64,000 nucleotides of DNA from Stentor roeselii (taxonomy: Eukaryota > Ciliophora > Heterotrichea > Heterotrichida > Stentoridae), in NCBI GenBank assembly GCA_006503475.1, contig RSEH01000014.1, positions 124,001-188,000 on the forward strand, in the 5' to 3' direction. The notes under the pieces were generated by a model. It was not told where the DNA came from, searched no databases, and saw only the letters and a program-made list of their open reading frames with translations. Of this stretch, positions 1 to 64,000 are shown one piece after another. The stretch's first letter is position 1. Each line of letters opens with the position of its first letter. The position numbers and the translations under genes were made by a program.

Positions 1-1216
1 TCTAGCAGTCGGAAGTATCAACTTACATTTAAACAATCTCAAATAACAGCTATCATACCTGTTCGGATAAAGACAAAATCCATAATCAAGAAGCATATCA
101 AAATTATTGAGTCTTCCATAGCAATTAAAAACCTGTTGTCCCGCTCTAAAGCTTGCATTTTCCTTAGTCCTGACAACAAAGTACTTATCCCTAGGATCAA
201 ATCTCAAATCAAAGTCATCCCCTTCCTCCTCTGAGGTCTCCTCAGATGTCGAGATATGAATCGGGTCTTCCTCATCAGTAGAACTTTCAAATTCATGTAA
301 AAGTTGATCAATTTCCCAGACCGCTTCAAGGTCCTGAATTTTTTCACTGTCGAACCAAGCCAGGTACTTTTCCAGTCGATTTTTGTGAGTCCTGGTCTTC
401 ATGATGTTGCAAGACGAGGAAGACTTTCCCATGAAATCTTGATAGTCATTTATCAGGCTTCTTCCTTGGCACCTTGCTAGTAAGAAATCTTCAGTCAAAG
501 TGATGTAATCTACTGTCACGTCTTCATGATTCAAACAGTCGGCAAGGGGTACAAGCATGCCTTCGTGAGGACAGAAAGCACGAGTTGTTACTACTTTATA
601 AGCCCAGTAAAACTCTTCGAAGAGGTTACTGTTTAAATAATACTTTTCAGGGAAAAATTCAGGAAATGCTTGAAAAACTGGAAGGAGTTTGGTGTAGTGA
701 ATTTTTATGTTTGATTGAAATTTTTCACATTTTACTGATAAGAACTTGTCTTGAAGCTGGGCTTTTTCGTCTTCTGACCAGTCTGCAAGGATCTCGGGAT
801 TGTCTATTACTTTTAGATAAGGCGCGAAAAAACTGTTTGGGCCTTTTCGCTTTTCATTCATTAGAAATACCCATAATAGGTAGTCCCAGGAAATCACTGA
901 ATTGTCAAAAACTCCTGGAAATGATTTAATTATCGGTTTAAGCTCTGAGTCCTTCGCCATCTGAGGTGTAATAATGATCCTAAAAGGAACAAACAAAAAA
1001 GCCTTCCTAACATGAATATCATTCACAGCCATAGCTCCAACAACTCCAGCCTTTCCAAAAGCAACAGGAAACTCAACCTAAGATTTTCCTTACATTTGGA
1101 AACTTGCACCCATTCTCAATAAGCCAAGTTTTATAATCTTTCCAACGTTGCTGAGCCTGCATTTCAGATGTTTTCTGATGATTGACTGAAGAAGAGTCGA
1201 TATCAAATGTTTCCAT
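1..1216 (-). CDS. SET-domain lysine methyltransferase, SETD3/SETD6-like (partial, 3' end off window)
   Basis: Likely S-adenosylmethionine-dependent methyltransferase of the Rubisco-LSMT/SETD3/SETD6 class, which methylates lysine or histidine on non-histone proteins. Coding exons are 1094-1216 and 1-1077, joined by a 16-nt intron (1078-1093); without splicing a stop follows almost at once. The conserved SET signatures are visible: VPLADCLNHED about 230 residues in, and FNCYGRLNNFDMLLDYGF near the left edge. Between them lies an acidic insert rich in Glu, Asp and Ser. The start is METFDIDSSS, the first Met of the open frame. The frame is still open at base 1, so the C-terminal Rubisco-LSMT substrate-binding domain, if present, lies outside. 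The exact substrate cannot be inferred. Confidence 0.85.
1078..1093 (-). other. 16-nt intron in the SET-domain gene
   Basis: GTAAGGAAAATCTTAG on the minus strand, phase 0. It is the only 16-nt intron seen; A at position 10 as in the 15-nt ones. Confidence 0.85.
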
Positions 1217-1252
1217 TCTTTTTATGAACTCTAGTTAAATAGTATTAACAGC

Positions 1253-1543
1253 TTAAATCACACGGCACTCGTTCTGGCCCATGGAGCATCCGTTGCAAAA
1301 GAGACCTTTCTGGATGCTTGTGCTTTCCATCACGGTTTCTGCTGATTTGAATGCGTTTTCTCGATATGTTGGAGACTTGGATGACATCAGGTTTATTGAT
1401 ACGAAACTTTCGCTGAAGTTTTTAGGAGAATTTTCAAGACTTTTTAATCGTTCGAGGTGGATTCGAGGAATCACGTTTTTACCACCGAGGGGAGGAAGCT
1501 TTTTGCTTGGGTCTTGGTTTTCTTTACGACTGCGAGAATTCAT
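1253..1543 (-). CDS. small basic hypothetical protein (96 aa)
   Basis: Unrecognised. Starts MNSRSRKENQDPSKK and is rich in Ser, Lys, Arg and Asn, with a Cys-containing tail (LFCNGCSMGQNECRVI). It sits between the SET gene (stated start 1216) and the coiled-coil gene ending at 1700, all on the minus strand. A 128-codon frame overlaps it on the plus strand (1281-1667), but that product is hydrophobic and tryptophan-rich without domain character and reads like an antisense shadow. No domain, signal peptide or membrane segment is seen. Existence as a protein is a moderate-confidence inference from composition and position. Confidence 0.5.
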   Translation of the reverse strand: MNSRSRKENQDPSKKLPPLGGKNVIPRIHLERLKSLENSPKNFSESFVSINLMSSKSPTYRENAFKSAETVMESTSIQKGLFCNGCSMGQNECRVI

Positions 1544-1699
1544 TTTTAAGGTTTATTTTGAATTATTAGAAGATTGGATTGATGATATTTGGAGATGGAT
1601 TTTGAAGATTTGGGAAATTTCTAGGTTGGTTGGATTATTGATAACAGTAAAACTTCCCACTAATTAATAATTAATTGTCCACAGTTTAACTTAATTTAA

Positions 1700-3160
1700 T
1701 TAAGTATCTTTCACAGTTTTCAGTCTCGCAAACTTTCTAAAATCTTTATACTTATCCCCAACAAGTGTCCTAACAACATGACTAATCCCAATATCCTTAA
1801 AGTTCTCAGGACGATAATTCCCCACAACTCTTTTAACCTCTTCAACAGTCATACCACCAACAATTTTTTCATTTTCCTTCAATTTCATTTTAATCTCTCT
1901 AATCTCATCAAACCTGGATGTAGAAAACTCAGAAGTTTGAGCAAACATTGAATCATAATTAACAGACAAAGCCCTTGACTTCTGTTTGATTTCCCTAAGT
2001 CTTTCCTTAACAATTTCATACAACTCCCAAGGTCTTTTCGAGAAACTCGAGTTGAGTCGATTTTTCTTGATTTCTTCTCGAAGCTCTGCAAGTCTTGAGT
2101 TTAAAGAAACAGTTTCGAGTTCTTTTTCAGATAAAACAAGTAAAAAATGAGAAGATTCATCGTCTAAGAATTTTGGAAAAGCTGAGACTGGGACAGCTTG
2201 TTTCATTTTCCAAAGAGATTTGATTGTCCATCGAATTCCATCTTCTCTGAGATCCATTGATTCTTTTAAGTTGGTACAGTAGAAGTTCACGAGAGACTCT
2301 TGAAGGTCTTTTAGTTCTTTTTGGCAGGCACGTTTTTCTGCTTGACGTTTTTCAAGGAATAGATGCATGTTTGAAAGAGCTGCTGAGTACTTTTCCGTGT
2401 TTTCAATATGGGATTGGTGCAGATCTCTCTTAGCTTTACGGATAGTTTCTTTAAAAAGTAGGTGATCGCGTTCTTCACTGACATCATGACTGTGTCTTTT
2501 TTTCATTTTAGCTGAATGAATCAATAAGTTATGTCCAGCTTCTTTATTCATGATTTCATTCATTTTCACATCATAAAGTTTAGCTTCTGCAACTTTTTCC
2601 GCCTGTGTGTCGGTTATTTTTCCTTTATACTGAGTAAGAAACTCAGAGATTTCTTCTAAATCAATAAGAAGTTTTTCTATTCTGCAATTTAAACTTTTTT
2701 CATATCCTTTATTATTCTCAGTAAACTTTGAAAGGTCCTGCTCAAGTTCTTTTTCTTTTCCCTTCTCTCGACTTGCTATACTTTGAAGAGATAAGATGAA
2801 CTTTGGAGTTTCTTCTACTTTTACTGGAGAGATTTTCGCTGACTTCTGGTCTTGAGATGAATTGCTGAACGATTTTTTAAATGTATATCGACGGGATACT
2901 GGAGAACGTATTGAGGATGGCGCCTTGAAGTCCGAAAGCTGTAAAACTCCTTCTTGGTCTGAATCTTGTGAAGATTTTTGACGGTTTTGGACTGACTTTA
3001 GACGGCGCCCTCGAAGAATTGTTTTTACTTCTTCTAGGTTGGAAACGTAGACTCGAGAACTTGAATCTTTAATTGGATCTGAAGCGTGTAGGAAACTTGG
3101 AGGTTGGATTAGAATGTCGTCGTTTGGAAAGTACAGTGGTTTGAGACGGATGTTTTTCAT
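1700..3160 (-). CDS. coiled-coil protein (486 aa), family unknown
   Basis: No named family recognised. The N-terminal about 150 residues are Ser/Lys-rich and probably disordered. The middle (about 150-300) is Lys/Glu-rich heptad-like sequence. It is followed by a more conserved-looking block, DLREDGIRWTIKSLWKMKQ then PVSAFPKFLDDESSHFLL, resembling a segment I associate with conserved protist coiled-coil proteins; this is a weak impression, not an identification. Further coiled coil follows to the C-terminus. The most likely role is structural, perhaps in cortical or ciliary cytoskeleton, but that is inference. The first Met, MKNIRLKPLYF, is taken as start; 91 bp separate it from the stop of the next upstream minus-strand gene. 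Confidence 0.75.
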   Translation of the reverse strand: MKNIRLKPLYFPNDDILIQPPSFLHASDPIKDSSSRVYVSNLEEVKTILRGRRLKSVQNRQKSSQDSDQEGVLQLSDFKAPSSIRSPVSRRYTFKKSFSNSSQDQKSAKISPVKVEETPKFILSLQSIASREKGKEKELEQDLSKFTENNKGYEKSLNCRIEKLLIDLEEISEFLTQYKGKITDTQAEKVAEAKLYDVKMNEIMNKEAGHNLLIHSAKMKKRHSHDVSEERDHLLFKETIRKAKRDLHQSHIENTEKYSAALSNMHLFLEKRQAEKRACQKELKDLQESLVNFYCTNLKESMDLREDGIRWTIKSLWKMKQAVPVSAFPKFLDDESSHFLLVLSEKELETVSLNSRLAELREEIKKNRLNSSFSKRPWELYEIVKERLREIKQKSRALSVNYDSMFAQTSEFSTSRFDEIREIKMKLKENEKIVGGMTVEEVKRVVGNYRPENFKDIGISHVVRTLVGDKYKDFRKFARLKTVKDT

Positions 3161-3251
3161 ATTTAATAACGATGAAAGCAGATTTTTTATTTTTTAAGGA
3201 GGAGTTCAGAATTAAAGAGAGGATTTAATAACCTATAATCTTTATGAAAAG

Positions 3252-5255
3252 CTACTCATTATCGGCAAACATGTTCAACCTGTTAGTAGAGAGCTCCATA
3301 ATCGTCCCATTAGGCATTTTCATGAAATGCCGATACATACTTCTATGCTTTCCGACATTATAGATAGTAACATGCCAGTAGCTTTGATTCTTGACTCTTT
3401 CAGTGTACTCAACAGCAGCAACTTTTCGAGTGTCCCCTTCAATTGTTTTATATTTGTGAGCTTTTTTCACAACCCACGTCAGATACTTTTGCCCTACTTC
3501 TTGGTCCAAAGGTACAAAAAACTCACTTTCTAAAGAATTGACGCGATTGTAAGTGTCAAGGATGCGACCGTTCATATGAATATAGATCAAGTATAGATTC
3601 ACCAGGAAGTTGCAACAAATGAATATAACTACATAGATAAGAAAAGTGACTACTGGTCCAAAAAAATCACTACTAGAATTTTCCTCAAAATAAATCGACA
3701 TCAAAAACGGGTCCCTAGTCCAATCATCTTCAATAGGCGAAACAATAACAGCTTCAATTAAAGTAACAAGTGGATCAACCACAATAGAAAGTCCATAAAG
3801 TGCACCAATTCGATAAGCAATACTCGGAAAGTAATTCAAATACCAATAACACAAAAACGAAACCAATGTAAAAATTCCAAAAACCAAAATAGAAAACAAA
3901 GCTCCAGCAATAAGAAACCCTAAAATACTAGCAAAGTAAAGATCAGAAGCATACTTAAGTGAAAAAGTGACCCAAAGCACCGCGAATTCATTGACATCAA
4001 TTCCCATAGCCCTTAAATACGCCCACTGTCCAAAATAATGAGTGAGTCTACAAACCCAAAGACAAAACAACAAAATAACCAAAGAAAGCCAAAGTTGTGA
4101 ATAACTCGCTTTTTTCGCTTTAAATCCCAAATCTTGAAAGACCTCATTCATGATATATTTAAACCTTTTCCACCCTTCCCACCGTGCCTTGAGCCCATCA
4201 GGTCCCGTGACGCTGAACTGATACTGTTCGAACTGTTCCGGTACTTTAAGCTGAATCTCTTCAGGGTGGTCTTGAAGTTTAGTAGTAAAATAAAGGTTGC
4301 AAAGCCAGTCATCAATATTCTTCCGATATCTCACTTCCATATCCGAGTACTTTTCCACTGTTAAGTCCATAGCGCCTTTCATCATCGTAGTTTTAAATCG
4401 ACCTTCAGAGATTTGAAAGTCCGAGTTGACAAGTGGGAAGTAACTATAAGCCACTGGCTTATCAAATCTCACATTTCTATTCTTCAGTAAAAATAACTCA
4501 AAACTTAAAGCCATGGAACTACTGAGCTTGTCAGGTGCAGGCACGTCAAGTTCCAACACCTCTTCAAATCTTAAGGTGTTGTTAAAGTACCGACCTCCAT
4601 GCATGACAGGTTTCGTTATTCGATTTTTTTTACTTTTTTCAAGTTTGGTCCCGCCAAGGCGGTCCCAGAGAGAAACAAGTAAAACATAATGAGCAGAAGG
4701 AAGTTTATCTTTAACAGCTCTGCAAAGTTCTACTCTTATAAACAACTTCTTAGAACTTCTAAACATGTTCACCATTTCAACGTCAGTTCTTTCTTTCAAA
4801 TTTCCGATGTGAAGCTTTGCGTATTGTTTCTTGGAACTTAGAATTCCACTTAGTTCTTTTTTAGCTTCTTTGAAACGTTTTTTGATGCGATCGGCTCTTC
4901 CTTTGAATTTTTTTCCTTCGACTTGGCCTTGGTCTTTGATTTTCTTGCTACGGTCAAGGTGTTGGGAGAGGAGTCGCGCCTTGGCGCGACTTTCAAGACT
5001 TTTTATTGCTTGATTACGTTTTTCAGCTGTTTCTCGGTTTTTCTTGCGAAGTTCTAATTGATGGTCGATTAGGTTTTTTTCTTCGTTTTCGATGTCGGTC
5101 AGGTCGACACTTGCCACGAAGATCAATTGGTCACCGATGAAGTCTTCTAAGCCTTTCTCGTTGTTTAGTTCGGGCTCGGTGATGATCTTTTCTTTGAAGA
5201 TGTCGATTTCGTCGTTTTCCCAGACTGGGTCTTCCATCATGCTGATTTCGGTCAT
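3252..5255 (-). CDS. C2-like domain multipass membrane protein (667 aa)
   Basis: N-terminal about 150 residues are acidic then Lys/Arg-rich coiled coil. Residues about 165-330 contain beta-rich segments (KLFIRVELCRAVKD, YVLLVSLWDRLGG, MALSFELFLL) that look like a C2-type fold. From about 385 onward there are five or six hydrophobic segments (LWLSLVILLFCLWVC; ILGFLIAGALFSILVFGIF; VVTFLIYVVIFICCNFLVN and others) around the motif YLNYFPSIAYRIGALYGLSI then VVDPLVTLIEAV. A cytosolic tail of about 100 residues follows. Similar TM blocks occur in large ciliate membrane protein families. No channel filter, transporter or protease signature is visible, so no function is assigned. It may be a membrane scaffold or part of a larger ciliate-specific family. 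Confidence 0.8.
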   Translation of the reverse strand: MTEISMMEDPVWENDEIDIFKEKIITEPELNNEKGLEDFIGDQLIFVASVDLTDIENEEKNLIDHQLELRKKNRETAEKRNQAIKSLESRAKARLLSQHLDRSKKIKDQGQVEGKKFKGRADRIKKRFKEAKKELSGILSSKKQYAKLHIGNLKERTDVEMVNMFRSSKKLFIRVELCRAVKDKLPSAHYVLLVSLWDRLGGTKLEKSKKNRITKPVMHGGRYFNNTLRFEEVLELDVPAPDKLSSSMALSFELFLLKNRNVRFDKPVAYSYFPLVNSDFQISEGRFKTTMMKGAMDLTVEKYSDMEVRYRKNIDDWLCNLYFTTKLQDHPEEIQLKVPEQFEQYQFSVTGPDGLKARWEGWKRFKYIMNEVFQDLGFKAKKASYSQLWLSLVILLFCLWVCRLTHYFGQWAYLRAMGIDVNEFAVLWVTFSLKYASDLYFASILGFLIAGALFSILVFGIFTLVSFLCYWYLNYFPSIAYRIGALYGLSIVVDPLVTLIEAVIVSPIEDDWTRDPFLMSIYFEENSSSDFFGPVVTFLIYVVIFICCNFLVNLYLIYIHMNGRILDTYNRVNSLESEFFVPLDQEVGQKYLTWVVKKAHKYKTIEGDTRKVAAVEYTERVKNQSYWHVTIYNVGKHRSMYRHFMKMPNGTIMELSTNRLNMFADNE
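4972..4991. repeat. perfect GC-rich inverted repeat, 9-bp stem, 2-nt loop
   Basis: AGTCGCGCCTTGGCGCGACT, inside the C2-like membrane-protein gene (codons for SRAKARL). A smaller relative, CCGCCAAGGCGG, is at 4651-4662 in the same gene. Confidence 0.9.
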
Positions 5256-5310
5256 TTTATTTGTGGTGGAAGGATGAGAAATGGATTATTGTAATTACTT
5301 TAACTTAAAA

Positions 5311-6267
5311 TCACTTAAATCCAACAATCCGCAAATCAATTCCATCTAAAACCACGAAATCCAAAGAATTCCAAGCGAAATCCATTGCCCAATAATTCGA
5401 ATCACCATCAAACCCAATAAAATAATTATGATCATCAGTAGTATTAATCAAAGAAGCTCCATTTTCAGTTCTAGCCAAGATATTTAACCCTTTGTCACTT
5501 TTGCTAAACATGCAAGTCTTGACCCGGTCATTAACTTTAACAGAAGCAATCAAGTCACAAGTCCCGACATCGAAAACTTGAGCTTGTGGCTGAGGCGAAT
5601 TAGTGCAAGTAAGGAAAGAGTTATCTCTGACATCCAATGCTTCAGGTTGCATGTCTTCAACATTTAAGGCTCTTACTGCAACTCGATTGCGAAGATCCCA
5701 AATTTGAATTAATGGATCTGAACTGGCACTGACTAATATGTTTGGGTTGTCCGGATCGAATTTTAATGAAGAAATTTTTAGAGAATGACCGATGAAACCT
5801 GATGCTGCTGGACGGAGGGTCATTAGACTTGACTTGGTCACCTCATCTATTACTTCGATAGCTGATTCTTGTGTTCCAGCTGCCAAAAGTCGTGAGTCTT
5901 TGGAAAAATCGACACAAGTGAAGTGCAAGTCTGGAATAGTTATTTTGTTCAGACATCTCTGTGTAGATAGATCCCAATGAATTAAACTTCCTGAATCAGC
6001 GACTAAAACAAGTACTGGCTTCGGTCTTAAGAGAGGCTTCCAGATGAGTGAATTAGATTTTTCATTCGATTCTAGAAGTTCTATTGAGTGATTGTTATTT
6101 ATGTAGGTGATTACAGGAAAACCCTCAAGGTTTATTGAAGCTATCATTGAGTCACTTGGGTCGATTTTAACGGTTTTTGAATATCCAAAGTGATTTTTTA
6201 ATGTTTTTTTTATTTTATAGTCAAACTTTTGAGACCTAGTTGGCTTTAATACAAAATTATTTTCCAT
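5311..6267 (-). CDS. WD40-repeat protein (318 aa)
   Basis: A single beta-propeller of roughly six or seven WD40 units fills the protein. Clear blades include SGSLIHWDLSTQRCLNKI, CVDFSKDSRLLAAGTQES and LKFDPDNPNILVSASSDP followed by LIQIWDLRN. There are no extra domains, no signal peptide and no coiled coil. WD40 propellers act as docking platforms; nothing in the sequence picks out one family (candidates such as POC1-, PEX7- or CFAP-type proteins cannot be separated by eye). The start MENNFVLKPT lies only 25 bp from the start codon of the divergent plus-strand gene at 6293, so the two genes must share or overlap promoter sequence. Confidence 0.85.
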   Translation of the reverse strand: MENNFVLKPTRSQKFDYKIKKTLKNHFGYSKTVKIDPSDSMIASINLEGFPVITYINNNHSIELLESNEKSNSLIWKPLLRPKPVLVLVADSGSLIHWDLSTQRCLNKITIPDLHFTCVDFSKDSRLLAAGTQESAIEVIDEVTKSSLMTLRPAASGFIGHSLKISSLKFDPDNPNILVSASSDPLIQIWDLRNRVAVRALNVEDMQPEALDVRDNSFLTCTNSPQPQAQVFDVGTCDLIASVKVNDRVKTCMFSKSDKGLNILARTENGASLINTTDDHNYFIGFDGDSNYWAMDFAWNSLDFVVLDGIDLRIVGFK

Positions 6268-6292
6268 TTATCTTTAATCACTTTACAATAAG

Positions 6293-8068
6293 ATGGAAAG
6301 CGAAGATAGTCCAGCTATTTCACAGTCAAATGGAAGATTCTTTGATAATAAAAGAAAGGTTTTGAACCGTGTGCCTGGTAGGTCTGAAAACTTAGAAGCC
6401 CAGGATTCAAATAAAAGTTCCCAATCAGTAACCACTCCGATCCACGATCAAAAATCCAAGTCAACTGATAACTTCCGAGGCAGTAGACTAAAAATTTCAT
6501 CCTCAAAAAACTCCTCCTTCCTCGACGAGGACGAATTAAGTCCCACATTACCAGACCTAAGCCCAAAAGACCAAGAGGAAGAAAACTCTAAAGTAAAAAA
6601 CTTTCAAGTTCCTAAAACCGAGTCAATTTTAGAAGAAAGCCAAGAAGACTTCGAAAGTCCTTCAAGATCCCTTCCAAGTCAAAAGCCAATGAACATTGAC
6701 TTGCTATTGACAGCATCAAAGCCAGACCTAGAAAGGTAAAACCCAAGTAGTGAGCTTCAAGAGTTATACTCAGAACTAACAGAACTCCGATCATCTTACA
6801 ACACCTTACTAGAAACCTCACAAAGAAACGAAGAAACCGTTCAAAAACTAAGAAAAACACTAAAAGAGTAATTTTTAAACAGTCATAAATCTGACGCGGT
6901 GCCAACCCTTCAAGCCCGTGTAAATACTTTACTCGAAGAAAAGGCTCGACTTTTATTCGACTCTGAAAAACTCATCAAATCCAACCGTGAACTAAACGCA
7001 AAGATGGAAAGTTACAAAAAGATCATAGATTCCAATGAAGAGATCAACAAAAAAAGAGACTCACAACTTGAAAATTTACTTTCAAAGATAAATTTTTACA
7101 AAAGTGAAAATTCCACACTTAAGGCAGAGCTTCAAAAAAAAAGTTCAGTGATTACGAATCTCAGCACTGAAATCACTGACTTGAAACCTTTAAAAGAATT
7201 AAGGCCGGTTAATGATAAGTCTTCAAGGGTAGTCGATGATCTCAGGAAAATGATTGAAAACAAAGACATTGAAATCAATATGTTGAAAGGCGTCGTCAAA
7301 AGTCTTCAAACATCGACTGAAGTCAATCGAAGTCCTGCAAAACTTCCTCCTGTTAAAGCTTCTCGATCTACTTATTCTCAGAAAAATCTTTCGTTAAGCA
7401 AGTCTCCTGTTTCTACCAAATCTGCACTGGCTCAAAGAAACTTGATTCCTGAAGAAGCTAAAGTTCAGGAAAATAATGAGGAATGGATTAAGGAAGAGGA
7501 AAGGATTAAAGAAGAGGAAAAGTTGAAAGAAGAAGAAAGACTTCAGGAAGAGGAAAGGTTGAAGGAAGAGGAAAGGTTGAAGGAAGAGGAAAGGCTGAAG
7601 GAAGAGGAAAGGTTGAAGGAAGAGGAAAGGTTGAAGGAAGAGGAAATAGAAATGCAGAGAATTGAACAAGAAAGAATAATGGAAGAGGAAAAAAGAATTG
7701 AGGAAGAAAAAAGAATTGAAGAGGAAAAAAGAATTGAAGAAGAATTAAAACAAAAGGAAATAGAAGAAAATGAAAATAAATTCATGGAGATTGAGGAGCA
7801 GCTTAGCATTCAGTATGAAAAAATTATTAAAGAACAGATAGAAGTTCAAAGGGAAAATCAAGAAAATTTAATAATGGAAGAAGAGGATCGTTTTAGCCAG
7901 TCTGTTGAAAATCATTTTAAAGAAGCTCGATTGGCTGAGGAGACCAAAAAACAAGAAGAGCAGGAGAGAAAGAAAAAGGAAGAAGAAACCAAAAAACCAA
8001 AGGGAAAGGTAGCTGCCAAGCCTGTAGCAGCAAAATCAGGAGCAAAAGTAGGAGCGAAACGTAAATAA
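6293..8068 (+). CDS. three-exon coiled-coil / single-alpha-helix protein (581 aa)
   Basis: Exons 6293-6735, 6751-6867 and 6883-8068 are joined by two 15-nt introns, giving one 581-residue frame; both junctions fall after codon position 2. The N-terminus is Ser/Lys/Asp-rich and likely disordered. Residues about 147-320 are coiled coil. Then comes a highly charged tract built on LKEEER (about nine units) followed by EEEKRI units, which should form a stable single alpha helix. The tail is Lys/Ala/Pro-rich (KGKVAAKPVAAKSGAK) like a histone H1 tail. The repeat is also tandem at DNA level with a period of 18 bp. A cytoskeletal linker is plausible; no family is recognised. Confidence 0.85.
6736..6750 (+). 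other. 15-nt intron 1 of the 6293-8068 gene
   Basis: GTAAAACCCAAGTAG. Removing it joins codon AG|T and keeps the coiled-coil frame open. An A lies at position 10, the likely branch point. Confidence 0.9.
6868..6882 (+). other. 15-nt intron 2 of the 6293-8068 gene
   Basis: GTAATTTTTAAACAG. Removing it joins GA|T and links exon 2 to the long third exon. An A lies at position 10. Confidence 0.9.
7487..7745 (+). repeat. 18-bp coding tandem repeat (LKEEER / EEEKRI units)
   Basis: From about 7487 to 7647 the unit TTGAAGGAAGAGGAAAGG repeats about nine times with few changes. From about 7681 to 7745 a related 18-bp unit encoding IEEEKR repeats three times. Frame is kept throughout, so copy-number change by slippage would only lengthen or shorten the helix. 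Confidence 0.9.
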
Positions 8069-8416
8069 TACTTAAATTCAAAGAGGATGATAAAATTGAT
8101 TTAATCAAGTGGTTTATAATTTTTCATAATCTTATTACAGTTCTTAACTCAGTTTAATTAAAATGCTCTGTTTCATCTATCACTATATTTTAAAATATTT
8201 TCAGATAAAGAATGAAATCAATTGATTTTATTTAAGATCATTTATATCTTCCTTAATGCTCTATATGCTTATAAATGTTTTTATGAGAGATGAAAGGCTT
8301 CATATAAGAATATGCTTTTAAGCATGACACTATGAAAAAATAAAATAATAAATCAAATTTTACCAGGATTAGCCTCTTCTAACTATACAAATAACAAAAA
8401 ATAATAAGATTACACA
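8069..8416. other. intergenic, 348 bp
   Basis: AT-rich spacer between the convergent genes ending at 8068 (+) and 8417 (-). No ORF, RNA gene or repeat seen. Confidence 0.6.
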
Positions 8417-8896
8417 TTATTTAGGTAAATTACTTCCTAAAATCTGGTTTATTAGTTCACCGTATTTCTTGTCATAAGATTTTACATTAGCGAATGCTGA
8501 TGTTTGGTAATTAATTGCTTCATTTTCAAAGATACCACTTCCCAAAATATTTTTTCTTAACTTTTTATTTGATTTACCAGATCTTGTGTAGAGACCATTA
8601 ATCAATTTTCGTCTAGTCGTCTTGTTCGAAGTCTGGACCCGTGACTGAGGGTCTTCTACTCTTGAAAAATAAAAAAAACTAGGTTCAAATCTTTTGTTTG
8701 AGTTTAATGACTTGTTTAGAGCAGGAAAATCAAAGGACGAGGGAAGACTACTTAATTTTCGGTGAACAGGTTTTGATCTTCGAGGTTGGATTAAGCTCTT
8801 TTTGAGTTCTTCTATTGATAGCATTTGAAGAGTTTTCGGAGTAACAGGCTTGGAGGATGAGTTCCTTAGTCTGGGTTGTGGATGGTCAAAGTTCAT
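8417..8896 (-). CDS. small basic hypothetical protein (159 aa)
   Basis: Unrecognised. It is rich in Ser, Lys, Arg and Asn, with proline early (MNFDHPQPRLRNSSSKPVTP), no hydrophobic segment and no clear domain. The C-terminal third (IFENEAINYQTSAFANVKSY, then DKKYGELINQILG) looks more ordered. Basic, Ser-rich small proteins like this are common in ciliate cortex and cilia, but no function can be claimed. The open frame with a single start at MNFDHP, in a neighbourhood of minus-strand genes, supports it being real. Confidence 0.6.
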   Translation of the reverse strand: MNFDHPQPRLRNSSSKPVTPKTLQMLSIEELKKSLIQPRRSKPVHRKLSSLPSSFDFPALNKSLNSNKRFEPSFFYFSRVEDPQSRVQTSNKTTRRKLINGLYTRSGKSNKKLRKNILGSGIFENEAINYQTSAFANVKSYDKKYGELINQILGSNLPK

Positions 8897-9061
8897 AAGA
8901 AAATAATTGATTCTTTAAGATATATAACTGTACCTATATAAAGATGAAATAAATTCTAAGATTTTAATTGTTCCTCTCACCAAAGACCCATCACAATTCA
9001 ACTCCAAAAATCAAACCTCACCATCCACCTTATAATACATTCACGAAATTTAACTTAAACT

Positions 9062-10579
9062 CTATAGTCGATAAAATTCCCTTCTAACTCTAATAGGCTG
9101 CAAGGTATTTTTTTCATCAGGCATCAAATTACGAAAAGGTCTTTTTTTAAGGAAAGTTTCCTTCTGATAATCAACACTTTGGTTGTTTCTTTCACTGTCC
9201 TTTCGAATCCTGGTGAATTTGAATAATTCTCGACTAGGTGGCCTGGGAGTCATCAAATAAGTCCCAGCAGACCTTTTGCAATCACTGGCTCGAGGCGAGG
9301 GATTTCGTTCAACAATAAGCGACAAGTTCCTTCCATGAGTTTTTTGAGTTTTCGGTGAAGCAGGGTTATTTGGACTTCTTGTATATTCAAAAAGCCTTCT
9401 AGACCCTGGAGTGAATATTTTATCATGACTAAGTCTATAAAGCGGTATAGTTTCTTGTGAAATATTCAAAGAATACCCTCGATTATGCGTCGTTAGTCGA
9501 GGAGTTTCTGATTCTGAGGTCTTGGAAGTAGTTGAATAGTTGGCGATAGATGTGCCTCCATCTCTAAGGTGCTTTTTAAGAAGAAGGTAATATCCTGTTG
9601 ATATACTGTTGTGCTTGTTTGCCTCGATGCATCGTTTTGCATAGTCGATGTCGACACTGTAGGACCTGAGATGACTGAGGATTGAATTGTCAACTTTGAT
9701 GTTTTCGTATCCGACAAGGATTCCTAGACTGATCTCTTGCTTTACTTGATTGAACCAAGCGTGTTGCTTGATGTCTTCTATCGAAAACCGGGTGTCTGGG
9801 TCTGTCCTTAGAATGCCCTTCAGTAAGTCCTTCGCACTTTCACTTATGTAGTTTGGAGTCGTGTAAGTTCCTTTAAGGATCTTCTTATACAACTTCCTTG
9901 TCTTTGGATCTTCAAATGGAAGGTAACCGCAAATCATTGCGAACAAAATTATACCAGAACTCCAGATGTCGACTTTAAATGCGGTGTATTCTTTACCTGC
10001 TATCATTTCAGGAGCTGCGTAGCAAGGACTCCCGCAAGCTGTCTTTAGCATTTCATTCTTGTTGTAAGTGTTGGAGAGTCCGAAGTCTACTATTTTGATG
10101 TCATGGTTATGGTCAAGCAATAAGTTCTCAGGTTTTAAATCTCGATGAACAACATTGAGTTTATGAATATACTCAATTCCTGCAATAAGTTGCTGGAAAA
10201 ATTTGCAGGCTTCCAATTCTTTGATCCTAGTCTGACTGACGATGTAATCAAAAAGTTCGCCAGAAGAAGCGTATTCCATAATGAGATACAACTTTCCAGG
10301 AGTTTCTATGATCTGAATGAAAGTTACTTCGTAGAGCTGAATGATGTTAGGATGTCGAATGAGCTTCAAGATATGTATTTCTCGTGACACTCTCTCGATG
10401 TCAGCAACGTCAACAATGCGATTTTTTTCAAGTATCTTGATAGCGACTTTTTCCCCAGTCATCTTGTGAATGCCCAGCTTGACCTTGCCGAAAGTCCCTT
10501 CGCCGATGGTCTTGCTTATGTTGTAGTCACCGATGTCCTGGGTCTTCTCGTCTTGCTTAACAGAATCCAGTTTCGACAT
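9062..10579 (-). CDS. SNF1/AMPK-related Ser/Thr kinase (CAMKL group), 500 aa after splicing
   Basis: Complete kinase domain (about 19-270): glycine loop GEGTFGKVKLG, VAIK lysine, catalytic HRDLKPENLLL, DFGLSN, and activation segment LKTACGSPCYAAPEM with the LKB1-type Thr. A UBA-like segment follows (HNSISTGYYLLLKKH), then a basic Ser-rich tail. An unspliced reading inserts VTFIQ between IIQLYE and IIETPGKLYLIMEY. Those five codons are exactly GTAACTTTCATTCAG (10313-10327), a 15-nt intron, and removing them restores normal kinase spacing. Exons are 10328-10579 and 9062-10312. AMPK-class kinases respond to energy status or polarity cues. No beta or gamma subunit gene is in the window. It is divergent to the PP2C gene at 10746. 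Confidence 0.93.
   Translation of the reverse strand: MSKLDSVKQDEKTQDIGDYNISKTIGEGTFGKVKLGIHKMTGEKVAIKILEKNRIVDVADIERVSREIHILKLIRHPNIIQLYEVTFIQIIETPGKLYLIMEYASSGELFDYIVSQTRIKELEACKFFQQLIAGIEYIHKLNVVHRDLKPENLLLDHNHDIKIVDFGLSNTYNKNEMLKTACGSPCYAAPEMIAGKEYTAFKVDIWSSGIILFAMICGYLPFEDPKTRKLYKKILKGTYTTPNYISESAKDLLKGILRTDPDTRFSIEDIKQHAWFNQVKQEISLGILVGYENIKVDNSILSHLRSYSVDIDYAKRCIEANKHNSISTGYYLLLKKHLRDGGTSIANYSTTSKTSESETPRLTTHNRGYSLNISQETIPLYRLSHDKIFTPGSRRLFEYTRSPNNPASPKTQKTHGRNLSLIVERNPSPRASDCKRSAGTYLMTPRPPSRELFKFTRIRKDSERNNQSVDYQKETFLKKRPFRNLMPDEKNTLQPIRVRREFYRL
10313..10327 (-). other. 15-nt intron in frame within the kinase ORF
   Basis: GTAACTTTCATTCAG on the minus strand, phase 0, no stop codon, A at position 10. 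If it is not annotated the protein gains five residues (VTFIQ) between beta strands 4 and 5 of the kinase N-lobe. Confidence 0.88.
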
Positions 10580-10745
10580 TCAAATTATTGATTGGGAGGT
10601 GATGGGAATGGATGAAGACTGAAAAAAACTTAATGCTCTTCATTATTTTATGGAAATTAATGGTATCAGGTTTCAAGAAGTTATTTTGGGAATTTTTTAT
10701 TAGAGATTTGAGGAAAGTCTTTGGATTAACTTTGGGTTGTTATAA

Positions 10746-12056
10746 ATGGAAAAAGAGTTTTTCACTCATCGTGCTGGGTCCATTGGAAACAAAAAGACGA
10801 GGAATTTGGAGATTAAGGACTTTTTTAAAGTTTATAAAATAGAACAGCCGAAAGATTTGTTTACGAAGTTGTCGAAGAACTTTTATACGAATCGAACTGG
10901 AAAAAATTCTTTGAAGCATTATTCGAATTCACCTTCTGGAAGTAGACTTGAAAAAATTAGTCTGGTTTCTAAGACTAGCAGTAAACTTGTGGATAGTTCT
11001 ATTACTAAGAAAAGTTTGAAGATAGTAACAGTTCCTACTAGCTTCACTCCGAATAAAATTCATTCTCCAGAATTTTTGAAAGATACTGGGATTAGTAGTA
11101 TCAGAATTAAAACTAGGAACAATTCTAGTAAAGGGATCTTGTCTTGTCCGTTGAAAAATGATTTAAATGAGGAGTTTTTCATTGCTAGTAGAACAAGGGT
11201 TGGAGGTTTTCCTGGAAAGCCAAAAAAATTCAACCAAGATTCCTTTTTAATAATATCAAACAACACAGTGAAAGCCTCATACTATATTCTTGCTGTTATG
11301 GATGGGCATGGCCAATACGGACACCTGATTTCGAACTTTATAAAATCCGAGGTTGTAAAATTGATGAGTCCAATATTATCAAATATCACCTCTTCAGTTA
11401 ATATTGATTCAAAACTTGTGAAATACATCCAACAGTCGATAAAACTTGGATTTCGATATCTTCAGGAAACTTTAATTTCAAACAAAGAAATCGATTCCAG
11501 CTTTTCGGGATCCACAGTCGTGATAACTATTATATTCAAGACTTTCTGTATCACAGTTAATCTTGGAGACTCTCGAGCAGTTCTTGGGAAATTTGATAAT
11601 GAATGGAGAGCTGTTAGTCTTTCTCATGATCATAAGCCGAGTAAGTTACATGAAAAAAGGAGAATCGAAAAAGCAGGAGGTCGGATTGCACCTTGCAAAG
11701 ATACATATGGAGATTTTGTAGGACCTGAACGTGTCTGGTGTAAAGATGAACCTGTCCCTGGACTCGCAGTTTCTCGGTCTTTGGGCGACCAGGTGGGTGG
11801 AACTGTAGGTGTTTCATCTGAACCTGAAGTGCAGGTAAGAAGTCTTGTAGATCATGATAAAATCTTCTTTGTGGCTTCTGATGGGATCTGGGAAGTCATG
11901 GAAAACGGAGAAGTTATCAATTTGCTTGCAAAATATTATGGAAAAAGAGGAGCATCAAAGGCAGCTGATAAATTAATGGAGGTTTGTTTAGGCAAATGGA
12001 GTAAAAAGGGTTTTGCCGTAGATGATATAACTTTTATTATTTTATTCATCCATTAG
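10746..12056 (+). CDS. PP2C-type (PPM) Ser/Thr protein phosphatase (436 aa)
   Basis: Metal-dependent phosphatase. An N-terminal extension of about 140 residues, basic and Ser-rich, precedes the PPM domain. Visible motifs: NQDS near 163, MDGHGQYG near 185 (metal-binding Asp-Gly), SFSGST, NLGDSRAVLG, LSHDHKPS, GLAVSRSLGD, VASDGIWEVM and the final metal Asp in VDDIT. The domain is complete and intron-free. The start MEKEFFTHRA is the first Met of the frame; an upstream frame at 10612-10842 overlaps it out of register and is not supported. It lies divergent to, 166 bp from, a kinase gene. The substrate is unknown. Confidence 0.92.
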   Translation: MEKEFFTHRAGSIGNKKTRNLEIKDFFKVYKIEQPKDLFTKLSKNFYTNRTGKNSLKHYSNSPSGSRLEKISLVSKTSSKLVDSSITKKSLKIVTVPTSFTPNKIHSPEFLKDTGISSIRIKTRNNSSKGILSCPLKNDLNEEFFIASRTRVGGFPGKPKKFNQDSFLIISNNTVKASYYILAVMDGHGQYGHLISNFIKSEVVKLMSPILSNITSSVNIDSKLVKYIQQSIKLGFRYLQETLISNKEIDSSFSGSTVVITIIFKTFCITVNLGDSRAVLGKFDNEWRAVSLSHDHKPSKLHEKRRIEKAGGRIAPCKDTYGDFVGPERVWCKDEPVPGLAVSRSLGDQVGGTVGVSSEPEVQVRSLVDHDKIFFVASDGIWEVMENGEVINLLAKYYGKRGASKAADKLMEVCLGKWSKKGFAVDDITFIILFIH

Positions 12057-12735
12057 GATTATTTTATTTGTATCTGGCTGAATTAAGATTGAAATGTCTT
12101 AGACCTTATTTTATTTCTTATAATGAGGGAAAAAAAGTCAATTGTTTAATGATGAGCTGCATAATAAACATTTTTATAATTTATTAACTCTTAGATATTC
12201 TAGGGTTTATAGTTAAATATTCTTTTATTTACAATAAATATATTGTTTTTAATGAATCATCTCCTGAAATATTAAATTTTGGAATTTTTAGAAATATTCC
12301 TTTATTAATAAATATAATCACGCTTTCATATGAATAAAGACTAGAATTTTACGATCAAGTATTATAAATTCTTCAATTTGTTTAAGGTTTTTAATTAATT
12401 AGACTATTGATATCTTTTATTACATATTTATTCTGATAAATATGACAAATATGATTTTTCAATTTATTTATGAATTCTCAAGAATAAAAAAGAACTTCAG
12501 CAGCTCTTTAACAGGATGCAGATATATTTGTAAATATTCAAAATAATAATAAATTCAGTGCAGATTGATAAAGAAGTAAACTACTCAATCAAGAAATTCT
12601 TATAAAAGATAAGACCAAGAATTAGATTCTTATTTATTTCATATAGAAATGGTTCTCTGATCAGAACTAATTCAAAAGATTTTAGCACAATTTTTATCAT
12701 TAAGAAAGCGATGTATATTTCACCTATGAATTAAT
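12057..12735. other. intergenic, 679 bp
   Basis: Very AT-rich spacer between the convergent PP2C and kinesin genes. No ORF, RNA gene or notable repeat seen. Confidence 0.6.
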
Positions 12736-15489
12736 CTATTCAAATGAAGGAGGGCTGATATCTCCATCGATATTAGAAACATGGGTCGAAGCCATGCTTT
12801 TAAACCTACAATGAAGTGGAGATTCAAATATCTGCAGCTTCGTCGGTCTAACCTGAATTCTAGTCTGTCCAAGTAAATCTTGTATCTGTTCTTTATGAGC
12901 AGAATTCAAAACCCTAGCCCCTTTAACACTTTCCTCAAGTTCCATATACCGATTCATCCAATTTGCAAGAATTTGATTGAGTTTATTAATTTCAACCTGT
13001 TTCCTTACAAGTTCCGTTTCACAAACCGCTTTAAAATCATCAAGAAACCCTTTCCACCTATTTTTTTCATTCAAATAAATGACATGATTTTCCCTTGTAA
13101 ATTCATCTAAAAGTTTCTTATAACTGTTCCTTTCAATAGTGATGACTTCATTCGACCTTTTAAGAGAATCGTTAAACATCAACTGGTTCTGAAAGTTTGA
13201 CTCAAGAAACAGGTACTTGTTGTAAGTCTCGTTTAAATTAGCACCTGACATTTGGAAAGAGTTTCGAAAGCTCTGCAAGTTGATGTTACTCGCAACCGTC
13301 TCTCTTCTTGACTTTTGACGCTTTATTATTCCGGCTTGAGGCCCTTGGGCCCCGTGCAGGGCTTGAAAGGCTTGAAAAGATTGAAGTCCTTGAAGGTCTT
13401 GAAGAGGATTGTCTCGAATAGGAGCGATTGTGCACATTGGCTTCACACATCTCACCATTTTTCGCTTAAAAGGCGATTCTTGATGATTTTCAATAGGCTT
13501 TGTTTCTAGTTTTTCGAGGATTTCTACTAGTTTTGAGTAGGATAGGTTTAAAGAAGTGACCAATGATTCTAAGGTAATGATTCTTTGCTTTTGACTTCGA
13601 ATGACTTTTGAACGCAGGTTCATTTTTTCACGTAAAAGTTTGTATTTCCAAAGTAACTCGAAGTAGGACCTGCCCAGTTCGCAGTTGACCATATTGCTTT
13701 GAATTACCTGTTTTTTTAATTCGAATAGCAGCAGGTCTTTATTGACTTGAGAAGGATTTTCAATTTTTTGACAGAGATGAACAGCATACCTATCATTTTT
13801 CAGCAAAATCGACTCTTGCACAGGTATATCAATATTATACTCAGAAGTATTCACTACTTCTAATGACTCTTCTTCTGTATAAACAGGAAGGTCAGCATTT
13901 TGATCAACTCTCATTTTCGCCATATCAATGAACTCCCATTCCCTAACCTTTTCTCCCTGTTCCAATTTTTTCAAATCTTCTGCAAACTTAAGATTCATTC
14001 TTTCTAAATGAAACTTAAGTATTTCCACCTGCCTTGCCAAACTTTTATTCTGTTCCACCTGAAAATTTTCACTTTGTTCAAATTTCATCTGAGAATTAAC
14101 AAGACCCGCATATTTCTGTGTAAGTTCAAAAATTTCTTTTTCAGTTTTTATTCTTTTTTTCCTTTCTCTATCAACTTCAAGTTCAAGTTCTCTGATTTTA
14201 TTAACATGAAATTCCTGATCTTGCCTTAAACTATTAACTTTTTCATACAAATCATCAAGTTTCAATTTTTCTTCAATTTTATTGTCTTCAAGTTTCAATT
14301 CTGAAAATTTCGACTCAAGACTAAGTTCACTTGGACTTTTTTCATCATTTCTCATGAACATGATAGGCGAGGTTGGCTTTTCAGCTTTATAAGTTTCAAG
14401 TTCTTTGGTGATCACTGCGAGTTTCTTTTGAAGTTCTTGGATTATTTTTATGTAAGCTTCTGCTGATTGCTTGATGTTCACGATTGCCTTGTTTTTTATT
14501 GATTTGGCTCTTTGCGCGAATTTTAAGGTGTTGATGCTGTCTTCTACGTTTCGAGGATGAGGAGAACAGTTTACGATTAGAGTGGTTTTGAAGTTGCCTC
14601 CGAGAGACTCTTGAAGGAGACGAGTTAATTTTGAGTCTCGGTAAGGGATGTGCTCGGCTTTGTCTGTTAAAGCTTTGATCACGTTGCCTAAGGCGCTTAA
14701 GGAAAGATTGATTTTTTTGGCTTCTTCGAGTTTGTTTCCGCTTACACCTGTTTGGTTTATTTTTTCACTACCTGCTAGGTCTACTAGGTTTAAACGGCCT
14801 CGCTTTTCGCTACCGTTTGGAAACTTTTGAAGAATCTCTACCATGAAGAGTTGGTGGCTTCTTGAACTCACGCTGTTCATTTTGGTACAGGCTACTGTTC
14901 TGTTACTTTCACCCATTGCCAGCACATCCAAAGTCTCTTCTTCACAAACAACATAAACCTCAGTCAACCCCTCAACATAAATTCCCTTCCTCTTATCCTG
15001 TTTAATCTTCAACTCACCTCGATTCCCAAGCAAATCCTTCAAAGTTTCCTTATAAATCTCGAGCATAGAGCACTTAACAGTGAATTCATTTTCACTAGAG
15101 TCATTCGCCAAAGTTTGAAAAATAAGTCTAAGAGATCTGGGAATGACTCCCGAAGCCTGAAGATCATGAACATCAGCTCCCATCATAGTAAAAGTTTTAC
15201 CAGAGCCAGTCTGTCCATAAGCAAAGACAGTTCCATTGTATCCAGTCAGCACATCCTCTATGATAGGAACGCCGACGAATTCAAAAATTTCAGCTTGAGA
15301 ACATGAAGAAGGAAAAACTCGATCAAAGTTAAAATATTCCAAATCGTTAAGAGAATTAGGCAAGGCAACTGTGGATTCATTCACAAATTTCAACTCGCAT
15401 TCTTTATTTTCAGGAAGTTGCAACTCGATATCGATAAGTGGACGAAAGCGAGCGATGACTTTCAAGTTGTTTTCTGAGTGTTTTTCCAT
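12736..15489 (-). CDS. kinesin motor protein, kinesin-1 (KHC)-like (917 aa)
   Basis: N-terminal motor (about 8-345): P-loop GQTGSGKT at 92-99, switch I NSVSSRSH, switch II DLAGSEK, and the microtubule-binding segment HIPYRDSKLTRLLQ. The motor sits at the very N-terminus and is followed by a neck-like segment (YIKIIQELQKKL) and long coiled coils, the kinesin-1 arrangement for plus-end transport. A Gln-rich low-complexity tract (DLQGLQSFQAFQALHG) interrupts the stalk near residue 700. No tail IAK motif is obvious, so cargo and autoinhibition may differ from animal KHC. Its start codon region is duplicated 45 bp upstream, producing a tiny upstream ORF. Other N-kinesin families remain possible. 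Confidence 0.88.
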   Translation of the reverse strand: MEKHSENNLKVIARFRPLIDIELQLPENKECELKFVNESTVALPNSLNDLEYFNFDRVFPSSCSQAEIFEFVGVPIIEDVLTGYNGTVFAYGQTGSGKTFTMMGADVHDLQASGVIPRSLRLIFQTLANDSSENEFTVKCSMLEIYKETLKDLLGNRGELKIKQDKRKGIYVEGLTEVYVVCEEETLDVLAMGESNRTVACTKMNSVSSRSHQLFMVEILQKFPNGSEKRGRLNLVDLAGSEKINQTGVSGNKLEEAKKINLSLSALGNVIKALTDKAEHIPYRDSKLTRLLQESLGGNFKTTLIVNCSPHPRNVEDSINTLKFAQRAKSIKNKAIVNIKQSAEAYIKIIQELQKKLAVITKELETYKAEKPTSPIMFMRNDEKSPSELSLESKFSELKLEDNKIEEKLKLDDLYEKVNSLRQDQEFHVNKIRELELEVDRERKKRIKTEKEIFELTQKYAGLVNSQMKFEQSENFQVEQNKSLARQVEILKFHLERMNLKFAEDLKKLEQGEKVREWEFIDMAKMRVDQNADLPVYTEEESLEVVNTSEYNIDIPVQESILLKNDRYAVHLCQKIENPSQVNKDLLLFELKKQVIQSNMVNCELGRSYFELLWKYKLLREKMNLRSKVIRSQKQRIITLESLVTSLNLSYSKLVEILEKLETKPIENHQESPFKRKMVRCVKPMCTIAPIRDNPLQDLQGLQSFQAFQALHGAQGPQAGIIKRQKSRRETVASNINLQSFRNSFQMSGANLNETYNKYLFLESNFQNQLMFNDSLKRSNEVITIERNSYKKLLDEFTRENHVIYLNEKNRWKGFLDDFKAVCETELVRKQVEINKLNQILANWMNRYMELEESVKGARVLNSAHKEQIQDLLGQTRIQVRPTKLQIFESPLHCRFKSMASTHVSNIDGDISPPSFE

Positions 15490-15546
15490 GAATTATTATT
15501 ATATTGAGCAGTTGTTTTTTCAATGTTTTTCCATAAATTATTATTA
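15479..15546. repeat. 23-bp direct repeat at the kinesin 5' end, creating a 4-codon uORF
   Basis: Copies at 15479-15501 and 15524-15546 match at 22 of 23 positions, offset 45 bp. Copy 1 contains the kinesin ATG (15487-15489). Copy 2 contains an upstream ATG (15532-15534) that reads Met-Glu-Lys-His-stop, while the kinesin itself begins Met-Glu-Lys-His-Ser. Copy 2 ends on the stop codon of the next gene. Confidence 0.85.
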
Positions 15547-17496
15547 ACTCGAGCCTTCATCTTCAGGAGGTTTGACTCTACTTTCTTCTCTCATTTTGAT
15601 ATCTTTCATAATCTTATTCAAGTAGTACCCACCGAAGCAACAGCCGATGACAAGAAAAGAAAAGATTATCATGAAAGCAGTGCTAAGTTCAACTCCTTTA
15701 TAAATATCCTCTTCTTTTATCTCACAGAAGTCGCCAGTGTACCCGTCTTCACAATAACACTCATTAGAGTAGCAAGTTCCATGATGACTGCAAAATTTTT
15801 CACATCCTTTGACTTCATCTTCTCTATCATCAACACTATCCTCAAAGTTTTCAATCCATTCTTCTTTCACATGTTCTTCAGGTATCCTTCTCAAGTTCTT
15901 CGCGTAAAACAAAGTCGGGTCAGCAGCGTCGACGAAGCCGAACATTTCAGGGACCAAGTAATGCAAAGAAGTTTCTTTTTTAAATGACTTTGCTGCATCG
16001 TCTTGGGTCTTTGCGGCTTCTTCGTAGGTCTGAGGGTCTGCCTTTATTGTTGAATTTTCGTAAAGTTGACTGTCGCTGTCGTCTGAGGCACTTGCTGAGA
16101 CTTTTGTTGAGGAAGTGTCGCTTGTTGAGGAGGAAGAGTAGTAGACTACTGGCTCTTTCACGTCACAGTAAGTACCGACCCAACCTTGGGAACAGATGCA
16201 GTTTAGGTTTGAACATTTACCGTGAATGCACAGGTCTTCGCAGAGTTTCCAGTCTTCTCTTAAGGAACAGTCTTCACCTGTGTAGCCTGATTTGCACTCG
16301 CATTCGGATGAGTCTTGGCACGTACCGTGGCTTGATGAGGTGCAGTTGTTGGGACAACCGACTAGACCTTGGCAGTATGTTCCGTAGTACCCTGGATAAC
16401 ACACACATTCATAATCATCACACAATCCATGGTCATTACAATCCAACCTACAAGCCGCTTTACTGCTACAATCAGCTCCAGTAAACCCTTTCTTACAACT
16501 ACATCCAAACTCTCCACACGTTCCACTTCCAGAGCACTGATTAGGACAATTCTGATCAGAATCAAAATCCCAAAAATCTCCATATTCCTTCTCCATCAAA
16601 AACCTTCCTCCAAACAAAAAAATCTTTCCCCCAACAAAATCAAACCCAAAAGCCTCTCTCGGTTTAATACTTTCAGACTGATCTAAAAGAGTCCAAATTT
16701 CCTTCTTCGTATCAAAAACAAAAGTATCCCTAAAGCATTTCCTCAAGACATTATTGCATCCACCAAACAAGTAAATATTTTCCCCATGTGCAAGAGTTTT
16801 ATGTCCATGTCGACTAGAAGGTCTTGATCCTTGCCACTGAAACCAATGCCTTTGTTTCAAATCAAAGTACCACATTTCATCCAGAACACTGTCAGTGGTT
16901 TCGCCTCCGAACATCCAGACCTTTTCGGCGACTTTGCTGAGACTATGCAATTTTCTCGGGGAAGGCTGGACTCCAACAACTGCCGGGTACCCCCAGTGCT
17001 TGTTGATCGTGTCAATTATCAGCGTCTCCCCGCTGGTCCCTTCTGAGGTGTACCCTCCGAAGATTAATATAAGGCCGTGCTCGTGAAGCACTCCGCTGTG
17101 ATAGGCTCGGGGTTGAGAGGTTCCCGAAAGAATCACTTCGGACCATTCAGATGTGTGCAGGTTGAATTTGAATATGTCGGAGTAAAGAGTCGTTTGGGAA
17201 GAACCTCCGTGAATGTAAATGAAATGACCGATCAAAATTGATAAGTGACCTTCTCGTGATGATGGAGGAGAGTTCTTTGTTGGAACTGAAGACCAGAGAT
17301 TTGTTGATAGAGAATATTTTTGGACGTCATTGTAACAGGTGGACTCGAAATCGCAACCGCCGAAGAGGTAGAGGGAATCGTTGTAAGTGGTTATGGAATG
17401 ACCTGATCTTGGACTTGGAAGAGTTGATAAAACTGATACTGGCTCCCAAACTTCACTTTTGATTTGAGGAAATAGAAATAGGAAAAAGGGGAGCAT
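15544..17496 (-). CDS. kelch-repeat + EGF-like single-pass surface protein (650 aa)
   Basis: Type I membrane protein. Signal peptide at residues 1-14 (MLPFFLFLFPQIKS). A kelch propeller spans about 15-310 (repeated LFGGC, YIHGGSS, LIFGGYT, WMFGGETT, IFLFGGRF). Four tenascin/attractin-like EGF modules follow to about 450 (for example CSGSGTCGEFGCSCKKGF), then a Ser/Thr-rich linker, one more EGF module (HHGTCYSNECYCEDGYTG) and a transmembrane helix near 608-625 with a short charged tail. The architecture recalls attractin/MEGF8 but lacks CUB and C-lectin parts. It likely works at the cell surface or in the secretory pathway; the ligand is unknown. Confidence 0.9.
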   Translation of the reverse strand: MLPFFLFLFPQIKSEVWEPVSVLSTLPSPRSGHSITTYNDSLYLFGGCDFESTCYNDVQKYSLSTNLWSSVPTKNSPPSSREGHLSILIGHFIYIHGGSSQTTLYSDIFKFNLHTSEWSEVILSGTSQPRAYHSGVLHEHGLILIFGGYTSEGTSGETLIIDTINKHWGYPAVVGVQPSPRKLHSLSKVAEKVWMFGGETTDSVLDEMWYFDLKQRHWFQWQGSRPSSRHGHKTLAHGENIYLFGGCNNVLRKCFRDTFVFDTKKEIWTLLDQSESIKPREAFGFDFVGGKIFLFGGRFLMEKEYGDFWDFDSDQNCPNQCSGSGTCGEFGCSCKKGFTGADCSSKAACRLDCNDHGLCDDYECVCYPGYYGTYCQGLVGCPNNCTSSSHGTCQDSSECECKSGYTGEDCSLREDWKLCEDLCIHGKCSNLNCICSQGWVGTYCDVKEPVVYYSSSSTSDTSSTKVSASASDDSDSQLYENSTIKADPQTYEEAAKTQDDAAKSFKKETSLHYLVPEMFGFVDAADPTLFYAKNLRRIPEEHVKEEWIENFEDSVDDREDEVKGCEKFCSHHGTCYSNECYCEDGYTGDFCEIKEEDIYKGVELSTAFMIIFSFLVIGCCFGGYYLNKIMKDIKMREESRVKPPEDEGSS

Positions 17497-18030
17497 GATT
17501 ATTTTAGATTGGGAGAAGTTTAGGGTTTTGTATTGGGTTGGATTTGATTTTGGGGTTTTGAGTTGAGTTTGGGTGGATTTGATGTTTTTGTTTTGGGACG
17601 TTTCAGGGGTTTTGATCTAAATAGAACAGTTATTTCTTGCATGATTGAAGGATTTTGTAGTTTATTTTTGATTTTTTAGGTAATAATCGAATAGAGCATT
17701 TTAAATTTTCTGTAAAGTCTTATATTCCGATGGTTAATTATATGAAAATATGTAGTCTATTATTCAAATATCTAGAATCAAATTTAGGAAATATTTTAAT
17801 AATCACTGATGAATAAATACAAATATGCCAATAAGTATTAAACATCCTCTAAATTCAAAATTTTCCCAAAAAAGATTCCCAAACCATCCAATCAATTCAT
17901 AACTAAATAAAAATTCACAATAAATCACTAAAACCTCAATTCTAAATCCAAAACATGTTCCTAATTTCAATAACCAGACATTAAACTCTCCAAAAATCTT
18001 AATAACTATCTCGAATCAAATCAATAATTA
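17497..18030. other. intergenic, 534 bp, with a strand-composition switch
   Basis: Divergent spacer. About 17510-17640 is strongly G+T-rich on the plus strand, and about 17830-18030 is strongly A+C-rich. No ORF or RNA gene seen. Confidence 0.65.
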
Positions 18031-18572
18031 ATGGCTCTAATATTACTCGCTTTCTTATCTTTAGCTTCAGCCTGGACATGGACTGAAGGTCGATTCGGTC
18101 GTTGTAAGCATCAAGAAAAGTTAAGTTCCTTTGACTTTGAGTTTTTCAATCAAACTTTTACCAAATTCTCAGAACAAAGCAGCCACCCTTTGCCATAGGA
18201 GACTGTTACAGGCCGAATATAATGCGAGTAAGTGACACTTCTTATGAAATTGATGTTTCTGTCAAGATAGGAGGTTCATTTTACAACACTTTACTTTACT
18301 TGCAGTTCGCGAGTCAGTCAGGACGCTTTGGGGACTTTGAGATAAAAATTGGCTCAGATGTTAATCATGGGAATATGATTTCGACTGATTTACAAACTTA
18401 CTTTGTCGTATATGGATGTAATTCAGAAAAGGAAAACAGGAGAGATTACTTTGAGATTTTTGCCACTAGCCCTGATTTTGATTATAATCCTTACCTTCAG
18501 CTTGCTTATGGACTGGATTTTAACGATGAGGATTTTTATTTTCCCATTCAAGATGATGGAACTTGCAGTTAA
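18031..18572 (+). CDS. putative small secreted protein, gene structure unresolved
   Basis: A start at 18031 opens MALILLAFLSLASAWTWTEG, a convincing signal peptide, but that frame stops at 18198. A second frame, open from 18141 and reading to 18572, encodes a compact beta-rich domain (QPPFAIGDCYRPNIMRVSDT then SYEIDVSVKIGGSFYN) ending FYFPIQDDGTCS. Joining them needs removal of a segment whose length leaves remainder 2 on division by 3. No 15- or 16-nt GT...AG segment does this. A 17-nt GTTC...GAG (18125-18141), a 38-nt GTAA...GAG (18104-18141) or a 32-nt segment (18141-18172) would. No family is recognised. It may be an unusual intron or a sequence error. Confidence 0.5.
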
Positions 18573-19030
18573 GTAGGTAGATTAAGGTTTAGATGATCAG
18601 GGATTAGGAGAGGTATTTATTTCTTGCTTTTAACTGAATAATTCATAATTCTAATTTATTTATAAAGAAAATTTTATTATTGAATATTTGGATAGTTTGA
18701 TTTTTGATATTGATTAGTATATTTTGTAATTAGAACTAAGCGAGGATCAAAAGATTTAGGTAATTCTTGAAGATTTTAAATAATTTATTGAATAATTTTG
18801 ATATGCCTGTTTGAGAAAATGGATAAATTTGAAATAATGAAAGTAAACAAGTGTATTTAATTAGATAAACTTCTAGAGATTCAAAAAATAGTTAAATATT
18901 AAGCTTCTAATCCCCTGAAACTAGATCTCTAACAATAACAATCAGATAATTTCCATTATTTTATCAATCAACTAAAGTTTCTCACTTCATCATAACTCAA
19001 TCCAAATTTAGGCAATATTACCATTGCAGT
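18573..19030. other. intergenic, 458 bp
   Basis: AT-rich spacer between convergent genes, G+T-leaning on its left half. No feature seen. Confidence 0.6.
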
Positions 19031-19720
19031 TTAATTATTAGATAGTAATCCTTGGTTCTCAAAAACATTCAATTCCAGTTTCTGTATCTGGCTAATCGTA
19101 TTTCTCATCACACTATGAAGGTCCTCCACTTTTCTATTCAGAGCCATTAAGACTTCTTCACGGTTTCCCTGGTTTTTATAGTCCATATCCATCGGTCTCT
19201 CATTTTCTTCACTTCCTGCCCTTATTTTCGATTGTAGCGCTAAAATTTCAGTCTCTGTCAGTGTATGGAAAATGGCTTCAGAAAAACGCTTTTTTATTTC
19301 AACAGGGCTCCTCCCTTGCAAGTACTTAGAAATTTTTTCCCATTCGTAGCCAAATTGAAGCACCAGCATCTTCAAGACTGTCTCTTCTTCGTCATTCCAA
19401 CTTGTTTTCTTCAACTTCGGGTCGAGCTTATTCTTCCATCGATTTGAAAGCTGGGAAGCTGACTTGTCTTTGAACTTATCGGCGATGAGTTCCCAGTTTT
19501 GGCTATGTTTTGATGCGAGTTTCAGTAACTTGCGATCGTCTTCTTTACTCCAGTAGTGAGTGATTTTTTTGTTAATCTCAATGGCAAAACGACTAGTTGT
19601 TACCTGGTTCGAAGTTTCATCTAATCCATCACTTCCAAAGCCAGATCCAAAAGAGTTCGAAGAACTTCCAGAAGGCTTCCAGGATGTTTCAGAAGACTTA
19701 ACCACCTCTTGCCAGTTCAT
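19031..19720 (-). CDS. Myb/SANT DNA-binding protein, R2R3-like (229 aa)
   Basis: Two tandem Myb repeats. First repeat about 55-100: HYWSKEDDRKLLKLA, then WELIADKF and SASQLSNRWKNKL. Second about 105-155: TSWNDEEETVLKMLVLQFG, WEKISKYLQGRSPVEIKKRF. Regularly spaced Trp residues mark each helix-turn-helix. An acidic, Gln/Glu-rich coiled-coil tail follows. The N-terminus is Ser/Gly-rich. Expected to be a nuclear DNA-binding transcription factor of the plant/protist R2R3 or CDC5-like type; targets are unknown. It is 27 bp from the stop of the RRM gene on the same strand. Confidence 0.88.
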   Translation of the reverse strand: MNWQEVVKSSETSWKPSGSSSNSFGSGFGSDGLDETSNQVTTSRFAIEINKKITHYWSKEDDRKLLKLASKHSQNWELIADKFKDKSASQLSNRWKNKLDPKLKKTSWNDEEETVLKMLVLQFGYEWEKISKYLQGRSPVEIKKRFSEAIFHTLTETEILALQSKIRAGSEENERPMDMDYKNQGNREEVLMALNRKVEDLHSVMRNTISQIQKLELNVFENQGLLSNN

Positions 19721-19747
19721 TTATATTATAACTAACCATTCATATTG

Positions 19748-20377
19748 CTAAACGTTTAAATTCTTGAAGGAAAAATAGCTAAGAGTTCTTCTCGATTTTC
19801 TTTGATTAAACATCTCAGCCTTACTCTTATCATTTGCAGGTGCTTCACATTCAGCAAGATGTTTAACAAGTTCTTCATTTTTCTTTTTCAGTTCAGTTTT
19901 ATTTTGGATTACTCGAAGTACTTTAACAGGTTTATTCATCTGAGGTCTTTCAGAGAATTTGCAAAAGGAAGAGTTTTTCTTCGGCAAAAATGAACTCCAA
20001 GAGTTTTGCTTTCGATGTCTCGGGACTAATGACTCGAGTACTTTTATTTGAAGAGGTCTTCCTAGGAATTCGATTCCAGATAAATTTAAAATTTTACAGG
20101 CGATGTCGAATGAATGCACCTGGACCTTCGCATCACCTTTGAACATCGTTTTTTTGAAGTTTCGGACTACCTGCACTGATGAGTGCACTCGAGATGAAAA
20201 CCATTGGGATATCTCGGAATCTGATAAGCATTTAAAGGAAATGTTCTTTATGAATAAGGATATCGGAAGTGATAAATGTTTGTATTTTGATTTGAATGAA
20301 TCTAGATCTAGAGTTGATTCTGTTATGCTTTCCTCGGAATCGCTGTCTGTTAGGTCTGCCCATCGGATTTTTTCCAT
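19748..20377 (-). CDS. RRM-domain RNA-binding protein, eIF4B/4H-like (209 aa)
   Basis: Opens with an acidic motif (IRWADLTDSDSEES) like the start of eIF4B-type proteins. One RRM spans about 38-115: RNP2-like LFIKNISF, helix LSDSEISQWFSS, RNP1-like region FKGDAKVQVHSF, and a last strand PLQIKVLE. RNP1 is weak, lacking the usual aromatic pair, so RNA affinity may be altered. The tail is basic with a short coiled coil. A role in translation initiation or mRNA handling is inferred from the resemblance only. Its 125-bp upstream spacer is G+T-rich on the plus strand and is shared with the divergent gene at 20503. Confidence 0.7.
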   Translation of the reverse strand: MEKIRWADLTDSDSEESITESTLDLDSFKSKYKHLSLPISLFIKNISFKCLSDSEISQWFSSRVHSSVQVVRNFKKTMFKGDAKVQVHSFDIACKILNLSGIEFLGRPLQIKVLESLVPRHRKQNSWSSFLPKKNSSFCKFSERPQMNKPVKVLRVIQNKTELKKKNEELVKHLAECEAPANDKSKAEMFNQRKSRRTLSYFSFKNLNV

Positions 20378-20502
20378 TGTTATTCAAGTGAGTTGGAGAG
20401 GATTATTTTTTAAGAATTTTTGTTGAATTAAGTGAGCTGGGTTGAGTTTTTGTTTTTTAGGGAGTTTGTTTGGAGTTGGTTTGAAATTTAATAGAAACGA
20501 TT

Positions 20503-21735
20503 TTGGATGGTTATTATATTGGCTTAATGGACAAGACCTGCTATAAGACAGATTGCAATAGGCTTGTTGCTTTTAGTTGTTTGTGTGCGGAGAATTTGTT
20601 TAGTTGTACACGACATTTTGGAGATCATTTGATTTTAAAGGCAAATCACTCTATGAAACAATTAGTAGTTCAAGTTGATGCTGAGACTAAAGAAAATTTG
20701 ATTAAAAAATTTAAGGAAACAGCAAAATACTATAATGATACTATAGAACATACTCACTCAATTACAAATGATTTAATTAATAAAGTTTCTAGTCTGAGCA
20801 TTGCTCTTTTGTCCAAGCTAAGACAAAAACAAAATTTAATCAAAAGACTCTTCTCATTAGTGATAAAAGATAAACCAGTAGATATTGAGATTCTAGAGAA
20901 ATTTAATAAAGAATATGACTGTCAATTAAAGGATTTCAAAATTGACCCCAATGAAATATATCAGAAAATGGAATACTTATTTGATCTAAATAATACATGT
21001 TGCACACAAAGTTTTCATACTGATTTTATGTTTTATTTTGAATCAAATTCAGTCAAGGTTGTTGATTTGAGAACATTAAAGCATATTCAACCATTTTTTT
21101 CAATCAACTCTAATATTTGTTATGGATCAGCTGTAGCTATTGAAAAAAATACATATTTTGTTCATGGCTCTTACTATGATGAAAAATCAAAATGTAGAAT
21201 AATCGATTTCAATTCAAATAAAGTTACAATGACCTCAGATGGAGAAGAAATCGGTATGTCAGGAATGTGCTTTGTCAAAAACTTTGTGTATTCTTTTGGT
21301 GGCTGGCTAGTCGCAAACAGTAGAAAATATAATCTTGAATCAAAGCAATGGTCATACATATCATCACTTCCTGCAGCCATAGGTAGGGTAACAACTTCAT
21401 ATTTCTCCAATGATATTTATGTTATTGGGTTTCAATCACCAACTCTTTTCAGGTATGATATTAATAAGAACTCATTTAGTAACTCGATTAACTTTACAGG
21501 TGAATCTTATAAATATATATTTGAAAATTGGATTGTTGTTTTTGGAGGATATTTGTATTATACTAAAGATTTTAAAGTAGCTGAGCAACGCCATAAAGTA
21601 GATGAATCTGGAAATAATCTTACAATATTTTCATCATTCAAAAGAGATAAATTCATATACTTTATAATATCCAACAATATTTTTTATAGAATCAATACAA
21701 CAACAGGGAGTTTAGAGAAAGTTAATATTACTTAA
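20503..21735 (+). CDS. B-box-like zinc finger + coiled coil + kelch-type propeller protein (410 aa)
   Basis: The N-terminus carries Cys/His spacing of a B-box (CYKTDCNRLVAFSCLCAENL then FSCTRHFGDH, with HSMKQL). A helical coiled coil runs about 55-150. From about 165 a degenerate propeller begins (FYFESNSVKVVDLRT; TYFVHGSYY; FVYSFGGWL; IYVIGFQSP; WIVVFGGYLYY). This TRIM-like order without a RING is common in large ciliate and protist families, so ubiquitin-ligase activity should not be assumed. The gene is intron-free and notably more AT-rich than its neighbours. The partner is unknown. Confidence 0.8.
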   Translation: MDGYYIGLMDKTCYKTDCNRLVAFSCLCAENLFSCTRHFGDHLILKANHSMKQLVVQVDAETKENLIKKFKETAKYYNDTIEHTHSITNDLINKVSSLSIALLSKLRQKQNLIKRLFSLVIKDKPVDIEILEKFNKEYDCQLKDFKIDPNEIYQKMEYLFDLNNTCCTQSFHTDFMFYFESNSVKVVDLRTLKHIQPFFSINSNICYGSAVAIEKNTYFVHGSYYDEKSKCRIIDFNSNKVTMTSDGEEIGMSGMCFVKNFVYSFGGWLVANSRKYNLESKQWSYISSLPAAIGRVTTSYFSNDIYVIGFQSPTLFRYDINKNSFSNSINFTGESYKYIFENWIVVFGGYLYYTKDFKVAEQRHKVDESGNNLTIFSSFKRDKFIYFIISNNIFYRINTTTGSLEKVNIT

Positions 21736-22018
21736 ATTAATCTAGTGATAGATAAAGTTTCAAAAATTCAATTAAGACTCATTCCAAGTGATGAAATATC
21801 TTTCCTGTATTCATTATAACCATAAATTCCAAATCTTTTACACCAAACCTTCTAAAAAAAATTAATAAACTACCCAAAACCCCTCCAATCCATTCCATAG
21901 TTTCAAAATAAATAATTTTAACTCAAAAAAATCCATCCAAAAAATAACTCATTCCCACCAATCCTAAAATCCATAAATCCTCATCAAATCCAAAAATTAC
22001 GAAAAATCGTATACCTTA

Positions 22019-22465
22019 TTAATTAATACTCTTGTCATTCTTGCAATCAACACATTTGCATTTATCTCCACATTTCTTACCACGTAAATGACACTTGCAG
22101 TACTTTTTAAGACAAAAGCTTTTCTTACAGACACACCCAGAAGGGTAGTTTTTATCCTGAAGAAAAGTTTGAGTATTTCTATGGACGATGTGAGCCACAG
22201 CCTTATTCCTAACAATTTCATAATTAGGAACATTATAGCAGTTGATGCAATTGCACCCAATGCAGTAGCTTCCATTAGCGAAACACTCGCAGTACAGCTT
22301 AAGACAGCCACTTTTCGAGCAATTACAAGGCGTTGACTTGGACTTGATCAAGTCCTTGTCCTCTGTGTTCAAAGGAAAATTTATAAGAGGAGTCAACGTC
22401 TGTAAGCAGAACTGGGCGAAGCCGTCGTCGAGGAACTTTTTCGCTAAATTTGAATTTTTGTCCAT
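22019..22465 (-). CDS. tesmin/TSO1/LIN54-type CXC (CRC) domain protein (148 aa)
   Basis: Two cysteine-rich CXC repeats make up most of the protein. First: CNCSKSGCLKLYCECF with following GSYCIGCNCINC. Second: CVCKKSFCLKKYCKCH with KKCGDKCKCVDC. The spacer carries the conserved RNKAVAHIVHRNTQTF. In LIN54 the Tyr before each YCxC contacts the CHR promoter element; both are present here. The family acts in DREAM/MuvB-type cell-cycle gene control. This is a minimal version with about 45 extra N-terminal residues. It is flanked left by A+C-rich and right by G+T-rich DNA. Confidence 0.95.
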   Translation of the reverse strand: MDKNSNLAKKFLDDGFAQFCLQTLTPLINFPLNTEDKDLIKSKSTPCNCSKSGCLKLYCECFANGSYCIGCNCINCYNVPNYEIVRNKAVAHIVHRNTQTFLQDKNYPSGCVCKKSFCLKKYCKCHLRGKKCGDKCKCVDCKNDKSIN

Positions 22466-23196
22466 TTTAATTTCTAGTGTTATTCTGACTTAGGAATATT
22501 TTAAAGTGACTGTGTTTTAAGTGGGAAAGATGGTGGATCATATTTATTTTAAGATTTTTTTACCCTGGGTTAGAAGGGTTAGGGTTGGGGTTATCTTAGA
22601 ATTGATTTGATTTTGAATTTGGACTATGGGGGGTTTTAGAGATTGTGATTTTTAAAATTTTTAGAAGGTTTGATGGTTTTTTAGGATTTTCAGTTTTCCG
22701 ATTTTTGGGTTTTAATGAGTTTTTAGGGTTTTGGATAGTGATTGATCAGGGGGGACTTGGGAATGATAAGAGCTTTTGAGGTGTAGGGGTTTTAAATTGC
22801 TGGGTATGGATTTAATATTTTTTTATATCGGTCAAGGTTGATATTAGTTTCAAGGTAATTTCAAGAGAATTTTTAAATATTTTTCAGGACTTTGTGAGGT
22901 GGGTTTGTAATTTGGCTTATTGATAAGGCTCTAGTTGGATGGATATTTAAATTTAAGAAGTTTTTGTGAAATTACAATACAAGAATTTCAGAAATTATTT
23001 GAACCGTTTCAGACAGGTCTTCAATTATTTCTCAAAAAACATTAAATTTGATAAACAATTAATAGTCCTAATCTAATCCTTTCCAAGTAAAAAACTCTTT
23101 AAACTATACCCTCACTCATCAAATAAAACCAAAAAAATCATTCAAAAAATGAATAAACCATTCAAAATCTCTTAAAATACCTCAAACCCAGTAAAA
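22466..23196. other. intergenic, 731 bp, with strand-composition switch and telomere-like words
   Basis: Left two thirds (to about 22970) G+T-rich, right part (about 22980-23196) A+C-rich on the plus strand. Contains GGGTTAGGGTTGGGGTT at 22576-22592. No ORF or RNA gene seen. Confidence 0.65.
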
Positions 23197-24396
23197 ATGC
23201 TAAAATTTCTAATCCTTCTAATCCCAGCACCTCTTTTTTACTTCTTCCCCTTGGAGCTGCTGCTAATATCTCTGACAACCTTAATCTCCCTAACCCTTTA
23301 CCCTCAATTCAATCGGAAGACCACTTTGATCCACCACGAATCCTCATCACTTACAAAGACTCTCTCAAATTGCAAAACTTTAAAAACCTACAACCCTTCA
23401 ATATTCCTCTTCAACGGTTTCCTCCAAGGTTTATTCGGAATAACTCTAGGCTCCAAGCCAGGCAGTTCTTCATTATGCGAGCCAGTGACTTACGAGCGAG
23501 AACATCTGAGACTTCCAGACGGTGGAGAAATTTCAATCGACTGGTTGAAGACTTCAAAGCCTTCAGCGATTTTGGTAGTCGCGGCAGGTCTAGGAGCTGA
23601 CAGCAGTTCACAAAGCACGAGGTCAGTGGCTTTAGAAGCAAAGATGAAAGGACTCACAGTTGCTGTCATTCATGGCAGAGGAATTTCTTGTGAATTAAAA
23701 GTGACTTTTAAGTAGACTGCTCGAGTATTTAACCTTTGTGTTTGGAAGGACTTTGAATTTGCTGTTCGATATATTCACATGCAACACCCTGGAAAGGACT
23801 TAGTTGGACTGGGAATGTCCATGGGCGGTGCGATTCTGGCAAAGTATGCAAGTAAAACTAGTGAAAAGTGTCTTTTTAAGGCACTTGTTACTGTCGCTGC
23901 ACCTTTTAACTTCTTGACTAGTGCTGAAGGAATTCGAGATAAGTGGAATGGACTTTTTGACTCGATGCTCTTAGCGGTGCTTAAAGGCTTCATCAACAAC
24001 AAGCGAAAAGAACTGGAGAAGTTTGAAAAAGAGTTTAAAGACCTGGGAATCGACTTTGAACAAGTCCTTCAGTCGAAGAGTTGCTGTGAGTTTGATGACA
24101 GGTTCACTGCGAAGATGATGGGACTGAAGAGTTATAAAGAGTATTATTTGAAAGGAAGTTGTGTTGGGCAGATGCATAGGATTTCAATTCCTTTTCTTGC
24201 TTTACATGCGAAGGACGACCCGATTGTCAGTTATTTAGCTGCTCCTCAAGAAGAGTTCAGGAAGTCGAAGAACATGGTTCTTGCTCTGACTACCACTGGA
24301 GGACATGTCGGTTTTTTTAAAGGAAACTGTCCTCCAAAGAGATGGTTTCAGGTGCCTTGTGTGGAGTTTTTACTTAATAGTTTAGATTCAGTTTAA
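23197..24396 (+). CDS. alpha/beta hydrolase, ABHD1/ABHD3/YheT-like, copy 1 (394 aa)
   Basis: Exons 23197-23700 and 23716-24396, with a 15-nt phase-0 intron. The N-terminus is a hydrophobic anchor (MLKFLILLIPAPLFYFFPLE). The hydrolase core shows nucleophile elbow GLGMSMGGA, acid ALHAKDDPIVSY and histidine TGGHVGFF, with oxyanion-region HGRGISCELK leading into TARVFNLCVWKDF across the splice. The ABHD1/2/3 family comprises membrane lipases/esterases, with ABHD3 acting on phospholipids; the substrate here is unknown. It is the first of a tandem pair with the gene at 24456, sharing length, layout and intron position. A 731-bp spacer lies upstream. Confidence 0.9.
23701..23715 (+). other. 15-nt intron (GTGA donor)
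   Basis: GTGACTTTTAAGTAG, phase 0, A at position 10. It sits at the same protein position as the intron of the tandem copy, where the donor is GTAA. Confidence 0.88.
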
Positions 24397-24455
24397 TAAC
24401 TCATTCTTATTTCCTGAATTTACTGTAATAATCATCTTTTTACTACTGGTTAAAA

Positions 24456-25658
24456 ATGTTCAGTCTTCTCATCATGCTGCCTCTGATGACCCTTCTTTAT
24501 CTCTTCCCCTTCGAATCCCTGATAACTTTCTCTTTACTGCTAACAAGCCTATCCCTTTACCCCCAGTTCTTCAGCAAGACAGAGTTATTCCTAAGTGACT
24601 CTTCAGACCTTTTTCCAATTCTTTCCAAATGTTTATCCTTGAAAAGTCCTTACAAGCCTTCTCTATTCCTCTTCAACGGTTTCATGCAAGGAGTGTTCGG
24701 AATATCCTTAGGCTCCATTCAAGGCCAGTCGTTTTTCTGCGACGAATTGATTTACTCCAGGTCTTTCCTCGACTTGCCAGATGGAGGACGAATTTCTTTA
24801 GACTGGATTGAAAACAACAGCTTTTTCAATATTTTGATTATCGCGCCGGGGCTTGGGTCAACAAGTAAGTCCCAAAGTGTGAGAACAGTGGCAAAAGAAG
24901 CGAAGTTAAAAGGCTTCACTGTCGTCGTCGTCCACGGCAGAGGCATCATGTGCGAGTTGCGAGTAAGGAACAAATAGACTGCTCTCACTTTTAACCTCTG
25001 CTCGTGGGAGGATTACAAATTTGCTATTGAACATATTCATTCAAGTTATCCTTCTTCTCGACTTGTTGCTGTTGGAATGTCGATGGGTGGAACTGTTCTT
25101 ACTAACTATGTCGCGAAAACAGGGAAAAAAACAGTTCTTAGTGCTTTGGTCATTGTTTCTTCACCTTTGGACTGTTTAACTTGTGCTCAAGAAATGAGAA
25201 GTTGGAAGAATTTTCTGGGTTTTTTCGATTTTTTGATATTGAATGTCCTGAAAAAATTAGTAAAAAACTGTGAAAATGAACTGAAAACCTTAAAAAATGA
25301 GTTTTTTCTGAAAGGAGTTGATTTGGATCAAGTGAGACTTGCTCAGAGTTGCATTGAATTCGATGATTTGTTCACTGCTCCGATGAATGGAATGAGAAGT
25401 TTTCGTGAGTATTACGCTGAAGCCACCTGCGCTCATTTGTTGAAAGATGTTGAGATTCCTTTTATGGCCCTTCACGCCAAAGATGACCCGATAGTGAGTT
25501 ACTTGAGTCTCCCCAAGGAAGAGTTTTTCAAGTCAAAAAAAACTGTTCTTGTTTTGATGAACACTGGAGGACATGTCGGGTTTTTTAAAGGATATTGCCC
25601 TCCGAAAAGATGGTTTCAAGTCCCGATTATTGAGTTCTTGATAAATTCTTTAGAATAA
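24456..25658 (+). CDS. alpha/beta hydrolase, ABHD1/ABHD3/YheT-like, copy 2 (395 aa)
   Basis: Exons 24456-24962 and 24978-25658, with a 15-nt phase-0 intron. Same plan as copy 1: hydrophobic N-terminal anchor (MFSLLIMLPLMTLLYLFPFE), oxyanion-region HGRGIMCELR, nucleophile VGMSMGGT, acid HAKDDPIVSY, histidine NTGGHVGFFKGYCPPKRWFQ. All three catalytic residues are present, so both copies look active. Only 59 bp separate it from copy 1. The proteins are clearly paralogous but well diverged outside the motifs, so the duplication is not very recent. Confidence 0.9.
24963..24977 (+). other. 15-nt intron
   Basis: GTAAGGAACAAATAG, phase 0, A at position 10, matching the intron position of the upstream paralogue. 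Confidence 0.9.
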
Positions 25659-25694
25659 TTTTTAGTTTTACTATTCAGATTGGAATATCTTTAA

Positions 25695-26831
25695 ATGCTT
25701 TTCAAGGTCAGCCCTTTTCATAATTCGGAAAACATGGAATCAAAAGTTCACTTTCGAAAAAGGTCTGAAATGAGCAGAACTCGCATGTTAAGTGACTTTT
25801 ACTTTGAAAACAAGCATAAGAAAAAGAGGTCTTTGAGTCTTAACCGTGAAAAGTCACCAATAAAAGAGCTCTCAGATTTTGCGAACCAAAACAAAAACTC
25901 TTTATTAGACGAAATTCTGACAATTAAACAGCTGTTGACTTCTAATTTTCCAGTGATCAAATCAGAAGAGCTGCCTTTGTACCAAGCTTTCATAAGTCTT
26001 GCAAGTCCTTCAAGTCCTTGCAATTCCCTAGAGTCTATTTCAAAGCACCTGCGATCATCAGTCTTCCATCAAAACCTTCAAAACCTCCGTCATCAAATCC
26101 TTCAAAACTCTTTCAACTCAGCCCTTTTAATCTCTTCGAAATTTTACAGTCAAGTCCATCGTTCTCTTTATATCAACAACTTGTCAAAAGCGATTTCATC
26201 ATTTCTGGAAAATCTTTACAAGTCCTTCCGAATTGAATTCAAACCAGTCAAGTTCATTGAGTACTTCGAAAGCTTGCAAAGTCCTTCAAACTTTCACTTG
26301 AATCCAACTATCTGGAGTAAAATGTTTGTCAATGACTTTAATGTGGAAACTACGAAAGATGATGAAGAAAACCTTTATGTTAATACTGCGGGTGATGAAA
26401 AAGAATATGAGGATTTAATGGAAAATGAACAGGTTCATGTTTTGAATACGGAACCTGATAGTAAAAATTCACTTGTTTCAATGTTTTTTCAGAAACATGA
26501 AACAAAGAACCCGTATTTAGACAGTCGAAAATTGATTAAACATGAACCTTGTGCTAGTAGAAGTGAAAAGTGGAATAAGTACTTTAGAGAGTCAATCTTT
26601 CTGAAAAAACTTGGACAGGAGTTTGTGCAGTTCATTTGTAGGAAAGAAACTTGGAAGTCGCAGTCTCTTGACTTGGTCACCTGGGTTTATAAAAACAAAT
26701 CTGAATTGATTCAAGAGTTTTTAGGCCTGGCGCAAGCGCCAGGCGAGGGAATTTCAGACCTTAAATACAAGGCGATGATTGAGCATCTAGCTGACAAGAA
26801 GACATTGAGAGATTTATTTAAAGGTTTTTAA
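25695..26831 (+). CDS. hypothetical protein (378 aa)
   Basis: Unrecognised. The first Met at 25695 is 36 bp after the hydrolase stop; a second Met (MESKVHFRKR, 13 codons on) would also fit. The N-terminus is basic (KHKKKRSLSLNREKS). The rest is alternating helices with Leu/Phe/Ser-rich stretches and an acidic central loop (DDEENLYVNTAGDEKEYEDL). The C-terminal part, EFVQFICRKETWKSQSLDLV then TWVYKNKSELIQEFLG, looks structured. A perfect GC-rich hairpin (26726-26743) lies in the codons for LAQAPG. Its stop is 2 bp from the stop of the convergent gene at 26834. Confidence 0.65.
   Translation: MLFKVSPFHNSENMESKVHFRKRSEMSRTRMLSDFYFENKHKKKRSLSLNREKSPIKELSDFANQNKNSLLDEILTIKQLLTSNFPVIKSEELPLYQAFISLASPSSPCNSLESISKHLRSSVFHQNLQNLRHQILQNSFNSALLISSKFYSQVHRSLYINNLSKAISSFLENLYKSFRIEFKPVKFIEYFESLQSPSNFHLNPTIWSKMFVNDFNVETTKDDEENLYVNTAGDEKEYEDLMENEQVHVLNTEPDSKNSLVSMFFQKHETKNPYLDSRKLIKHEPCASRSEKWNKYFRESIFLKKLGQEFVQFICRKETWKSQSLDLVTWVYKNKSELIQEFLGLAQAPGEGISDLKYKAMIEHLADKKTLRDLFKGF
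26726..26743. repeat. perfect GC-rich inverted repeat, 8-bp stem, 2-nt loop
   Basis: CCTGGCGCAAGCGCCAGG inside coding sequence of the 25695-26831 gene. Confidence 0.9.
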
Positions 26832-26833
26832 AG

Positions 26834-27880
26834 CTAGCGGAGGGCGTGAATATTGTAATAATAGCTGTAGAAAATCGTAGAATCTTTCTTTCTTCTTGAA
26901 AATACATGACAAGGCATTAAAATCAACTCATCTATCTCTCCAAGTCCTGCAACAACTGCCTCTACCAAATTTTTCAGCCAAATTTCAGCAACATAATGAT
27001 CAACCAGGTCAAAGTAAAGACTTTCCAAAAGTTCTTCAAGTCTCACTGAGAAATAATCTGCAAAAAGCTCTTCTTGTACTTTAACAGGAAGAATTTTGAA
27101 GTTTTCAACGATTTTCGCATGACTGACCTCGTCTTCCACCAGGATTTCCAGCCAGTCTTCTTCAAGAATCGCTTCAAAGACAAGATCTGCAGTGGTTTGG
27201 ACGAGGTCTTCATAGAAAATCATTTCTTCTGATAGTGACTCGAGAACTATTGAAAGGAAATCAAGAGTGTTCAAGATATTTTCTGATAAAATCTTGGAAA
27301 TCATGTCGAAAGAGCAGTCAAAACAGATTTTTTCAATGAATTCGGATGAGGCAAGGTCTAGAAGTTTCTCACTCATGTCGAATAATTCGTAGTTTTTCAG
27401 CTCGTCAATAGAAAATAACACAGTTTCAACTACAAGAATGTTTATCTGTTCTTTTAACAACCGATCCATCAAAGAACTCGCATGTAAAGTAAGAGCTGCA
27501 TTGGTGATCTCTGAAAAACTTTCAAAAATCACTTGTTTTACTAGAAAAATCAAAAAATCTTCTAAAATACTCTGAAAAATTTCACAATTAAATGAAATGT
27601 TGTCAGAAAACTCATCAGATGATGATGAAGACTGGTGATTGTTCAATGCTTTCAGTTCCTTTAAAGTAATTAATTTGCTTTGAGATGGTTTTTGAATGAA
27701 CTTTTGACTGATAGTTAAAATTTTAGGCAGGATATTTAAAGGCTGCTTTCTTATCCTTATCTGAACGGGTCTTAGCATCTCGAAGTCTAGAGACTTGTTA
27801 TTTTTCTTCTTGACTTTCAAGTTCTCTATGTTTTTTCGAGGGTTTATTTGAGGAAGCTGAAAACTTGAGTTTCTTTTCAT
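26834..27880 (-). CDS. hypothetical helical protein (348 aa)
   Basis: Unrecognised. The first 90 residues are basic (NIENLKVKKKNNKSLDF), then a Ser-rich acidic turn (NNHQSSSSSDEFSDN). Residues about 95-320 are almost continuous Leu/Ile/Phe/Glu-rich amphipathic helices (EDFLIFLVKQVIFESFSEIT; MDRLLKEQINILVVETVLFS), suggesting a helical-repeat or bundle domain. No membrane segment long enough to be convincing. The gene is tail-to-tail with its neighbour with 2 bp between stop codons, so the two transcripts must overlap in their 3' ends. Confidence 0.65.
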   Translation of the reverse strand: MKRNSSFQLPQINPRKNIENLKVKKKNNKSLDFEMLRPVQIRIRKQPLNILPKILTISQKFIQKPSQSKLITLKELKALNNHQSSSSSDEFSDNISFNCEIFQSILEDFLIFLVKQVIFESFSEITNAALTLHASSLMDRLLKEQINILVVETVLFSIDELKNYELFDMSEKLLDLASSEFIEKICFDCSFDMISKILSENILNTLDFLSIVLESLSEEMIFYEDLVQTTADLVFEAILEEDWLEILVEDEVSHAKIVENFKILPVKVQEELFADYFSVRLEELLESLYFDLVDHYVAEIWLKNLVEAVVAGLGEIDELILMPCHVFSRRKKDSTIFYSYYYNIHALR

Positions 27881-27896
27881 GTATTATCATTAACTA

Positions 27897-28289
27897 TTAT
27901 TTAGCTATACGAGAATGGTGAGCGAAGGTCTCTCCACAGCTCACGTACATCTCTGAAAAAATCTTCTTGTTTTCATTTCTCAGTTTTCCGGGCTTTAGAG
28001 GAAGCTTTCGGAACTCGGACTTCTCGAAACTTGAGGAACGTTCGTATATTTTAGAGAGGTGGGCAGGTTGCTTGAAAGTGAGGCCTTCATCTGTAAGGAC
28101 GAAATGCTTATCTCGGTAGTCGTATGTGTTTTTAGTGAAGTCTCTGCATGATAGTGTTGACATTGACATCCATTTTGAATAGGCGACTTTTTGAGGCTTT
28201 TTGCGATTATAGACATTTGGCTTAGGAGGCTGCTTGTCTGCCACATCAGTCTTGAAATGAGTTTGGAATGCAACTTTTGTAAAGGACAT
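27897..28289 (-). CDS. small basic hypothetical protein (130 aa)
   Basis: Unrecognised. Tyr/Lys/Pro-rich and extended in character (NVYNRKKPQKVAYSKWMSM; RDFTKNTYDYRDKHFVLTD), without hydrophobic segments. That composition resembles small microtubule-inner or ciliary proteins, but no family can be named from the sequence, so this is only a suggestion. An alternative frame in the same interval (27995-28273) is Ser/Thr-rich and lacks domain character. The start context TATATAAATG and the tight spacing (16 bp) to the next minus-strand gene support it. Confidence 0.6.
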   Translation of the reverse strand: MSFTKVAFQTHFKTDVADKQPPKPNVYNRKKPQKVAYSKWMSMSTLSCRDFTKNTYDYRDKHFVLTDEGLTFKQPAHLSKIYERSSSFEKSEFRKLPLKPGKLRNENKKIFSEMYVSCGETFAHHSRIAK

Positions 28290-28388
28290 TTATATATGCT
28301 ATATAAATATATATCCTACTTAAAGCACATCCAACGACCCAAAATGCATAAATCAAACAAATCCGCTAAAAAACCTAACCAAATAAAA

Positions 28389-29039
28389 TTACGCAAACTT
28401 AAAATGAGGAAAAGTCACATGTTTTTCAACCTTCCCTTCAAGCCACTTCAAAGTCTTAACAGCCAATCCAAGATCACATTTTTCCTTTCCTTCAATTTTC
28501 AAGAGTTCCTTATTAACTTCATCAGCAATAATGAGTTTATACAAAGGCGAAGTCAGTTCAGCCAAGGGTGAATTTTCAATATTGTTAAAAACGATGAGGC
28601 TAAGAGCTTTTTCAAGTTCTTTGATCATTTCTGGGTTGTCCTTAGCAGCAGGTGCGAGAATTTCTTGTCCATAAGCCAGAGCTTCGATGACTTTGTTTTC
28701 CTTGATGTACCAGATGAGTTTTTGAAGACGAAGTTTGAATAAAAGTTTCGGATTTTTTACGAAGAGTTCAGAAGAAGTTTCATTTACAATACGGATCACT
28801 TCGTCAATCTGGTCATTCAATATCGCTTGTCTTACTTGATCTCTTCTTTCAATATATGTGTCATTTGGCAGCTGAACTGATGTTTCTTTTGAAAAGAGTT
28901 GAGCAGCTTCTAGACTGCCTGTGGAATGCAAGTAGTTCATAACGAGTTTGTTGAGTTGATCTCGAGTAGGGTTGAATGAAGTCTTGTAAATTGCCCAATC
29001 TTCTGGAGTAAAGAGTTTTTTTTCTTTATCGACTTGCAT
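28389..29039 (-). CDS. GID8: GID8/TWA1, LisH-CTLH subunit of the GID/CTLH E3 ubiquitin ligase (216 aa)
   Basis: Full-length match to the family plan. LisH motif about 30-60 (LNKLVMNYLHSTGSLEAAQL), CTLH about 63-120 (RRDQVRQAILNDQIDEVIRI and ETSSELFVKNPKLLFKLRLQ), then the CRA region with EALAYGQEILAPAAKDNPEM and SPLAELTSP. GID8 is the scaffold that links the RING subunits to the substrate-receptor arm in the GID/CTLH complex, which controls metabolic enzymes and other targets. Length is typical for the family. No other complex member is in the window. Confidence 0.95.
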   Translation of the reverse strand: MQVDKEKKLFTPEDWAIYKTSFNPTRDQLNKLVMNYLHSTGSLEAAQLFSKETSVQLPNDTYIERRDQVRQAILNDQIDEVIRIVNETSSELFVKNPKLLFKLRLQKLIWYIKENKVIEALAYGQEILAPAAKDNPEMIKELEKALSLIVFNNIENSPLAELTSPLYKLIIADEVNKELLKIEGKEKCDLGLAVKTLKWLEGKVEKHVTFPHFKFA

Positions 29040-29880
29040 ATTTTATATATTATTAAAAGTGGAAAATGATTTTTTGATATTAAGACTTCTGAGGTAATAA
29101 ATTTCAAACTAAAATTCATCATCAAGCCAGAATTTAAGGAATTCTGTATTTAATCCAAAATTTACCACTAATTTATTATTTTCCCATGAATTTCTTCTTG
29201 AAAATTTGAAATTTTTAAGTTCTAAAATATCTTTGCATAAATTTGATTTCAGTCATCTAACTCTTTTTTAAGATCAAGCAGACTTGTAAAATATTTCATG
29301 TTTTTTACTGATTTTCAAATATATCAGTGTATGTTCTTTTATATACTTTACTCTACTAATTTTTAAATTAGAAGGATACATTATAAATAAGTGAAAGTAA
29401 CTATTTAGGTACCTTGATATGGTATACATTTTTTAATTTCTGTTCATAAGAATTTCTTTGCTTTAAAATTCTTTCAAAATATGATCATGGTTTAATCACT
29501 GATCCAGTACTCCCCCTAGATTCTAAGATATTATTTTATTAATTAAAGAATCAATATTTGTTCCAATTATTAGAGAGCGATTAGAAACAATTTAATATAG
29601 AATTATGATTAAATGAAATTATTCTCTTATTAATTACTCAATGGTTTCTAATATTAGATTTGAAGTAGTACTTTAATAGTGCTAGCTAAATCCTTATTAT
29701 AAAAATATAAAATCTCTTCAAAGCTAATTTGTATCAATTAGAAAACAATTACAATAGAACAAATTTTACTAAATTTCCTTAAATATGAAAAATTTTATGC
29801 TAAACTCTTCTTCAAACTTTTCACAAATAATCTATCAATTATAATAAATCAACTCTTCCTATCCTAATTCGCGGTAATAA
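29040..29880. other. intergenic, 841 bp
   Basis: Very AT-rich divergent spacer between GID8 and the receptor-like gene. No ORF, RNA gene or clear repeat seen; it should hold both promoters. Confidence 0.6.
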
Positions 29881-32800
29881 ATGAAATCTGTCCTCATATT
29901 ACTTCATCTGCTCTTCCAAGCCTTTGCCTATCATATAGCTTCCCTATTCGCACCAGCAGACATGTTATCCATAATAAACTCTCTTCTTCAAGAGACTGAA
30001 TCAAAAGTGACTCATGAGTCTTTTCAAACCTACTCGAAAATACTTCAAAAATCAGAAGAAATCGACTTTTTGATAGTATTTCCAGCAGAGTCGTTAATTT
30101 TAAGTCAAGTCCAAATATTTTCAGAAACTCACCAAGTCCCAAGTTTAATCTTTTCAGAAGGTCCTACTTCAAAATATTCAGTTTTTTCAGAGCAAAGCTC
30201 AAATTGCATAAGTGATCAAATCTTGTCCTTAATGAACACTTTGAATTTGATCCCAGCAGGGGTGGTCTGGACTTTTTCCGAGAAAAACCTGAAAATAATC
30301 GAAAATCTTAAAGAAAACTTGAATGAAAAAATAAAAACTACTGCTTTTTCTGTTAATGTCTCTGTCAGTGATATCACCATGACTTTAAGCAAGGTCTTCA
30401 AAAAGGACGGTGTCAGGTTTTTTGTGGTATTAACTGATGAGTTGACTTGCAGCAGGGTCTCAAAAGGTCTTGAGAAGTCTTTTTTGAATACTGAAGGAAA
30501 TGCTGGGGTCTTTCTCGATGAATGTTATTTTTCAGTCCGGACTGAAGGGTCAGTTTTACTTGTACCAAAAAATAAAGAAAACTTCGAAGATGAAATCTCT
30601 TACAAGAAGAGCCTAATTCAAAAAATATTCAAATTTCTCGAGAAACCTGGACTTTCAAAAGACCAAATCATGAAAAAAATCCAAGAATTTTCCGGTACTT
30701 GCGAATCTTCAATTATAAATATCAGAAACTTCACTACTCAACCCTCTGGATCACTTAAAAACTCATCCATTTCAATTAAAGAAAAACTAATTTTTTACGA
30801 TGAAGTAGAAGATTTAAGCAATTTCACCATCTCGAAAATAAAGTTTTCAGCAAACACAGGAACTTTCAACCCTTTAGGAGTCCCTCCGACCTCCGCAAAC
30901 CAGAAGTTCCATCAAGGCACTTACTTCGCAGTAGGTAAAATAAACAGAGACAAGACCTTATTACCCAACCACGAGTTAGTCTTATACGACAAAGTGAACT
31001 GTGGAGTGAATTTTTTTGATTATAACTATTCAAAAGAGTGTTTCTTGAAACATCGAGGGTCAATGGGAGTGGCATACATTCCGACCTTCATGCCGATAAC
31101 AATGAGTGTTCACAACCAACTGTTATCAATGAATAAGATAATTCCAATGATAGCAGGAGGTGGAAGTGCAAGTCTTCTCTCAAACAAAACGAGTTATCCT
31201 TATTACATAAGACTAGTCTCGCCGTCGTCTTCCTACGCTTCAGCCTGGGCGAACCTGATCCAAATATACGGCTGGGACAAGATCATTCTTCATAATTCTT
31301 TCGATGCCTTCGGGATAAGCATAATGAACGTTTTGAATTCTTCACAAGAAACTTACAAATACAGAATAATCAACGACCAAAAGTACTGGAATGTGAACAA
31401 CTCTTATGACAACAGCTCGATTCCTCTTTACTATGAACATATCAAGCACTCTGTCAGTCTTGGATGCAATATTGTCTTCCTCGCCATGAGTGATCCGACT
31501 CCTTTCTTCTGGATTGAAGGCTTTTATGATATGGGTGTTCGAAGAGGTGACCTCACTTTTATTGTCTTTACTTTAAGTGGACTTGATAGCTTCACCTCTT
31601 CCACTGCAAATGTGATGAAGAGAAAAGAACTCATGCATGGAAGCTTCGTTGTTTTAAATGCTGCTTGGCTTGGGGAATACGGAAATGCTGTGAAACAAGA
31701 GTTTTTAAAGTATTATGATAACACCTGGAGTCGTAGTTCTTTTGTTGACTCGAGCTTCACTGTCGCAAACACAATCAGCTTCTTACTTGACCAGGGCCAG
31801 CCCTTTGAAGAAGTCGATGTTTTCATGAAAGCGGCGAGAAATATCAGGTTTCTTGGAACTACGGGAACCATCAGCTTTGACTCTGAGTCCAACAATCGCA
31901 ACTTGGTTTATTTCAACTTGTTTAACTTTTATGAAGACAGTCAAGGAGTCTGGCATGATGATCCAGTTGCCTTGATTTCGCCTTTAGGAAGTGTTTATTA
32001 TGAATATCTTCAAAGTATCACTTGGACTGCAGGGACTTTGCCTATGTCGATGAAGAAAAAGTATGAAAATTGCCCGTTTTTTGAAAGAGAGATCCAAGAT
32101 TCCAATTTAGGAATCAAAGTAAAAATTGCAGTTTCTTGTGCACTTATTTTTATTACTTCAGTTTTAACGGTTTATGTCTTGAAACATGTGAAAAATAAGA
32201 AACCTGGAGAAATTAAAGTGAAAACTTTTATCGAATTTCAAGATTACTTGAGTTTAGGGTTTATTTTCATTGAAAGTTTGCAGGTTATTTCAATAGGGCC
32301 TTCTTTTGCAGCTTTCAATAAATTTTTAAGTAATTTATCAGAGATGCTCTCGTTGAACTTGTCGAAAGTGACACAATTTAAAGATAGAACATTTTGGGTG
32401 ATTTTTTCAGTGATGATGGGTCTGTCTTACTGTTGGATAATTGTTTTGCTTTTGACTTCCTGTCGATTTTTCAAGCTTCCTTATAAGATGCTTGGAAAGT
32501 TGAGAGCTTTGAAGAGACTTTCTATTCCTCTGATGTCGAATTACTTTTTTTTACCTGTCGTTGTCAGCATCATCAGCATTCTCATGTGTGACAAGGCGAC
32601 TGGAGATGAAATCACTGATGCGTACTTGAACTATGACTGCAACCTTACCTGCTGGAAAGGAAATCATGTGGTTTATGCTATTTTTGCTTGCTTTTTAATA
32701 GTTTTTTATGTCCCCATCGCTATTTTATACAGGACTTTATGGCAAGAAGAGGACCTTTCACATAATATCAAAACAAATTCAAGGTATTTAATCGTCAAAA

Positions 32801-33255
32801 ACATTTCAGTTGTTATTCTTGTTATTATTGGAAAAATATTGAAAAATGACTTTAAGTTGACTCATGCCATCATTTTTATCGTCATTGAATTTTGTGTGTT
32901 TGTTTTTGTCTTGATCATTAGAAAACCTTTCAACTTTGATAGAGCGAGTCTTTGGGCGAAGGCCATGATTGTTTGTGTCTTGTGGAACTCTTTGATTTGT
33001 CTTTTAGCGATTTGTTTGGAGATTGAAAATTATGCACTTGTCATTTTGCAGATTATTGGATGGGTGTTTGTTTTCTTTTGTGGATTGATTATTCAGCATA
33101 AGATGCCTCCAAGTCTACTTGTTAGTAAATCTGGTAGAAGTATTGTTGACTTGTTTAGGTTTGCTTTTGGAATAAAGCAATACGTTGAAAGTAAGTATTT
33201 GGAGTTGGATCAAGAGGCTAATGACTGCGAAGCTGGAAGTAGAATAGATAGTTAA
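29881..33255 (+). CDS. receptor-like protein: two periplasmic-binding-like modules plus multipass membrane domain (1124 aa)
   Basis: Signal peptide 1-16 (MKSVLILLHLLFQAFA). Residues about 20-280 look like a degenerate periplasmic-binding (ANF-receptor) fold (IDFLIVFPAESLILSQVQIF; AGVVWTFSEKNLKIIENLKE). Residues about 330-710 form a clearer one: MGVAYIPTFMPITMSVHNQL, YPYYIRLVSPSSSYASAWAN, IYGWDKIILHNSFDAFGISI, GDLTFIVFTLSG. From about 745 to 1075 there are seven to nine hydrophobic helices with the ciliate-style block SNYFFLPVVVSIISILMCDK followed by NYDCNLTCWKGNHVVYAIFA. The C-terminal tail is about 45 residues, ending acidic. Class-C GPCRs and receptor cyclases share the ectodomain type, but this membrane region lacks their signatures. 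A ligand-sensing surface role is likely. Confidence 0.82.
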   Translation: MKSVLILLHLLFQAFAYHIASLFAPADMLSIINSLLQETESKVTHESFQTYSKILQKSEEIDFLIVFPAESLILSQVQIFSETHQVPSLIFSEGPTSKYSVFSEQSSNCISDQILSLMNTLNLIPAGVVWTFSEKNLKIIENLKENLNEKIKTTAFSVNVSVSDITMTLSKVFKKDGVRFFVVLTDELTCSRVSKGLEKSFLNTEGNAGVFLDECYFSVRTEGSVLLVPKNKENFEDEISYKKSLIQKIFKFLEKPGLSKDQIMKKIQEFSGTCESSIINIRNFTTQPSGSLKNSSISIKEKLIFYDEVEDLSNFTISKIKFSANTGTFNPLGVPPTSANQKFHQGTYFAVGKINRDKTLLPNHELVLYDKVNCGVNFFDYNYSKECFLKHRGSMGVAYIPTFMPITMSVHNQLLSMNKIIPMIAGGGSASLLSNKTSYPYYIRLVSPSSSYASAWANLIQIYGWDKIILHNSFDAFGISIMNVLNSSQETYKYRIINDQKYWNVNNSYDNSSIPLYYEHIKHSVSLGCNIVFLAMSDPTPFFWIEGFYDMGVRRGDLTFIVFTLSGLDSFTSSTANVMKRKELMHGSFVVLNAAWLGEYGNAVKQEFLKYYDNTWSRSSFVDSSFTVANTISFLLDQGQPFEEVDVFMKAARNIRFLGTTGTISFDSESNNRNLVYFNLFNFYEDSQGVWHDDPVALISPLGSVYYEYLQSITWTAGTLPMSMKKKYENCPFFEREIQDSNLGIKVKIAVSCALIFITSVLTVYVLKHVKNKKPGEIKVKTFIEFQDYLSLGFIFIESLQVISIGPSFAAFNKFLSNLSEMLSLNLSKVTQFKDRTFWVIFSVMMGLSYCWIIVLLLTSCRFFKLPYKMLGKLRALKRLSIPLMSNYFFLPVVVSIISILMCDKATGDEITDAYLNYDCNLTCWKGNHVVYAIFACFLIVFYVPIAILYRTLWQEEDLSHNIKTNSRYLIVKNISVVILVIIGKILKNDFKLTHAIIFIVIEFCVFVFVLIIRKPFNFDRASLWAKAMIVCVLWNSLICLLAICLEIENYALVILQIIGWVFVFFCGLIIQHKMPPSLLVSKSGRSIVDLFRFAFGIKQYVESKYLELDQEANDCEAGSRIDS

Positions 33256-35176
33256 TAGTTTAATTGTTTATTTTAATAGTAAACTCTTAGTTAAATTTTT
33301 ATGTTATTAATGTCTCGTACTATGGACCAACCACTTGGTGCCTTCACCCAAGTGAATATGTAGAAAAATTCATAAAGTTCGAAATAAATTTCAATTTTTT
33401 TAGATTTAGGTCATTTTTTGGTAGAATCTGGAAACTTTTGAGTAATTAATTTTTATATAGACATTCAATTAGAAATTGTCTGATCATTCATAAGACCGAA
33501 AACAAATGAGTTGAATCCTTGCTGAGGCTAGGATAAACTTGTTTATGCTTCTAGTTCACATCGAGAATTCATAGACAATATCTGAGGTTTTCTTTAAAGT
33601 AATTTAATTAAGTGATAATGAAATTTTAGTTCCTTGGTCAAAGACGAAAAATGAATAGTTTGTATTTAATTCTATGAAAAACTTAGCAAATTCATCAAAT
33701 TTTTTCTTTAGCTCTTCACCAAAAGAGCATTTATATTTAATTTGATCTCACAAGGATAATTGGGCAGCTGAACTCAATTATAAAAACTTGAACTTGTATA
33801 ATTGCATAGATATTATTGATTTTGGGATAATTATTACTATTTTATCAATCTGAATGCTGATTTGTAATTTCCACACATAAATGAATTTTAGTGAATTAAT
33901 ATTAAAATCTCACTATTAAAAGTATTTACCTGACTCAGTAACTATCAAGCCTGAGATTTTAACTTAAATATCTTTGAGTTGAATAGAATTAAGATTTTAT
34001 AGGTTTTAATGAATTCAAGTCATTTTTTTAAGTTGAGTTGAATTTGGGTTTTGTTATTGAAAGCTTCGTAAAGAAGAATATAAGTAGTTGGATCAAAAGT
34101 CAAGTCAAATCCGTTCGGCCACTGCTACTACCACGTGATAGTTGTTATTATATTAATTAATTTCAACTCTTGAATAATCTTTATTACAGTAAATAAATTC
34201 AAATTAAATAAATTTTCAAACTCAATTCTAGTTCTAAATGTTTTTTTCAATTTCTTTTCCAATTCAATTTTTTTTTCAAACAAGATAGAAGATTAACTTG
34301 AACTTATTTTTGCTTTTATGTGATTCATTATGCACTGATTTTCCAAAGGATCTGTTAAAATCTATTTAAAATTCAATTTCTTCTTAACTCTGATTATTTA
34401 TCATGCAAAAAATCATAAAAATTTGGAAATAGTTAAAGATTAGTTACTTATATATATCCTCAATCAAATAATCAAGTTTCTTTATCCGTTAGAAATTAGC
34501 GAAATTCAAATCAAGTCTTTCATAGCATCCTGTTCAAAAATAATTTTTTTATTAGAAGAAATTTTTTAAGCCTCTTTTTGATTGATTCTAAAATATGGAA
34601 GAGATTAAAATCATGAATTTTGTAAAAATTGGAAAAAATTTGGTCAAGGCATTCAATATGTGTTAGTAAATCAAAACTATTAAATTCAATCCTGTACTTG
34701 AAGTTTGAAATTTTTTTTAAAATGCTGTATAAAATATTGAAAGATTCAGATAGGTAAAAGTGGTAGATGACTACTCTAAAATAATTGATTGCATCTTTTT
34801 ATAGATCATTTGTTCAGCATTTGGTTTTAGGCATGATTAAACAAATACAGAAATTCAAAATTTTTGTGAAAGCTATAAAAAATATAGAATCAGTATAATA
34901 TTAGCGAAATTTTAAATTTATTTCGAAAAAAGAATAAAATCTTATAAAAATGGGTTCCTTTATTTAAATGAGATACATTCATAAGGTAGAGTTTCACAAT
35001 AAAGTTTTCTATATAAAATATACAATTCTAAAACTGATATACTTAAATTTTGTATCTTAAATAAAAAACCTCCAAATCAATCCTAAAATGAGTCTCAATA
35101 TCAGCAACAACACCTCTCACCTAAACCCCAACCCCAACAAAAAAATCCAAATTTTAAATCTACTTACATTAAAACA
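33256..35176. other. gene desert, 1921 bp
   Basis: Longest gene-free stretch in the window, AT-rich throughout. It contains a GC-rich hairpin at 33332-33354, an isolated GC-richer structured patch at 34084-34144, and a C+A-rich end (35060-35176) with telomere-like words at 35120-35139. No ORF. No recognisable tRNA, snRNA or rRNA. Confidence 0.65.
33332..33354. repeat. hairpin 77 bp downstream of the receptor gene stop
   Basis: CACTTGG at 33332-33338 pairs perfectly with CCAAGTG at 33348-33354 around a 9-nt loop. It could be a 3' UTR element of the 29881-33255 gene. Confidence 0.6.
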
Positions 35177-37867
35177 CTAAAAAATTTCAAATTCTTGGGT
35201 ATACAAAAATTCCAAACAACTTTCACATTCAGTCTGACACTGTTTATCATCAGTAGCAATAATATCAACCTCAACATGATTAATATTAATATACTGACTC
35301 TGAACAACTTCACTTTCATAAGGCATGATAAACTCATAAGGCAGTCCAAGTTTATAAAAGTGCCAAACGACATTCCAAAATACCAGATTATTATTTTTCC
35401 TGAGTCCGACCACATCCAACTTCAAATAATTCTCCCCCTCTCCAAGAAGTTCATCAACAACATCCTTCGTAGTCTTCGGACTGATAAACTTAACATTTTC
35501 CGTAATAAACTTATTTTGTCCTAAAACCTCGACCTGAATTTTTATCCTCAAGTTAGGTTTCAACTCTGCGCCACAAAAACAACTGATTCCATCTTCATTC
35601 AAGTTCCAAGCCGTTTTAATATCATCAGCGTTCAGTTCTTTCTCACAGTTCTCACATTTATCCTGAAGTAAAAACGCGACTTCTTGCTTGCTGCTGTGCT
35701 TGGCTTCAACAAAGACTCGTTTTGTGTACTTCGCTGGAAATGTCGGAGAAATGCTGTCAGAATGTGTAAAAAGCCAGCTTTGATCTGAGTTGCTCGTAGA
35801 AAAACTAATAAAAAGTTTAGAAATGATTTTCCTGAGTAGCTTTATAATCTCAGAGTTGATAATCACTGGAGTTCTTGAAAGAATAGAAAAGATTGGAAGG
35901 GCTAAAGCAGGATTGACTTCCATGCAACTTTCAAATAAGTGCTTGTAAAGCCGTGCAGGGGAAATCGGGTGTTTGGACTTGGAGATTTTTTCAATTGAAG
36001 TAAGAAGTTCTCGAAGGCGTTGGTTATGTTCGATGTCCTGCTGGTACCAAAGGGTGGCAGCCCAGAGCTGGACCCAGGTGGTCAGTACGAAGTTTTCATC
36101 AGTCTTGCAGTTGATTTCAGGCATTCCTATTTCAACAACAGGTTTCATTATTTTTACTTTCCGAGGCTCTGAGGGCTTCGAAGGGACTCCGAACTCCTTG
36201 AGCACCTCGTAGTCGAAGTCAGGGTAAGTGTAATACTGCACCTGCCCCTTACTGCGGTAACAAGCGTATATCTTCTCTACTTCTACTTCTTTCTTTATCG
36301 GTATCTCCTGGTTGATAAACTTTATTTGAAGCTTCGTGTACCTCAGCTTTGACCTGTTAAGCTTCTCTTGAATCAACTCGTCAAACATCATCTTTTCATG
36401 TAAGTCTTCTTTATTCTTCTGCTTCACGCGACTTTGACAAAAATTCGCAAACATCTGAGTTTTCATGAAAAGATGAAGAAATTTGCAGTTTTTTTCTCGA
36501 TATTCTGCTAAAAATCGAGAATGCTCGAAAATGTTAGAAATTGTGTCTTCCTTCCATTTAAAATCAAGGTACTTTTGGTAGCCTTGCAAGATAGACACGA
36601 AGAACTGAAGAAAACATTCACGAATTTTTTCATTTGTGGAGTCATCAAGTTTTTCATTGATAAGTTGGTACTTCGGGGCAAGAGGTACTTTTTTTAAAGC
36701 ATTTTTTAAGTTTTTCTTGAGTTTTGCTCCGTAGTGCAAAGGAAGTTGAGGCAGGTTATCGCCGATGCTTGCTCGAGTCTGTTGCGAGATTTTAACTGCC
36801 TGAAGATTGGTTTCGATTTTATTGTGGTCTAGGTCGACAATGAGGACTGACCCGTTGCACCTGGCGTAGACCGAGTCTCGATACTTGAAGTGCATTCCGA
36901 AGACGAAGGGAACAGGACTGTACAGGTAGTCAATCAACTTCTCTGGTAAAATCGGGGCGTATAGCAAAGACCACTTCAAAGGAAACAATAAAGACATCAG
37001 GATATAAGAGCAAAGTGTCAAGTTATTCTCATTTGAAGACAAAAAAACTATCGACTGCTCAGTTGCCAGTTGTCTGAAAATAATCAAAACATTCTTCAAG
37101 TCCAACAAACTAAACAACCTTCCAATATTCACATCAAGTAAAGGCAGTCGATTTTTCACTGGAAATGAAAAATCAAAAGTCTTCGGGCCTAAATGATACA
37201 AAACTTTCAACTTGCCTCTAGTTGGAAAAGGAATTTTCAACATGATATGCGTGATGTAACATTCTAATGGAATTAACAATGGAGAACTGCTGATTTTCAC
37301 CAGTTCTTTTAAAAGGGTCAAAGACCTGTCAATGAACCCTGCCTTGCTGATAAGGACGATGCACTTCGGGATGTATAAAGAAGACAAGTCCCGTGGGGAG
37401 TTCTCAGTAGAAGGACCAAAGCTGAAAGTATTTCGAGTATTTCTGGCAGTCGGAAAATGCATCTCAAAACTAGGAAGATCAAGAGGGTCAGTCGATTTAA
37501 TTGACATTCTTCTGCTTTTCAGTCGTTGCATTTGACTTGAGTTTTCAAAGAACGACAAAAAGACCTTCGCACATGAACAGTATAAAAAAGTGCCGTCGTC
37601 GTTGGTTATGATAAAGTTGTAAGAAGATGAACTGTTTATCACTGACTGGCCATTGTCACCCATCACGTCCACTCCCCAAGGGAAGCAACTCTGTAAAATC
37701 GACTCGGGAATTGATGTACTTGGAGGAAACTGAGATAAAATCGTTGGATTCAGCTTTTCTCCACGTTCTATAAAGTTCTTCACGGCTGGTGCCGTGAAGC
37801 CGATTGTCGCGTAGGCTTGGAATAATGGACTGAAGTCTTGCAGGTATTTTTCGATTTCTTCTAACAT
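35177..37867 (-). CDS. DENN-domain protein, DENND4 (C-myc promoter-binding protein)-like (896 aa)
   Basis: Tripartite DENN module: upstream DENN about 160-245 (LYIPKCIVLISKAGFIDRS), central DENN about 255-350 (LLDLKNVLIIFRQLATEQSI; SNENNLTLCSYILMSLLFPL; PVPFVFGMHFKY), and downstream region to about 520. The C-terminal third ends with a zinc-ribbon-like CENCEKEL...CFCGAELKPNLRI and a beta-rich domain, an arrangement I associate with DENND4. DENN proteins are guanine-exchange factors for Rab GTPases (DENND4 for Rab10), acting in vesicle traffic. The start MLEEIEKYLQ is the only Met before conserved sequence. A perfect 9-bp GC-rich hairpin lies in its N-terminal codons (37778-37799). The start codon is 10 bp from that of the divergent gene. 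Confidence 0.85.
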   Translation of the reverse strand: MLEEIEKYLQDFSPLFQAYATIGFTAPAVKNFIERGEKLNPTILSQFPPSTSIPESILQSCFPWGVDVMGDNGQSVINSSSSYNFIITNDDGTFLYCSCAKVFLSFFENSSQMQRLKSRRMSIKSTDPLDLPSFEMHFPTARNTRNTFSFGPSTENSPRDLSSLYIPKCIVLISKAGFIDRSLTLLKELVKISSSPLLIPLECYITHIMLKIPFPTRGKLKVLYHLGPKTFDFSFPVKNRLPLLDVNIGRLFSLLDLKNVLIIFRQLATEQSIVFLSSNENNLTLCSYILMSLLFPLKWSLLYAPILPEKLIDYLYSPVPFVFGMHFKYRDSVYARCNGSVLIVDLDHNKIETNLQAVKISQQTRASIGDNLPQLPLHYGAKLKKNLKNALKKVPLAPKYQLINEKLDDSTNEKIRECFLQFFVSILQGYQKYLDFKWKEDTISNIFEHSRFLAEYREKNCKFLHLFMKTQMFANFCQSRVKQKNKEDLHEKMMFDELIQEKLNRSKLRYTKLQIKFINQEIPIKKEVEVEKIYACYRSKGQVQYYTYPDFDYEVLKEFGVPSKPSEPRKVKIMKPVVEIGMPEINCKTDENFVLTTWVQLWAATLWYQQDIEHNQRLRELLTSIEKISKSKHPISPARLYKHLFESCMEVNPALALPIFSILSRTPVIINSEIIKLLRKIISKLFISFSTSNSDQSWLFTHSDSISPTFPAKYTKRVFVEAKHSSKQEVAFLLQDKCENCEKELNADDIKTAWNLNEDGISCFCGAELKPNLRIKIQVEVLGQNKFITENVKFISPKTTKDVVDELLGEGENYLKLDVVGLRKNNNLVFWNVVWHFYKLGLPYEFIMPYESEVVQSQYININHVEVDIIATDDKQCQTECESCLEFLYTQEFEIF
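37778..37799. repeat. perfect GC-rich inverted repeat, 9-bp stem, 4-nt loop
   Basis: CTTCACGGC (37778-37786), loop TGGT, GCCGTGAAG (37791-37799), inside coding sequence of the DENN gene. Confidence 0.9.
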
Positions 37868-37877
37868 TTTTATTAGG
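37868..37877. promoter_or_regulatory. 10-bp divergent spacer between two start codons
   Basis: TTTTATTAGG is all that separates the DENN ATG (37867, minus) from the USP-like ATG (37878, plus). Any promoter must overlap coding sequence of the neighbour, or a start is misplaced. Both starts are close to conserved domains. Confidence 0.7.
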
Positions 37878-39224
37878 ATGGAAAAGACGGTTGATGACTC
37901 GAGTCATGGGTTTTTTTTCGCTGCTGTTTTAAATGCGTTGATTAGATGTCAAGGATTTTGTGAACTTGTTTGTCCTTTTGAAAGTCATTGTCTGTGCCCG
38001 GCTTATAAACTTGCTCTGCAGGGACATTCGGAGGTCATTGCTTTGAAGGAGTTTTTGGATCTTGATGAAGTTATACCTGAGTTGAACTGGTTTTTAACCA
38101 AGCTATTAAATGTAAACCACAACTGTATCGAGCACCGTAATTTACCTTGCCTCGAAAAATGCATTTTTCATGCTTTTTTCTGCTTAAACGCGAATTCGAG
38201 GTTCACCTGCAAATTCGGACATGCATATGAAACCATGACAAGAGATGACTACCTGCCAATCTTCGAGCTCGAGCCTTCCAAGTACTTCCCCATTCTCCCT
38301 CCCACAGTAAAAGCAGCCTTGAAGCCTTCAGACAGTCTAATCTGTCCCTACAGCGGTAAAATAATCTCCCTCTACACCTCCTTCCCAAAAAGCCACTGCT
38401 TAACCTGCAACCAAGATTCCTGCACCGAGTCTATTTTCCTAGACAACCCTCCAAAAACGCTGATATTCACATTAAAACCCCTAAAATCCCTCAAAGATCT
38501 CGACAACCTAAGAATCTTCTCCAGTTTTCCCACATCTTTCAATTCAATCGAGCTGTTTACCAGTTCCACAAGTTGCAACTACTCTTTAGTCAGTTACGTG
38601 TTGAAAAACAAGGAAAATTTCATGAGTCTTTCTTACAGTCCCCAAAAAAAACTCTGGATTTTCGCTTCAGCCGGGGATAAAAGTGAAGACTCTCTTTTTG
38701 ACTCGATAGATAAATGCGTGATTGACGGTTTCGCTATAGTCGCTGTGATGTACTCGGAAAACAGCTACTCTTGTCCTGGTCTCAATGACCCGATGTGGCT
38801 TCACATTGAGAATAAAGTGATTAATCGTTACACCCTGGGCGGTAGAGCCACTGGGGTGTTAAAAAAACCGTATTTAAACCGGTATTGGACTTGTGCAGGG
38901 TGTAAAGAACTGAACTTCGGCGTTAAAATTTGTAGATGTTTGACAAGGTTCACTGTTAAACAACTCGGGTGGCCTTGTTTGTGTCTTAAACGTTCAGTTG
39001 AGGCACGTTGTGATTGTGGAGTGATTTTGACTAAGTGCTTTGGATGCAATGTTAATTATGTGAAATCGAAAAATAGCTCCTGGCCGTTGCGTTGTAGTAC
39101 TTGTGAGAAGTGGCTTTGTGTCATTTGTAAGAAGGAAAATATTTTGTTTTACCCTATCTGCAGCTTTTGCTTTAATCCTCATATGAACTTTGTGGATGAT
39201 TTAAAGAAATTTAGAAATGTTTAG
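37878..39224 (+). CDS. catalytically dead USP-like protein with Cys-rich C-terminus (448 aa)
   Basis: The fold pattern follows ubiquitin-specific proteases: an N-terminal Cys-box position, a central CLTCNQDSCTESIFLDNPPK, the strand KTLIFTLKPLKSLKDLDNLR, SIELF, and YSLVSYVLKNKENFMSLSYS then WIFASAGDKSEDSLFDSI. The catalytic Cys box (normally GNTCYLNS) reads SHGFFFAAVLNAL, and the His box (normally HY) reads NFMSLSY, so neither catalytic residue is present. The C-terminal 110 residues hold many CxxC/CxC pairs (WTCAGCKELNFGVKICRC; LRCSTCEKWLCVICK), likely zinc fingers. This resembles the inactive USP53/54 or plant USP-related proteins. It probably works as a ubiquitin-pathway adaptor. Its stop overlaps the stop of the convergent gene. 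Confidence 0.72.
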   Translation: MEKTVDDSSHGFFFAAVLNALIRCQGFCELVCPFESHCLCPAYKLALQGHSEVIALKEFLDLDEVIPELNWFLTKLLNVNHNCIEHRNLPCLEKCIFHAFFCLNANSRFTCKFGHAYETMTRDDYLPIFELEPSKYFPILPPTVKAALKPSDSLICPYSGKIISLYTSFPKSHCLTCNQDSCTESIFLDNPPKTLIFTLKPLKSLKDLDNLRIFSSFPTSFNSIELFTSSTSCNYSLVSYVLKNKENFMSLSYSPQKKLWIFASAGDKSEDSLFDSIDKCVIDGFAIVAVMYSENSYSCPGLNDPMWLHIENKVINRYTLGGRATGVLKKPYLNRYWTCAGCKELNFGVKICRCLTRFTVKQLGWPCLCLKRSVEARCDCGVILTKCFGCNVNYVKSKNSSWPLRCSTCEKWLCVICKKENILFYPICSFCFNPHMNFVDDLKKFRNV

Positions 39225-39634
39225 GTTAATTGATTTAGGTGGTGTCGAATGAATGAAAGGTATTTTTCTCGGTCTTTTGGAGTTGCTGATGAGGTGTTGA
39301 TGTAGATGAACTCTTCTGGGGAGGACAACAGACGGTCGATTAACTCGTCTTGGATGAACTTGTCGCCTCCTTGGTTTACTGCTTTCATTAGTTTTTCTAG
39401 GTTTATATTGTTTAGGTCTTCTGCAAGAGGGACTATTGTGTTTGGGTCTACTGCCTGGTAATTCTCTATTGATCGTTTGGAAATCTCGGATTTTCGCCAT
39501 TTGTTCATTGAGACTACAAAGGCTAGAAATGAAACTAATGAACCTGCTATTATCGCTGACTTTCCCATTCTTTCATGGCTTTCACCGTATAGAGGAAATC
39601 GATGACTGAACTTCCTAGTAAGAGTCCTAATCAT
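39221..39634 (-). CDS. small single-pass membrane protein, possibly mitochondrial (137 aa)
   Basis: N-terminus MIRTLTRKFSHRFPLYG is basic and lacks acidic residues, like a mitochondrial presequence. One hydrophobic segment follows at about 25-42 (SAIIAGSLVSFLAFVVSM). The remainder is soluble and helical (NNINLEKLMKAVNQGGDKFI). No named family recognised. It lies 21 bp after the DYRK stop on the same strand. Its own stop (TAA, 39223-39221) shares two bases with the TAG of the convergent USP-like gene. An alternative frame at 39201-39500 is Pro/Arg-rich and looks like a shadow. Confidence 0.65.
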   Translation of the reverse strand: MIRTLTRKFSHRFPLYGESHERMGKSAIIAGSLVSFLAFVVSMNKWRKSEISKRSIENYQAVDPNTIVPLAEDLNNINLEKLMKAVNQGGDKFIQDELIDRLLSSPEEFIYINTSSATPKDREKYLSFIRHHLNQLT

Positions 39635-39655
39635 ATAATAAAATTACATCCTACC

Positions 39656-41182
39656 TCAAAAATGAAAGCTAAACCTTCTAGACTCTCTCTCCAAATTCCT
39701 CGCCGCGCCTCCTCCTTTGATCCAAGGATGTTTCAAAGCCTCCTCAGCAGTGATCCTTTTCACAGGGTCCCACTGCAAGCAAAGCATAACAAAATCCTTA
39801 AAAAGTATTTCATCCTTTTCACTACCTTCAAATAATTCTTTAGAAGCAGGTTCAAGAATCTGTCCTCTTTTATTCTTGACAAGTTTAGGTTTAAAATCAT
39901 CATAAAAAAAGCAGCTTCTTCTCCTGGCCTTTTCCAAGACACTATCAGGAGGCAAGCCGATGACAGACATGATCCTAATAAGCTGGTCATGTTCATTTTC
40001 TCCAGTGAACAACGCACGTCCGGTAAAAAGTTCAACTAAAATGCATCCAAAAGACCAGATATCGATTTTATTATCATACCCAGCTCCTAAAATCACTTCT
40101 GGAGCGCGGTAGTACCTGCTCTGCAAATAACTACAAAGTGGGTTGGAATATCTTATCGCTGATCCCAAATCAATCACTTTAATGCCACTTTTTCCTTCAT
40201 TTTTCAACAAAATATTCTCAAGTTTCAAGTCACTATGAGTAAGTCCAAGATTATGCAAATGTCTTAAAGCGACAAGAGTTTGCAACGCGATTCTTTTAAT
40301 CAAATTCAAGTTCATTCCTTTAAAGTTGTTTTTTCTGAGAAACTGGTACAGGTTGAGACTGAGCAGTTCAAATGAAATGCATAAATGACTGCGAAATTCA
40401 AAACATTGCAGCATCCTGACCAAATTTTTACTGTCATCCAGGTCTTCCCCGTTGATTTCTTCTAAATTTTTTATCTCATTTTCGCCTTGTCTACGGATTT
40501 TGGAGTTTTTCCTCAAAATCTTGACAGCGACGTAAATATCTCGTTTGTAGTCCAAACACTTGTAAACATGTCCAAAAGTCCCTTTTCCCAGTAATTCAAT
40601 GACTTCATAGCGAAACGCCAGATGATCTCCGATGACTACTTTATAAACTCCGTTTTCATCTTCGAAGTCTTTTGAAAGTTTTTCGATTTTGTTTCCAAAG
40701 AAATAAACCAACTCATATTTGACGATTTCTTTCTTTTCTACCTCAGTCAAGTAGTCAGAGTATAGAAGACAGGCTTGTGTTCCGGTCATCGGAAGTCGAA
40801 AGCGGATTTTGTAGTTTGAGTCTTCGTTTCGACGACTTTGCATTATGCTTCGAGGAGATAAACTCCCTGATCTTGAAAGGACAGGCGTCGGTGAATAACC
40901 TCGGTCTTTGGGAAGACTGTACTTTGCATGGAAACTTGAATTAAACGGAGAGTTTTGTGATGAGGACTGGTTTTCTTTTTGGATCCCGGGCGAGTCTGGG
41001 ATCTGGTCTTCGGGCTCGTTCAGGGTCACGTCTTCGTAAATCGTCGTCAGGACTTTTAGCTTTGACTGCTTTGCCTTGAAGAAAAAAGTTTTTGCTTTGT
41101 CCTCGGTTGGGTGTTTTGATAAAAATTGGAATATCCGCTTACTTGCTACCTGCTTTTTTAAATTTGGAATGGTTTCGCTCAT
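39656..41182 (-). CDS. DYRK-family dual-specificity kinase (508 aa)
   Basis: A disordered N-terminus of about 110 residues precedes a DYRK-homology stretch (FRLPMTGTQACLLYSDYLTE then VEKKEIVKYELVYFFG) and the kinase domain at about 185-495. Motifs: GKGTFGHVYKCLD, VAVKILRKN, catalytic THSDLKLENILL (DYRKs usually HCDLKPEN), VIDLGSA in place of DFG-type DFGSS, and activation loop YLQSRYYRAPEVILGAGYD with the autophosphorylated Tyr of the YxQSR motif intact. The Cys-to-Ser and Pro-to-Leu changes in the catalytic loop are tolerated positions. Closest in style to DYRK2/Pom1-type class II kinases, which act in growth and polarity; the exact class is inferred. Confidence 0.92.
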   Translation of the reverse strand: MSETIPNLKKQVASKRIFQFLSKHPTEDKAKTFFFKAKQSKLKVLTTIYEDVTLNEPEDQIPDSPGIQKENQSSSQNSPFNSSFHAKYSLPKDRGYSPTPVLSRSGSLSPRSIMQSRRNEDSNYKIRFRLPMTGTQACLLYSDYLTEVEKKEIVKYELVYFFGNKIEKLSKDFEDENGVYKVVIGDHLAFRYEVIELLGKGTFGHVYKCLDYKRDIYVAVKILRKNSKIRRQGENEIKNLEEINGEDLDDSKNLVRMLQCFEFRSHLCISFELLSLNLYQFLRKNNFKGMNLNLIKRIALQTLVALRHLHNLGLTHSDLKLENILLKNEGKSGIKVIDLGSAIRYSNPLCSYLQSRYYRAPEVILGAGYDNKIDIWSFGCILVELFTGRALFTGENEHDQLIRIMSVIGLPPDSVLEKARRRSCFFYDDFKPKLVKNKRGQILEPASKELFEGSEKDEILFKDFVMLCLQWDPVKRITAEEALKHPWIKGGGAARNLERESRRFSFHF

Positions 41183-41404
41183 TCAAATTTTATAATAAGC
41201 TTTGGCAAGAATGATTAGGGAAATTGAAAGAGGAGTTTCAGTTGGGTTGATTGATTTATTGAGGACAAATAGATATAATTTAAAGATTTATAAAAAGTCA
41301 AGAATTTAATTCTCACTTGATTCTGGTATTTTCCAATAAGTCTATGATTTGATGACAACAAAACTAGATTCAATTAAAATAAATCATTAATCATACCCTT
41401 AAAA

Positions 41405-42853
41405 CTATTTCTTCTCTTCATCCCCTGATAACGACTCTTCTTTAGGAAACCAATTCAAACCCTTAAGCTTTTCTTGAGCAGTTCTAGATCTCGGAGATTT
41501 CCAAATAACAGCAACAGCTTCCTGTATTTTTTCCTTTTCAATCATAGCCTTGATCGCAGTATCTCTAGCAGTATAAATCTGGCGTTCACGAGCCATTTTA
41601 TACTCATCAATCCTGGAGTACTTTTCTAAAGTCTTTTGAAGACTTTTCGAGTTTTTATTTCCCTAAATGACTTTTACAAACCTCCTCTTAGCCCTTTGAA
41701 CCTTGATGAGACATTCCAAGTCTTTCAGTCTTTTCATTTCTTTTCGAAACATCATCTCTTCATTGACCCTTGACTGTCTTTCACTGAAGTTTTTTTGAGC
41801 TCTTACATAATCTTTTTCAGTACTTCTTGACTTTAAAATAAAGTCTTGCTCGACTTTTCTTATTCTTTCTAAAGCTTCGTTTCGCTTTTTATCAAAAATT
41901 TCTTTTCTTTTCGAGAGCTTTTTATTGATTTCTTCCTCGGTTCGTTCTCGGTGCTGCTTGACGATTTCGTGTTTATCGACGAGTTTCTTTAAAAGTTCAA
42001 CTTCATTCGACTTTCGAAGGTTTTCAAGACGACTTTGGACCCTTTCGAATTGATCTTGGAACTTTAAAGTCCTTCCTACTTTTTCCTGTATTGCTTCAAC
42101 ATGAATTTCTTCTGACTTTTGTATTTTATTTTGAAATTTCTCTAATTTTAAGGCAATTGCATCTTCGAACATCTGGTCTTGAGTCATTTTCTTGCCTTGG
42201 ATTTCTTCATATTTCTTTTGATACTGTTCTTCCTTCATTTTCATTCGGAATTTCTTGTTTTTTTCATTTAAAATCTCTCTATTAAGATGTTCTTTCATTG
42301 ATTTCGAGAACTTTTCACCCATCATTTTCTGTGACCTGACCTGTTCTCCTTGAATTTTTCTAAGATTAGCTTCTTGTTTATCTTTACATTTTTTGAAAAC
42401 ATCTTTATAGTTCTTTTTTTCGACATATTCGAAGTTTTCTTGACTTTCAACAGGTTTTTTTGCTTTTTTCGGAGAAACAACGTCGAAAGCTGAGAGAGTT
42501 TTTTTGAGTACTTCTTGTTCTTTTCGATATAAATTTTTTTTGATATCGACCAGGTTTTTCTGAGATGAAGTGCTTTCAGTGAGATTAAGCAAAGTCGTTT
42601 TCGACTCTCCTGGAATAAGCGTGATATGTTTTTTCTTGAGTAGCTCTCTTATTTCAGTAACTGCATTTTTAAGCATCTTGTTGTAGTGGTCGAATCTCAG
42701 TTTTTGAATCTCTTGGCCAATGCGAGGATCGGCAAAGTCTTCGAAGTTCCTGATTTTCAGTTACTTGACGATGAGTTCTTCTTTCACGATTCCCAAGTCC
42801 TGCATCGCAGAGACGACGCGGAGGTTTTCTAGGTCCAAGGCGTAATTTACCAT
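41405..42853 (-). CDS. three-exon coiled-coil protein (472 aa)
   Basis: Exons 42765-42853, 41678-42749 and 41405-41662 join across two 15-nt introns into a 472-residue frame starting MVNYALDLENLRVVSAMQDL. The first 70 residues look folded (NFEDFADPRIGQEIQKLRFD). The middle is Lys/Glu/Gln/Arg-rich coiled coil (EKFSKSMKEHLNREILNEKN). The C-terminal exon adds KNSKSLQKTLEKYSRIDEYK and MARERQIYTARDTAIKAMIE. Charged coiled-coil proteins of this size are frequent in ciliary or cortical structures; the family is not recognised. The start lies 13 bp after the stop of the DHHC gene. Confidence 0.82.
41663..41677 (-). other. 15-nt intron 2 of the coiled-coil gene
   Basis: GTAAAAGTCATTTAG on the minus strand, phase 0, A at position 10. 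Confidence 0.9.
42750..42764 (-). other. 15-nt intron 1 of the coiled-coil gene
   Basis: GTAACTGAAAATCAG on the minus strand; joins codon AA|G. A at position 10. Confidence 0.9.
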
Positions 42854-42866
42854 TATTACAAATGAG

Positions 42867-43667
42867 TTATAAGTTTTGAGACCTTGTACTATTCATCACT
42901 ACGCAGTCCATGTAAAAGTCTTCTAAAACTTCCACTTTTTCAGGTTTATTTGATTTAGGAACAGGAAAAAACCACTCAATGCTAAATTCACCTCCAAAGA
43001 CCTCTGCGATATTTTGACTGAATTTTCTCTAAATAAAACTCACCCTAGCGAATTTTCTGCCTTGAAGTTGATCAATTTGAGAGATATTGTAAAAAATCAC
43101 GAAAAACTGATCTTTCAAGCTGATTCCACAGAGAGATAAGAAAAAAAAACACCAGAGTAACAAGACTATGAAAAAAAATGAAGGAAAAGTCACTCCACCC
43201 AGTGTTTTCAATGGAAAGTTCTCTGAGAGCAGCCAGAGGATAGTGATTGTGATGAACCAGAGAAGAAGAAGAAGTGTGTAGAATGAGAAAAGGATGAAAG
43301 CTTTTTGGTTCTTGAAGCCAACGCAGTTGTTGATCCATTGACAGTGATGGTCCATGTTTTGGATGCATTTTCCGCAGGTCTTGCAGTGATGTGCTCGAGG
43401 CGGTTTTGAGATTTCGCAGACTGGGCAGGTTAAACTTGTGCCTAGAAGGGTTTCTGAGGACTCTGAGATGTAACCTGGATTTGATAGCATTGAGCTTAGG
43501 TGGCAGGATAGGGATAAAATGCACAGGGATATGAATAGAGACTTGTGTAGGTGGTAATCGTCTTTTAATGAAGGAATGATTTCGAATGTTGCTAGGTATA
43601 TGTAGAGGGCGTAACTTAAGTAGACTAGTAACACTGAAAACAACCCGCAAGGGTCTAAAACCAGCAT
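42867..43667 (-). CDS. DHHC-type palmitoyltransferase (261 aa)
   Basis: Exons 43044-43667 and 42867-43028. Protein S-acyltransferase of membranes. Four hydrophobic segments: LFSVLLVYLSYALYIYLATF, LFISLCILSLSCHLSSML, then after the zinc-binding core FILFSFYTLLLLLWFITITI and FPSFFFIVLLLWCFFFLSL. The cysteine-rich core is CPVCEISKPPRAHHCKTCGK then CIQNMDHHCQWINNCVGF, with catalytic DHHC. Without splicing the frame stops right after KFAR. The 15-nt intron restores a C-terminus containing SQNIAEVFGGEF, the conserved PaCCT-like N...VFG motif of the family, which strongly supports the splice. Substrate unknown. Confidence 0.93.
43029..43043 (-). other. 15-nt intron (GTGA donor) in the DHHC gene
   Basis: GTGAGTTTTATTTAG on the minus strand, phase 0, A at position 10. 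Needed to recover the family's C-terminal motif. Confidence 0.9.
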
Positions 43668-43828
43668 TTTTATGAAAATTTAAGGTGAGTTGTTAGGTTT
43701 TATTCACTGCAGTTCCAGAGTTTTTAATCAACTTTATTAACAGTTCTAAATTAATCAAAGTGATTTAATTTGTTTAAAATCACTTTCGGGATATCTCTCT
43801 CTCGTTATTATTTAAAATCTAAACCAAT

Positions 43829-46570
43829 CTAGTTATTTTTATTATCTTCAATTTGTCTAATCAACCATTTTCTCAACTCAATAGAGGCGTCTTTGCTAGA
43901 GTCTTTCAACTTCAGGAAGTATTGATTCGGGTCAATCCTTAAAAATCTGGCGAAATTCGTAAAAACTTCTTCTTCTTTGCCCAGAGAGCACAAGGCAGTT
44001 TGCATAACCCGATGAAGATTAACCAGTTCTCCTACAGCGGCAACTACATCAGGATTGATCTGCAAGACTTTCTTCCTGACAAGTAGCTCTTCTGTGATCT
44101 GCCATCCCACTTGGATTATTTCTTCACAAACTTTCATCAATGGCACATTCCACAGCCTTTCAATCATTTTTGAGAGGGTTAAAAGAGCTAGCTTTGGGTT
44201 GAGGCTTTCAATGAAATTGCAGGCCATAATCCCTAAATAAGCCGGCAATTCAATAACCTGCTCAAAGAAAAAGAATTCAGGGACTTGAGCCAGCAACGCA
44301 TCAAGCAACTTGACCAGAGACCGTCTTGCAACAATAACCGACTGTGAGTTATCCGAGATAGTTTCACTCGGAGCAGGTATGCTTCGAATGAGGTTGATAA
44401 TAAAAGACCTGATCTCATCCAAAGGCAGACAATTCTGAGAGTTACCTTTAAACTTATTGCAGCAATTTGAAATAATATTAAAAAACTGGTCAATTGTTTC
44501 TAGAGTTACTTTACCCGTCAAGTAAATAATCCCCTTACTTATAAAGTCACTTCCCTTCACTTCAAGAGTATCAACAACTTTCTGCATGAGCAAACAAATA
44601 ATCTTCATTTTCTCTGGACTATCTGGCATGTCCACAGCTTGATTCATGACGACTGACAAGGTCTGTGTTAATTTTTCTACAAGTTCAGGTCTAACCACAT
44701 CATTAAATCCAGAAAGTATTTCAGTAAACATGTTCACAGCAGCATGTCCTCCAGTGTTTATAACCAAATCACATAAACTGCTAAACAATCGGCTTTGAGA
44801 AGCAGGCTCGATGTTTTTATTCCCAACAAGTAACCCAATTGTCTTGAAGAGATGATTCGAACTGTCCCCAGAGACCCCGCGGTTAAGAATTTTCATTATT
44901 TGTTGAAGAACAGGCTCTACAAATACGACAAGAATTTTGCAGTTCTTTATTGCAAGACGATAAAGCATGTAAATACTATGTCTTTGTGTTTCACTCTCTG
45001 AACTCTCGAGATTTGTTAGAAAATGTTGAAGAGCTGTTGGGAAAATATCTGGAAAATGGTCGAATAATGTAGAGTACCTTACAATATCCTCTAAGTACAT
45101 CTTAATCACGATATTTTTACCTGGTATAGGAAAAGTGATGATTTTTTTTAGGAGTAAAGTGAAAACATTTTCAGTTCTCAGCAACTCGCCGAGGTTCTTC
45201 ACTTTTTCAGCGAAATGAAAAAGAAGAAAATAAAGAAGTTCAATTTGTTCATTTGTAGAAGATGGAGACAAGATAGTTGAATATCTGCTTAGCTCATCTA
45301 AAACAACTTCTTTCGACCCAGGAAGTTCCAGAGTATGTTTGAAGATATCAACAAGTTCAGCCCGGTACTTGTAAAACAAGTCCTCTTCATCAGAGTTCTC
45401 AGGTCCCACATGTTCAAAAGGCGGAAGAGTGGCTCTGGTCATCAGCACACTTCGAATCTTACTCACTAAAGACAACTCATGTTCAGTCAAACTCAAAGGC
45501 GGTTCATGATTTTCCTTATTTCTTAAAAGTCTTATAAACTTGCTAAACATCCCGAAAACAGCTCCTGAAATCGAAGGGTCTTCCTAAATAAATTCTACAT
45601 GATTCAAACATTTCAAACCCGAGTCAAAAACAATCTGAAGCTCAGGAGTCTCGTCAAGGTCCAGAAGATGTTCTCCTAACGAATCCAGAAAAATAGACAT
45701 CGTTTTAGGAAGGTCAGAAAGCATATCAAAAGACTCAAAACTGAAATTTCTAACGAAGTCTAAAAGGTTTAACTGTTGAATCACTTGCAACTTTTTATTA
45801 GGATCCATTTTTTTATTGACAAGGCTGTCGATGCACTGCAAGGCTGGAACTTGGGTGCTTTCAATTTTCAGGTATTCACAAAAGTAAGGAAAAAAGGCAA
45901 GTGTGACTTCAAGTGGTATCCAAGAAATATACGCAGTCATTACTTTTAAAGTCCCAGAAACTAAAGACTGGTCTTGACTCGCAAGGATTTCTCTCCAAAT
46001 CTCAGCAGCCTGGTTCAAGACACCTTCTCTCATCGCGTCCTTCAAAGCATTCGACTTGCACAGCTGCTCTTGAGTCATCGACCCAAGTTCTTCTGTGAAT
46101 TCTTCACTAAAGACTTTCAAAACAGATAAAAAAAGTTTGACGTATTCAGGACCTGTCTTTATTTTTTGCATTAAAAGTGAAAAGGCTGAAGGCCAGATAG
46201 TGGGAAAGTCTTCTTGAATCACTCTGACATAAAGTACGGCAAATTTGTTTAAAATACTGATGTGGACTTGTAGGATGTCTATTCGGGTTTCTAGAATTGA
46301 TGAGAGGAAGGAATGAAGCTCCATGCGACTTTCTATTGGGAAGGAAGGGTAAAACTTTCGGATTTGCTCTTCTAAGGCTTGGAAGTACCAGAAGTAAAGG
46401 TTTAGGCTTTGTTTTGCCTCGTTTGATAACTCTGAGATCTTTTGCATCGCGAATTTGTAGAAGAAAGGGTCTTGCTTTGCAAGCTCTGTTAAGGACATTG
46501 CTGATTTTTTCACGTGCTCTGGTTGTCTTGGGTCAAATAGAACTGAGATCGCTTGCTCTATTGATGCCAT
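43829..46570 (-). CDS. XPOT: exportin-T, nuclear tRNA export receptor (908 aa)
   Basis: Exons 45599-46570 and 43829-45583 join across a 15-nt intron into a 908-residue HEAT-repeat karyopherin, close to the usual family length of about 960. Exportin-T features include the N-terminal importin-beta-like region (FYKFAMQKISELSNEAKQSL; ESRMELHSFLSSILETRID), the signature FAVLYVRVIQEDFPTIWPSA, and EEDLFYKYRAELVDIFKHTL. Exportin-T binds mature tRNA and RanGTP in the nucleus and carries tRNA to the cytoplasm. The first exon alone would give a 328-residue fragment. Assignment to exportin-T rather than exportin-1/5 rests on the FPTIWP region and the YRxxL block. Confidence 0.87.
45584..45598 (-). other. 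15-nt intron (GTAG donor) in exportin-T
   Basis: GTAGAATTTATTTAG on the minus strand, phase 0, A at position 10. Confidence 0.9.
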
Positions 46571-46858
46571 TTATATTGGGCTTGATTAGGAATGGTCTTG
46601 GGAATAGTTGGGATCGGAATGGATGAAGAATTGGGATTCAATTTTTTTAGATGAAAAATTGAGAAATATTGTTTTGTGGATTTTTAAGGAAAATTATTAG
46701 ATGGAAGTGGATTCGATGATATTTTAGGGCTTTTTAAAGTTTATGGTATTATAAAATTTTTTAAGCAATGCTTTGCACTTCTTTATGTATTATACTACCT
46801 CAAAATGATTGTAAATCTACACAGCATGGCAAACTCCATCAATGATTAGTTTAAATAA

Positions 46859-48865
46859 ATGAACTTCATGCGAATGTTTACCCACCAAAAATACGCTTAT
46901 AACCAGAAACTCCGAAAACAGCTAAACTTATTCGGAAAAAAAATCAATTATGATTCAAAAGCTCAAGAACTAATCCTAAAGCGGCACGGGTCAAACAAAC
47001 CTCGACTGAGTATTTTAGGTCTCGGTCCCAACGACTTAAATCAATTTTCTAAAGAAGAACTTGTCGTGCTCATGTCCTTAGTCCCGACCAGAGCCCAAGT
47101 GAACTGCATTCCAAGAAGCAAATACGTGATTCCTCTCACATGTGACGCGAAAGTCGTTTTCGACATCGCGATTGATTTTTTATTGTTATTTTCATCGATT
47201 TCTAGTTTATTTTACCTGGCGTTTCAACCAGAAGTGCCAAAAAACCTAGAAATTTTAGATTCTTTGGTTTGGGGAGTGTTTTTGGTGGACTTTGTACTGA
47301 ATTTTTTCACTGCTAAAATCAATAAAAAAGGATACCCAGTCCACACATTCAGAGGAATTTACAAAATCTACTCAAAAACCTGGATGCTTCCTGACCTTTT
47401 AGCGATAATCCCTTTAAAATGGACAGGAAACCCGAATTCCGAGTGTTTTTTAAGACTTTCCAGAGTTTTCAAGTTTCATCGACTTTTCGACAGAATAAAT
47501 ATTTTTAAATTCGCGAATCAAGTCACGAACTTATTATTAAGATCAGAAACGACAAGTAAAAAAAAGTGCAAACTTTTGATAATTCACACTTGGGACTTAA
47601 TCGGGTATATCTGGCTTACTATTTTTTCTACTTATTGTTTAGCTTGTTTGTGGATATTTTACGTGGAAGTCGTTCACAGGAACATCGGAGAACCTGTGAA
47701 CTACGAAAAAACTTTTGACTTAAGTCCAGGGTATTCAACTGAAAAACTAGTAAAAACCTGGTACTTTGTATTTACAACTCTTATGACTGTTGGATATGGA
47801 GACTTCTACGCGACTAACAAATATGAAATGATTGTCGCTATCATTTTTGTTCTCTCAGGGACTACATGGTTCACTTTTGTGATGAGTAAAAGTCGAGTGG
47901 CTTTAAGTAGTCTTCAAGAGCTTTCTTCTAAACACTTTGATAATGTTGACTTAAACTACTGGGTCTATCAAATCGAAAACAACTTCAGTCGACTTCCAGT
48001 TTCTTTAAAAAAACAGATAAACCAGCACTTTTTTCATTCAAGAGGAAATGACCGACTGAGAAACTTGGCGACATTAGAGGTAGGAGCGAATTCAACAGTG
48101 ATCCGATGTGAGTTCTTTAAAGTCCTCTCAGATGACTTGAAAGAAAGAATTTATGAATTTTTGTTTAGTGACATTTTTTATAAATTTCGCTTTTTTTTCA
48201 AGTTTATGGGCTCGGCGAAGTATTTTCTTGCAGGATTTTTACAGCCAAGGTTTTTCGTGAAGAACTCAATCATCCAAGACATAAATGAATCTGTCTGTGA
48301 AGTAAATTTTGTGTATTCTGGAGTTTTTCAAATCTGTGCTAAAGCTGGTAAAAACATCATCGACCTTTACACTATCGACAGTTCTTTCCTCATTGGAGAA
48401 TTTTTTGTTTTACATCAAATTAACAGTTTCGCTATTTTTCAAACTGTTTGTGGAGTCCACGCTTATTCAATCCCAGCTCATATTTTATTAAGTGTCAAGA
48501 AAAATAATCCAGAAATAGTTGAAATTTATCTGAAGTCAATTGAAAGACGTTATAAGTTCATCAAGGAAAAAATCACTGCAGTCGCTGAAAAAAATTACCT
48601 GGAAACCAATGAATTTGACGGGTCTTCTGGAAAACTATTCCCAGCATATGAAGATTCCGCAAGTGATAGGAATAAATACGTTTTAACTGAGGAACAAGTG
48701 GAAGAAACAGAAGATATTTTAAAAAAATTCCAACAAATCGAAAAATCTGTTCATGATTTCAAAAAAACTCGTAAAGAAAACGCGAAAAAACTGAAAAAAA
48801 AACTTTCTTTATACTTATTCAGGAAACTCTCACAGGACAATCCTTGTTTAAGGAGGTCGCTTTAA
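46859..48865 (+). CDS. six-TM K+ channel with degenerate cyclic-nucleotide-binding domain, paralogue A (668 aa)
   Basis: CNG/HCN/EAG-type architecture. S1 about 100-121 (FDIAIDFLLLFSSISSLFYL), S2 131-150, S3 near 175, S4 with few charges (LRLSRVFKFHRLFDR), S5 (IWLTIFSTYCLACLWIFYVE), pore with K+ filter TVGYGD near 310 followed by FYATNKYEM, and S6 (IVAIIFVLSGTTWFTFVMS). A C-linker and a cNMP-binding-like domain follow, but the phosphate-binding cassette (FLIGEFFVLHQINSFAIFQT) lacks the conserved Arg, so cyclic nucleotide may not bind. Paralogous to the three minus-strand genes from 57578 on, but more diverged. The stop is 13 bp from the convergent EML-like gene. Confidence 0.92.
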   Translation: MNFMRMFTHQKYAYNQKLRKQLNLFGKKINYDSKAQELILKRHGSNKPRLSILGLGPNDLNQFSKEELVVLMSLVPTRAQVNCIPRSKYVIPLTCDAKVVFDIAIDFLLLFSSISSLFYLAFQPEVPKNLEILDSLVWGVFLVDFVLNFFTAKINKKGYPVHTFRGIYKIYSKTWMLPDLLAIIPLKWTGNPNSECFLRLSRVFKFHRLFDRINIFKFANQVTNLLLRSETTSKKKCKLLIIHTWDLIGYIWLTIFSTYCLACLWIFYVEVVHRNIGEPVNYEKTFDLSPGYSTEKLVKTWYFVFTTLMTVGYGDFYATNKYEMIVAIIFVLSGTTWFTFVMSKSRVALSSLQELSSKHFDNVDLNYWVYQIENNFSRLPVSLKKQINQHFFHSRGNDRLRNLATLEVGANSTVIRCEFFKVLSDDLKERIYEFLFSDIFYKFRFFFKFMGSAKYFLAGFLQPRFFVKNSIIQDINESVCEVNFVYSGVFQICAKAGKNIIDLYTIDSSFLIGEFFVLHQINSFAIFQTVCGVHAYSIPAHILLSVKKNNPEIVEIYLKSIERRYKFIKEKITAVAEKNYLETNEFDGSSGKLFPAYEDSASDRNKYVLTEEQVEETEDILKKFQQIEKSVHDFKKTRKENAKKLKKKLSLYLFRKLSQDNPCLRRSL

Positions 48866-48878
48866 TGTTTTGAATAGT

Positions 48879-50900
48879 TTAAATATTTGATTTAAGAGTC
48901 ACTCGCGTTTCAGCCACACAAAGATTGCCTCCAGAGAAAATCAAGTCGTTTCGACTGCTCCAGGCCAGAGCCCTGACATGAGAAGCGTGACATTTGATTT
49001 TAACTCCTGTTTCTCCAAGTACCTGAAACACTTTTAAACAACCCCAGTCATCTCCAGCTGCAATCAAAGCAAGTCCTGAATCACTTTTAATACTCGTGAT
49101 ATGTGACAAGTCAATAAAACTTTCCTTCAGGTTCTTCAAAGGCCAACCGACACGAGAGGTCCAAGAAGATAAAGTTTCATTGAGTTCTTCGAGTTCACTG
49201 CCGTCAACACTCCAGAACTTCAAGTCGTAATTTTCACCGTTTGTTTGGAAGTGACGTGATTTTTTGCTCCAGTCAATAGTTTTAACACGATTCGAGTAAA
49301 AACAAGAAGTTTTGATGCAGTAACTTGGAATGTCAATTATCAAAACTGAATCTTTTGAATAACAGACTAAATAACTACCGTTTGGACTGTATTTTAAAGT
49401 GACTACCTCGTATTCTGAAACTTTTAAAAAGGTTAGATTGCGGATTGAGTTTGTGAAACTGTAGATTGAGAGAAAACCAGTTCCTATGCTGATTGCTATG
49501 TGACTCAGTGCTTGTGAATAATCCAAAGCTTTTATCTTGACTTGAGCAGCGTCTTGAATAGAATAAGCAGCATCAAAAAGGTTCTTTTTACTGATTTTAT
49601 TCACTTCTTTCCGTTGCAGATAATCAATCACTCTAACTTCACTTTCAGTGGCAACTATCACTAAACTTTCAGAAACCCTTGAAATTTCAACGATTTCTTG
49701 ACAAAATCCAAAAAACACCTCATTAACCTCTCCATCCCTTACAAAAACCACGGAGCCATTAGCCAGTCCAAGTAAAATCAAGTCCTGGTCCCAATCAATC
49801 GACCTCGCAAATGACTCCAAGTTGATTTTATTTAAAATCTCCATTTCACTTCCTAAAATCACTAAAGTTCTATCAGCCCCAGCACAAAACACTTGATCAT
49901 TAAAAACCTTCAAAGCATGAACTGTCACTCCCAGTTCAAACACCTGAAAAGCTGAGTCAAGCACAGGCGGTGTCCATCTGTAGACCTGTCCATTTGAAGC
50001 CGCTGTTAAGCAGAAGTCTTTCCACCAAACAGCTGAGGTCATTGTGCAGATTTTCCCTTTATTGCCGAAAACTCCGTTTTCGGCTTTTCCTGAACTTTGC
50101 ACAAAGGAGACGAATTTCTGACCGACGACGGAAAATTGAAGGTCTTTTGAATGAACTGCAACGAAAAATACGATTGAATCGAAACTTGTGGTGAAAATAG
50201 AGGAAAAGTCATGCCATTTGAATAGGGTTAGGCGAAAGTCTCCACTTAGTACTGCTAGAAAGTCGCTGTTTGAGCAGAAGGCGAGGGAAAGGGTTCCTTT
50301 TACTTGGGTTTTGTGCTCTTTGAAAGTGGTGAGTTTTCTGAGGTCCCAAATGCAGATCATGTGCCTTTTGTCACCGGTTGCTACTGTGTGGGTTTCTTTG
50401 TGAATGCAAAGGGAGACTATTTCGTCTTTGTGGTTTTTGTAGAGAAGTTGGGAGTTTTTAGAGTAGTTGTATACTACTCCGAAGATACCTGCTGGAAATA
50501 CCACTGTGAATGGCTCGCTTGTGTAGAAAAGGTTGTTTCGAGATTCAAGACACTGATACCCATAAACATACTCACATTCCAAACTACTACAAACTCCTTG
50601 TCTCATTTCCGAGCTATAATCATCAGGAACCTTTAAAACTCCACTCCAAGGTTTAACAATAAAAGCCTCATTAACAAAATTTTGTTCCACTTGAAAAATC
50701 CAATGATTTTTCACACTTTCCTTCGGAAGATCAATAGGTTTACCTTTGCGATTCGATTGAAGTTGTCCTTCTTTTTCAACATCTCGATCAAAAAGTGCTT
50801 TTTCATACTCTTCTTGATTTCCTAAAAGTGAGACTTTTTGAGCTTTTTTAACGTTTTCTGAAATATTTTCATTGATGCGATTTGCGACTCCACAGCCCAT
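48879..50900 (-). CDS. EML-like WD40 microtubule-associated protein with N-myristoylation motif (673 aa)
   Basis: Begins MGCGVANRINENISENVKKA: Gly2 with a neighbouring Cys, a classic N-myristoylation plus palmitoylation signal. Then comes a HELP-like segment (LECEYVYGYQCLESRNNLFY; GVVYNYSKNSQLLYKNHKDE) typical of the EML family, and two WD40 propellers (VATGDKRHMICIWDLRKL; LIFSGGN near the end). EMLs bind tubulin and microtubules. Short EMLs lacking the N-terminal trimer coil are known in protists. The acylation motif suggests attachment to membrane, perhaps linking cortical microtubules to the plasma membrane; that is inference. It starts 29 bp from the NDR kinase stop. Confidence 0.88.
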   Translation of the reverse strand: MGCGVANRINENISENVKKAQKVSLLGNQEEYEKALFDRDVEKEGQLQSNRKGKPIDLPKESVKNHWIFQVEQNFVNEAFIVKPWSGVLKVPDDYSSEMRQGVCSSLECEYVYGYQCLESRNNLFYTSEPFTVVFPAGIFGVVYNYSKNSQLLYKNHKDEIVSLCIHKETHTVATGDKRHMICIWDLRKLTTFKEHKTQVKGTLSLAFCSNSDFLAVLSGDFRLTLFKWHDFSSIFTTSFDSIVFFVAVHSKDLQFSVVGQKFVSFVQSSGKAENGVFGNKGKICTMTSAVWWKDFCLTAASNGQVYRWTPPVLDSAFQVFELGVTVHALKVFNDQVFCAGADRTLVILGSEMEILNKINLESFARSIDWDQDLILLGLANGSVVFVRDGEVNEVFFGFCQEIVEISRVSESLVIVATESEVRVIDYLQRKEVNKISKKNLFDAAYSIQDAAQVKIKALDYSQALSHIAISIGTGFLSIYSFTNSIRNLTFLKVSEYEVVTLKYSPNGSYLVCYSKDSVLIIDIPSYCIKTSCFYSNRVKTIDWSKKSRHFQTNGENYDLKFWSVDGSELEELNETLSSWTSRVGWPLKNLKESFIDLSHITSIKSDSGLALIAAGDDWGCLKVFQVLGETGVKIKCHASHVRALAWSSRNDLIFSGGNLCVAETRVTLKSNI

Positions 50901-50929
50901 TTAATTATAAGTAATTTTTCCATTATCGA

Positions 50930-52369
50930 TTAATTACTATAAAGGTCTTCTGAGGCCGGAATGTATTTAGTGCTTCTAGTCATTGATGACTTAACCTCTT
51001 CTAATTCTTCCATCGCTACAACTAAAGCATTTCTTTGAAGTTCGTCATCTCTTTTAAAGGTGTATCCAATGAACTGAGGGTCTTTTCTAGTCCTTTTCTT
51101 TACCTGAGGAGGGTAAAAAGGTTCATTCTCTTCAAACTGATCAAAATTACTCGTATCAATTTCACTAGCGAGATTAGGTATATAAGGCGAAGTCACATTC
51201 CTGATATTTTTCCAGTCAACTCCATGAAAAAACGGGTGAGCCTTGATTTCATGAGCACCTCCACTGCCCAGTCGAATTGGAGCCTCACAAACAAGTCTTC
51301 TAATCAAATCCGAAGCTTGAGGACTAACTTTCGCATCTCTAGGAATAACGAAATATTTCTGCCAACTTAAAATTTTATGACAGATATCAGCAGGTTTTTC
51401 CGCATAAAAAGGAGGATACCCTACAAGCATTTCATATAAAATAACTCCGACAGACCACCAGTCAACAGTTTCACTATAACCATTTCTACTGAAGACTTCA
51501 GGTGCTATATAGTCAGGAGTTCCAACAGTTGAATAAGCAAGTTTTCTATTCCTTCTGAATTCAGCCCGTTGTTCAATTTTTTGTCGATGTTTCGCATCTT
51601 CATCAAGTTTTTCAAGAACTTCTTGATTCGGTGAAATTTCTGCATTTTTTGAAAGTCCAAAGTCAGAAATTTTGATATGGCCACGATTGTCAATTAAGAT
51701 ATTATCTGGTTTTATATCACGATGAATGAAGTTCATCTTGTGAATAGACTCAATGGCTAAGATGCATTCAGCGATGTAGAAACGAGACTCGGCTTCTGTG
51801 AGAATATTTTTACGAATGAGAAGAGTCATCAAGTCCCCTCCCCCGAGGTACTCCATGACGAGGTACAAGTTTTTATCGTCTTGGAATGAAAACTTGAGCT
51901 CGACTATCCAAGGGTTCTCCACCGTTGCCAATACGTTGCGCTCGGCTAGTACATGTTGAACTTGATTTTTGTAAAGCATTTCAGTCTTGTTTAGCTTTTT
52001 CATCGCGAATATCTCTCCTGTAGGCTTATATCGAACCACGCGAACCTCTCCAAAAGCGCCTTTTCCAATGATTTTGATGGGTTCGAAGTCGAAAACAGTG
52101 ACTTTTTGTCTTCGTTTTCGGAGACTTTCTGACTCTTGTTTAAGGATTTTCTGTTTAATTAGGTCTTGTTCAGTGTTTGTAAGACTGAGTTCTTCCATTG
52201 TTTTTTTGAGTTCTTCCCAGACTTCAGTTTTTTCTTGTTCCTTTTGTTTGAGTTTCGAGTATTTCCGTTCGATGTACTCTTTGGCGACTTTCGCTTTATC
52301 TCTTGTGTTGGCACTGAAAGGTTCTTTCGGGTCTTTTTTCTTTTGACCAGTGGGTCTGGGACTAGCCAT
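50930..52369 (-). CDS. NDR: NDR/LATS-family AGC kinase (479 aa)
   Basis: N-terminal MOB-binding region (KVAKEYIERKYSKLKQKEQE; KQESESLRKRRQKVTVFDFE), kinase domain about 93-400 with GKGAFGEVRVVRYK, FAMKKL, HRDIKPDNILID, DFGLSK, the NDR-type basic insert (KHRQKIEQRAEFRRNRKLAY) and activation segment STVGTPDYIAPEVF. C-terminal hydrophobic motif FIGYTFKRDD has the expected Thr. NDR kinases are activated by MOB1 and control polarity and morphogenesis; MOB1 is an established regulator of Stentor regeneration and polarity, so this is a natural partner. All catalytic and regulatory residues are intact. Confidence 0.96.
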   Translation of the reverse strand: MASPRPTGQKKKDPKEPFSANTRDKAKVAKEYIERKYSKLKQKEQEKTEVWEELKKTMEELSLTNTEQDLIKQKILKQESESLRKRRQKVTVFDFEPIKIIGKGAFGEVRVVRYKPTGEIFAMKKLNKTEMLYKNQVQHVLAERNVLATVENPWIVELKFSFQDDKNLYLVMEYLGGGDLMTLLIRKNILTEAESRFYIAECILAIESIHKMNFIHRDIKPDNILIDNRGHIKISDFGLSKNAEISPNQEVLEKLDEDAKHRQKIEQRAEFRRNRKLAYSTVGTPDYIAPEVFSRNGYSETVDWWSVGVILYEMLVGYPPFYAEKPADICHKILSWQKYFVIPRDAKVSPQASDLIRRLVCEAPIRLGSGGAHEIKAHPFFHGVDWKNIRNVTSPYIPNLASEIDTSNFDQFEENEPFYPPQVKKRTRKDPQFIGYTFKRDDELQRNALVVAMEELEEVKSSMTRSTKYIPASEDLYSN

Positions 52370-52395
52370 TTATACGAGAATATTTAAAATAAGAA

Positions 52396-53529
52396 TTAAT
52401 CATTCAGGTCTTCAGATTCTTTAATTTTCAGTTGTTTGAAGTGAGTTTTTTCTTTCAGTATATTAAGCATGATCGCATCAGTGATGGCATTAGTGGCAAT
52501 GATCAATCCTAAAGAAGAAGCAATTTGTAAAACAATGTTAAACAAAGAAGGCGTGATATAAATTCCATAAGTCGAAAACAAGATACGTACACCTTTAAAA
52601 TGATAAAGATCTCTATAAAGTTGCCCAGATCTTCTATAATACTCAGCATGTTGCATGCTGTACCCGCCGCTATCAGCTTTATCAAGTCGTTCAACTTGCA
52701 GAGACATGTCACATTTTTCATTAGGATTTCGAATACAATTCAAAACTAGTGTCGCTTTAAACAATGCTCCTTTATCAGCGATCTGTGAGAAGTTAGTCCC
52801 TGCCATTTGAATGATATCACTGACCTCCCAAGCATCAGAGTCTTCCCCGGGGTACCTTTTAAAGTCCTCGTCGCCGAGGTTGTCCTTGCTGAGTGAAGCA
52901 AGTCTTTGAAACTCGACTTTAAACCGAGCCCATACGATTTGATGAGCTGCGTTTTCCAAGTAGTAAATTTCACTTGAGTTACTTTCAGGAGGACACCATC
53001 TCCACGCTTCACAGCCGTAAGTCCCTGCAGCGCTTTTAGAACAGGTTTCAGTTTCAATCACGTTTGGCAAGTCGTTGGTGGCACAGTCAGCATCTGACTC
53101 GCAGTACAAGTAAGGGTCGGCGCAGACTCCTTGGTATTGAGCCTTGGTGACTACTACTTTACTTGGAATGAAAACGGCTGACGTTTCATGGCCCCAGGGG
53201 TTTTCCTCTGCCACGTCCCAAACGTATGGATTTGAACCGGTGGAATAAGCGGTTCCTAAAAGTTCTGTATAAGTAAAGCCTTCTACTTTCTCGATGTCTA
53301 GGTAACTCTTGTTTATTAGGAAAACAACGACGATTAGGTATAAAAGAATCACGGTTAAAGTACCGTAGTAGATGTAACCTAAACGACGGTCTAATATTCG
53401 CACGTTTTTAGAGGAGTAGTAATAAGTCACCCAGGAAAAGAACTCGAAGAATTCTTCTTTGAATGAGGTTTGTTCTTCTTCTGTATCGGAGGAATTTTCT
53501 AATAGTTTTTTTTCTTCTTCTTCTGACAT
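52396..53529 (-). CDS. P2X-family ion channel lacking the canonical ATP-binding residues (377 aa)
   Basis: Trimeric P2X-type channel plan: TM1 about 51-73 (GYIYYGTLTVILLYLIVVVF), large ectodomain, TM2 about 329-357. Family landmarks are strong: YVWDVAE at 102-108, GVC at 135-136, YCESDADC, CEAWRWCPPE at 173-182, NC...C at 265/273, RLD, and EYYRR...GVRI. Eight of ten usual ectodomain cysteines are present; one pair is absent. Against P2X4 the ATP contacts are all replaced: K67 by E89, K69 by L91, T186 by Ala, N293 by S291, R295 by Q293, K313 by H310. So the fold is P2X but ATP gating is doubtful. Its start is 11 bp from the divergent gene at 53541. Confidence 0.9.
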   Translation of the reverse strand: MSEEEEKKLLENSSDTEEEQTSFKEEFFEFFSWVTYYYSSKNVRILDRRLGYIYYGTLTVILLYLIVVVFLINKSYLDIEKVEGFTYTELLGTAYSTGSNPYVWDVAEENPWGHETSAVFIPSKVVVTKAQYQGVCADPYLYCESDADCATNDLPNVIETETCSKSAAGTYGCEAWRWCPPESNSSEIYYLENAAHQIVWARFKVEFQRLASLSKDNLGDEDFKRYPGEDSDAWEVSDIIQMAGTNFSQIADKGALFKATLVLNCIRNPNEKCDMSLQVERLDKADSGGYSMQHAEYYRRSGQLYRDLYHFKGVRILFSTYGIYITPSLFNIVLQIASSLGLIIATNAITDAIMLNILKEKTHFKQLKIKESEDLND

Positions 53530-53540
53530 TTGTTGTAATT
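53530..53540. promoter_or_regulatory. 11-bp divergent spacer between two start codons
   Basis: TTGTTGTAATT separates the P2X-like ATG (minus, 53529) from the ATG at 53541 (plus). Confidence 0.65.
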
Positions 53541-54035
53541 ATGGAAGAGAGTGATGAATCTTTTGGCGACTTTGATGAAAGGGATCAGGGTAGTGAGGAT
53601 GATGAGGACAGTGATGAGGACAGTGATGATGAAAGGAGTGATAAGAGCGAAAAAAGGAAAGAAAGTGAAAAGAAGGTTGGAAGACTTGTTTTTGCTCAAA
53701 GTGAAAATGAAAAGTTTCGCTCTGCTAGTAGAACGAAAACACCTTTTTTTGTTATGAGTGAACAGGATGAGACTAAAGAAGGACTTGAGTTAATTAAGGA
53801 AATAAGCTCTGAACTTGATGAGATTTTTCAAAATATTCCTGGAGGAGGAGGGATGTGTAAGGAGTATAGAGAGGGTTTATGGAATCGTGATATTGGAAAG
53901 AAGGAGGGGATGGAAAAAGGGATACTTATAAAACCCACTCGACGAGATGTTGAAAAGGATTCGGAACGATGGGTTAGTTATAAGTCTTCTGTCCCGAATG
54001 ACTTTTCATCGAATAAAACATTTTCATTTTCATGA
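53541..54035 (+). CDS. acidic hypothetical protein (164 aa)
   Basis: Unrecognised. Starts MEESDESFGDFDERDQGSED, followed by an Asp/Ser/Glu run and a Lys-rich patch; likely disordered for the first 60 residues. The C-terminal 100 residues are mixed helix (EGLELIKEISSELDEIFQNI, then GILIKPTRRDVEKDSERW). The frame extends upstream to 53463, but that part overlaps P2X coding sequence and encodes a hydrophobic stretch unlike the rest, so the start at 53541 is preferred. Codons are G/T-leaning while the next gene is strongly A/C-leaning. Confidence 0.6.
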   Translation: MEESDESFGDFDERDQGSEDDEDSDEDSDDERSDKSEKRKESEKKVGRLVFAQSENEKFRSASRTKTPFFVMSEQDETKEGLELIKEISSELDEIFQNIPGGGGMCKEYREGLWNRDIGKKEGMEKGILIKPTRRDVEKDSERWVSYKSSVPNDFSSNKTFSFS

Positions 54036-54067
54036 AACCTGGTTCTTTATCCTTAATTTAATAATAA

Positions 54068-54682
54068 ATGGACCCAGCCGACAAAGAAGAACAAAAACGT
54101 AAACTGGAAGAGATGATAAAAAGAAAACACGAAGTTGAACAGAAAAAGAAACAAATAGTCGAGCCAAGCAACAAAGAAGTCTTCCGATACGAGGAGCTAA
54201 TCCGTGACAAAGGCCGAAAGAAGACCACAAAAGACCGAGTATTCAACAACGCGTTTTGCGTAGAAATAAAAGAAGAGCAAGAGCGAGTCCTAAACATAAT
54301 CAAAGACCCACCATCCAAGCCAGAGCCCACCTGGTACGACCAAGTCCTCGAAAAAGAACGAAAACTAAAAAGAGAAGAAACCCGTCTTGCCCAAGATCGT
54401 TTAAAAATGATCGACAAGCGTACAAGATACGCTGAAATAATCCGAGAAGTCTTATCACCCTCAACAAGAGCCCGCAACACAGAAGCCATCCCCCTGATCA
54501 GAAGTTCATCAAAGAAAGAATCACGAGACGACAGAACAAGTGTAAAAAGTCCAGAAATCTCTCAAAAATCCGATCAATTCTTCGTCCGAAAGCTCCAACC
54601 ACGAAGTTTATCAAAAAAAGAACTCAACGGAAGGTCTCCAGCTTCTCGCCAGACGATCCCAGCAGTGAAGTCTGACATCTAA
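54068..54682 (+). CDS. basic coiled-coil hypothetical protein (204 aa)
   Basis: Unrecognised. The N-terminal half is Lys/Glu-rich coiled coil (EEQKRKLEEMIKRKHEVEQK), the middle has a more conserved-looking segment (KPEPTWYDQVLEKERKLKRE; RTRYAEIIREVLSPSTRARN), and the tail is Ser/Arg/Pro-rich. The motif TRYAEIIREVLSPS suggests a structural ciliary or centrosomal protein, but no family can be named. Its codon choice is strikingly A+C-rich compared with the gene before it. The stop is 13 bp from the convergent NIT1 gene. Confidence 0.65.
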   Translation: MDPADKEEQKRKLEEMIKRKHEVEQKKKQIVEPSNKEVFRYEELIRDKGRKKTTKDRVFNNAFCVEIKEEQERVLNIIKDPPSKPEPTWYDQVLEKERKLKREETRLAQDRLKMIDKRTRYAEIIREVLSPSTRARNTEAIPLIRSSSKKESRDDRTSVKSPEISQKSDQFFVRKLQPRSLSKKELNGRSPASRQTIPAVKSDI

Positions 54683-54695
54683 GCTAAATAATTCA

Positions 54696-55517
54696 CTATA
54701 AAAGTTTGTAATGACTCAAAACTGGAAGTCTTTTTCTTGATGAACTCACAAGTTCCAGGTCGATATCGACGAGATTCACTCTTTCGCCTGAAGAACTCAC
54801 TGACACCTGAATGCCCCAAGGGTCTATCACTGAACTATGCCCGAAACTCACTCGGCCTGCCTCGTGTCGACCGTCTTGGGCACTGGCGACGACGAAAGCT
54901 CCATTTTCAATTGCCCTGGCTCGAATAAGGACTTCCCAATGGGCGTATCCGGTTTTTTCCATGAAAGCTGCTGGAATTGACAGGACCTCAGCGCCTCCGA
55001 CGCTGAGGGTTCGAAAGAGTTCAGGAAATCGAAGGTCGTAACAGATTCCCATTCCAAGTTTGCCGATTGGAGTTGGGACTACTTCAGAGATTTTTTCACC
55101 TGCAAGGCAATATTTGCTTTCGTGCATTATGATGTCCTCGTCGATTTTCACGTCGAATAAGTACATTTTACGGTAAACTGATATGATTTCGCCTGAATCG
55201 TTTAGGATTATTTGAGAGTTGTAGTATTTGGTTGGGTTCTTGCTTAACTCTTGGAAACCGCCTAGGGACATCCAGATTTTGTTTGATTTTGAAAGGGATT
55301 TGTATTTGGACATGTAAGAACCTGTTAAGGGCTGAGCGTGACTTAGACCTTCTCCGAGTTTTCCCAGGAAGTTGAAGTTTTCGGGAAGGAATATCATTTC
55401 AGCCCCTTGTTTACTTGCTTGGGATGTGAAGGTCTCGATTTTAGAGAAGTTTAAGGATGGGTCGGTTGTTGATGTCATTTGGACTACTGCAAGTTTTTTG
55501 AGGTTTGAAATTTTCAT
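54696..55517 (-). CDS. NIT1: NIT1-like carbon-nitrogen hydrolase (deaminated glutathione amidase), 273 aa
   Basis: Nitrilase superfamily, single domain of typical length. The catalytic triad is intact: Glu46 (IFLPENFNF), Lys117 (YRKMYLFDV) and Cys159 (GMGICYDLRFPE). Other NIT1 markers are HESKYCLAGE, GYAHWEVLIRARAIENGAF, VVASAQDGRHEAGRVSFGHS and VIDPWG. NIT1 hydrolyses deaminated glutathione, a by-product of transaminases, in cytosol and mitochondria. The GRxxxGHS and YxAHW elements favour NIT1 over NIT2 (omega-amidase). A GC-rich hairpin lies in the codons for LSVGGAEV (54986-55008). Confidence 0.93.
   Translation of the reverse strand: MKISNLKKLAVVQMTSTTDPSLNFSKIETFTSQASKQGAEMIFLPENFNFLGKLGEGLSHAQPLTGSYMSKYKSLSKSNKIWMSLGGFQELSKNPTKYYNSQIILNDSGEIISVYRKMYLFDVKIDEDIIMHESKYCLAGEKISEVVPTPIGKLGMGICYDLRFPELFRTLSVGGAEVLSIPAAFMEKTGYAHWEVLIRARAIENGAFVVASAQDGRHEAGRVSFGHSSVIDPWGIQVSVSSSGERVNLVDIDLELVSSSRKRLPVLSHYKLL
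54986..55008. repeat. perfect GC-rich inverted repeat, 8-bp stem, 7-nt loop
   Basis: CCTCAGCG (54986-54993) pairs with CGCTGAGG (55001-55008), inside conserved NIT1 codons. Confidence 0.85.
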
Positions 55518-55728
55518 TTTTATTGGGAAGTAATGGGAAGGTAGTTTATTGGATGGATTTTTATTGGGTTTTGGGTTTTAATGAAAGTATTGAAATTTCA
55601 CAGGTAAAGAAAATAAGATTTTTATTGTTTAGAAATTATGTTGAAGAGTATTATTATTTCAAGTATTGAAATTTATTAAAGATCTGCATTTAGCAGGTTT
55701 TAATTTGATTATAAAAAGATCAATAATA

Positions 55729-56532
55729 ATGGATTCAAATGACAAAGATCACTTCGTTAGAACTAACCAGTTCTATATCGCTCAGGTCAACTCAATGGAA
55801 ATTAAAATCAGTGAACTCAAGGCACAAATTCACGCGAAAGACTTCGAAATCGATTATTTAACTAGCAAGTTATCCACTTCTAAAAGAGATTCAGGGAAAT
55901 CTCGGGATCAGCACGAGTTAGAGTTGATGCTTAAGATTTCTCAACAAGAAAATGAACTGCTTAAGGGAAAAATCTCGGAATTTCAAGAAGTTCACATTTT
56001 AAAGAGTCAACTTGAACAAGCTCTGCATATGAAAAGTGTTTTTGAGGAAAAATATCGAGAGCTTAAAACCAAGTCTATGCTTGATGACAAGTCAAGCGAG
56101 AATTACTATGAAAAAGATGAAACTATTAAAAGTCTTCAACAAGAACTGGAAAATTGTCAAAAAATATTGGAACAGAATAATGAAAAAATGAAAGATGACA
56201 GGAATGAAATCAATGAACTTAAGCAGGAACTTCATCAAAAAAACCTCGAAATAATAGAACTTAAGAAAAAAACCAGCAGTAATCCAGGAATTTTCCGTGC
56301 TGACTTGAATAAAGATGTAGTCAGAAACTTCCACCCAACAACAACATTTACATCTGGACGTTCTGGATCAGCAAACAATTCTCGTAAAGTCAGCCCGGAT
56401 ATAAAGTCGATAAAATCTAAAAACCTTCGAAACAACCTTCAGTATCATTCACCAAAGCCTAGCGCAGATGCTCCATTAAGACCCAAAATCGTGAGTATTT
56501 CACTTGAAAGCACATTGCAACAGCATAATTAA
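55729..56532 (+). CDS. coiled-coil hypothetical protein (267 aa)
   Basis: Unrecognised. A long coiled coil covers about residues 20-190 (NSMEIKISELKAQIHAKDFE; HQKNLEIIELKKKTSSN), followed by a Ser/Arg-rich, probably disordered tail (TTTFTSGRSGSANNSRKVSP). The frame opens at 55666, but the first 21 residues are hydrophobic and in AT-rich leader-like DNA. MDSNDKDHFVRTNQ at 55729 has the usual start context (ATAATAATG) and begins the polar, protein-like sequence, so it is preferred. Role unknown. Confidence 0.65.
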   Translation: MDSNDKDHFVRTNQFYIAQVNSMEIKISELKAQIHAKDFEIDYLTSKLSTSKRDSGKSRDQHELELMLKISQQENELLKGKISEFQEVHILKSQLEQALHMKSVFEEKYRELKTKSMLDDKSSENYYEKDETIKSLQQELENCQKILEQNNEKMKDDRNEINELKQELHQKNLEIIELKKKTSSNPGIFRADLNKDVVRNFHPTTTFTSGRSGSANNSRKVSPDIKSIKSKNLRNNLQYHSPKPSADAPLRPKIVSISLESTLQQHN

Positions 56533-56864
56533 TTCAATCCACGAAATAGGGTGTTAACTCAGAGATCCATGGAAAAGTAAAAAATAATTCCTATAACTAA
56601 AATTTTCAAAGTAAAAATGATAAAAATCAAGATTTCTTCAAAATTCTTCAAAATCATTTCACTAAATCCACTTTTCCTCTCTTTAAAACAATAAACCTCT
56701 TCAATCCAAACATCTTTATGACCTTTCTAATCCTCCTACAATATGACCGGGTAAATCCTATAAAACCAATAAATTTTCCCTAAACCCTTAAAACCCGACC
56801 AATAAAAACCTTCCAAAATCCTAAATTTTATAAAAATCACATAAATCCATCCTCCTGTATAAAA
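56533..56864. other. intergenic, 332 bp, A+C-rich
   Basis: Strongly A+C-rich on the plus strand, with telomere-like CCCTAAACCCTTAAAACCCG at 56778-56797. No ORF or RNA gene seen. Confidence 0.65.
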
Positions 56865-57332
56865 ATGAACTTAAATAAGAACCTTTTGTCCCAACAACTG
56901 AAAGAAAGTCCAGGATGTCTTTCAATATGCACGAAATGTTCTTTAAGTTACAAGACTTCAAGTAGTCCCGAAGGCGATACGCTGAAGAAAGTTGGAACTG
57001 TTGACGAGTTGAGTTGTGATTGTGAGGATTCTCATAATGAACACCCAGCCCCTCTCGACTTTAACATGGACTCAAAGGCGATACTTCAAAGTATTCGCAG
57101 GAAAAGGTCAGCGAAGACTCCAAGTAAAAGTATAAAGCTTCAGCTTAACCAGCTTAAAGAACAAATAAAAATTCTTAACTTTCGAGCTGGAAACTGTGAA
57201 GGCGAACTCAGGGTTAAAGAAAAGGAAATAAGTGAACTTAAGGATATCATGATTGGACTAAAAAAAAACTTACAGGATCAGGTTGAGGATAAAGTCGATC
57301 AAAGCACTTGTCAGGCTTGTCTGTTGTTTTAG
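56865..57332 (+). CDS. small coiled-coil protein with C-terminal CaaX box (155 aa)
   Basis: Family not recognised. The first 60 residues contain scattered Cys (CLSICTKCSLSYK; LSCDCEDSHNEH). Residues about 75-145 are basic then coiled coil (SIKLQLNQLKEQIKILNFRA; GELRVKEKEISELKDIMIGL). The protein ends CQACLLF: the last four residues, CLLF, form a CaaX box, and an extra Cys lies two residues upstream, so prenylation and possibly palmitoylation are predicted. A membrane-anchored coiled-coil adaptor is the simplest reading. It is flanked left by A+C-rich and right by G+T-rich DNA. Confidence 0.68.
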   Translation: MNLNKNLLSQQLKESPGCLSICTKCSLSYKTSSSPEGDTLKKVGTVDELSCDCEDSHNEHPAPLDFNMDSKAILQSIRRKRSAKTPSKSIKLQLNQLKEQIKILNFRAGNCEGELRVKEKEISELKDIMIGLKKNLQDQVEDKVDQSTCQACLLF

Positions 57333-57577
57333 ATTAATTAATTGTTAAGCTTTGGGATTTTTGTTTAGAAGAGTTTGGGTTGGGTTAGGTGAAAGGTTTA
57401 TTTGGGAGAATGATGAGAGGATTTTTAGAGTTTAGGGTTTTTTTTTATTTTTTTGAAGGTGATAAGAATATTATGATTTATTGACTGGAGATCAATAGGC
57501 TTCAAATTTTCTAATAATCATTTAAAATACTTAATTTTCACTAGTCATGACATTATTTATTTTAAGTTAGAAAAAAT

Positions 57578-59563
57578 TCATTTAAATTCACCTTCAGTCC
57601 TCTTCAAAATATTCTCAACAAGTTTTTCCTTAACCTGCCTGATAAGTTTTCTTCTCATCACATCAGTATCCTTAATTTTAGTTTTAATATCCTTGACCGC
57701 AACTCGAACCTTACACTTCATTTCACAAGGACAAGAATTCAGATAAGACTTAAAAAATTCAGGTCTTGGAATTTTTTTAAACAGAGGAAAAAGTCTTTTT
57801 CTGTTAAGATTTTCAACAATCCTTTCTTCAGTAGTGACGACATCATCTTTATGTAGCTCCTGGACCAGTTCACCAAGCGACTCGTAGTTATCCTGTATTT
57901 TTTCCAGATATTTTAAAACTTCCAGTCCCTTTTGATTGACAAGTTCATTAAAAGCAAAAGCAGGAACCAAGTATCCCCTGATAAAATTAAGAGCTCTGAA
58001 CACAGCAGGAGATTCCACATCTTTAATCACATAAAAGTCTCCTAAAACCAGATGTTTATTCAGAACTCCAATAGTCTGAAACCCTTTATGTGTAAAAATC
58101 CCTACTTCCACCTGTCCATTCAAAATAAAATAAAGTTCATTCACTTTACTTTCAGAGTAAATCACGATTTCATGGCAAGCAAAAAAAAAAGGTTTCATGA
58201 AATGAAGCAGGCTGAACTTTTCCTCATCCAAGAAGTTAAAAAAGTGACAATACCTCCAAAACATGTCACTAAACAAATACTCTAAAATCTCTTCTTTTAT
58301 CTTAACAGGAAGTTGTTTAAAAAGTTCATCAGGGATATTTTCAAAGTCGACTCTCGTCTCATCAGAAGAGTTCTGCAAAGATTTTAGCCTGTCATATTTC
58401 CAGTAATTTGAAAAATGTGCAAAAATTTTCCCTTTAAGCTGATTTGGAACTGCATGAATTTTTTCTTCAATTGAAAACATCCACAGTTGAAGATTGATCA
58501 ATTTATTATTTCTTCCTGATAAGTCCTGCAGTTTATTGATGATTGTGATTGACTTGCCCATCATGAATGCGAACCAGGTGGGTCCAGCTAACAAAAGAAG
58601 AATCGCGAATCCCATTTCGTACTTATTCGTTGCATAAAAGTCTCCATACCCTACAGTGACAAGAGTAGTAAAAATGAAGTACCAGGTCTTCATGAAATTT
58701 GTGTACTCGTCTTCATGTTCCATTCCGAAGTTGCTGTAAAAAGAATTGGATTCTTGTTTTTTTCTTATTATAAAGTCCACATAGTAAAACCAGATGCAAG
58801 CTAAAAAAAAAGTCATGTAAAACATTATGATTATCTGCTTCAGGATCTCCCACAAATGAATCACTCTCATTCGGAAGTTCTTAAAATTACGAGTTTCTTT
58901 TCTATACACCCATCCTGCAAGAACTTCTGAAATTTTCAAGATTTTCACTAAATCGAAAAAATGTCTCATTCTGGAAATCCTCAGAAGTCTTAAAAAATAC
59001 TCCACATTGTAATGTCCCCAAAAGTGTAAAGGAATTAAAGATCCTAAGTCGAAAAAAAGTCGAGTTTTTGCATAGTTTCTTAAAATTACTTTAAGATTTC
59101 TCACTTTTCTATTCTTTTTATCAGTATACTCTGAAAAGAACTGAGAAATAAAGTCTATCAAAAACAAGCACCACACAACTAAGTCGAAATTATAAGTTAA
59201 GTTGGTTTCTTTAGATAACGCCAGGAAGTAAAGAGAAGAAGTGACTGAATAAATAACTAAAAACTTCATCAGAATGTCAAAATTTTGCTTATAGGGATTT
59301 GACTGAGATATCGTTAACTTCTCGTGTTTTTGAAGATATGCTTTTGTTCGATCAGTCCTTGAACGGATCAGAGAATCGTGAAGAAAAGCACGATTTGAAT
59401 CTGAGATCCTCCGAGAACTACAAGTTTTTGCGAAGGGAGGTGGGCTTAAGTCTTCTAGCTCTGAACCTTGCATTGAACTTCGAAGAGCTGATGTCCCGAG
59501 AATGTCGAGTTTTTGTTTCATTGTGTCAAAGTGATCTTGGTTGATTACTTGATAGACGTTCAT
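57578..59563 (-). CDS. six-TM K+ channel with cNMP-binding-like domain, paralogue B (661 aa)
   Basis: Same architecture as the gene at 46859: S1 (IYSVTSSLYFLALS), S2 (FDLVVWCLFLIDFISQFFSE), S4 (LRLLRISRMRHFFDL), S5 (IIIMFYMTFFLACIWFYYVD), filter TVGYGD near residue 302 with FYATNKYEM, S6 (GFAILLLLAGPTWFAFMMG), C-linker (LPVKIKEEILEYLFSDMFWR) and a cNMP-like domain. The cassette reads LVLGDFYVIKDVESPAVFRA, without the expected GE and R-T-A. Compared with paralogues C and D it is a more distant tandem member. Expected in cell or ciliary membrane, shaping excitability. Confidence 0.92.
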   Translation of the reverse strand: MNVYQVINQDHFDTMKQKLDILGTSALRSSMQGSELEDLSPPPFAKTCSSRRISDSNRAFLHDSLIRSRTDRTKAYLQKHEKLTISQSNPYKQNFDILMKFLVIYSVTSSLYFLALSKETNLTYNFDLVVWCLFLIDFISQFFSEYTDKKNRKVRNLKVILRNYAKTRLFFDLGSLIPLHFWGHYNVEYFLRLLRISRMRHFFDLVKILKISEVLAGWVYRKETRNFKNFRMRVIHLWEILKQIIIMFYMTFFLACIWFYYVDFIIRKKQESNSFYSNFGMEHEDEYTNFMKTWYFIFTTLVTVGYGDFYATNKYEMGFAILLLLAGPTWFAFMMGKSITIINKLQDLSGRNNKLINLQLWMFSIEEKIHAVPNQLKGKIFAHFSNYWKYDRLKSLQNSSDETRVDFENIPDELFKQLPVKIKEEILEYLFSDMFWRYCHFFNFLDEEKFSLLHFMKPFFFACHEIVIYSESKVNELYFILNGQVEVGIFTHKGFQTIGVLNKHLVLGDFYVIKDVESPAVFRALNFIRGYLVPAFAFNELVNQKGLEVLKYLEKIQDNYESLGELVQELHKDDVVTTEERIVENLNRKRLFPLFKKIPRPEFFKSYLNSCPCEMKCKVRVAVKDIKTKIKDTDVMRRKLIRQVKEKLVENILKRTEGEFK

Positions 59564-59784
59564 TACTGGACTTGATAATATTGAAGAGAATTAATGAATA
59601 TTCAAATAAGGAATGCTTCAAAGATTGAGTTTTATTTTGATTAAAGTAACAATAGGAATTATTATTGTAAATGTTCTTAACTTTGGTATTTGTGTGAATT
59701 TTAGAAATTTTTAGTTCGAATATCGATATAAATAAATTTTGATAGTTTCAAACAATTTAAATCAAATAATTTTCTATTCATTAC

Positions 59785-61809
59785 CTAACTACGGCAACTC
59801 ATATTCTTCATTGCTAACTTGATTATTTTTTCCTTCAGGTCAGTAAGGAGAACTCTTCTACAACTATTCGAATCTTTGACAATCCTCGAAATATTGCATA
59901 TTTCTTTCTGGATAATACAATCATTTTTATCCAAAATATCATCATCATCATTAGGAATCAAATCAAAAGTCTCTAAAAAATTATGAGGATTTTCAGTTTT
60001 CAACAAATTTTCAAATCCTAAGCTTTCAATATTGATTTTTGAAGATTCTTGATAGAACTTATCGATTTCTTCATAAATTTTATGAGATTGTTGGATATGA
60101 GTTCCGAATCTGCTCAGATTCAATTTTTTTAGTTCATTGATGACGAAAGCTGGAATCGTATAACACTTAACATTAGTATGAGCGTAGTAATAAACTTGAG
60201 GCCTCGTATTTGTCAATATGTAATAATCGCCGATAATGAATTCCTGTTTAAGTTTCATTGAAGCCAGTATGTAGTTCTTGAAATTTATCTTTTTTGATGG
60301 GTCATCTAAAAGGGGGCAGTTTGGGTCTAAAATTGAAACCAAGACTGTCCCTTGTGTTAAGAAAAGCATTTCATTCACATTTTCATTCGCCTTTAGTATA
60401 AACTCTCCTCTTTGGTACATTTTGGGTTGCATAAAACGGCAAATCACGTATTTCAACTCCCCGACAGCATTGAAAAATACTTTGTAAGTGTAAAAAACAT
60501 CTGAAAATAAATAATCCAGTAATTCTTGTTTATATTTGTTTGGAAGACTGTCAAAAAAAGGATTACTTGATCGGAAAGGGTCAAAGTTACTTTCATCTGA
60601 ATCATTAAAAATTGTGTCAAGTCTGTCATTTTTCCATAAGTTCAAAAAATGATTAGAAATATTTTCTTTTAAATCATTTGGTATCGAGTTATGCATTTTT
60701 TCAATACTTGAAAACCAGATTTTTAGAGCAGTTCTCTGAAAATCATTACTCATTCCTGAAGCGTACTCCTGAATGATTCGAATAGTACTACCCATCATAA
60801 AAGCGAACCAAGAAGTTCCAGCAAGTACTAAAATAATAGCGAATCCCATTTCATACTTATTCGTCGCATAAAAGTCTCCATATCCAACAGTGACCAAAGT
60901 AGTAAAAATATAATACCAAGTTTTCACGAATCTCTTCTCTGTAGAGTCTACCTTCAAATTAAAATTTTCAATAAAACTATTAGGTTCGTTTTTTTCGTTT
61001 GAAATATAATCAGTGAAGGAGTACCAAAGACAAGCTAAAAAGTAAGTGGCAAAAAGCATCTTCAAGACCTGAACTAACATAGAAATCATCATGCTTAGTT
61101 TGAACCTCAGTTCCTTTTTATCTAAACATTCAGCTTTATAGACAAGTGAAGCAAGGAACTCGATAACTTGATTATTATAAATGAAATCGAATATTTGATT
61201 TATTTTGGCAATTCTGGTCAGTCTTAAGATATATTCAGCGTCAGGGTGTCCAGCATATCTCAGAGGTATCAAAGCGATGAGATCTAGGAGAAAGTAAGAC
61301 TTGAGGTACCTTACAGAGATCATTTTTAAGTTTCTGATGCGGTTTCGATGTTTATCGATGTATTCTGAAAAGAAGTTCAGGATAAAGTCAATAATAAACA
61401 TCACCCACACAAAAAAATCGAAGGCTTCTACCGGTTGGCTCAATGAATGAAATGCGAGCAAGTAAAGACTGCTGATGAGTGAGCAAAAGATGAGAAGTAT
61501 CATAAGAGAATCGAATAATCGTTTTGCAAGATGGTCTCTTGGAATCACGTATTTTTTGTGTCTATCAAATCGAATTCTATCTCTCAGTACTTGATTTTGA
61601 TCTGTGCTTTCAGGTACAAGTTGATTATCCTCCTGAGATAATCCAAGGCTTTCTGTTAGATTTAATGATTGTTGTCTTGAAAGTTTGGGTGATTCGATTC
61701 TGTTGTAACTTTCTACTTTATTGTTGAGGGTTCCTAACAGTTGCATTCTCATCTTTTGAGTTAAACTTTGATTGTTGCTTCGAAGAGCATTTTGCAATTG
61801 AAAGTTCAT
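59785..61809 (-). CDS. six-TM K+ channel with cNMP-binding-like domain, paralogue C (674 aa)
   Basis: Architecture as above: S1 (LMILLIFCSLISSLYLLAF), S2 (FDFFVWVMFIIDFILNFFSE), S4 (LRLTRIAKINQIFDF, only three or four basic residues), S5 (LKMLFATYFLACLWYSFTD), filter TVGYGD, S6 (GFAIILVLAGTSWFAFMMG), C-linker, then a degenerate cNMP fold (FIIGDYYILTNTRPQVYYYA). It is highly similar to paralogue D over S2 to the C-terminus, also at nucleotide level around the pore, so the two are a recent tandem duplication. The weak S4 argues against strong voltage sensing. Confidence 0.93.
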   Translation of the reverse strand: MNFQLQNALRSNNQSLTQKMRMQLLGTLNNKVESYNRIESPKLSRQQSLNLTESLGLSQEDNQLVPESTDQNQVLRDRIRFDRHKKYVIPRDHLAKRLFDSLMILLIFCSLISSLYLLAFHSLSQPVEAFDFFVWVMFIIDFILNFFSEYIDKHRNRIRNLKMISVRYLKSYFLLDLIALIPLRYAGHPDAEYILRLTRIAKINQIFDFIYNNQVIEFLASLVYKAECLDKKELRFKLSMMISMLVQVLKMLFATYFLACLWYSFTDYISNEKNEPNSFIENFNLKVDSTEKRFVKTWYYIFTTLVTVGYGDFYATNKYEMGFAIILVLAGTSWFAFMMGSTIRIIQEYASGMSNDFQRTALKIWFSSIEKMHNSIPNDLKENISNHFLNLWKNDRLDTIFNDSDESNFDPFRSSNPFFDSLPNKYKQELLDYLFSDVFYTYKVFFNAVGELKYVICRFMQPKMYQRGEFILKANENVNEMLFLTQGTVLVSILDPNCPLLDDPSKKINFKNYILASMKLKQEFIIGDYYILTNTRPQVYYYAHTNVKCYTIPAFVINELKKLNLSRFGTHIQQSHKIYEEIDKFYQESSKINIESLGFENLLKTENPHNFLETFDLIPNDDDDILDKNDCIIQKEICNISRIVKDSNSCRRVLLTDLKEKIIKLAMKNMSCRS

Positions 61810-62291
61810 TATTTATAAGTGATTGTGAAAAATGTTGAAATTGAATTAAGAAATAAATATAATTTATATAAGATAAGTATAAGTAATCACTTATAAAGAT
61901 ATAACTGTCTTATAGCGATATTTCTAAATATATTATTGAAACAATCTAATATTTCAAGCTCTTTTATTTGTTTTATGAAACATGAGTTAAGACTCAAAGT
62001 AATCAATCAATAGATTTGTTTCTAATCTCAAAGTTATCGATAGTTTAGTTTCTATTCCATCTTCCTAAATCATTTTATTACTAACATAATATCACTATAA
62101 TAAAGAGAACAATTTACAAATATTTCTATAAATAATTTTCTATTAGTCCTAAATTCAGGTGCTTATCGTCTAAGACACTGTTTATTAACCGAAATCCACA
62201 TCTCGTTCATAAATACTTTCATCTATAAATAGAATACTTTTTCGTTTATTTAAAACCATATCAAATTAATGACTACCTCTATTAATCATAC
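61810..62291. other. intergenic, 482 bp
   Basis: AT-rich spacer between two minus-strand channel genes. It is not obviously duplicated with the other spacers. No feature seen. Confidence 0.6.
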
Positions 62292-64000
62292 CTATTCACT
62301 AATTAAATGCTTCCAGCTCAAATTTATAACAGCTAGATTAGCAATTTTTTCCTTTAAATGAGTCAAAAGAACTCTTCTATCATTATTAAAATCTTTTACA
62401 ATTTTCGAAACCTTATCAATTTCTTTATGTACAAGACATTCATTTGTTAAAAAATGCTGATCATCTTCAAATAAATCAGGAGATGTTTCCAAAATCTCTG
62501 CAGATTTTTCAGTTTTCAACAAATTTTCATATCCCGTGTCTTGAGGGTGATCTCTTAAAGTTTGTTCATAGAACTTATCAATTTCATCATAAATATGTTT
62601 AGACTTCTCGATATACTTATCAAATTCTTCTCTATTCATTTTCTTTAATTCCTCGATGACGAAAGCTGGCATCATAAATCCTTTAGTATTTGACTTAACA
62701 TGAAAAAAAACTCGAGGTTTCATGTTTTTCAATACGTAATACTCACCAATTATACAATTTTTTCTTAGTCTAAGTGATGCTATTGTATAATCGCTGATGT
62801 CAATACTATCAAGTACATCTTCTGACAAGGGGCACTTTGAACTTAAGATTGAAACAAAAACGTTCCCTTGTGACAAGAAAAGTATTTCATTAACCTCTTC
62901 ATTTGCCTTTAAGATTATTTCGCCTTTTTGGTATAGCCTTGGCTGAAGAAATCGGCAAATCACGTATTTCAAGTCGCCTACTGTATTAAAAAATATTTTA
63001 TATGTGTAAAAAATATCAGAAAATAAATACTCCAGCAAGTCTTCTTGAATTCTGTTTGGAAGAAGGTCGAAAAAAGAATTACTTGATCGAGATGGATCAA
63101 AGCTGCTCTCATTTGAATCATTGAAAATTGAATCAAGTCTGTCATTTTTCCATAGGTTTAAAAAATGAAGAGAAATTTTTTCTTTTAAAGTTGTTGGAAT
63201 TGAGTTATGCATTTTTTCTATACTTGAAAACCAACAGTTTAATGAAGTGGTTTGGGCTGAATTGCCTGTTTCAGCATCATACTCCTGCATGATTCGAATA
63301 GCAATCCCCATCATAAAAGCAAACCAAGAAGTTCCAGCAAGTACTAAAATAATAGCAAATCCCATTTCATACTTATTCGTCGCATAAAAATCTCCATATC
63401 CAACAGTAACCAAAGTAGTAAAAATATAATACCAAGTTTTCACAAATCTTTTATCTGTAGGATCATCTTGTAAATTAAAATTTTTTATAAAATCAACAGA
63501 TTCATTTTTTTCCCTTAAAATAAAATCAATATAATAATACCAAAGACAAGCCAAAAAATAAGTCGCAAAAAACATTTTTAATACTTGCACAAACATAGAA
63601 CTCATCATATTCAGTTTATACCTCAATTTCTTTTTATTCAAACATTCAGCTTCATATACCAGTGAAGCAAGAAACTCAATGATTATATACTTGTCAACCA
63701 AAGTGAATATTTTATTGATTTTGGCGGTTCTGAGTAGTCTTAAGATGAACTCGCCGTTAGGGTGTCCAGCATATCTGAGAGGTATCAAAGCGATGAGATC
63801 AAGGAAAAGGTAAGACTTTAAATACCTTTCAATGATCATTTTTAAGTTTCTGATACGGTTTCGACGATCATCAATATATTCTGAAAAAAAGTTCAAGATA
63901 AAATCAAGAATAAACATCACCCAGACAAAGACATCAATAATTTCTGCAGCTTGATTCATTGAATGAAATGCGAGGAAGTAAAGACTGCTGAGAACTGAGT
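62292..64000 (-). CDS. six-TM K+ channel with cNMP-binding-like domain, paralogue D (partial, 5' end off window)
   Basis: The frame is open to the right edge. The Met at 63959 is internal, because upstream codons SSLYFLAFHS match the end of S1 of paralogue C (SSLYLLAFHS). Visible: S2 (IDVFVWVMFILDFILNFFSE), S4 (LRLLRTAKINKIFTL), S5 (LKMFFATYFLACLWYYYID), filter TVGYGD, S6 (GFAIILVLAGTSWFAFMMG), C-linker and a degenerate cassette (CIIGEYYVLKNMKPRVFFHV). At least 568 residues are in the window, lacking only the N-terminal tail and most of S1. It is the nearest relative of paralogue C. Confidence 0.92.
   Translation of the reverse strand, partial: SVLSSLYFLAFHSMNQAAEIIDVFVWVMFILDFILNFFSEYIDDRRNRIRNLKMIIERYLKSYLFLDLIALIPLRYAGHPNGEFILRLLRTAKINKIFTLVDKYIIIEFLASLVYEAECLNKKKLRYKLNMMSSMFVQVLKMFFATYFLACLWYYYIDFILREKNESVDFIKNFNLQDDPTDKRFVKTWYYIFTTLVTVGYGDFYATNKYEMGFAIILVLAGTSWFAFMMGIAIRIMQEYDAETGNSAQTTSLNCWFSSIEKMHNSIPTTLKEKISLHFLNLWKNDRLDSIFNDSNESSFDPSRSSNSFFDLLPNRIQEDLLEYLFSDIFYTYKIFFNTVGDLKYVICRFLQPRLYQKGEIILKANEEVNEILFLSQGNVFVSILSSKCPLSEDVLDSIDISDYTIASLRLRKNCIIGEYYVLKNMKPRVFFHVKSNTKGFMMPAFVIEELKKMNREEFDKYIEKSKHIYDEIDKFYEQTLRDHPQDTGYENLLKTEKSAEILETSPDLFEDDQHFLTNECLVHKEIDKVSKIVKDFNNDRRVLLTHLKEKIANLAVINLSWKHLISE

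What the first reader, a model, noticed from the sequence alone, without database searches (positions are those of the whole stretch)
52396..53529. P2X-family channel with every canonical ATP-contact residue replaced
The protein aligns along its whole length with P2X receptors (WDVAE, QGVC, CESDADC, CEAWRWCPPE, GVRI...TM2), yet the six residues that bind ATP in P2X4 (K67, K69, T186, N293, R295, K313) read E, L, A, S, Q, H here. One disulphide pair is also absent. Either a ciliate P2X branch uses another ligand or gating mode, or it acts without ligand, for example in an intracellular compartment. The identity comes from sequence; the functional consequence is inference.
Basis: partly seen in the sequence, partly recalled or inferred. 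Interest (0 to 1): 0.78.

Follow-up and report, generated by a model that had tools for sequence, protein, structure and literature searches.

The report
Ciliate P2X channel lacking ATP-contact residues
A genome that looks like a ciliate's encodes a membrane channel of the family that animals use to sense ATP, but the amino acids that hold ATP are all different in it and almost all different in its two sister genes, so it may be opened by something else; similar cases are already hinted at in another protist.

Summary
Window 52396-53529 (-) is an intact 377-aa P2X-family gene (Pfam PF00864, E 2.3e-41). Against solved animal P2X chains the six direct ATP contacts read E89, L91, I198, S291, Q293, H310. 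One disulphide pair (zebrafish C220-C230) is missing. I add three things. (1) The same heterotrich-type genome holds two more P2X genes; both lack the two N-terminal lysines and Lys at the last position, though one keeps Arg at R298 in 7 of 9 alignments. No mix of the three rebuilds the canonical site. (2) The excess over general divergence is modest: 41 of 96 animal-invariant residues kept, 0 of 6 at the site (P=0.03). (3) The idea is not new: 13 Halocafeteria P2X genes were reported with ATP residues unconserved or partly conserved, and four Dictyostelium P2X with few contacts are still ATP-gated. The two ATP-gated protist receptors whose lysines I could check keep two of them; this one keeps none. 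Best reading: a P2X-fold cation channel no longer gated by ATP through the classical clamp. Trigger unknown; structure prediction failed.

The parts
52396..53529 (-). P2X-family channel gene, 377 aa, no intron
   Evidence: intact ORF; Pfam PF00864 142.5 bits, cut-off 27; PDB P2X matches
53311..53373 (-). TM1, about residues 53-73 (extent judged by eye from the alignment)
   Evidence: alignment with animal P2X TM1
53263..53265 (-). E89 at zebrafish P2X4 K70 (human P2X4 K67)
   Evidence: gap-free against zebrafish P2X4 from Y57 to G73
53257..53259 (-). L91 at zebrafish P2X4 K72 (human K69)
52993..53124 (-). head-domain cysteine block C136-C179, six of six Cys kept
   Evidence: that these six form the head-domain disulphides is recalled knowledge
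52936..52938 (-). I198 at zebrafish T189 (human T186); placement uncertain
   Evidence: 9 of 9 MAFFT settings, but opposite a gap in the HMM alignment and in two phmmer alignments
52657..52659 (-). S291 at zebrafish N296 (human N293)
52651..52653 (-). Q293 at zebrafish R298 (human R295)
52600..52602 (-). H310 at zebrafish K316 (human K313)
   Evidence: anchored by R312 and the G-[IV]-R block
52462..52548 (-). TM2, about residues 328-356, with the family's conserved Asp (D351, zebrafish D357) (extent judged by eye)

Best explanation
It is a P2X-fold cation channel subunit (family membership shown; trimeric assembly and cation conduction inferred from the family) of a heterotrich-type ciliate. 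The classical phosphate clamp for ATP has been lost, so ATP no longer opens it in the way known from animals (inferred). The head-domain cysteines and the TM2 aspartate are kept (shown), so a conducting channel is likely (inferred). The stimulus that opens it is probably another ligand or condition acting on the changed ectodomain; acidic pH, divalent ions or another anion are guesses with no evidence here. The loss is shared by the three P2X genes found in this genome at K70 and K72, so it probably began before they split, and mixing these subunits cannot repair it (inferred).
For: All six contacts are replaced in the window; the paralogs read Y,S,L,T,D,N (L002) and N,E,K,Y,R,R (L001, with T for the first R in 2 of 9 settings). 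Five of six positions are lost in all three paralogs, against 38 of 96 animal-invariant positions, P=0.034. Single changes at K70, K72, N296, R298 or K316 in animal receptors cut ATP potency from a few-fold to over 1000-fold or abolish function, and even K316 to Arg costs 25-fold in P2X1 (PMC3874471, passages). ATP-gated Ostreococcus P2X keeps the K70 and K316 equivalents (PMC3853471, section) and Dictyostelium P2XA the K72 and K316 equivalents (PMC3874471, passages); the window keeps none. The stretch 204-236 (dorsal fin, border approximate), which is pulled on when ATP binds (PMC3874471, passage), keeps 0 of 5 invariant residues in each of the three. The TM2 Asp is in all three.
Against: The site loss barely exceeds general divergence: P 0.031 for the window, 0.044 for L002 and 0.20 for L001. 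The six positions differ among the paralogs, so no conserved replacement site is visible. Dictyostelium P2X, poor in contacts, are ATP-gated in four of five cases, and residues that bind the gamma phosphate are said to be absent from most of their sequences; I did not see the residues of P2XB, D and E, so the 'two lysines are needed' comparison rests on two receptors. A basic residue may remain: zebrafish K193, which touches the alpha phosphate indirectly, aligns with R202 in MAFFT, though opposite a gap in HMM. TM2 is not specially conserved: 2 of 10 invariant residues in the window. No structure, expression or current was tested; the single-sequence AlphaFold model is useless (mean pLDDT 38.8).
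Confidence: 0.52

Rival explanations
1. It is still an ATP receptor of low affinity, holding ATP through other side chains, main chain or nearby basic residues (R202, R306, K312, and a protonated H310), as Dictyostelium P2X do with few canonical contacts.
For: Dictyostelium receptors A, B, D and E are ATP-gated with only a few of the contacts (PMC3774368, passages and section). R312 is kept in all three paralogs. K193 aligns with R202 in the window (MAFFT). L001 has Arg at K316 and, in 7 of 9 settings, at R298.
Against: Dictyostelium P2XA has the K72 and K316 lysines and loses ATP potency when they are changed; Ostreococcus keeps K70 and K316. Here K70 is Glu and K72 is Leu, and neither is Lys or Arg in any of the three paralogs.
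Confidence: 0.3
2. It is a leak channel, a channel controlled from inside the cell, or a silent partner subunit with no ectodomain ligand; for instance controlled by phosphorylation of the N-terminal YxSxK site or by membrane tension.
For: The N-terminal YYSSK (residues 37-41) matches the family's YxTxK/R with Ser for Thr. Control by PKC was proposed for ATP-site-poor Halocafeteria P2X (PMC5447177, passages). Dictyostelium P2XC gives no ATP current. Site residues vary between paralogs, as relaxed constraint would give.
Against: Each of three divergent paralogs matches the P2X profile almost end to end and keeps 8 of 10 ectodomain cysteines, which suggests that the ectodomain still does something.
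Confidence: 0.14
3. Artefact: pseudogene, wrong frame or misalignment.
For: The T189 column is uncertain. No transcript was seen.
Against: Intact ORF with a full-length domain; five of six positions lie in blocks gap-free against zebrafish P2X4 and agree in 9 of 9 MAFFT settings; two paralogs, one intact as it stands (L002) and one intact if one 15-nt intron is assumed (L001).
Confidence: 0.04

Closest known systems
Halocafeteria seosinensis P2X-related proteins (PMC5447177)
   Same: Protist P2X family members with TM and ectodomain layout kept and ATP-binding residues not or partly conserved; the authors inferred ATP insensitivity (passages read).
   Different: A halophilic protist with 13 genes; the residues are in a supplementary figure that I did not see. 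Here three genes in a heterotrich-type ciliate genome.
Dictyostelium discoideum P2XA-E (PMC3774368, PMC3853471)
   Same: Several paralogs, low similarity to vertebrate P2X, few ATP contacts.
   Different: Four of five are ATP-gated; P2XA has no cysteine at any equivalent position but has the K72 and K316 equivalents. The window keeps 8 of 10 cysteines but no contact.
Ostreococcus tauri OtP2X (PMC3853471)
   Same: 387 aa, about 28% identical to human P2X, lacks the same C217/C227 (human P2X1 numbering) disulphide pair.
   Different: Keeps K70 and K316 equivalents and is ATP-gated at about 250 uM, but its TM2 Asp is Asn; here the TM2 Asp is kept and the lysines are gone.
Vertebrate P2X1-P2X4 (solved structures)
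   Same: Alignment over nearly the whole chain; head cysteines, TM2 Asp, R312 and G328 kept.
   Different: The whole ATP clamp and the C220-C230 disulphide are missing here; 41 of 96 invariant residues kept.

Membership tests
P2X family (by descent) | Full-length match to the P2X_receptor profile over the curated cut-off | tested here: met
   142.5 bits against a cut-off of 27; positions 3-360 of 361
P2X family (by descent) | Two membrane helices flanking a large cysteine-rich ectodomain | tested here: met
   By alignment with solved chains only; no separate topology prediction was run
P2X family (by descent) | Ten ectodomain cysteines | tested here: inconclusive
   8 of 10 kept; not a strict criterion, since Ostreococcus lacks this pair and Dictyostelium P2XA all ten
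P2X family (by descent) | TM2 aspartate | tested here: met
   D351 in the window, Asp in both paralogs
P2X family (by descent) | N-terminal YxTxK/R and C-terminal YxxxK | tested here: inconclusive
   YYSSK and FKQLK: conservative changes in both
P2X family (by descent) | Homotrimer or heterotrimer | not testable with these tools
   only monomers can be predicted, and the single-sequence prediction failed
ATP-gated P2X receptor (by function) | Canonical ATP contacts K70, K72, T189, N296, R298, K316 | tested here: not met
   0 of 6 kept
ATP-gated P2X receptor (by function) | Current evoked by ATP | not testable with these tools
   needs electrophysiology

The most novel reading that the evidence does not exclude
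In this ciliate lineage the whole P2X family has left purinergic signalling: three paralogs kept the channel body and each evolved its own non-ATP trigger, making P2X a general chemo-gated channel scaffold rather than an ATP receptor by nature.
Probability: 0.28. Interest if true: 0.75.

Novelty: new variant of a known kind. Interest (0 to 1): 0.45.

Why it matters
P2X receptors are described as channels whose only natural ligand is ATP (for example PMC6356682, passage). A genome in which every P2X gene found lacks the phosphate clamp offers a natural test of whether the P2X body can be opened by something else, and of which residues are really needed. It would also help to read the many protist P2X-like genes already seen in transcriptomes (150 of 359 in PMC5447177, passage).

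Tried and rejected
Structure: the window protein alone gave mean pLDDT 38.8 and pTM 0.23, so no fold search and no pocket superposition were done. A trimer could not be modelled.

Relatives elsewhere: three scans of viral contigs and two of genome contigs gave no confirmed P2X relative. These collections are viral and prokaryotic, so this says nothing about other ciliates. Metagenome scans were capped at none.

A fourth P2X-like hit (L010, E 0.05) was rejected by eye: 86 residues inside an unrelated long frame; it was not scanned against Pfam.

A search for an ecto-nucleotidase family (PF01150) gave nothing, but its controls gave nothing either, so it is uninformative.

GTA..TAG and GTAA..AG words of 15 nt were counted in the window as a sign of tiny introns: 62 at length 15 against 32-53 at the other lengths from 12 to 25; no shuffle control was run, so it is kept only as a hint.

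Papers: searches; lists are capped (for example 25 of 84, 20 of 138, 20 of 55) and cover open-licence papers only. No listed title concerned P2X in heterotrichs, and the 20 papers listed hold the word P2X 0 times. Two Dictyostelium papers were not held. The Halocafeteria supplement could not be read.

Full report
WHAT IS THERE. The reverse strand of 52396-53529 holds an intact 377-residue reading frame. It matches Pfam P2X_receptor over nearly the whole profile, E 2.3e-41, and solved P2X chains in PDB, best E 1.7e-27. A profile of this protein and its two paralogs reaches E 2.6e-52 against P2X2. The gene has no intron and sits in a compact stretch: its stop is 26 bp from the start of a protein-kinase gene (50930-52369), and 11 bp separate its start from the ATG of a divergent acidic frame.

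THE GENOME. The window is part of a 44.4-Mb assembly of 522 contigs. Contig ends carry CCCTAACA repeats: 547 matches to three units in tandem (220 forward, 327 reverse), 0 in the reversed control, among them the end of this contig (the places listed are only the first 100 or so). That unit, and introns of 15-16 bp, are described for Blepharisma, a heterotrich (PMC9942806, passages). One presumed 15-nt intron was seen here, in paralog L001; it was not checked against transcripts. TGA seems to serve as a rare stop: 3 of 33 frames of at least 200 aa end on it, and reading through would add only 2, 4 and 7 residues, unlike Blepharisma, which reads UGA as Trp. A heterotrich ciliate is therefore likely; the species was not identified.

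THE SITE. I aligned the three ciliate proteins with five animal sequences (P2X1, P2X2, P2X3, human and zebrafish P2X4; five of the 34 distinct PDB sequences matched), copied as fragments from the PDB hits. At the zebrafish positions K70, K72, T189, N296, R298 and K316 the window reads E89, L91, I198, S291, Q293 and H310, the same in 9 of 9 MAFFT settings. L002 reads Y, S, L, T, D, N in 9 of 9. L001 reads N, E, K, Y, R, R in 7 of 9 and has T at R298 in 2 of 9. An HMM alignment and two of the phmmer alignments put T189 and K193 opposite a gap in the window, so these two columns are uncertain. Eight of ten ectodomain cysteines are kept in each paralog; the pair C220-C230 is absent in all three.

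HOW MUCH IS CHANCE. Ninety-six columns are invariant in the five animal sequences. The window keeps 41, L002 38 and L001 40; at the six site columns they keep 0, 0 and 1 (hypergeometric P 0.031, 0.044 and 0.20). Thirty-eight of 96 columns are lost in all three, and 5 of 6 site columns (P 0.034). P2X5, P2X6, P2X7 and invertebrates were left out, and the tests treat columns as independent. So the site is not protected, as it should be if ATP were the ligand, but it is only mildly worse than the rest. By region the head keeps 12 of 18 invariant residues in the window, the dorsal-fin stretch 0 of 5, TM2 2 of 10 (the region borders are recalled and approximate).

CAN A MIXED CHANNEL REBUILD THE SITE? 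The ATP pocket lies between subunits (PMC3874471, passages). K70 and K72 are absent from all three genes found by the Pfam profile and three protein queries, so no mixture of these three supplies them. A fourth gene broken by introns or missing from the assembly cannot be excluded.

WHAT IS KNOWN. Mutation of these residues in animal receptors lowers ATP potency, often strongly, or abolishes function (PMC3874471, passages). Dictyostelium P2X keep only a few of the contacts, and four of five are ATP-gated (PMC3774368, passages and section). P2XA loses ATP potency when lysines equivalent to K72 and K316 are changed, and Ostreococcus P2X keeps those equivalent to K70 and K316 (PMC3853471, section). 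The window protein goes beyond these two. But the residues of P2XB, P2XD and P2XE were not seen, and the paper says that gamma-phosphate residues are absent from most Dictyostelium sequences, so an ATP-gated receptor without these lysines is not excluded. In Halocafeteria, 13 P2X-related genes were reported with ATP residues not or partly conserved and inferred to be ATP-insensitive; the same paper lists Mesodinium pulex (a ciliate, label recalled) among protists with more than ten P2X-related proteins (PMC5447177, passages; its supplement was not read). The general idea is thus in print; the heterotrich-type case was not found in the searches listed under Tried and rejected.

MECHANISM. Shown: family membership, loss of contacts, kept head cysteines and TM2 aspartate. 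Inferred: trimer, cation conduction, loss of ATP gating by the classical route, another trigger. I give 0.52 to loss of classical ATP gating with another trigger, 0.30 to low-affinity ATP gating by other contacts, 0.14 to a leak, inside-controlled or silent subunit, and 0.04 to artefact. The structural test could not be made: the single-sequence model had mean pLDDT 38.8.

Noticed in passing
L001:1462-2601 and L002:1447-2589: Two further P2X genes of the same genome, 33% identical to each other and 26-29% to the window protein; L001 has one presumed 15-nt intron at 2253.
   Followed up: yes
window 53530-53540: Only 11 bp separate the P2X start codon from the ATG of a divergent acidic 164-aa frame without Pfam match; whether that frame is a gene is open.
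   Followed up: no
window 46859-48865 and 57578-59563: Two other channel-like genes nearby: one with Ion_trans_2, one with Ion_trans (just over its cut-off) and a cyclic-nucleotide-binding match just under its cut-off.
   Followed up: no
window 50930-52369: Protein kinase (Pkinase plus Pkinase_C; the label AGC-like is recalled) directly downstream on the same strand, 26 bp away.
   Followed up: no
window 52978-52980 (residue N184): An N-glycosylation sequon just after the CE..WC block is shared by all three paralogs (NSS, NST, NTT); none of the five animal sequences has Asn in that column.
   Followed up: no
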